Virus record (IMG/VR): IMGVR_UViG_3300021518_000011 | Span: 1-24,291 of that record | Direction: 5' to 3' (one strand) | Origin: a virus | DNA: 24,291 nucleotides | In this document: positions 1 through 24,291 of the stretch, one piece after another | Layout of the letters: every line of letters begins with the position of its first letter | How positions within the stretch are numbered: the first letter of the stretch is position 1 | Notes under the pieces: model-generated | Told to the model about the DNA's origin: nothing | Databases searched by the model: none | What the model saw: only the letters and a program-made list of their open reading frames with translations | Made by a program: the position numbers and the translations under genes

Positions 1-1
1 C

Positions 2-958
2 CCTTTGAGTATCTACCGCACCGCCTTTGCCAACCCCAACCAGTACGGTGAACCGCAAACCAAGCTTGTGGGTGTGCGGGCCGCTGACGGCCTCATCCAG
101 CAAACTCGTGTGGGGGAATGGGTACTGCGCAAGTGTGGGTCACAGAGCACCACCGAGGCCCAGGGCGGCGGGTTTTGGTCTGTGGGCGAGCGCAGCGAGT
201 TAGTGGGTGCCGAGCGAAGCGAAGGGGGTTTACCCCTTGGAGCTCTGGCAACAACTGTACGGGGCGATCTCGAAGGATCTAAAGAGGATCCGCTGAGTGA
301 CAGAAATCTATTCCATTTGGGGCTAGATGGTGAAGAAGTCGCCATGGTCCGCCGCGGCTTAATTGTCAGGGCGGGGGACCGGTCAGTTTGCATCCGGGAT
401 GGTGAGTTGAAAGTGACCGAACGACACTCATTAACATCACCCAACGAGTTATCGCCGTATCAGATCGAGGCCGAAGCCAGGCGGCGGGAGAGAAAACGCC
501 AGGCCGCACTGGATGAAGTGCGCGGCCTGCTGGCCGAGTCGGGAGATACCGCCGCCTGGCTGGCCAGCATGACGGCCGCCGGCGCCGAGGATGCTCTGGC
601 GCTGCTGAATGCTCTAGGGGATGGGGATACCGAGGCAGCCCGCGTCCAGCTTGACCGGCTGCGCGATACCGTCGATCTGCGGACGTGGCCTCTGCCACCC
701 GTTGAGCGTCGCCAGGAGGCGATCAGTAATGCCGAGTTCTTCGGGCTGCCAGCTGATGGCCTGCACGCTCCTGCTCGCAAACAAGATGTGCACCACCTCA
801 TTGCCGAAACGACCAAGACACGCTTGGCCGACGTTCGTCCAGAGCATCGAGAGGTGATGCTCACTCACCTGATGAACAAAGCCGATGCCATGACACCAGG
901 CGGCGGCGACACCGTCGCATTCGTGGCAGATCGGCTGCTGTCACTCGAACCCCAATAA
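2..958 (+). CDS. Phage replication endonuclease (gpA-like), C-terminal part; 5' end outside window
   Basis: The frame is open to the left edge, so this is the 3' part (318 codons visible) of a longer gene; the TTG at position 5 is probably internal. The opening region (SIYRTAFANPNQYGEP, then GVRAADGL..TRVGEWVLRK) resembles the C-terminal part of P2/HP1-type replication gene A proteins, which nick the origin for rolling-circle replication. The catalytic tyrosine region would lie upstream and is not visible. The last ~160 residues are charged and helical (EAEARRRERKRQAALDEVRG and following). Residues ~55-100 form a low-complexity patch with a tandem VGERSE/VGAERSE repeat whose DNA is repetitive. 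It is followed after 16 bp by an exonuclease gene in the same direction. Assignment rests on gene order plus weak C-terminal resemblance. Confidence 0.6.
   Translation, partial: PLSIYRTAFANPNQYGEPQTKLVGVRAADGLIQQTRVGEWVLRKCGSQSTTEAQGGGFWSVGERSELVGAERSEGGLPLGALATTVRGDLEGSKEDPLSDRNLFHLGLDGEEVAMVRRGLIVRAGDRSVCIRDGELKVTERHSLTSPNELSPYQIEAEARRRERKRQAALDEVRGLLAESGDTAAWLASMTAAGAEDALALLNALGDGDTEAARVQLDRLRDTVDLRTWPLPPVERRQEAISNAEFFGLPADGLHAPARKQDVHHLIAETTKTRLADVRPEHREVMLTHLMNKADAMTPGGGDTVAFVADRLLSLEPQ
182..290. other. Repeat, hairpin and GATC cluster inside the replication gene; candidate replication origin
   Basis: Two imperfect tandem units of about 20 bp occupy 182-224. Each starts GTGGG and carries a near-mirror core (GAGCGCAGCGAG, then GAGCGAAGCGAA). 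They run into a 6-bp stem hairpin, AAGGGG at 222-227 and CCCCTT at 233-238 with a 5-nt loop. Three GATC sites follow at 266, 276 and 287, spaced 10 and 11 bp. P2 is known to carry its rolling-circle origin inside gene A. Assigning an origin here is inference from that precedent and the clustering; no nick-site match was recognised. Confidence 0.3.
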
Positions 959-974
959 CCAGAGAGGAAACAAG

Positions 975-1592
975 ATGACTGATAACACTATCCAACAACG
1001 CGACGGTAATACCGTTGTCGTGGATACCGAGACGCTGGCCCTGGACAAGCGAGCCCTGGTGCTCACCCTGTCCGCCGTGCGCTTTGACCGGAACGCGAAA
1101 GAGCTCGGCCTCATGTTCGACAATGACAAGCTGTTTGCAGATGGTGAAACCACACTGCACCTCAAACTCGATGTGACCCAGCAGCTGCTGGCCAGCCGCA
1201 CCGTCGACCCTAACACGGTGAAGTGGTGGAACGGCCGCAGCCAGGAAGCCCGCGATAGCATCATCAAAGGCAATACGGTGTCCGTGCGCGAAGCGCTTAT
1301 CCTCTTCTCCGGGTTTGTCCAAGGCGCGCAACTATTTGCCCGCGGTACCGACTTTGATCCCCCCATCTTGGCCACCCTGTTTGAGGATTTCGGGTTACCG
1401 GTGCCATGGCGTTTCCATGAGGTGCGCGACGTGCGGACCTACATCGATGCACTCTCTGGTGGTACCAAGGGGTATCTGGATACCTGGGAAAAGCCTGACT
1501 GGTTTGTTTCCCACAACTCCCTCCATGATTGCATTCGGGATGCCGCACAAATGCAGCGTGCACGGGCACTGAACCTCAAGGGAACGGTATGA
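975..1592 (+). CDS. DnaQ-like (DEDDh) 3'-5' exonuclease
   Basis: A 205-aa protein of the RNase H-fold exonuclease superfamily. The first motif is VVVDTET with D17 and E19 as metal ligands. The second is GTDFDPPIL around D126/D128. The third is H180-x4-D185 (SHNSLHD), the DEDDh signature. It probably removes nucleotides from 3' ends of DNA or RNA during phage replication; the substrate cannot be read from sequence. The ATG at 975 follows an AGAGAGG ribosome binding site at 960-966. It sits just downstream of the replication gene and its stop overlaps the next small gene by 4 bp (ATGA), so the three are probably one early transcript. Similar small exonucleases are common at this position in P2-like phages of Aeromonas and Vibrio. 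Confidence 0.85.
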   Translation: MTDNTIQQRDGNTVVVDTETLALDKRALVLTLSAVRFDRNAKELGLMFDNDKLFADGETTLHLKLDVTQQLLASRTVDPNTVKWWNGRSQEARDSIIKGNTVSVREALILFSGFVQGAQLFARGTDFDPPILATLFEDFGLPVPWRFHEVRDVRTYIDALSGGTKGYLDTWEKPDWFVSHNSLHDCIRDAAQMQRARALNLKGTV

Positions 1593-1798
1593 AGAACATC
1601 GCTTACTACATCTTTCTTTGGGGGATGGGATTATTTACCGGTTTTTGCTTTGGTTCTGGCCCTATCGCGCCCCCCTCCGAACCCAGCATGCAGGTAATCA
1701 CCGATAGCGGCACGGGGTGTCAGTACGTCAGTTATAAACGCGGGGGCTTATATCCACGGCTGGATGTAGGTGGCAATCAGGTGTACAGCTCAAAATGA
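1589..1798 (+). CDS. Small membrane-anchored or exported protein, DUF6440-like
   Basis: A 69-aa protein whose ATG overlaps the exonuclease stop (ATGA), which argues for this start over any upstream in-frame one. Residues ~4-24 (IAYYIFLWGMGLFTGFCFGSG) form a hydrophobic segment, either a membrane anchor or a signal peptide. The C-terminal half (VITDSGTGCQYVSYKRGGLYPRLD) resembles the DUF6440 pattern, in which a D..TG.QYL motif precedes a glycine-rich turn and a LD.DG end. The function of that family is unknown to me. It is the last gene of the rightward replication module, followed by two hairpins. DUF6440 membership is from memory of the pattern and needs a profile search. Confidence 0.65.
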   Translation: MKNIAYYIFLWGMGLFTGFCFGSGPIAPPSEPSMQVITDSGTGCQYVSYKRGGLYPRLDVGGNQVYSSK

Positions 1799-1802
1799 GC
1801 CG

Positions 1803-1845
1803 CCTGGGACACGGTGACTAGCGCAGTCTGTCGCCGTGCCCCAGG
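1803..1845. terminator. Long hairpin after the replication module (terminator or structural element)
   Basis: A left arm at 1803-1818 (CCTGGGACACGGTGAC) pairs over all 16 positions, two of them G-U, with the right arm at 1830-1845 (GTCGCCGTGCCCCAGG). The loop is 11 nt. It begins 5 bp after the small gene's stop. No T-run follows, so it is not a classical intrinsic terminator on the + strand. It could block 3' exonucleases, or mark the cos/packaging region expected near here in P2-like genomes. Confidence 0.55.
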
Positions 1846-1888
1846 TGGCCGGCAAGCGAAGCGCGGCAGTGGGTTGGCGCAAAGCAAA

Positions 1889-1913
1889 GGGGCGCATCAT
1901 GCGCCCCCTTCTT
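1889..1913. terminator. Bidirectional intrinsic terminator between convergent modules
   Basis: A perfect 8-bp stem, GGGGCGCA at 1889-1896 and TGCGCCCC at 1900-1907, has a 3-nt loop. On the + strand it is followed by CTTCTTATT. On the - strand it is followed by TTTGCTTTG. It lies between the rightward replication genes and the 3' end of the leftward ogr-like gene at 1912, where a two-way terminator would be expected. Confidence 0.75.
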
Positions 1914-2166
1914 ATTGCCCCAGATTGAGCTCCCGCTGCAAGGTTTGCCGCCCCTCCGGCGTCAGTGACCCGAGCAGCCCGAGCACCAGCTGGCTTGTTG
2001 TTCTGGCTGATGGGCTCAGCGTATGGGTAAACGACAAGGTGGCCACCCAGCTATGGCCACATTCGGCATCCGTGCACTGACAGTAGAGATCAGAGACATC
2101 GCTGCTTAGCTTGTTGGTTTTGGTAATGCGACCCCGCTGGCCACACACTTTGCAATAAACCCGCAT
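1912..2166 (-). CDS. ogr: Ogr/Delta-type zinc-finger activator of late transcription
   Basis: An 84-aa protein read from the ATG at 2166 (MRVYCKVCGQRG). C5, C8, C31 and C36 give C-x2-C-x22-C-x4-C, the zinc-binding spacing of P2 Ogr and P4 Delta. The YCQCTDAEC segment matches YHQCQNVNC of Ogr. These proteins bind upstream of late promoters and contact the alpha subunit of host RNA polymerase. A longer reading from 2352 would overlap the portal gene, so the internal ATG, preceded by GGGAAAGGGGG, is preferred. It is 58 bp downstream of the portal gene in the same direction, so late transcription of P and Q probably reads into it and makes a positive feedback loop. In P2 itself ogr lies elsewhere, downstream of D. 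Confidence 0.88.
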   Translation of the reverse strand: MRVYCKVCGQRGRITKTNKLSSDVSDLYCQCTDAECGHSWVATLSFTHTLSPSARTTSQLVLGLLGSLTPEGRQTLQRELNLGQ

Positions 2167-2224
2167 CACGCCCCCTTTCCCATCAAAATCAAGCCCGTAT
2201 TTTGCCACATCAGACACTGTTTGT

Positions 2225-3238
2225 TTATACAGCGACGCCCACTGTTTCCCGAAAATTGACCCAGAGGGAGCGAGGGAGTCCTGCGTTGTTGATGGCATCC
2301 TGCACCAGCTCGCACAGCGGCAGCACCTCGTTCCTGGAATAGGTCGCGTCATACTTCTCGGGATCCCCGAGCCCGCCCCCGTTGATCGGAATGATACCGG
2401 CCAATGCCGCAGGGAAGCGGTGCGCCGTCAGCACGTCCTGAGAGGTGATCCCCTTGATGGCCGCAAACTCGTCCTTGGTGGCGATATCCCCCACCGGAAT
2501 AAGCTTGATGCCATCGGGCTTGCCATCCGGGATATTCACGAACATAGAGCGGAAGTTCCCCACCCCCTTGGATTTGGCGATCATCTGCTTCATTTCTTCT
2601 TCAGTGTCATCGTCCATATTTGGGTCGGTGGCGTAGAAGATGAACCCCATGTGGGCACCATTGAGGAAGTATTTACGCCGAAACAAGGTAGCGTCCTGGT
2701 TGAGCAGGGCCGACTGCAGGCCGCCCAGGTAATCGGGCATGCCATAGACTTGCTGCTCGGGGTCGTACTGGGCCAGCCAGATGATGTCCTCCGGCCGATA
2801 GATGATGTTCGGCTTGCCCTGCTGCAGGTAGACAAAACAACCATCCTCGCGCCGGCGCAGGTAGACGCTGGAAAGCGGGTGCAGCCCCACCACCTGGCCA
2901 AAGCCATTGCGCAGCTTAAGCAGCCCCGCGTCCCCGAACTGCAAGTAGTTGTGCACGAACGCGGTGATGGTGCTGCGCAGGTTGGTGAAGCGGCCGGCGA
3001 CCATGTTGCGCCGAGCCATCAGGATAGCCCCATGGTGAGCATTCGCCCGTGCCACCTTGGCCAATCCCTTGCGGTCAATAGGTGGCTGGTAATACTCGCC
3101 GTAGGGGTTGTAGAACACGCCGGTGTAATCGGTCATCCAGGCCATGGGATCGATGGCCTCCGGCATGCTGAACACCACCGAGGGCCGGGGGGATGAGGTG
3201 GCCACCTGGGCCGGTTGAGGTTTGTGTCGCTTGGTCAT
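2225..3238 (-). CDS. Q: Portal protein (gpQ-like, PBSX family)
   Basis: A 337-aa protein close to P2 gpQ (about 344 aa). It matches the PBSX-type portal family: the N-terminal segment (SMPEAIDPMAWMTDYTGVFYNPYGEYYQPP) is followed by the AHHGAILMARRNMVAGRF region, the EDIIWLAQYDPEQQVYGMPDYLGGLQSALLNQ core and a C-terminal HRFPAALAGIIP..GGLGDPEK segment typical of these portals. Twelve copies would form the ring at the unique capsid vertex through which DNA enters and leaves. The ATG overlaps the terminase stop by 4 bp (ATGA on the - strand), indicating coupled translation. Confidence 0.93.
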   Translation of the reverse strand: MTKRHKPQPAQVATSSPRPSVVFSMPEAIDPMAWMTDYTGVFYNPYGEYYQPPIDRKGLAKVARANAHHGAILMARRNMVAGRFTNLRSTITAFVHNYLQFGDAGLLKLRNGFGQVVGLHPLSSVYLRRREDGCFVYLQQGKPNIIYRPEDIIWLAQYDPEQQVYGMPDYLGGLQSALLNQDATLFRRKYFLNGAHMGFIFYATDPNMDDDTEEEMKQMIAKSKGVGNFRSMFVNIPDGKPDGIKLIPVGDIATKDEFAAIKGITSQDVLTAHRFPAALAGIIPINGGGLGDPEKYDATYSRNEVLPLCELVQDAINNAGLPRSLWVNFRETVGVAV

Positions 3239-5049
3239 GCTGCCTTTCTCTCCTGACTGGTTGCCCAGGTGGATTTACGTTTGCGGGTGGTATCGAGCGG
3301 CTCGTTGGCCACGGCGTGGGCGATGGCAAAAAACACGTCCGCGTGACCGGTCACGTTGTCGCGGGCGGCCCGGAAGGTCATCTGACCGCCGCCGGTCGTG
3401 CTGCGCTTGATGGCGAGGAACGCGAGCGGAATATCCCTATCCGAACCGTCCCACTCGATGCGGTTGGCCTCCACCACGTCGATCATCTTGAGGACCAGCC
3501 GCGACTTGCTCTCGATGCTGTAGTTGATGGGGTGGCATACCCCTTTGAAGATGGGCTTCAAGAGGTCATAGACCCCGGAGCCAATGCCGGACACATCGAC
3601 CCCCAGATACGTGACCCGGAACTTCTTGGCGATGCGCGTGATCTCCTGCGCCTGGTACTGGAAGTTGAGCCCGCGCCAGTAGTGCTTTTCCAGCACCCGA
3701 AAGCGCTCACCGGCCACCGTGGGCGGGGCGACCACCACCAGGGTCGCGTTGTCGCGGGTGCGGCTCGGGTCGTAGCCCATCCACACCTCGCGCCGGCCAA
3801 ACGGATCAGGCCGCCCGGGCTTGTAGTCTTCCCACCGGCTGGGGTCTACCCCTGCCCGCTCCATGTCCTGGAACTTGAACACCGACAGCGCATCGTCGAT
3901 AAACCGGCACATGTAGAGGCGATCGAACACCTCCTCCGGGTACTCGTCTTTCAGCTCCTCGATGTCGATGAGGTTGCAGCCAAGACGTATGGCATCCTCA
4001 ATGGTGATGACGTAACGCCACTGCCGATCGGGGCAGATACGGCCACCGTCGCGCAAGTCATCTTCTCTCGGGAAGTCGATGGCCTGTCGGCTTGGGCGGG
4101 TACCTTTCCAGCGTTCACCGGTCCAGAAGCGATAGGCGTCGTGGGTCTTGCTCGAGGGGGTAGAGAAAAACGTCTTGCGCCAGTGGCTCTGGGTCGCCAT
4201 GGCGCTGGCCACATCCATCAACTTTTCAAAGTTGGGGATCCAGAAATACTCATCGATGTAGACGTTGCCAGAGCGGGACTGGGTGCTGTTGGCGTTGGTG
4301 GAGCAGAAGTGCAGCTCGGCCCCGTTCGACAGGACGATGGGGTTACCGGTCAGGGTGACACCCAGGAAGGTCTGAGCAATCTTGCAGATGTAGGAGCGGA
4401 ACACCTCCGCTTGGGCGCGGGTGGCAGAGACAAACAGCTGGTTGCCCCCATTGAGCACCGCATCTTCCAGCGCCTCACCGGCGAAATAGTAGGTCATGCC
4501 GATCTGGCGTGACTTCAAAATATTGCGGGTGCGCGGCAACGCCGGGTCGTTCTTGGCCTCCCGGCAGCGCAGTTGATAGCCAAACAGGGTGCCCAGCCAC
4601 TCGGCAAAGTCATCGGCTGTCAGGTGACCGACCTGGTTCTTGCCCTTCTTGCCGCTCTTGCGATGGCCGCTAACCTGGTCACTGTGTTCACGCTTGCCAC
4701 GGCTGGGGCCTGGCTCTCCCCCCTCCGTTCGCTGGGTCTTGAGGGTCTGCGTACGCTCGGCCCACTTGAGTGCCTTCTCTTTGAGGTTCACATGGTGGCC
4801 GATAAGACGGTCCAGCTCTTCCTGCTCGCCCGGTGTTTTCTTCTCGCGGTCAAGCAGCACATTGACCCGGCGGGCGATGGCATCCTCCACCGCTTCTTCG
4901 GTCAGCAGCTCGCGCCAGCCGAGCTTTTCGGCCCAGTAGTAGATGATGCGACAGGAGTTAAGCCCCAGCTCGTCCTTGATCTCCTGGGGTGTCCATCGTT
5001 TAAGGTAGAGTCCCCGCGCGGCATTGCGGATCTCTTCGGGATACGCCAC
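3235..5049 (-). CDS. P: Terminase large (ATPase/nuclease) subunit, gpP-like
   Basis: A 604-aa protein, close in length to P2 gpP (about 590 aa). Residues 1-45 look like a helix-turn-helix DNA-binding domain (WTPQEIKDELGLNSCRIIYYW). A Walker A-like motif (KSRQIGMT) lies at 179-186 and Walker B (NVYIDE) at 262-267. The RNase H-like nuclease half shows acidic residues D427 (GYDPS), D485 (GVDVSG) and D571 (GHADVFF). It pumps DNA through the portal and cuts at cos with the small subunit. The start is GTG at 5049, supported by GGAG upstream. It is the first gene of the leftward late operon and faces the scaffold gene across a 175-bp control region. A positively charged stretch at 107-138 (KREHSDQVSGHRKSGKKGK) is probably a flexible linker. 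Confidence 0.95.
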   Translation of the reverse strand: MAYPEEIRNAARGLYLKRWTPQEIKDELGLNSCRIIYYWAEKLGWRELLTEEAVEDAIARRVNVLLDREKKTPGEQEELDRLIGHHVNLKEKALKWAERTQTLKTQRTEGGEPGPSRGKREHSDQVSGHRKSGKKGKNQVGHLTADDFAEWLGTLFGYQLRCREAKNDPALPRTRNILKSRQIGMTYYFAGEALEDAVLNGGNQLFVSATRAQAEVFRSYICKIAQTFLGVTLTGNPIVLSNGAELHFCSTNANSTQSRSGNVYIDEYFWIPNFEKLMDVASAMATQSHWRKTFFSTPSSKTHDAYRFWTGERWKGTRPSRQAIDFPREDDLRDGGRICPDRQWRYVITIEDAIRLGCNLIDIEELKDEYPEEVFDRLYMCRFIDDALSVFKFQDMERAGVDPSRWEDYKPGRPDPFGRREVWMGYDPSRTRDNATLVVVAPPTVAGERFRVLEKHYWRGLNFQYQAQEITRIAKKFRVTYLGVDVSGIGSGVYDLLKPIFKGVCHPINYSIESKSRLVLKMIDVVEANRIEWDGSDRDIPLAFLAIKRSTTGGGQMTFRAARDNVTGHADVFFAIAHAVANEPLDTTRKRKSTWATSQERKAA

Positions 5050-5067
5050 GGCGCCTCCATCAGGTGA

Positions 5068-5083
5068 ATGATGGCGCCATCAT
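5068..5083. promoter_or_regulatory. Perfect 16-bp palindrome upstream of the terminase gene
   Basis: ATGATGGCGCCATCAT equals its own reverse complement over 16 bp. It lies 19 bp upstream of the GTG of the leftward terminase gene. It overlaps a possible -10 element on the - strand (TATGAT, 5084 down to 5079). It could be a repressor site or a structure at the start of the leftward late transcript. The function is inferred. Confidence 0.4.
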
Positions 5084-5115
5084 AGCCACCCCAATACCCC
5101 CTCTTATCCCACTGA

Positions 5116-5153
5116 TGTTCGGAACAATTCGGATTTCCCGCTGGATCCGAATT
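5116..5153. promoter_or_regulatory. Candidate late-activator (Ogr-like) binding region between P and O
   Basis: Two dyads overlap at one base. TGTTC-G-GAACA occupies 5116-5126. AATTCGGAT-N10-ATCCGAATT, a perfect 9-bp inverted repeat, occupies 5126-5153. P2 late promoters carry a dyad (TGT-N12-ACA) centred near -55 for Ogr. Here a dyad sits about 50-55 bp from plausible start points in either direction: the TATGAT box on the left and a weak GATAGC or ATCTAT box on the right. The exact P2 spacing is not present, so this would be a divergent recognition sequence. Confidence 0.45.
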
Positions 5154-5224
5154 CAGCAGAACACAACCGGATGAATCACCCGTGCCGACCCGATAGCCTG
5201 AGCCCGCATCTATTGGGAGCAGGC

Positions 5225-6097
5225 ATGAACGAATCAACCTTGAGAACTGGCTTTGTCTGTATCGCCACCGAAGGCAAAGCGGTGGACGGACGAGACATCA
5301 CCCGCGACTGGCTGGTCGACATGGCCGAAACCTATGACCCCAGCTATTACACCGCCGTCATCTGGCCAGAGCACGATCGCTGGTCCAGCTATGGCACCGT
5401 GCAGGCGCTCAAGACCGAAGAAGTGGACGGCAAACTCAAGCTGTTCGCCGTTCTCTGCCCAAACCGGGATCTCATCTACTGGAACCAGAGCGGCCAGTAT
5501 CAGTTCTGCTCCATCGAGCCGTTCGAGCAATTCGCCGATCTGGGGCGCACCTACCTGATTGGTCTGGGCGTCACCGACCAGCCCGCCAGCACCGGCACCA
5601 CCCACCTCAAGTTCAGCAAGAGCAACAAGGGTCAGGTTATCGGTACCAGCGAGCCGCTGGATCTCTCCATGTTCAAACTGCCCAAGCACGACAAACCCGA
5701 CAGCCTGCTCTCCAAGCTGTTCAACCTGCTGTCCAGCCATGGCGAGCAGGCGCCTACCACTCCCCCCAGCCAACCCGAGGATGAGGAAATGAAACCAGAA
5801 CAGTTCGATCAGATGCTGGGGGCCCTCAATGGCCTTGGCACCAAGATCGATGCCTTCAGCGCCAAGCTGGACGCCAAACCGGCCACCGAGGAAACCACCG
5901 AGCCGGTCACCGAGCCCACCAAGGTGGAAGAGAAAACCGGCATCACCGCCGAGCAGTTCACCAAGCTGGAGCAGACCCTGACCAGCCTCACCGACAAGTT
6001 CGGCGAGCTGCAGAGCAAGATCGACCAGTTCTCTGTCGAGAAGCCGGGCCAGCGCCCGGGCGCGCTCGGCGGTGACGATACCCCCACCGTTTACTAA
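5225..6097 (+). CDS. O: Capsid scaffold and maturation protease (gpO-like)
   Basis: A 290-aa protein of the GPO scaffold family. The N-terminal serine protease domain aligns by eye with P2 gpO: D21 (KAVDGR), H50 (PEHDR) and S96 (FCSIEP) correspond to the P2 triad Asp19, His48 and Ser107. After a Pro/Thr/Glu-rich linker (~180-240) the C-terminal ~40 residues (TEQFTKLEQTLTSLTDKFGELQSKIDQF) form a coiled coil, the scaffolding part. It guides procapsid assembly and cleaves itself and other head proteins. ATG 5225 follows GGGAGCAGG; an in-frame ATG at 5171 would overlap the promoter region and add residues not expected in the family. It is the first gene of the rightward late operon. Confidence 0.93.
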   Translation: MNESTLRTGFVCIATEGKAVDGRDITRDWLVDMAETYDPSYYTAVIWPEHDRWSSYGTVQALKTEEVDGKLKLFAVLCPNRDLIYWNQSGQYQFCSIEPFEQFADLGRTYLIGLGVTDQPASTGTTHLKFSKSNKGQVIGTSEPLDLSMFKLPKHDKPDSLLSKLFNLLSSHGEQAPTTPPSQPEDEEMKPEQFDQMLGALNGLGTKIDAFSAKLDAKPATEETTEPVTEPTKVEEKTGITAEQFTKLEQTLTSLTDKFGELQSKIDQFSVEKPGQRPGALGGDDTPTVY

Positions 6098-6106
6098 GGA
6101 GCGGCC

Positions 6107-7159
6107 GTGAGTCAGTCCCTCACCGTCCAGGCCCGTCAGCGCCTGGAGCAATACAGCAATGCCCTGGCCAAGTCCTACGGCATCCCCGTCAACGCGCTGG
6201 CCAAGCAGTTCAGCGTCATTTCTGGCCCGGTCGAAACCGGCCTGCGCTCAGCGCTGCTGGCGTCCGTCGAGTTCCTTGGCCTCATCACCTGTCTGGACGT
6301 GGATCAGATCAAGGGCCAGGTGGTGCAAGTCGGCATCGGCAAGCTGTTCACCGGCCGCAAGAAGGATGGCCGCTTCAACGGCAAGATCGGCGTCGCTGGC
6401 AACACCTACGAGCTGACCGAGACCGATTCCTGCGCCTCCCTCGACTGGGCCACCCTGTGCGTCTGGGCCAACGCCGGCAGCGAGGGCGAGTTCATCCGTC
6501 TGGTCGGTGAGTTCATCAACCGGGTATTTGCCCTAGACATGCTGCGGGTCGGCTGGAACGGCGTGAAAGCCGCTGACACCACCGATCCGGAGAAGAACCC
6601 GCTCGGTGAAGACGTCAACAAGGGTTGGCACCAGCTGGCCCGCGAGTGGAACGGCGGCAGTCAGATCATCAAGGCCGAGGCCGGCAAGAAGATCCACTTC
6701 GACCCGGATGGCAAGGGGGATTACAAGACCCTGGATGAGATGGCCTCCGACCTCATCAACACCACCATCGATCCGCTGTTCCGCCAAGACCCGCGTCTGG
6801 TTGTGCTGGTCGGTACCGATCTGGTGGCCGCGGCCCAGGCCAAGCTCTACAGCGAAGCCACCAAGCCGAGCGAGCAGATCGCCGCCCAGAAGCTGGCCGA
6901 CTCCATCGCCGGGCGCAAGGCCTACATCCCGCCGTTCTTCCCAGGCAAGCGGATGGTGGTCACCACCCTGGACAACCTGCACATCTATACCCAGCGCGGC
7001 ACCCGCAACCGCAAAGCCGACGATAACCAGGACAAGAAGTGCTTCGATAACCAGTACTGGCGGATGGAAGGCTATGCCATCGGCGAGCACCTGGCCTATG
7101 GCGGCTTTGAAGAGGCCGACATCGAGATCGGCGCCGCGCCGGTAGCCCCCGAGGTCTAA
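6107..7159 (+). CDS. N: Major capsid protein (gpN-like)
   Basis: A 350-aa protein, close to P2 gpN (357 aa), starting at GTG 6107 with AAGGAG at 6095-6100. The N-terminus (QARQRLEQYSNALAKSYG) is the helical segment normally cleaved by gpO. Family-like segments follow: SVEFLGLITCLDVDQIKGQVV, a TDSCASLDW stretch, and EFINRVFALDMLRVGWNGVKAADTTDPEKNPLGEDVNKGWHQ. It adopts an HK97-type fold and forms the icosahedral shell. It sits between scaffold and small terminase, as in P2 (O-N-M). Confidence 0.95.
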   Translation: MSQSLTVQARQRLEQYSNALAKSYGIPVNALAKQFSVISGPVETGLRSALLASVEFLGLITCLDVDQIKGQVVQVGIGKLFTGRKKDGRFNGKIGVAGNTYELTETDSCASLDWATLCVWANAGSEGEFIRLVGEFINRVFALDMLRVGWNGVKAADTTDPEKNPLGEDVNKGWHQLAREWNGGSQIIKAEAGKKIHFDPDGKGDYKTLDEMASDLINTTIDPLFRQDPRLVVLVGTDLVAAAQAKLYSEATKPSEQIAAQKLADSIAGRKAYIPPFFPGKRMVVTTLDNLHIYTQRGTRNRKADDNQDKKCFDNQYWRMEGYAIGEHLAYGGFEEADIEIGAAPVAPEV

Positions 7160-7162
7160 GCC

Positions 7163-7888
7163 ATGAGCTCACCCGGTCAACGCCACAAACAGCGCGTCCA
7201 CGCCATGCAGGGGGCTGCGCAAACCGCCAGCTCTGGCATGGCCACCGGCGCGGTGGCTGACAGCCTGCACCTGCAAATGATTGCCCTGGAACAGGACATC
7301 GTGCGTCTGCGCAAGCTGGCCCGTATTGGGGACCGGGTGAACATGAAGCGGGACGAATTGATGCCCAAATATCGCCCCTATGTGGAGCGCTATCTGGCCG
7401 CCGTCAGTGAGTCCGGTCAGCCCTACCAGAACGAGCTGTTTCAACGCCTCATCATCTGGGCCTTCGATGTCGGGGATTTCGACGCCGGCATTGCCTGGGC
7501 GGAGCTCGCCATCGCCCAGGGTCAACGCACCCCGAGCAACATCAAGCGCGACTGGGCCCACTTTGTGGCCGACACCGTGCTGGAGTGGGCCGAGAAGCAA
7601 GCAGCCGAGGGGCATGCCGTCGAGCCCTGGTTCTCCCGGGTGTTCGACAAGGTGCGCAATGACTGGCGCCTCAACGAACGGCTGACCGCCAAGTGGTTCA
7701 AGGCGGCCGGTTGCCTGCTGCTGCGGGACCACGACGGCCAACCTCGCCCCAGCGCCGTGGGGGACAGCACCACCCTGGAGCAGGCCGACCACTGGCTAGC
7801 CCAGGCCGACAAGCTGCACAGCAAGGTGGGCGTCGGCACCTTGCGCCAAAAGATTGCCATGCGCCTGCGGGCGCTGAATCCGGAGTAA
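7163..7888 (+). CDS. M: Terminase small subunit (gpM-like)
   Basis: A 241-aa protein (P2 gpM is about 247 aa), 3 bp after the capsid gene. It matches the P2 small terminase/endonuclease family: SPGQRHKQRVHAMQ at the start, LHLQMIALEQDIVRLRKLARIGDRVNMKRDELMPKYRPYVERYL, and the conserved NELFQRLIIWAFDVGDFDAGIAWAELAI region. It recognises cos and works with gpP in packaging and cos cleavage. The C-terminal ~60 residues contain LEQADHWLAQADKLHSKVGVGTLRQKIAMRLRALN, a helical end seen in the family. It is followed by a 172-bp gap, unusual in this operon. Confidence 0.93.
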   Translation: MSSPGQRHKQRVHAMQGAAQTASSGMATGAVADSLHLQMIALEQDIVRLRKLARIGDRVNMKRDELMPKYRPYVERYLAAVSESGQPYQNELFQRLIIWAFDVGDFDAGIAWAELAIAQGQRTPSNIKRDWAHFVADTVLEWAEKQAAEGHAVEPWFSRVFDKVRNDWRLNERLTAKWFKAAGCLLLRDHDGQPRPSAVGDSTTLEQADHWLAQADKLHSKVGVGTLRQKIAMRLRALNPE

Positions 7889-8060
7889 CCGACTCTCCGC
7901 GCCGTCGCACCCCGGCGGGGAGGATAGGCCAGCCGCAAGGCCCGCGCCGAATCCTGCGATCCGTGGCTACAGGGGTGCACCTTTTCTCGCCGCGCCATCG
8001 GCGACCCGCGCAACCGGGGCAGTGGTGTTCACATTAGCAAGCATCAACAGGGGTCCAGAC
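7889..8060. other. Non-coding 172-bp gap between M and L
   Basis: No convincing ORF on either strand and no tRNA-like fold was seen. Small inverted repeats are present: TCGCCG at 7987-7992 with CGGCGA at 7999-8004 (6-nt loop), and CCCC/GGGG around 7911-7921. Neither has a T-run, so no terminator is called. The only clear signal is the AGGGG ribosome binding site of L at 8049-8053. It may hold an internal promoter or be the remnant of a lost gene. Confidence 0.4.
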
Positions 8061-8522
8061 ATGTTTGCAGGCAAGGATATCGACTACAGCGCCGCCACTA
8101 TCCGCAATGATGGGTTTTGGCCGGATGTGGCCGTGGCCGACTTCGAGCGCCGCCGCGCCCTGCCTGCTGACCTCGACCAACAGACCACTGGCGCCGCCCT
8201 GCTGGCCGCCGTCTCTGAAATCAATCGGCAGCTCGCCAGCCACCAGGCCGCGCTACAGGCCAAGGGCTACGTCAGTGCCGCCGCCGTGCCGGGCCCCAGC
8301 CTGGAAGGCGGTACCAATGCCCTGACCGAGCAATACCTGGCCGCCGTGTTTGCCCGCGCCAAGGCCGCGCTGCTGCCGGAGTTCGCCAGCGTTACCGAGC
8401 GGGCCACCGCCAACAACCAGTTGGAACGCTCGCCAGACCAACGCGCCCAGTTGCTGGCAGAGAGTCAGCAACTGGTGCGCAGTATCAAGGGCAAGTACCG
8501 GGCAGGGGTCTCGTTGATATGA
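8061..8522 (+). CDS. L: Head completion protein (gpL-like)
   Basis: A 153-aa protein of the P2 head-completion (GPL) family. The start is set at ATG 8061 (MFAGKDIDYSAATIRNDGFWPD), 7 bp after AGGGG; the region just upstream does not look coding. The opening segment and the Y..A...A...LLPEF.SV..R stretch are typical. Family members (P2 gpL is about 169 aa) act as the connector adaptor that closes the filled head before the tail joins. Its stop overlaps the next gene (ATGA). The P2 tail gene X and the P2 lysis cassette, which follow L in P2, are absent here. Confidence 0.88.
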   Translation: MFAGKDIDYSAATIRNDGFWPDVAVADFERRRALPADLDQQTTGAALLAAVSEINRQLASHQAALQAKGYVSAAAVPGPSLEGGTNALTEQYLAAVFARAKAALLPEFASVTERATANNQLERSPDQRAQLLAESQQLVRSIKGKYRAGVSLI

Positions 8523-9040
8523 GTGTGGATATGACCGAGCAACAAGCCCAGGGGTATTTCCTGCAGGCACTTCACACCGAGCTGCTGCGGATACTGCCGG
8601 CCAAGTGCCACAAACGCCTGGATAGCTGGATGGAGAACGGCACCATCAAGCTGGAACCCAAGAACATGGGCCCCACCGGAATGGATGTGGCCAGGCTCAG
8701 CTATCTGGCGGTGTTCACCATCGAGCAGTTGCCGTTTCGCGAGCTGGATCCAGCCATCGTGCTGGCCGCCGTCGCCGCCTGGGTGCAGGAACATGACGAA
8801 TATCGCGAGCAGTCTGAACTGCCAGACCCCATCTACGCCGTCACCCCGAACGATGAGAAGACGGCAGACCTTGAGCTCCAGATTGAGTTCATCGAGCCGC
8901 TGCGCCTGATTGAGCACCCAAGCGGCCCCATCAACTGGGAAGGAAAGCGCTGGAACGTGGCCCCCTACGACATCTGGGTCGCCGAGCAGATTGATCTGAA
9001 CGTCGCCGGCGACCACCACCTGTTGGGCAAGTCAGCATGA
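8519..9040 (+). CDS. R: Tail completion protein (gpR-like)
   Basis: A 173-aa protein with an ATGA overlap on both sides. It fits the P2 gpR tail completion family: an ALHTELLRILPAKCHKRLDSWMENG start, the FTIEQLPFRELDPAIVLAAVAAWVQEHD core, and LPDPIYAVTPNDEKTADLELQIEFIEPLRLIE. These proteins finish the head-proximal end of the tail, where it joins the head. An alternative ATG at 8531 (MTEQQ) would remove four residues. Order L-R-S fits the family if X and the lysis genes of P2 are left out. Confidence 0.85.
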   Translation: MSVDMTEQQAQGYFLQALHTELLRILPAKCHKRLDSWMENGTIKLEPKNMGPTGMDVARLSYLAVFTIEQLPFRELDPAIVLAAVAAWVQEHDEYREQSELPDPIYAVTPNDEKTADLELQIEFIEPLRLIEHPSGPINWEGKRWNVAPYDIWVAEQIDLNVAGDHHLLGKSA

Positions 9041-9744
9041 TCACCGTCAACGTCGACAACATCGCGCTCATCAAGCAGCTCAAGCTGCTGGAGATGCCCC
9101 CCAAGAAGCGCCAGCGCCTGGTCTGGCGCGCCGCCAGAGAACTCCAAAAGCTGGCCAGAAGCAACAACCGCAAGCAGCAGGACTGGAATGGCAGGGCCTG
9201 GGCTCCCCGCAAAAAGGGCCGTCGCAAGATGCTGCAGGGGCTGGGCAAGCTGTTGGTGATCCATGAGCCGAGCGCGACCTGGCCAGAAGTGTTTATCCGG
9301 TTTAGCCAAGGTCGCTACAAAACCACCGGCGCCAAACCCATCCATGCCGGGGTGATCGGAGCTGCGCACCAGCATGGCACCTCCAGAACGGTCACCGCGG
9401 GCACCGCGATTAAGGCGCTCAACGGGACGGGCAAAGAGAAACCCGCCACCCGAGCCCAGGCGAAAAAGCTGCGGGCGCTCGGGTACCGGCGGCCAGGCAA
9501 GCGCAAAGGGAGCCATGTATCCGCGTCGCTCGGCTGGATCACGCAGCACCTCAACAGTGCCCAAGCCAGCGTCGTTATCAAAAAGCTCAAGGGAGAAGCC
9601 GCCAAGACCAGCTGGACCATCACGATACCGGCCAGGCCATTCCTGGGGGCCAACGCCAAGCAGCGGGAGCACGCATTTGCCCGCGCCCTGCAGGGGATTA
9701 ACTATGGCTGGGACGTCAACAAGCAAGACCTCAAGAGGAAATAA
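9037..9744 (+). CDS. S: Tail completion/virion morphogenesis protein (gpS-like)
   Basis: A 235-aa basic protein with an ATGA overlap with R. It matches the phage virion morphogenesis (gpS) family: KKRQRLVWRAARELQKLARSNNRKQQDWNGRAWAPRKKGRRKML, then a Q.HGTSR motif and a C-terminal P.RPFLGAN. The P2 protein is about 150 aa; the extra ~85 residues come from a Lys/Arg-rich middle section (~125-180, KEKPATRAQAKKLRALGYRRPGKRKG) seen in HP1/K139-type versions. It acts with gpR in tail completion, probably capping the tube or mediating head-tail joining. Confidence 0.85.
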   Translation: MITVNVDNIALIKQLKLLEMPPKKRQRLVWRAARELQKLARSNNRKQQDWNGRAWAPRKKGRRKMLQGLGKLLVIHEPSATWPEVFIRFSQGRYKTTGAKPIHAGVIGAAHQHGTSRTVTAGTAIKALNGTGKEKPATRAQAKKLRALGYRRPGKRKGSHVSASLGWITQHLNSAQASVVIKKLKGEAAKTSWTITIPARPFLGANAKQREHAFARALQGINYGWDVNKQDLKRK

Positions 9745-9747
9745 GCC

Positions 9748-10884
9748 ATGTGGCCTTATGTGCAGATCAACAACTTGAACCAGATGCAGGGGCCGGTGAC
9801 GGAGGTCGAACGCCACCTGCTGTTCATCGGCAGCGCCGCCAGCAACACCGGCAAACTGCTCTCCCTCAACGCCCAGTCAGACCTCGACCAGCTGCTCGGC
9901 AGCGCAGACAGCGAGCTCAAAGCCAACCTGCTGGCCGCCCGTGATAACGCCGGCCAGAACTGGAGCGCCGGCGCCTACGTGCTGCCCACCGACCAATCCT
10001 GGCTGGATGCCGTGCGCAGCGCCCAGCAGACCCAATCCTTTGAAGGGGTGGTGGTACTGGGTCAGGTGTGGGACCAGGCAAAAATCAACGCCGCCCACGC
10101 CCTCAACCAGGAGCTGATCGCCAAGTGGGGGCGCTGGCAGTTCATGCTGCTGGCGGTGCCCGGTATTGTTGCCAAGGCCGTCGGCAAGGATGGCACCGCC
10201 CAAGCATGGAGCGAGTACGAGGCCAAGCTGGCCACCCTGCAGGACGGTATCAAGGCCGACTCCATCAGCCTGGTGCCCCAGCTTTGGCCCAACCTCGCCG
10301 GCGCCTATGCAGGACGTCTGTGCAACCGGGCGGTGAGCATCGCCGACAGCCCCTGCCGGGTGAAGACCGGCGCCCTGGTCGGCCTTGGCAACAAGCCGGT
10401 GGACAAAGACGGGATCCCGCTGCCGCTGGCCACCCTGCAGACCCTGGAACAAAACCGGTATTCGGTACCGATGTGGTACCCGGATTATGACGGCACCTAC
10501 TGGGCCGATGGCCGCACCCTGGATGCCGAGGGTGGCGACTACCAGGTGATCGAAAACCTGCGTATTGCCTACAAGGTGGCGCGCCGGATGCGGATCCGGG
10601 CCATTGCCCGCATCGGGGATCGCTCGTTCAACTCCACCCCGGGCAGCACCGCCATGGCCATCACCTACTTTGGCAAGGATCTGCGCACCATGGCCAAGGC
10701 AACCACCATCAACGGCCAGCCGTTCCCGGGCGACATCGCCTCCCCCCAGGATGGCGACATCTCCATCCAGTGGACAGCCAAGAATCTGGTCTCGGTGTTT
10801 GTGGTGGTGCGCACCGTGGACTGCCCCAAGGGGATCATCGTCAACATCATGCTCGATCTGAGCCTCAACAACGGGGAGGGTTAA
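9748..10884 (+). CDS. Contractile tail sheath protein, DUF2586 type
   Basis: A 378-aa protein in the position of P2 FI but of the DUF2586 sheath type found in HP1/K139-like phages, not the P2 FI family. Recognisable parts are the opening WPYVQINNLNQMQGPVTEVERHLLFIGSA, a NRYSVPMWYPDYDGTYWADGRTL stretch and the C-terminal VARRMRIRAIARIGDRSFNSTPGS region, where the conserved sheath core lies. The last residues (VVRTVDCPKGIIVNIMLDLS) supply the strand exchanged between subunits in contractile sheaths. The gene starts 3 bp after S; the tube gene follows 3 bp after its stop. Confidence 0.88.
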   Translation: MWPYVQINNLNQMQGPVTEVERHLLFIGSAASNTGKLLSLNAQSDLDQLLGSADSELKANLLAARDNAGQNWSAGAYVLPTDQSWLDAVRSAQQTQSFEGVVVLGQVWDQAKINAAHALNQELIAKWGRWQFMLLAVPGIVAKAVGKDGTAQAWSEYEAKLATLQDGIKADSISLVPQLWPNLAGAYAGRLCNRAVSIADSPCRVKTGALVGLGNKPVDKDGIPLPLATLQTLEQNRYSVPMWYPDYDGTYWADGRTLDAEGGDYQVIENLRIAYKVARRMRIRAIARIGDRSFNSTPGSTAMAITYFGKDLRTMAKATTINGQPFPGDIASPQDGDISIQWTAKNLVSVFVVVRTVDCPKGIIVNIMLDLSLNNGEG

Positions 10885-10887
10885 CCC

Positions 10888-11343
10888 GTGACCAAACGCT
10901 TTTCCGGTATCAACTTCGACACCACCCTGATGGGGGCCATGGTCCACGTCGAAAAGGCCAGCCTCTCCATCACCGACAACAGCGCAGTGGCGCAAACCCG
11001 GGGCATTCCCGATGGCTTTGTGGATGGGGATGTCTCGGCCGAGTGTGAATTCGAGCTCGACACCAAGAACCTCAAGCAGCTGATCGCCGCCGCCAAACGG
11101 GCCGGCAGCTGGCGCGGGATGGAGCCGGACGATGTGCTGTTCTACGCCAGCACCGGCAGCGAGGAGATCAAGGTGGAAGCCTTCGGCGTCAAGCTGAACG
11201 TGGCCGACCTGCTCGACATCGACCCCAAAGGTGGCAGCAAGACCGTGCACAAGGTGAAAGGCTTCGTTACCTCCCCCGATTTCGTCCACCTCGATGGCGT
11301 GCCGTACCTCTCCAAGGACGACACCCGCCACCTGATGGATTAA
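10888..11343 (+). CDS. Tail tube protein, DUF2597 type
   Basis: A 151-aa protein starting at GTG 10888, with GGGGAGGG at 10873-10880 as ribosome binding site. Its composition and motifs (RFSGINFDTTLMGAMVHVEKASLSITDNSAVAQTRGIPDGFVDGDVSAECEFELD) fit the DUF2597 family, which takes the tube (FII) position in HP1-type phages. It would stack as hexameric rings inside the sheath. The sheath-tube pair and the lysis cassette downstream set this phage apart from P2, where the cassette lies near L. Confidence 0.86.
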   Translation: MTKRFSGINFDTTLMGAMVHVEKASLSITDNSAVAQTRGIPDGFVDGDVSAECEFELDTKNLKQLIAAAKRAGSWRGMEPDDVLFYASTGSEEIKVEAFGVKLNVADLLDIDPKGGSKTVHKVKGFVTSPDFVHLDGVPYLSKDDTRHLMD

Positions 11344-11353
11344 GGGGCGCGCC

Positions 11354-11563
11354 TTGGACGACATCGACCGCGCCACCCGCCACGCCGCCCGCATGCTGGC
11401 GGTCCAGTTGGCCAACCAGGTGGGCAAAGGCCACTACCAGGGGGAAAGCCTGCACCAGTGCGAAGAGTGCGACGACCCCATCCCGGAAGGACGCCGCCGC
11501 CACATCCCCGGGGTGCGCCTGTGTACCCCCTGTCAGACCCGCCTTGAGCGGCTGGGTCGCTAA
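11354..11563 (+). CDS. TraR/DksA-type C4 zinc-finger protein
   Basis: A 69-aa protein starting at TTG 11354, six bases after AAGGGG (11342-11347), which overlaps the tube stop. C36-x2-C39-x17-C57-x2-C60 is the DksA/TraR zinc finger. The N-terminal helix (MDDIDRATRHAARMLAVQL) resembles TraR, which binds the RNA polymerase secondary channel and acts without ppGpp. The protein may shift host transcription late in infection. The N-terminal DxxD (D2, D3, D5) could act like the acidic tip of TraR. It is common in P2-like phages (P2 orf82 type), but here it stands just ahead of the holin. Confidence 0.85.
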   Translation: MDDIDRATRHAARMLAVQLANQVGKGHYQGESLHQCEECDDPIPEGRRRHIPGVRLCTPCQTRLERLGR

Positions 11564-11577
11564 TCAGAGCAACGGAC

Positions 11578-11913
11578 ATGAACCCTATGCCAAACAAAGA
11601 CCCCACCTTCTGGACCGCTCTACTGGCCTGGTTGATGGACAACTGGCCCGCCGTCTATGGGGCACTGCTGGCGCTGGCCATCGCCTTTCTGCGCATCACC
11701 TACGCCGGCGGGCGGGGTCGCCGCCGCCTGATCGAATCCCTGCTGTGCGGCCTCATCACCCTGGCGGCCGCCACCGGCACCCATCTGCTCGGGATCCCCC
11801 AGGAGGCCACCCCGTTGCTGGGTGGCATGGTGGGGCTGCTTGGGATCGACATCATCCGCGATCGGGCCGCACTGATGTTTCGCAAGAAGGAGGACAACAA
11901 TGCCGCGCAGTAA
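11578..11913 (+). CDS. Holin (three-TM, class I-like)
   Basis: A 111-aa membrane protein with three predicted segments: ~24-43 (PAVYGALLALAIAFLRITYA), ~51-71 (LIESLLCGLITLAAATGTHLL) and ~78-94 (TPLLGGMVGLLGIDIIR). The C-terminal tail is charged (RKKEDNN). Arrangement and length fit phage holins of the LydA/lambda type. It would form lesions in the inner membrane that release the endolysin, which has no signal of its own. The ATG at 11578 is taken; a second ATG at M4 (11587) exists, but no extra charge separates the two products. The 3' end overlaps the endolysin gene by 14 bp. Confidence 0.85.
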   Translation: MNPMPNKDPTFWTALLAWLMDNWPAVYGALLALAIAFLRITYAGGRGRRRLIESLLCGLITLAAATGTHLLGIPQEATPLLGGMVGLLGIDIIRDRAALMFRKKEDNNAAQ

Positions 11914-12361
11914 CTGCCATCCGCAGGTGGCCGCCTTTCTCGACCTGCTCGCCTATGCCGAAGGCACCAAGGATCTCGGGGACGACGGTTACAACAAGCT
12001 GGTCAATCCGGCGGGGTTCTTCACCGACTACCGCACCCACCCGAACGTGCTGGTGCAGGTCAACAAGACCCTGAGCAGCACCGCCGCCGGCCGCTATCAG
12101 CATCTATCCAAACATTGGCCGCACTACCGCGATCAGCTCGGCCTGCCGGACTTTGGCCCCGCGTCGCAAGACGCCTGGGCCATCCAGCTCATTCGCGAGC
12201 GCAAGGCGCTGGACGATGTGCTCAAGGGGCGCATCCCCCAGGCGGTGGCCAAGTGCGCCAACATCTGGGCCAGCCTGCCAGGAGCCGGTTACGGCCAGCG
12301 TGAACACAAGCTTGCCGACCTGCTGGCCAAGTTCACCGAGTTCGGCGGGGTGCTGGCATGA
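11900..12361 (+). CDS. Endolysin, lambda R-type lytic transglycosylase
   Basis: A 153-aa protein strongly similar by eye to lambda R (158 aa). Shared blocks are AFLDLLAYAEGT with catalytic E21 (E19 in lambda), the LFTDY.DHP-like FFTDYRTHPNVLV, LSSTAAGRYQHLS, QLGLPDFGPASQDAWAIQLI.ER, and CANIWASLPGAGYGQREHKL. Lambda R cuts the glycan strand between MurNAc and GlcNAc to form 1,6-anhydro ends. There is no N-terminal signal or SAR segment, so release depends on the holin. AAGGAGG at 11887-11893 lies inside the holin gene. Its stop overlaps the spanin gene (ATGA). Confidence 0.94.
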   Translation: MPRSNCHPQVAAFLDLLAYAEGTKDLGDDGYNKLVNPAGFFTDYRTHPNVLVQVNKTLSSTAAGRYQHLSKHWPHYRDQLGLPDFGPASQDAWAIQLIRERKALDDVLKGRIPQAVAKCANIWASLPGAGYGQREHKLADLLAKFTEFGGVLA

Positions 12362-12792
12362 GCACGCTCATCCGGTTTCTGCCGACCATCATCGGCTTTG
12401 TCCTTGGCACCCTGTTGTTTACCCAAGGCGAACGGCTCACACAGCGCACCAAGGAGCTGGCCAGCGCTAACGACACCATCAACATCCTGCAGGCCGTCAA
12501 CACCCAGCAAGCGACCGCCTTCCAGGAACTGCTGATGCAGGCAAAGGGCTTGCGCCTGCTGCTAAGCGACCAGAACGCGGCCTTGGCCGAGCTCGACAAC
12601 CAGAACAGGAAAACCGCCGATGAACTGCAAGAAGCCCTGGCCACGCCGCCGGCGGGCCGCCCGGACTGTGCTCGCGAGCCTTTGCCTAGCGGTGCTTTGC
12701 GCCTGCTCCAGCCAGCCCACCACGGTGGTGCAAACCCAGGTGGTAAAGCAGCTACCGCCGCCCGGACTGGTGCCCCACTGCCCGGAACCTGA
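12358..12792 (+). CDS. Inner-membrane spanin (Rz/LysB-like)
   Basis: A 144-aa protein with an N-terminal membrane anchor (residues ~5-21, IRFLPTIIGFVLGTLLF) followed by a long helical periplasmic section (QGERLTQRTKELASANDTINILQ... and NAALAELDNQNRKTADELQEAL). This matches i-spanins such as Rz and P2 LysB. Spanins join inner and outer membrane in the last lysis step. The gene overlaps the endolysin by ATGA. Its 3' third is shared out of frame with the o-spanin, so the C-terminal ~50 residues (Gly/Ala/Pro-rich) are probably constrained by the other frame. Confidence 0.85.
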   Translation: MSTLIRFLPTIIGFVLGTLLFTQGERLTQRTKELASANDTINILQAVNTQQATAFQELLMQAKGLRLLLSDQNAALAELDNQNRKTADELQEALATPPAGRPDCAREPLPSGALRLLQPAHHGGANPGGKAATAARTGAPLPGT

Positions 12793-12919
12793 TTTTACGG
12801 GGAGCACCTACGGCGAGGCCGTGCGGTTCATCCCCACCCTGCAGACGGCGCTGCGCCGCTGCCAAACCCAACTCGACACCCTGAACCAGTGGATTGAACA
12901 AGAGGAAACCACCCCATGA
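12620..12919 (+). CDS. Outer-membrane spanin lipoprotein (Rz1/LysC-like), overlapping in the +1 frame
   Basis: A 99-aa protein read in the +1 frame relative to the i-spanin, embedded for 173 bp and then running past it. The signal is typical of a lipoprotein: basic start (KKPWPRRRRAAR), hydrophobic stretch (TVLASLCLAVL) and lipobox L26-C27-A28-C29, so mature lipid-linked Cys29 is expected. A proline-rich patch (QLPPPGLVPHCPEP) follows, as in Rz1. AGGA at 12607-12610 supports ATG 12620. It would be the outer-membrane partner of the inner spanin. The C-terminus extends further than lambda Rz1, as in P2 LysC-type proteins. Confidence 0.85.
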   Translation: MNCKKPWPRRRRAARTVLASLCLAVLCACSSQPTTVVQTQVVKQLPPPGLVPHCPEPDFTGSTYGEAVRFIPTLQTALRRCQTQLDTLNQWIEQEETTP

Positions 12920-13179
12920 GCAAGCAAACCATCACCCTGACTATCGCCGGTACCGATATCCGCTTTGTGCCCACCATGGTGGCCTACAACAGCTACATCA
13001 ACGGCCTGTCGATGACCGACAAGGTGGCGCCGTCCCACCAGTACCTCAAGCGCATCGTCGACGCCGATAGCAAAGAGGCGCTGGATGGCTTGCTGGCCCG
13101 CCCGGGCGCAGCCCTGCAGATCGCCGCCAAGGTCAACGAGCAGTATGCCCCGGACCTGGATATCGAAGTAAAAAACTGA
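12916..13179 (+). CDS. E: Tail assembly chaperone, short product (gpE-like)
   Basis: An 87-aa protein overlapping the o-spanin by ATGA. It is like the small tail chaperones between tube and tape measure in P2 (E) and lambda (G). It ends GTA AAA AAC TGA: the last codons form an A AAA AAC slippery heptamer, and the stop comes immediately after. Normal termination gives the short form; a -1 shift gives the long one, annotated separately. The short form would coat the tape measure during tail assembly and is not expected in the virion. Sequence identity to known E is not clear; the assignment rests on position, size and frameshift site. Confidence 0.87.
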   Translation: MSKQTITLTIAGTDIRFVPTMVAYNSYINGLSMTDKVAPSHQYLKRIVDADSKEALDGLLARPGAALQIAAKVNEQYAPDLDIEVKN

Positions 13180-13364
13180 CCGCGCGCGCCGAGGCCATCG
13201 AGCACAACCAACTGGAGCAGGTGCTGGCGCTGCGTCGCCACTACCTGCCCCATGAAGATGACGAACTCGACACCCTGGCTCGCGCCCTCTGGTTAGACAA
13301 GTACCACGCCCAACGCCTCGCCCATGCGGTCGCCGAGGGCATCGCCACCGCCTTCAATGGATAA
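12916..13364 (+). CDS. Tail assembly chaperone, -1 frameshift product (gpE+E'-like)
   Basis: If ribosomes slip back one base at 13170-13176, translation continues ...KK-LTARAEAIEHNQLEQVLALRRHYLPHEDDELD... to the TAA at 13362-13364, giving a 149-aa fusion. The second frame has no start of its own and its extension ends with helical, chaperone-like sequence (ALWLDKYHAQRLAHAVAEGIATAFNG). This parallels P2 E+E' and lambda GT, where the long form recruits tube protein. It ends 3 bp before the tape measure ATG. The frameshift is inferred from the site, from the open downstream frame and from a possible stem after it. Confidence 0.85.
13170..13176 (+). other. Programmed -1 frameshift slippery heptamer A AAA AAC
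   Basis: The heptamer is in the right phase (GTA AAA AAC) and the 0-frame stop TGA follows at once. Six bases downstream a stem can form: CGCGCGCC (13183-13190) with GGCGC-T-GCG (13226-13234). An inner stem AGCAC/GTGCT (13201-13205 and 13221-13225) stacks on it. The spacing suits a -1 stimulator. Confidence 0.88.
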
Positions 13365-13367
13365 ATC

Positions 13368-15428
13368 ATGGCTTCTGTCACCGAACAACTGATCATGAGG
13401 ATTGCCCTGATAGATGCCGTTACCCGGCCGCTTGATGGCATCAACAGCCAGCTGAACCGGGTGAAAGAGACCGCGCAAAGCGGCTTTGCCAATATCGCTG
13501 GCGGTGGCGCCGCCATGCTGGCCGGCACCATGGCGATCCAGAACGCGCTGGGGCCGGCCATTGAGATGGACAGGGCGTTGGCCGAAGTGGCCTCGCTCGA
13601 CGTCCATGAAAAGACCCTCAAGCAGCTCTCCGACACCGCGCTGCAGTTCTCCGTCAAGTATGGCGAATCGGCCAGCGCGTTTGTCAGTGCCTCCTACGAT
13701 ATCCAGTCCGCCATCGCCGGGTTGGAGGGCAATGAACTGCCCTCCTTTGCCCGCGCCTCTGGTGTGCTGGCCAAAGCCACCAAGGCCGACACCGCCACCA
13801 TCACCAACTACATGGGCACCATGTATGGCATCTTCGAGCAGCAGGCCAAGAAGATGGGGAAGGCCAACTGGGTGGAGGATATCGCCGGCAAGACCGCGCT
13901 CGCGGTGCAGATGTTCAAGACCACCGGTCAGGGCATGACCGACGCCTTCAAGGGCATTGGCGCCAACGCCACCGCCGCCGGGATCTCGATGGATGAGCAG
14001 TTCGCCGTACTCGGCCACCTGCAGGCCACCATGGGCGGCGGCGAGGCCGGTACCAAGTTCAAGTCCTTCCTGGCCGGTGTCGGCAGTGCCCAGAAAGCGC
14101 TCGGCCTCAAGTTCACCGACTCGGCCGGCAACATGCTGCCGGTGCTCGATATCCTGGACAAACTCAAAGCCCGTTATGGTGAAACCCTCACCGTGGCCGG
14201 CAGCGACGAGTTGAAAAAGGCGTTTGGCTCGGACGAAGCAGTGGCCATGATCAAACTCCTGATGAGCAACACCAAAGGGCTGGCCACCAGTATCAACGCC
14301 CTGGGCAACACCCACGGCATGGGCAAGGCCGAGCAGATGGCCGCCGCCATGACCGATCAGTGGCAGCGGGTCGAGTCTGCCTGGTTCGCGATCCGGGCCG
14401 CCGCCTTTGGGGCTGTGCTCCCCACCATCAACAAGGTGGTGGGCGCCTTTGCCGATGGCGGCGACGTGGTGCTGCGCTGGACCCGGATCTTTCCCAATTT
14501 CACCAAGGTGGTGGGGTACGCCGTGCTGGCCATCGCGGGCCTTGGCATCGTGACCGGTGCCTGGTTGATGCTGGCTGGCCTCGCCAAGCTGGCCACCCTG
14601 GCCTGGGCGCTGACCTTTGGCGGCCTCACCGCCCCCCTCACCCTGTTCAAGAAGGCCCTCGCGGGCCTGCGCCCGGTGATCATGGCCGTCAACATGGCCA
14701 TGAGCCTCAACCCGGCGGTGATCATCATCGGGGCGATCCTGGCGCTGGTCGCCGCCGTGGCGCTGGCCATCATCTACTGGGACGAACTGCGCGCCACCTT
14801 CGCGGTACTGACCGACTTTGAACTGCTGAGCGCCTTCTTTGGCGGTCTGGCCGAGACCTTTGGTCCGCTCGCCTCACAGGCACTGGCCCCTCTGGTGGAT
14901 TTCTTGACCCTCATCGTGGGGCTGCTCGGTCAGGGGATCGCCTGGCTTGGCAGCTTCTTTGAGCAGACCAACCAGGCCAGCGTCGGCATCGACAACGTGG
15001 CCGATGCCGGCCGCCGGATGGGCAATATCCTTGGCGCGGCCTTCGACACCCTGCTCACCCCGTGGCGGGCGCTCATTGCGCTCATCAAGACCGCGCTCGA
15101 TGCCTCGAATCAGTTCCTGGGTACCCAGTTCGATACCGGCACCTTGAACGTGGATGTGCTGCCAAAGTGGGCCGCCTCCCCCGTGGAGATAGCGCCACCC
15201 GCCGCTGTGGTGAATAGCCCCTTGGCTGACTACCGCCAGCAGACGCAGAGCAAGGTGCCATCCGGTGGCCTGGGCCAGCAGCTGATCCAGGCCAACGCGT
15301 CGGCCAGTGCGGCCAACCAGAAGCCGACCCGCGCCCTGCACATCAGCGGCGGGGTACATATCACCCCCCAAAACATGCCGACCCCGGACGAGCTGGAGAA
15401 AAACGCATGGGTGGAGCAACGCGGATGA
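13368..15428 (+). CDS. T: Tail tape measure protein (gpT-like)
   Basis: A 686-aa protein of the TP901-type tape measure family. Residues ~1-330 are the helical minor tail region (LIDAVTRPLDGINSQLNRVKE, ALAEVASLDVHEKTLKQLSDTALQFSVKYGESASAFVSASYDIQSAIAGL, TITNYMGTMYGIFEQQ, GMTDAFKGIGANATAAGISMDEQFAVLGHLQATMGGGEAGTKFKSFLAG). Two hydrophobic zones at ~380-420 and ~440-470 may enter the host membrane during DNA delivery. Its length sets tail length; P2 gpT is longer (815 aa), so this tail is probably a little shorter if scaling holds. It starts 3 bp after the E' frame and its stop overlaps the next gene (ATGA). Confidence 0.92.
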   Translation: MASVTEQLIMRIALIDAVTRPLDGINSQLNRVKETAQSGFANIAGGGAAMLAGTMAIQNALGPAIEMDRALAEVASLDVHEKTLKQLSDTALQFSVKYGESASAFVSASYDIQSAIAGLEGNELPSFARASGVLAKATKADTATITNYMGTMYGIFEQQAKKMGKANWVEDIAGKTALAVQMFKTTGQGMTDAFKGIGANATAAGISMDEQFAVLGHLQATMGGGEAGTKFKSFLAGVGSAQKALGLKFTDSAGNMLPVLDILDKLKARYGETLTVAGSDELKKAFGSDEAVAMIKLLMSNTKGLATSINALGNTHGMGKAEQMAAAMTDQWQRVESAWFAIRAAAFGAVLPTINKVVGAFADGGDVVLRWTRIFPNFTKVVGYAVLAIAGLGIVTGAWLMLAGLAKLATLAWALTFGGLTAPLTLFKKALAGLRPVIMAVNMAMSLNPAVIIIGAILALVAAVALAIIYWDELRATFAVLTDFELLSAFFGGLAETFGPLASQALAPLVDFLTLIVGLLGQGIAWLGSFFEQTNQASVGIDNVADAGRRMGNILGAAFDTLLTPWRALIALIKTALDASNQFLGTQFDTGTLNVDVLPKWAASPVEIAPPAAVVNSPLADYRQQTQSKVPSGGLGQQLIQANASASAANQKPTRALHISGGVHITPQNMPTPDELEKNAWVEQRG

Positions 15429-15748
15429 ACGAACCAAAGTACATCGATCTCCTGGTGGTGAACGGCGCTTGGCAACTCGATGCCGGCGGCCAGCCGCGCT
15501 ACACCCAGGACCGCCACAGCATCGGCCAGGACATCAAGCACCGCATCATGGAGTCGGGGCTGGCCCGCAAGCTCATCGGCGAGCGCAGCCCTACCCTGCG
15601 CGCCGACGTGATGACCGAGATTGAACTGCTGGTAGAAGACGACGAGCGGCTGGTGCCCGGCACCATCCTGATCCGTGAAGAGGCCCCCGACCGGGTGCTG
15701 GTCACCGCTCGCACCTATGAATTCGGCGAACTGGAGGTAACCCTGTGA
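15425..15748 (+). CDS. Baseplate wedge/sheath-initiator-like protein, DUF2590 (W position)
   Basis: A 107-aa protein taken from ATG 15425, which overlaps the tape measure stop (ATGA). An in-frame ATG at 15407 would add MGGATR inside the tape gene and is less likely. It resembles DUF2590 (YIDLLVVNGAWQLDAGGQPRYTQDRHSIGQDIKHRIMESGLARKLIGERS, then D.MTEIELLVEDDERLVPGTI). The IGQDIKHRIMESGL segment and position just before J suggest the job of P2 gpW/T4 gp25, which starts sheath polymerisation at the baseplate. Functional assignment is by position and general resemblance. Confidence 0.8.
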   Translation: MNEPKYIDLLVVNGAWQLDAGGQPRYTQDRHSIGQDIKHRIMESGLARKLIGERSPTLRADVMTEIELLVEDDERLVPGTILIREEAPDRVLVTARTYEFGELEVTL

Positions 15749-16932
15749 ACCTGCGCCCGAACGTGGACTTTATGGCCCTGCTGGCCGAGGCCGGTGTGCC
15801 GACCACCGAGCAGGCCATGGAGGCCGAGCTCAAAAAGGAGGTGGTGGCCACCGGCTCCCTCATCACCAACGACAGCGATGTGAGCCCCTTCTGGCGGCTG
15901 GTGCGCGGGGTGGTCATTACCCCGGCGCTCTGGCTTATCCGCACCCTGCTGGCGGGCCATGTGCTGCCCAACACCTTTGCGGCCACCGCCACCGATGCCT
16001 ATCTCGATCTCAAGGCCTGGGATGTTGACCTGACCCGTAAGGCCGCCCAGAAGACCCGGGGGGTGATCCACTTCGTCAAGGTGAACCCTGGCGAGGCGGT
16101 CACCATCCCGGCTGATATCTGGATCACCACCGAGCGCATCAACGGCACCATCTACCGGGTGAAGCCCTTGCAGGCGATGGTCAGCCCCGCCGGCGAGGCG
16201 GTAGCCAAGGTGGTCTGCGAGGCAGAGTTCGCCGGCAGCGCCTGGAATCTGGCCCCGGGCTATTACAACCTGCTGAGCGAACCGGTCACCGGCATCCTGT
16301 CGGCCCGCAACGATGACAAGGAGTGGATCACCACCCAGGGCGCCGATGCCGAGGGCAACGACGCGCTCGGCTTGCGCATCCAGAACCAGTTTTCGGCGGT
16401 GGGCCGCTACCACATCGATGCGATTTACCGCTCCATGCTGGCCAGCGTGGCGGGGATCCGGGCCGATCACATCTTCTTTGAGCATGAAGGGCCCCGCGGC
16501 CCGGGTACCGCCAACGCTTACATCCTGCTGGAAGTGGGCGCCACCCCGGCCAGCCTCATCAACCAGCTCAACGACTACGTGGGCCGCCAGGGCAACCATG
16601 GCCACGGCGATGACCTGTTCGTGATGAGCATCCCCGAGACCCAGCACAGCCTGACCCTTGAGTTATGGCCCCAGCCCAACCTCACCGACGAGCAGAAAGC
16701 CGCGCTCAAGGCGGGCGCCGAGAACCTGGTCAAGGCGGCATTTCGCCAGTCGGCGGATTTCCCAAGCGTCACCCGCACCTGGCCGCGCTCGCGCTTCTCG
16801 CTCTCCCTGCTGGCCCGCGAGCTGCACAGCCAGTTCCCGCAGCTGCAGAGCCTCAAGTTTGCGCAAGATGACATCGTGTCGGGGCTGGCCATCCCGCGCC
16901 TGAGCACGCTGGAGGTGACTCTGCATGACTGA
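15745..16932 (+). CDS. J: Baseplate wedge protein J-like
   Basis: A 395-aa protein starting at GTG 15745, overlapping the previous stop (GTGA). It belongs to the baseplate J-like family: the SDVSPFWRLVRGVVITPALWLIRTLL segment, the strand-rich LDLKAWDVDLTRKAAQKTRGVIHFVKVNPGEAVTIPADIWITT section, the QGADAEGNDALGLRIQNQFSAVGRYHIDAIYRSMLASVAGIR motif and a C-terminal TRTWPRSRFSLSLLARELHSQFPQLQSL.F end. It forms part of the wedge joining hub to fibres. It overlaps the next gene by 8 bp. It is longer than P2 gpJ (302 aa), as in HP1-type phages. Confidence 0.9.
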   Translation: MNLRPNVDFMALLAEAGVPTTEQAMEAELKKEVVATGSLITNDSDVSPFWRLVRGVVITPALWLIRTLLAGHVLPNTFAATATDAYLDLKAWDVDLTRKAAQKTRGVIHFVKVNPGEAVTIPADIWITTERINGTIYRVKPLQAMVSPAGEAVAKVVCEAEFAGSAWNLAPGYYNLLSEPVTGILSARNDDKEWITTQGADAEGNDALGLRIQNQFSAVGRYHIDAIYRSMLASVAGIRADHIFFEHEGPRGPGTANAYILLEVGATPASLINQLNDYVGRQGNHGHGDDLFVMSIPETQHSLTLELWPQPNLTDEQKAALKAGAENLVKAAFRQSADFPSVTRTWPRSRFSLSLLARELHSQFPQLQSLKFAQDDIVSGLAIPRLSTLEVTLHD

Positions 16933-17584
16933 CCCAATCCCGCTTGAACACGACCTGCAGGCGCCAGCACTGCCCGATGCCAGCGCCCCCTGGTGGGAAG
17001 ACGGCTACACCATCAGCCCGGCCCACGCCGAGCCCGGGTTTCTGGCCAAGGGGATCAACGCCTTCTGGCAACGGGTCAAGGGCTGGCTGCTGCTGCCACT
17101 GGCCCAGCAAGACCCGCTGACCTGCTCGGCGTCCCTGCTGGCGCTGCTCGCCTGGGAACGGGACATCACTCGCTTCAACGGCGAGCCGCTCGATCTTTTC
17201 CGCAAGCGGGTCAAGTTCGCCTTTGTGAACGCCCGGGACGCCGGCGAGGTGGCCGGCTTTAAGCGCATCTTCGAGCGCCTGGGCATTGGCTGGTGTGACA
17301 TTCACGAGCGCCAAGCCGGCGCCCCCTGGGATGTCATCACCATCGAAGTGACCGACAGCGACCTCACCGCCAACCAGAAGTTGATGGAGACCTTGATCCA
17401 ACACTATGGCCGCACCTGCCGCCGCTATCGCTTTCAAGTGGTGTACCCCGTTGCTGCTGATCTGGTCTCCGGGCGCATGGAGATGGGGGCACAGGTAGCC
17501 GGCGCGGCCCTGTACTTCGAGAACGAATGGGCCAGTGCCGTCGCACTCGCCTGCTCATTGGGATTTGATAAGGAGGTGCGATGA
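16925..17584 (+). CDS. I: Baseplate/tail protein I-like
   Basis: A 219-aa protein of the P2 gpI tail protein family. Supporting features are the LLPLAQQDPLTCSASLLALLAWERDITRFNGEPLDLFRKRVKFAFVNARDAGEVAGFKRIFERLGIG core, which is the family hallmark (L..LAW...V..W......R..V......H...GT..gl...L). It links the wedge to the tail fibres. It starts 8 bp inside the J gene and its stop overlaps the lectin-like fibre gene (ATGA). The C-terminal ~50 residues (VVYPVAADLVSGRMEMGAQVAGAALYFENEWAS) are an extra section compared with short gpI proteins and may form the fibre attachment part. Confidence 0.9.
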   Translation: MTDPIPLEHDLQAPALPDASAPWWEDGYTISPAHAEPGFLAKGINAFWQRVKGWLLLPLAQQDPLTCSASLLALLAWERDITRFNGEPLDLFRKRVKFAFVNARDAGEVAGFKRIFERLGIGWCDIHERQAGAPWDVITIEVTDSDLTANQKLMETLIQHYGRTCRRYRFQVVYPVAADLVSGRMEMGAQVAGAALYFENEWASAVALACSLGFDKEVR

Positions 17585-18948
17585 GCTCATTACATGGCGA
17601 TGCCGCAGTTGCGCGCCTGGACGCGGCGGTGGATGCCTTCTTGGACATCATGACCGCGCCGGAAAACACCCTGGTACCGGTCCCTGAACGGTCACCACAA
17701 CCGAGCTTGGCAGAGCGCGCGCGGGTGAACCTGAAACCCAGTACCGACCTGGCCAAAAGGTATGCCGACGAGGCCCGCCGTTCGGCGCAAGAAGCCGCCC
17801 AAATCACAGGGCTGGAGACCGTGGCCGATGCCATTGGGTTGGCTGCCCTGCCGCTACCGGATGTGTGGGCGCCGCTGAGCGACAACCTGCGCCTTATCAC
17901 CGGCTATGGCCGGGAGGTGCTGGTCGGGGCGGATGTGGTAGCACGGATGGTCAATTTCTCCCGCAGCACCACGGCAACCTATATCGGCAAAGATGGCACG
18001 TTGAAAACCGCGGCCGCGAACGAGCCGCGCTTTGAAAAAGAAGGGCTGCTGATTGAGGGGCCGAGTACAAATATTTGGTCATCACAAACGGCCGTCGATT
18101 CAGTGAATGCCGCGCCGGCACAGACAGCGCTGCCAGATGGCACTACCGGTAGCAGTTACAAAATCACACCGACAGCCGCGGCCCATGCGTATGTGCGAAA
18201 GAACTTCTCGGCGCAATCTGGCAACCACACATTATCTTGTTTCGCAAAACTTGATGATGGGTCGATGGCGATGCCGGCCATTTACTGCGGGTTTAATGGG
18301 GGGCTGAGCACCAAGCTCGCCGGCAGCTATATCGGTAACGGTTGGTGGAGAATGCAGGCTCTCCTGCCGGCACCCACGGGAAATATTGGTTTTGGTTACC
18401 AGCCCGGCGCCACTGAGACAACACCCGTCTGGGTTTGCAATTTTCAGCTCGAAGCACTCCCGTTCGCCAGCTCCTATATCCCGACCAATGGCGCAGCGGT
18501 AACAAGGGCCGCCGATCGTGCGTGGATCCAGGCGACAGGCAATATCGGCCGAGTGGCCACGGTATCGGTGATTGCTCATCCGCTCAATCCCGCCAACATG
18601 CCGCGCGCCTTTGTGTTTGGTGCCAGTGGCTTTGGTGGGGTGGAGGCATCGGGAGCGAACTATCTCTTCACCGGGATCGGCCAATCCTCAACGTATGTGG
18701 CCATCGGCCCAGAGGCCACCGCGCGCGTCTTTGCCCGTCGTGTCACCGCCGTGACCTTTGGCGTCGGCGTACGCGCCGCCATTACCCCCATGGAACCCGG
18801 TGGCGCGGATTGGGGAGACTTCATTCACATCGGCGGTGTGCTGACCGGTGGCGCCCACAAGCTGCCGTTCTGGGGCCACCTGCGCGATTTCAAAGTGTGG
18901 ATGGAACCCCGCAACCTCACTGATACACAGCTCAAGGCGGTAGCATGA
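17581..18948 (+). CDS. Lectin-like fibre or spike protein
   Basis: A 455-aa protein between I and the main fibre. Residues 1-~110 are helical with no clear match (possible baseplate attachment). Residues ~118-315 hold a typical jelly-roll/concanavalin-like carbohydrate-binding pattern: FSRSTTATYIGKDGTLKTAAANEPRFEKEGLLIEGPSTNIW at the start, VCNFQLEALPFASSYIPTNGAAVTRAAD at the end. The last ~135 residues (VATVSVIAHPLNPANMPRAFVFGASGF ... WGHLRDFKVWMEPRNLTDTQLKAVA) look like a second concanavalin/LamG-like domain. It could bind host surface sugars. The central section (~18060-18460) is visibly richer in A and T than its neighbours, which suggests domain exchange. ATGA overlaps flank it on both sides. 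Confidence 0.8.
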   Translation: MSSLHGDAAVARLDAAVDAFLDIMTAPENTLVPVPERSPQPSLAERARVNLKPSTDLAKRYADEARRSAQEAAQITGLETVADAIGLAALPLPDVWAPLSDNLRLITGYGREVLVGADVVARMVNFSRSTTATYIGKDGTLKTAAANEPRFEKEGLLIEGPSTNIWSSQTAVDSVNAAPAQTALPDGTTGSSYKITPTAAAHAYVRKNFSAQSGNHTLSCFAKLDDGSMAMPAIYCGFNGGLSTKLAGSYIGNGWWRMQALLPAPTGNIGFGYQPGATETTPVWVCNFQLEALPFASSYIPTNGAAVTRAADRAWIQATGNIGRVATVSVIAHPLNPANMPRAFVFGASGFGGVEASGANYLFTGIGQSSTYVAIGPEATARVFARRVTAVTFGVGVRAAITPMEPGGADWGDFIHIGGVLTGGAHKLPFWGHLRDFKVWMEPRNLTDTQLKAVA

Positions 18949-19265
18949 CCGCTTTTATCGACCTCAACCTCAAGGCGGCCGATGAGGCCGCCATGACCAC
19001 GGCCCTGCTGGCTGCAGGCTTTATCAAGGACAGCGAGAGCGACACCCTCTATCACCCTGCGGCCTCGCTGCAGCGACTACCGCCCGGGATGGTGACCCGC
19101 CCCACCGGCGAGGTGACCATCGTCGATGGCATCGCGCTGGAAGTCCGCGAGCCGGTCCCCGGCTATCACGCCAATGTGCGCACCACCTCTCCAGCCCTGG
19201 CCGAGGCACTGGCCCCGGTGTCACTCAACCCGGCCCCGGCCAATCCTCAATACGTTTGGGCATAA
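18945..19265 (+). CDS. Conserved-looking small protein between fibre genes, function unknown
   Basis: A 106-aa protein with an ATGA overlap with the lectin-like fibre gene; its stop is 11 bp before the collar fibre gene. The sequence (MTAFIDLNLKAADEAAMTTALLAAGFI, then a proline-rich middle and the end PAPANPQYVWA) lacks signal peptide, membrane segment or known motif. Similar small proteins occur next to fibre genes in several phages. It may be a fibre or baseplate accessory, or a chaperone for the lectin-like protein. I do not recognise a family. Confidence 0.75.
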   Translation: MTAFIDLNLKAADEAAMTTALLAAGFIKDSESDTLYHPAASLQRLPPGMVTRPTGEVTIVDGIALEVREPVPGYHANVRTTSPALAEALAPVSLNPAPANPQYVWA

Positions 19266-19276
19266 GGTCTACCACC

Positions 19277-21364
19277 ATGAGTCAAGTTATTACCAATGCG
19301 TTTGCCCGTTACCTGCGGGACTGCCTGAGCAATGAACGTCCCGTGGTGTTGGACGAATTTGTGCTGGCCAATATCCCCGGGCTGAACCCGGACAAGCCTG
19401 TCAGCCCGGATGCAACCCTCCCCCCAGCCAATCAGATTGTCTATCGCAAAGCCGTGGACCAGCGCGGCAACATCAACAATGACGCGGTGGCCTACACCAT
19501 CGTGATGGACACCACTATCGGCGATTTCAGCTTCAACGCCATGTACCTCATCAACAAGGCCACCGGTGTGGTGGGGATGATTGTGCACAAGGGGCTGGAA
19601 ACCAAGCTCAAGACCAATGAGGCCGCCGGCCAGACCGGCAACAGCCTGGTCAAGTCCATGTTGATGGAATACAACCGCGCCGCCGCCGTCACGGCCACCC
19701 ACGTGGACGCCAGCACCTGGCAAATCGACTATGCCGCTCGCCTGCGCGGGATGGACGACGACTTGCGCCTGCAGGCGCTGCAGTTCTTCGGGCCAGCCAC
19801 CTTCTACGGCAACGGCTTTAACTTGGTCAACGAATCCGGGGTCTACAAGGTGCAGCCCGGGGTGGCTTATGTGGGCGGCCTGCGGGCAGAGCTGAGCGAG
19901 GTCAAGAAGGTGACCCCGGGCGCCAAACCGGTGGGGCTCTGGCTCGATATCTACCGGGCGGGCTCCCTGCTCGATGCCTGGGTGAATCACTTCACCCTTA
20001 GCTTAAGTGTGCCGGAGCTCACCGACTACCTGGACAGCAACGGCTATCAGCACCACGTGGCCAAGGTGGCCATCGTCAATGCGGATGGCAGCGTGACCGA
20101 CGTACGCCGCAAGCGCACCATCGAGCTGACCGGAGACGTGACCGGCAAGGGCATCCTGGAGGACGCCCAGGGCGTCACCATCGCGGTGGAGATCAAAGAC
20201 GGCAGTCACCGCCACCAGTGGGGCGATCTTGACCAGGTACCGGTCACCGCCAGCCGTTGGCCCAGCTATGCCGAGGTGACCAACAAACCGGATCTGGCAG
20301 CGGCCAACCACAGCCACCCGGGCACGCTGACCAACCCGATCCCGCTGGCCAAGGAAGACCTGAACACCCTTGTCACCCCCAGCGTGTTTCGTCAGGACTC
20401 CGATGCCAATGCCGCTGCCTCACTGAACTACCCCGAGCCTAAAGCCGGCTCCCTGACCGTGACCGGCGGGGCCGGGGTGCAGCAGCGTTACCACGTTTAC
20501 AACACCAGCCGGATTTACACCCGCGCCCAGTACAACACCGGGGCCTTTACCCCCTGGGCGCGGGACTACAACACCCTGAACAAGCCAAGCGCCGATGACG
20601 TGGGCCTGGGCAAGCTCTCCAACAAGGCAGCCAGTTACGATGCCACAGCCGACACCTATGCCCTGCGCGACGGGTCAGGCGACCTGCAAGCCCGCACCCT
20701 GCGCACCAACCTGGTCGATGAACAGCGCATGGTTGGCGCGGTGGCCTTTCGGGTCGACTACGGCAACGACAGCTATCTGCGCTACTGCGCCAGCCAGTCA
20801 GCATTTCGTCAGTGGCTCAACCAGGCAGCCACGAGCTGGGAGGTGGGCTGGCGCTTAGGGATCTCGGATCCCAACCACGCAATGACCGAATACCACATCC
20901 CGGGGAAAACGGCGGTGATGACCTACCTGGCGGCCGATGGTGCTTATCGGGTTGCCTCTTCGAACGGTCAAGGGGGTGCCACCTTCGTGCGCATGACCAT
21001 CGACACCGGGGGCAATGTCACCTTTGCAGGGGCAGTGAATGACAGCTCGGGCCGCTGCTACAGTCCGGGCAACCAACCCCACTACACCCACAACCATAAA
21101 GCGGCGCAGGGCAGTGCTGACGTGGTAGCCGGCTCTTATGACGCCATCGGCGCTTATGTGTTTGCAGCCCTGATCCCGGCCGGCGGCAAAACCAGCCACG
21201 GCCAGCGCGCGGCGGGGGCCTACCTGCGGCCCTGTTCAGCCTCTGAGTGGGGTTATGCCGGCTACAGCCTGCCAGGCACCTGGCAGTGCATGGGCGACAT
21301 CATGGGTGCCAACGACGATGAACGCTATGACGACCGGGCCACCTTGTGGATCCGGGTCGCCTGA
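19277..21364 (+). CDS. H: Tail fibre protein with collar domain (gpH-like)
   Basis: A 695-aa protein starting at ATG 19277, preceded by AAGG at 19264; an in-frame TTG-type start at 19256 is less likely. Residues 1-~150 match the P2-type phage tail-collar fibre domain (VITNAFARYLRDCLSNERPVVLDEFVLANIPGL...). Around 307-330 is the repeat-like HRHQWGDLDQVPVTASRWPSYAEVTNKP and HSH motifs; HTHNH occurs near residue 598. The end (YLRPCSASEWGYAGYSLPGTWQCMGDIMGANDDERYDDRATLWIRVA) is common to many receptor-binding fibre tips. His-x-His motifs may bind metal along the trimer axis, as in T4 gp37. The C-terminal half is where host specificity should lie. Confidence 0.92.
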   Translation: MSQVITNAFARYLRDCLSNERPVVLDEFVLANIPGLNPDKPVSPDATLPPANQIVYRKAVDQRGNINNDAVAYTIVMDTTIGDFSFNAMYLINKATGVVGMIVHKGLETKLKTNEAAGQTGNSLVKSMLMEYNRAAAVTATHVDASTWQIDYAARLRGMDDDLRLQALQFFGPATFYGNGFNLVNESGVYKVQPGVAYVGGLRAELSEVKKVTPGAKPVGLWLDIYRAGSLLDAWVNHFTLSLSVPELTDYLDSNGYQHHVAKVAIVNADGSVTDVRRKRTIELTGDVTGKGILEDAQGVTIAVEIKDGSHRHQWGDLDQVPVTASRWPSYAEVTNKPDLAAANHSHPGTLTNPIPLAKEDLNTLVTPSVFRQDSDANAAASLNYPEPKAGSLTVTGGAGVQQRYHVYNTSRIYTRAQYNTGAFTPWARDYNTLNKPSADDVGLGKLSNKAASYDATADTYALRDGSGDLQARTLRTNLVDEQRMVGAVAFRVDYGNDSYLRYCASQSAFRQWLNQAATSWEVGWRLGISDPNHAMTEYHIPGKTAVMTYLAADGAYRVASSNGQGGATFVRMTIDTGGNVTFAGAVNDSSGRCYSPGNQPHYTHNHKAAQGSADVVAGSYDAIGAYVFAALIPAGGKTSHGQRAAGAYLRPCSASEWGYAGYSLPGTWQCMGDIMGANDDERYDDRATLWIRVA

Positions 21365-21378
21365 GAGAGGAGAACCTG

Positions 21379-21804
21379 ATGGAACGAATTGAAGTACTCA
21401 GCGCCGTGCACCCTCGCCATTATGCGGGTGACACCGACAGCATCACCCTGGATGTGCGCTTTGCCCACTTGCCTGAGCCGGTCCAGTTCACCGCCTGCAA
21501 GGATGACCCGGAGGAGCATGGCCGCGAGCTCTACAGCCGGGCGGTGTTCGGGGAGTTTGGCGATATCGAGGTGATCCCCCTGCCACCGCCGACCGAGGCC
21601 GAGCAGCAGGCCCGTCTCGATGCGCTGCTCAAGCAGGCCGCCAATGCCATGGCCCCGCTGCTCGATGCCGAGGCGCTGGGCATCATCAGCGAGGCCGAGC
21701 GCGAGCAGCTCACCACCTGGCAGCGCTACCGAGTCGCCCTCTACCGCCTGCCGCAAGGCGATGGCTGGCCGACCGAGGTCAGGTGGCCGGAGGCACCACG
21801 ATGA
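21379..21804 (+). CDS. Tail fibre assembly protein (gpG-like)
   Basis: A 141-aa protein starting at ATG 21379, after a strong AGAGAGGAGA site. Its position directly after the fibre gene and its C-terminal pattern (EAEQQARLDALLKQAANAMAPLLDAEALGIISEAEREQLTTWQRYRVALYRLPQGDGWPTEVRWPEAP) fit caudoviral tail fibre assembly proteins, where L..W..YR..L......P.....WP is the hallmark. The N-terminal part (MERIEVLSAVHPRHYAGDTDSITLDVRF) looks like a separate small domain. It probably helps fold and trimerise the fibre. The stop overlaps the next gene (ATGA). Confidence 0.87.
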   Translation: MERIEVLSAVHPRHYAGDTDSITLDVRFAHLPEPVQFTACKDDPEEHGRELYSRAVFGEFGDIEVIPLPPPTEAEQQARLDALLKQAANAMAPLLDAEALGIISEAEREQLTTWQRYRVALYRLPQGDGWPTEVRWPEAPR

Positions 21805-22682
21805 GCTGGACACAGGGACCGCTGCGCTGGCCCGCCAGTGCCAGCAGCCTGCACTCCCGCGCCCAGGGCGTGCTGGGTCAGCTCCCGGCCACCCAGGACA
21901 GCGCCATGGCGCGCCTGCAGGGCCTGGCTGGGCGGGCACAGTACCGGCCCCACCCGCTCAGCGAGGCCGCCACCGCGCTGGCCGGGCTGCGCAGCGAGCT
22001 CGACCGTCTGCTGGTCACTGGCCGTTGCCTGACGGTCACCCCCTATCAGCACGGGGTCGGCCAACAGCAGGGCCAGCAGTTCAGCCTGGCCGCCCCCAAT
22101 GCGGTGGCCACCCTGGCCGCCAAGCTGCAGGACGGGGCCGATCCCCTACTGCCCAGCGGGCAACTGCATGCCCTAGCCTGGCTGGTCACCGGTAACAGCG
22201 CCGACGCGCTGGCTCGCCAGTTGGCCATCCTCTGCGCCCTGCTGCCGCTGCCGGAGTGGTGCGCCACCCTGCGCCGCCTCACCGCCCACAACGACCCCAT
22301 GAGCCAGCCCACGGCGGCCAAGGTGCCGCGCTGGCGCGCCGATGAGCCGCTGAGCTGGGCACCGCTGCGCCCTACCCGCTTGGCGCTAGGAGCAGAGCTG
22401 GCCCAACTGGAGAGCCTGGCCCGGGACAGCCAGCCCCCGATCGCCAAGCTGCAGGGGCTGGCGAAGCGCCGCGCCGACCGCCTGGCCACCCTCGCCCAGG
22501 CCCTGGCCAAGCTGGGCACCCTCTCCGGCAGCCTCTGGCACTGGCAAGGCCAGGGGGATGCCGCCAGCCTCGCCACCCAGCTCGGCCAAAGCTCCCCACC
22601 CGACCACAGCCAGAGCATGACGGTCGCGGGCCTGCTGCTCTCCCCGTCCCCGCTCACCTTCTGGCAGGAGTTAACCCCATGA
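21801..22682 (+). CDS. Uncharacterised phage tail-region protein, Ala/Leu/Gln-rich
   Basis: A 293-aa protein taken from ATG 21801, which overlaps the preceding stop (ATGA), and it overlaps the following gene by 4 bp. Very rich in Ala, Leu and Gln, with likely long helices and few motifs. ARLQGLAGRA (37-46) and AKLQGLAKRR (215-224) form an internal near-repeat, each next to a helical segment ending in a LAGLRSELDRLL or LAQALAKLGTL type run, so the protein may be a duplicated helical hairpin. Position between fibre assembly protein and U-like/D-like baseplate genes suggests a baseplate or assembly role, and a similar gene occupies this slot in HP1/K139-type phages as far as I recall. No function is claimed. 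Confidence 0.75.
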   Translation: MSWTQGPLRWPASASSLHSRAQGVLGQLPATQDSAMARLQGLAGRAQYRPHPLSEAATALAGLRSELDRLLVTGRCLTVTPYQHGVGQQQGQQFSLAAPNAVATLAAKLQDGADPLLPSGQLHALAWLVTGNSADALARQLAILCALLPLPEWCATLRRLTAHNDPMSQPTAAKVPRWRADEPLSWAPLRPTRLALGAELAQLESLARDSQPPIAKLQGLAKRRADRLATLAQALAKLGTLSGSLWHWQGQGDAASLATQLGQSSPPDHSQSMTVAGLLLSPSPLTFWQELTP

Positions 22683-23230
22683 GCCAAGCCATGCTGACCC
22701 TCGATGGCGAGCCCATCATCATGAAGTCGATGCGGGTATCCGCATCGATGCAGTTTCAGGACAAAGACCAGAGCGGCCAGACCAGCTCGACCAGCAGCGC
22801 CGAACAGGGCGCCAAGGCCAAGGAGCTCGACATCTCCGGCCTCATCCCGTTCAAGGATGAGCAGATGCTGAGTCGGCTGTTTGAGCTGGCCGATGCCAAG
22901 GGCAACGGCGGCAAGCGCCACGTCTACCGGGTCGGGTCGCTGCTGGCCAAGTCGGTAAAGGTGCGCCAGGCCAAGTTTGCCGGCCGCATCACCGCCAGCG
23001 AACAGGAGGGGCTGCTGGCCTGGCAGGTGCAGTTCACCTTGAAGGAGTTCAACTCGGTACCGGAGAAGCGCGAAGCCCGTTTACCTGGTAGCCCCGCCAA
23101 TCTAGGCAAAGGCTCCACCGGCACCACGGCAGCCAAGGGCGGCCAGGGGCAAAGCGGCGATGAGAAGCTATCCAAAGGGGAGGCTTTCTTTAAGAAACTA
23201 GACGACAAACTGGGGGATGTCCTGGCATGA
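22679..23230 (+). CDS. Baseplate complex protein, gpU-like position
   Basis: A 183-aa protein with ATGA overlaps on both sides. The central pattern (ELDISGLIPFKDEQMLSRLFELADAKGNGGKRHVYRV, then VRQAKFAGRITASEQEGLLAWQVQFTLKEFNSVPEK) resembles the gpU / LysM-type baseplate fold: an I.. SG. strand, a loop with L..L..LA, and an ending I...E......F.L. It sits just before the D-like hub gene, matching P2 order U-D. The C-terminal ~45 residues are Gly/Lys-rich and probably disordered, with a final helix (KGEAFFKKLDDKLGDVLA). It probably connects tube and hub. The family match is inferred by pattern and position. Confidence 0.72.
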   Translation: MSQAMLTLDGEPIIMKSMRVSASMQFQDKDQSGQTSSTSSAEQGAKAKELDISGLIPFKDEQMLSRLFELADAKGNGGKRHVYRVGSLLAKSVKVRQAKFAGRITASEQEGLLAWQVQFTLKEFNSVPEKREARLPGSPANLGKGSTGTTAAKGGQGQSGDEKLSKGEAFFKKLDDKLGDVLA

Positions 23231-24291
23231 AGCTGACCACCCGTCTGACCATCAATGACCAACCGGCTCACCTGGTCGAGCACGACATCATGCTGGATCT
23301 CAACGCCGGCGGCCGGGCAGCCCTGACCGCCCAGGCCGAGGTGCAAAAAGGCCAACCGATCACCATCGATGTCGGTTACAACAACGAACTGCGCCGCTGG
23401 TTCACCGGTTACGTGTTCGATGTGCAGCCGGCCGCGGCGGGCTCTGTGCAACTGCTTTGCCGAGAACTGGCGGGCGTGCTGGCCGGTCGCCTCCCCGTCA
23501 GCATGCAGCATGCCACCCTGCGCAACCTGCTGGCCTGGCTCAGCACCGAGACCGGTCTGGTGTTCATGCTGCCAGCGGCGGCCAGCTATGCAGACCGGCC
23601 GCTCCCCAACTTCACCAGCGCCGGCACCGGTTACCAGTTGTTGGAGAACGCCGGCCGCGCCTTCGAAGTACCCGACTTTGTCTGGTACCAGCAACCCGAT
23701 GGCGACATTTTCGTGGGCAGCCACGCCGATTGCCGCTGGCATGGCCGGGAGGTGGAGATTGACCCGGCCTGGACTGCTCGCCAGGCGGGTAACCTAATCA
23801 CCTTGTCCCCGGTGCCGGCTATGCGCCCCGGGGCGACCGTCAACGGCAAGCGGGTCACCCGGGTGAGGCTCAAAGGGGATGAAATGACCCTGACCACCGT
23901 CACCCCAGGTAAAACCAGCAAGTCGCTGGAACGACGCAAGATAGAGGGGGAGTTCCCGGAGCTGGCCGACAAGATGCACCTGCCCAAGTTCGGGCGGGTC
24001 GAGGCTATCAGCGACAGCGCGGCCGCTGGCCAGCTTAATGACCCCTTTCGTCCCCGCTATGCGGTGGACGTGCAACTGCTGGGCGAGGGTGGCCAACCGG
24101 ACAAGGCTGCCCCGCTGTATCGGGCAGTGCCGCTGCCGGTGCAGTTTGGCGGGCAAGAGCAGGGCCTGCTGCAGTTCCCCCTTGAGGGGACACTGGTTGA
24201 ACTGGGGTTCGCCTTCGGGCGGGCCGACCGGCCCTTTATCCGCACCGTGCTCGGCAGCGGCTGGTCCCTGCCGGACATCGCCCCGGGCGAG
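23227..24291 (+). CDS. Baseplate hub, gpD-like with C-terminal spike/OB-like section (3' end outside window)
   Basis: The frame is open from ATG 23227 (ATGA overlap with the U-like gene) to the window end: 355 codons, incomplete. The first ~230 residues resemble late-control D / VgrG-type hubs (GQPITIDVGYNNELRRWFTGYVFDVQP, ATLRNLLAWLSTETGL, FTSAGTGYQLLENAGRAFEVPDFVWYQQPDGDIFVGS). From ~255 (HLPKFGRVEAISD... RPRYAVDVQLL) to ~345 (VQFGGQEQGLLQFPLEGTLVELGFAFGRADRPFIRTVLGSG) the pattern is an OB-like domain as in gp5/gpV spikes. So hub and the start of the spike appear joined, whereas P2 uses separate D and V. No separate V gene is present elsewhere in the window. Confidence 0.82.
   Translation, partial: MKLTTRLTINDQPAHLVEHDIMLDLNAGGRAALTAQAEVQKGQPITIDVGYNNELRRWFTGYVFDVQPAAAGSVQLLCRELAGVLAGRLPVSMQHATLRNLLAWLSTETGLVFMLPAAASYADRPLPNFTSAGTGYQLLENAGRAFEVPDFVWYQQPDGDIFVGSHADCRWHGREVEIDPAWTARQAGNLITLSPVPAMRPGATVNGKRVTRVRLKGDEMTLTTVTPGKTSKSLERRKIEGEFPELADKMHLPKFGRVEAISDSAAAGQLNDPFRPRYAVDVQLLGEGGQPDKAAPLYRAVPLPVQFGGQEQGLLQFPLEGTLVELGFAFGRADRPFIRTVLGSGWSLPDIAPGE

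Follow-up and report, generated by a model that had tools for sequence, protein, structure and literature searches.

The late promoters of phage P2 carry an activator word, TGT-N12-ACA, near position -55. The P2 record (NC_001895) holds three activator sites for four late promoters, and the shared pO/pP site (3057-3087) lies midway between the divergent P/Q and O promoters. The same arrangement is found in phage 186 (NC_001317), in which a B site (3798-3817) is placed between the divergent late promoters pV and p12. In both phages the activator belongs to the Ogr/B/Delta zinc-finger family, the site is a single pair of GTTGT/ACAAC-like half-sites, and the activator gene, ogr or B, is next to the tail genes. 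Ogr sites have also been predicted at the same divergent gap in the P2-like phages phiRSY1/phiRSA1 and Smp131, spelled either TGTTGT-N13-ACAACA or TGT-N12-ACA, with four late promoters in each phage; unlike the array described below, no tandem half-sites are reported in the accessible parts of those papers (PMC5694545, PMC3931495). For phages of the K139 type, the accessible part of the Smhb1 paper places ogr between the portal and replication genes and proposes that late expression is timed differently (PMC8537503).

The window analyzed here is an entire virus record of 24,291 bases from an Aeromonas P2-like phage, which is approximately 83% identical to phiO18P and A051 in the region around 5050-5224. 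Like P2 and 186, it has one candidate activator site midway between predicted divergent late promoters and encodes an activator of the same zinc-finger family. It differs from both in that the site is built of TTCGG/CCGAA half-sites arranged in two pairs and in that ogr ends a leftward run that begins with P and the portal gene. Our searches of an open-access library gave no account of this array; an inverted repeat might be mentioned in the genome papers that first described K139 and phiO18P. Taken together, the array, its conservation and apparent uniqueness, the promoter geometry read from sequence, and the co-occurrence with Ogr make it quite probable that 5116-5163 is a variant Ogr-dependent divergent late switch, which would be bound by the phage's own Ogr-like protein and would serve two back-to-back promoters. 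The features of the region are as follows.

1912-2166, minus strand: Ogr-like zinc-finger activator (PF04606), 84 amino acids from the ATG at 2166; last gene of the leftward run
2225-3238, minus strand: portal protein (Q); leftward operon
3235-5049, minus strand: terminase large subunit (P), GTG start; first gene of the leftward operon
5068-5083, no strand: 16-bp palindrome ATGATGGCGCCATCAT, perfect, over the leftward -10 and predicted start; Aeromonas-specific
5079-5084, minus strand: predicted leftward -10, TATGAT; -35-like ATAAGA at 5102-5107, predicted start near 5072
5116-5163, no strand: palindromic array of four half-sites, proposed site of the Ogr-like activator; centre between 5139 and 5140
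5116-5126, no strand: small palindrome TGTTCGGAACA (TGTTC-G-GAACA), perfect in the window
5118-5122, plus strand: outer left half-site, TTCGG
5126-5153, no strand: 9-bp inverted repeat AATTCGGAT-N10-ATCCGAATT, perfect, spacer of 10
5128-5132, plus strand: inner left half-site, TTCGG, within the 9-bp inverted repeat
5147-5151, plus strand: inner right half-site, CCGAA, within the 9-bp inverted repeat
5157-5161, plus strand: outer right half-site, CAGAA, one mismatch to CCGAA
5194-5199, plus strand: predicted rightward -10, TAGCCT; -35-like ATGAAT at 5171-5176, predicted start near 5206
5225-6097, plus strand: head scaffolding protein (O); first gene of the rightward operon

The divergent control region and its repeats

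The control region lies between the divergent terminase gene P and scaffold gene O, the location seen in phages of the P2 kind, and the original prediction of a divergent late control region is supported. The rightward gene order is scaffold, capsid, terminase small subunit, and the next head gene, and the Ogr-like protein at the end of the leftward run scored 51 bits against PF04606 (cut-off, 26.3). Mechanical open reading frame calling places the scaffold start at the ATG at 5171. We rejected this start because it sits in the predicted rightward -35 region and because the match to the scaffold family begins at residue 19, which is encoded at 5225; a start at the ATG at 5225, which is preceded by GGGAG, is more likely. 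An RNA hairpin at the terminase ribosome-binding site (inverted repeat 5050-5060/5068-5078) was also rejected, because the predicted leftward transcript excludes most of its upstream arm.

Three dyads had been described in this region, and all three repeats are present (5068-5083, 5116-5126, and 5126-5153). Their chance expectation was estimated from 30 first-order Markov resamples of the whole window, which contains one perfect 16-bp palindrome versus 0.97 expected, one perfect 9-bp inverted repeat with a spacer of 10 versus 0.13 expected, and six such repeats with spacers of 3 to 20 versus 3.5 expected. On their own the repeats are close to chance and not striking, and they were judged to be real because they are conserved in relatives. 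Their independence did not hold up. The repeats at 5116-5126 and 5126-5153 are parts of one imperfect 48-bp palindrome, 5116-5163, with arms of 19 nt that are 79% complementary, and the remaining one overlies the leftward -10 together with its probable start. As an element of its own the TGTTC-G-GAACA palindrome was rejected: relatives keep the TGTTC of the outer half-site, followed by TGAGCA or CAAGCA, and the palindrome is a local accident. The exact word TGT-N12-ACA is absent from 5050-5224, as originally stated, and the only two copies in the window (at 3864 and 3912) are inside the terminase gene. The word of the P2/186 subclass is thus lacking from the P/O gap, by a measure that is strict, since NC_001895 gives P2's own pO/pP site as TGT-N12-CCA.

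Conservation and apparent uniqueness of the array

The array has the layout TTCGG-N5-TTCGG-N14-CCGAA-N5-CAGAA and agrees at 19/20 positions with the pattern of its class, which is four half-sites with a 10-bp step and a centre of N13-14. A lack of conservation of the dyads in relatives, which was to count against the original prediction, was not observed: 62 of the 69 loci in the first round (a count that left out L001 and L057) have the inner dyad in the same position, including loci of Aeromonas, Vibrio, and Xenorhabdus, and so does K139. The P/O region of K139 (NC_003313) has the same array (19/20) and layout, with an ogr-like gene, orf13, near the portal gene. No activator site is annotated in the K139 record, whose putative P16 -10 (15488-15493) would fall inside the array.

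A P/O gap was identified for 273 of the 282 loci. When 2.9 million viral contigs were scanned by the four-half-site pattern alone, blind to genes, 48 matches were obtained, 44 of them between P and O, with neither gene more than about 130 bp away. Three others adjoined O at the end of the stretch, no P being found in the stretch available, and for the remaining match neither P nor O was found. No second array (at least 16/20) was detected in the 152 loci that have an array of at least 16/20 in the P/O gap, which comprise 2.18 Mb of partly overlapping sequence with phiO18P (34 kb) and K139 (33 kb) covered whole and most other loci as partial genomes. The same was true of the 24,291-base record itself, which falls short of the genome length of its relatives and could be a fragment. 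There seems to be one array per genome in this class, whereas P2 and 186 have further late sites elsewhere in their genomes. A scaffold scan anchored on P2 returned near-clones of P2.

Two variations of the site were noted. L192, an HP1-like phage, has three tandem copies of CCGAA on the right side of its array. A third spelling of the site (TTCCTAGA / TCTAGGAA or TTCCTAAA) occurs in the P/O gaps of L224, L228, L253, L255, and their relatives, where it accompanies another type of Ogr (TISSREN or TITSREK) and where -10-like elements seem to be at a similar long distance.

Placement of the predicted promoters

The 133 loci matching the array at 17/20 or more positions and having full flanks were aligned on the array and reduced to 29 representatives at 75% identity. 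Information peaked at 8 to 12 and 18 to 22 bp from the centre, which are the half-sites, weakly at 33 to 35 bp, where there is a -35-like TGA, and sharply at 55 to 60 bp, where an A at 56 and a T at 60 form a -10 signature. This A...T signature had its A at 55 to 57 bp in 56 of the 58 flanks (exactly 56 in 50 flanks) and at 45 to 47 bp in 5 of 58. In P2-type phages (n = 10), by contrast, it was at 45 to 47 bp in 19 of 20 flanks and at 55 to 57 bp in none. These 10 phages were drawn from 20 records (18 fetched, plus P2 and 186) and were anchored on GTTGT-N12..14-ACAAC, with 186 anchored by hand; ENT90, FLC5, PHL101, KL3, Alfacinha1, Pmp6, pZM41, PfPro, and ESSI-2 were excluded for want of a clean GTTGT/ACAAC pair under this rule, and PSP3 was excluded because it was misanchored. 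The predicted promoters of the array class are about 10 to 11 bp, or one helical turn, further from the centre than those of the P2 type.

The dyad in the window is midway between two predicted promoter cores, with -10s at 55 to 60 and 56 to 61 bp from the centre, rather than about 45 to 50 bp with starts at about 55 bp as in the P2/186 subclass. TAGCCT, the predicted rightward -10, is the same hexamer as that at -12 to -7 of P2 pP and 186 p12, and the putative P17 -10 of the K139 record is within 2 nt of the -10 predicted here. Since the start sites of P2 and 186 are, according to their records, about 55 to 56 bp from the centre of the activator site, those of the window are predicted to be about 66 to 68 bp away, near 5206 on the plus strand and 5072 on the minus strand. 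A sigma-70 consensus scan found no promoter in this region, which is expected for activator-dependent promoters and is no proof of them.

The displacement of the promoters is as large as the step to the outer half-site (10 bp), which leaves the polymerase-proximal half-site approximately 40 bp from the last -10 base in both classes. This constant register suggests that the outer pair is functional and that the activator would contact polymerase as it does in P2. A different view is that the Ogr site consists of the inner pair only, a P2-like dyad of two half-sites with a new word, in which case the outer copies would be decayed or accessory and the shift would have another cause. The inner pair does match the P2 pF dyad, GGTTG-N14-CAACC, in its 24-bp layout, and the outer half-sites are weaker and vary more, being TTCCA or TTGAA in some Aeromonas loci. 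However, outer positions 20 to 22 carry 1.6 to 1.8 bits in the 29 representatives, which is near the values for the inner positions, the 48 scan matches require all four half-sites, and the shift is the size of the outer step, all of which makes an inner-pair site rather unlikely.

The 16-bp palindrome ATGATGGCGCCATCAT reaches from about -11 to about +5 of the leftward promoter as predicted. It may combine the promoter core with the start, or it may be an operator peculiar to this lineage. All 52 Aeromonas-type gaps carry it in perfect form, and positions 5065-5084 are invariant in 14 representatives. This conservation, over both the -10 and the predicted start, would suit an operator through which a further regulator closes the leftward promoter in Aeromonas phages. 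We consider such an operator unlikely: the -10 itself makes up half of the palindrome, neither the window nor phiO18P has a second copy at up to 3 mismatches, only 1 of 101 other array gaps contains it (L186, from the same contig as the Aeromonas-type L060), and about one palindrome of this kind per window is expected by chance. The additional regulator that had been raised as an option is not needed to account for the data, this Aeromonas-specific operator being the form in which it might still exist.

The Ogr-like protein and residue 26

An Ogr homologue was encoded in all 114 array loci that extend at least 5.2 kb beyond the start of P, and in 95 of these 114 it was no more than 4 kb from that start. 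This co-occurrence alone is no proof of contact because Ogr belongs to all these phages anyway. Irregular Ogr genes were seen in a few loci. The record of HP1 (L074, NC_001697) lists no Ogr, and an Ogr-like stretch at 10435-10635 on the minus strand, just downstream of the portal gene, has its first Cys pair in another reading frame and looks either frameshifted in the record or broken. L013, a Vibrio prophage, has two Ogr-like stretches side by side (5603-5842 and 5894-6046), and L006/L025 (Aeromonas tecta) has an intact Ogr together with a degenerate remnant (2555-2806 and 6850-6963).

In some lineages the half-sites have changed in concert to CGGAA. A scan for this spelling yielded 41 matches, with 13 between P and O, 2 (L312 and L321) adjoining one of these genes at the end of the stretch, and 26 set aside; among the 8 matches of a later scan, L337 was in no P/O gap. 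We compared Ogr proteins in 73 of 103 distinct rows, the other 30 (including L226, with Asp, and L232, with Val) having been left out because the spelling of their inner half-sites was not a clean form of either CCGAA or CGGAA. Apart from a C-terminal column with no residue in any CGGAA row, the only column that split the two spellings without error was residue 26 (the Asp of DLYC): CCGAA was accompanied by 61 Asp and 1 Arg, and CGGAA by 8 Asn, 2 Glu, and 1 Gln. This residue was chosen after the alignment had been inspected. The expectation of a non-Asp residue was then stated beforehand for newly read CGGAA Ogr proteins and held in six of six (L332, L333, L334, L328, L324, and L326), of which L332 to L334 have Glu and are otherwise close to the Ogr of the window. 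L330 was not counted, as it is from the contig of L281, and no Ogr was found in the short contigs of L320 and L294. Two phages of one host from the later scan, L338 and L339, combine CGGAA with Asp 26, both going against the rule, and an absolute rule that Asp 26 means CCGAA was rejected. The totals are 61 Asp and 1 Arg for CCGAA and 17 non-Asp and 2 Asp for CGGAA.

L226 also fits the residue 26 pattern poorly. On a tree there were four site changes and three to four independent pairs, with two to three of three pairs in the expected direction and none opposite (p = 0.25, not significant). Given the Asp 26 of L338 and L339, the poor fit of L226, and the small number of pairs, the covariation is suggestive and lends moderate support to the Ogr-like protein reading the array. 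With conservation and co-occurrence added to this partial covariation, the original suggestion that the Ogr-like protein reads a sequence other than the P2 word is very probably correct. It is quite improbable that another phage or host regulator, either a repressor or an architectural protein, binds the array while Ogr acts elsewhere: Ogr contact is deduced from sequence, and an extended palindrome of four sites is unlike the single P2 pair, but the array has the position of the P2 and 186 activator sites, is in fixed register to both -10s, covaries in part with Ogr residue 26, and had no competing candidate site in the genomes scanned.

According to the Ogr-dependent switch that we favor, the Ogr-like zinc-finger protein would bind the palindromic array of four 5-bp half-sites and recruit host RNA polymerase to both divergent promoters. 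The leftward promoter would drive terminase, portal, and ogr itself, and the rightward promoter would drive scaffold and the head and tail genes. Because the leftward operon includes ogr, a positive loop is proposed. With the promoters one helical turn further out, the polymerase-proximal half-site would keep about its P2 distance to the -10. From this arrangement we infer Ogr binding, activation, the number of bound subunits, the start points, and feedback. The locus is best read as a variant class of Ogr-type switch, with a new word, doubled half-sites, promoters one helical turn further out, and apparently one site per genome, and not as a new kind of system. We suggest more tentatively, and with some doubt, that four tandem half-sites, one bidirectional site per genome, promoters displaced by one turn for register, and a residue 26 that helps to read the second base pair of the half-site together define a distinct class of Ogr switch; Asp 26 with CCGAA and Asn, Glu, or Gln with CGGAA would then constitute a natural specificity code.

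The P2 word has been used to predict late promoters in P2-like phages, as described in the accessible parts of the corresponding reports (PMC3931495, PMC5694545), and the array class lacks this word. Sequence searches can use the array to mark the late switch in Aeromonas, Vibrio, Xenorhabdus, and other Peduoviridae. In evolutionary terms it resembles a clean experiment, with an extra outer half-site pair and promoters one helical turn further out, and the partial residue 26 code opens the surface with which the Ogr zinc finger reads DNA to direct tests. The array-class switch is both testable and useful.
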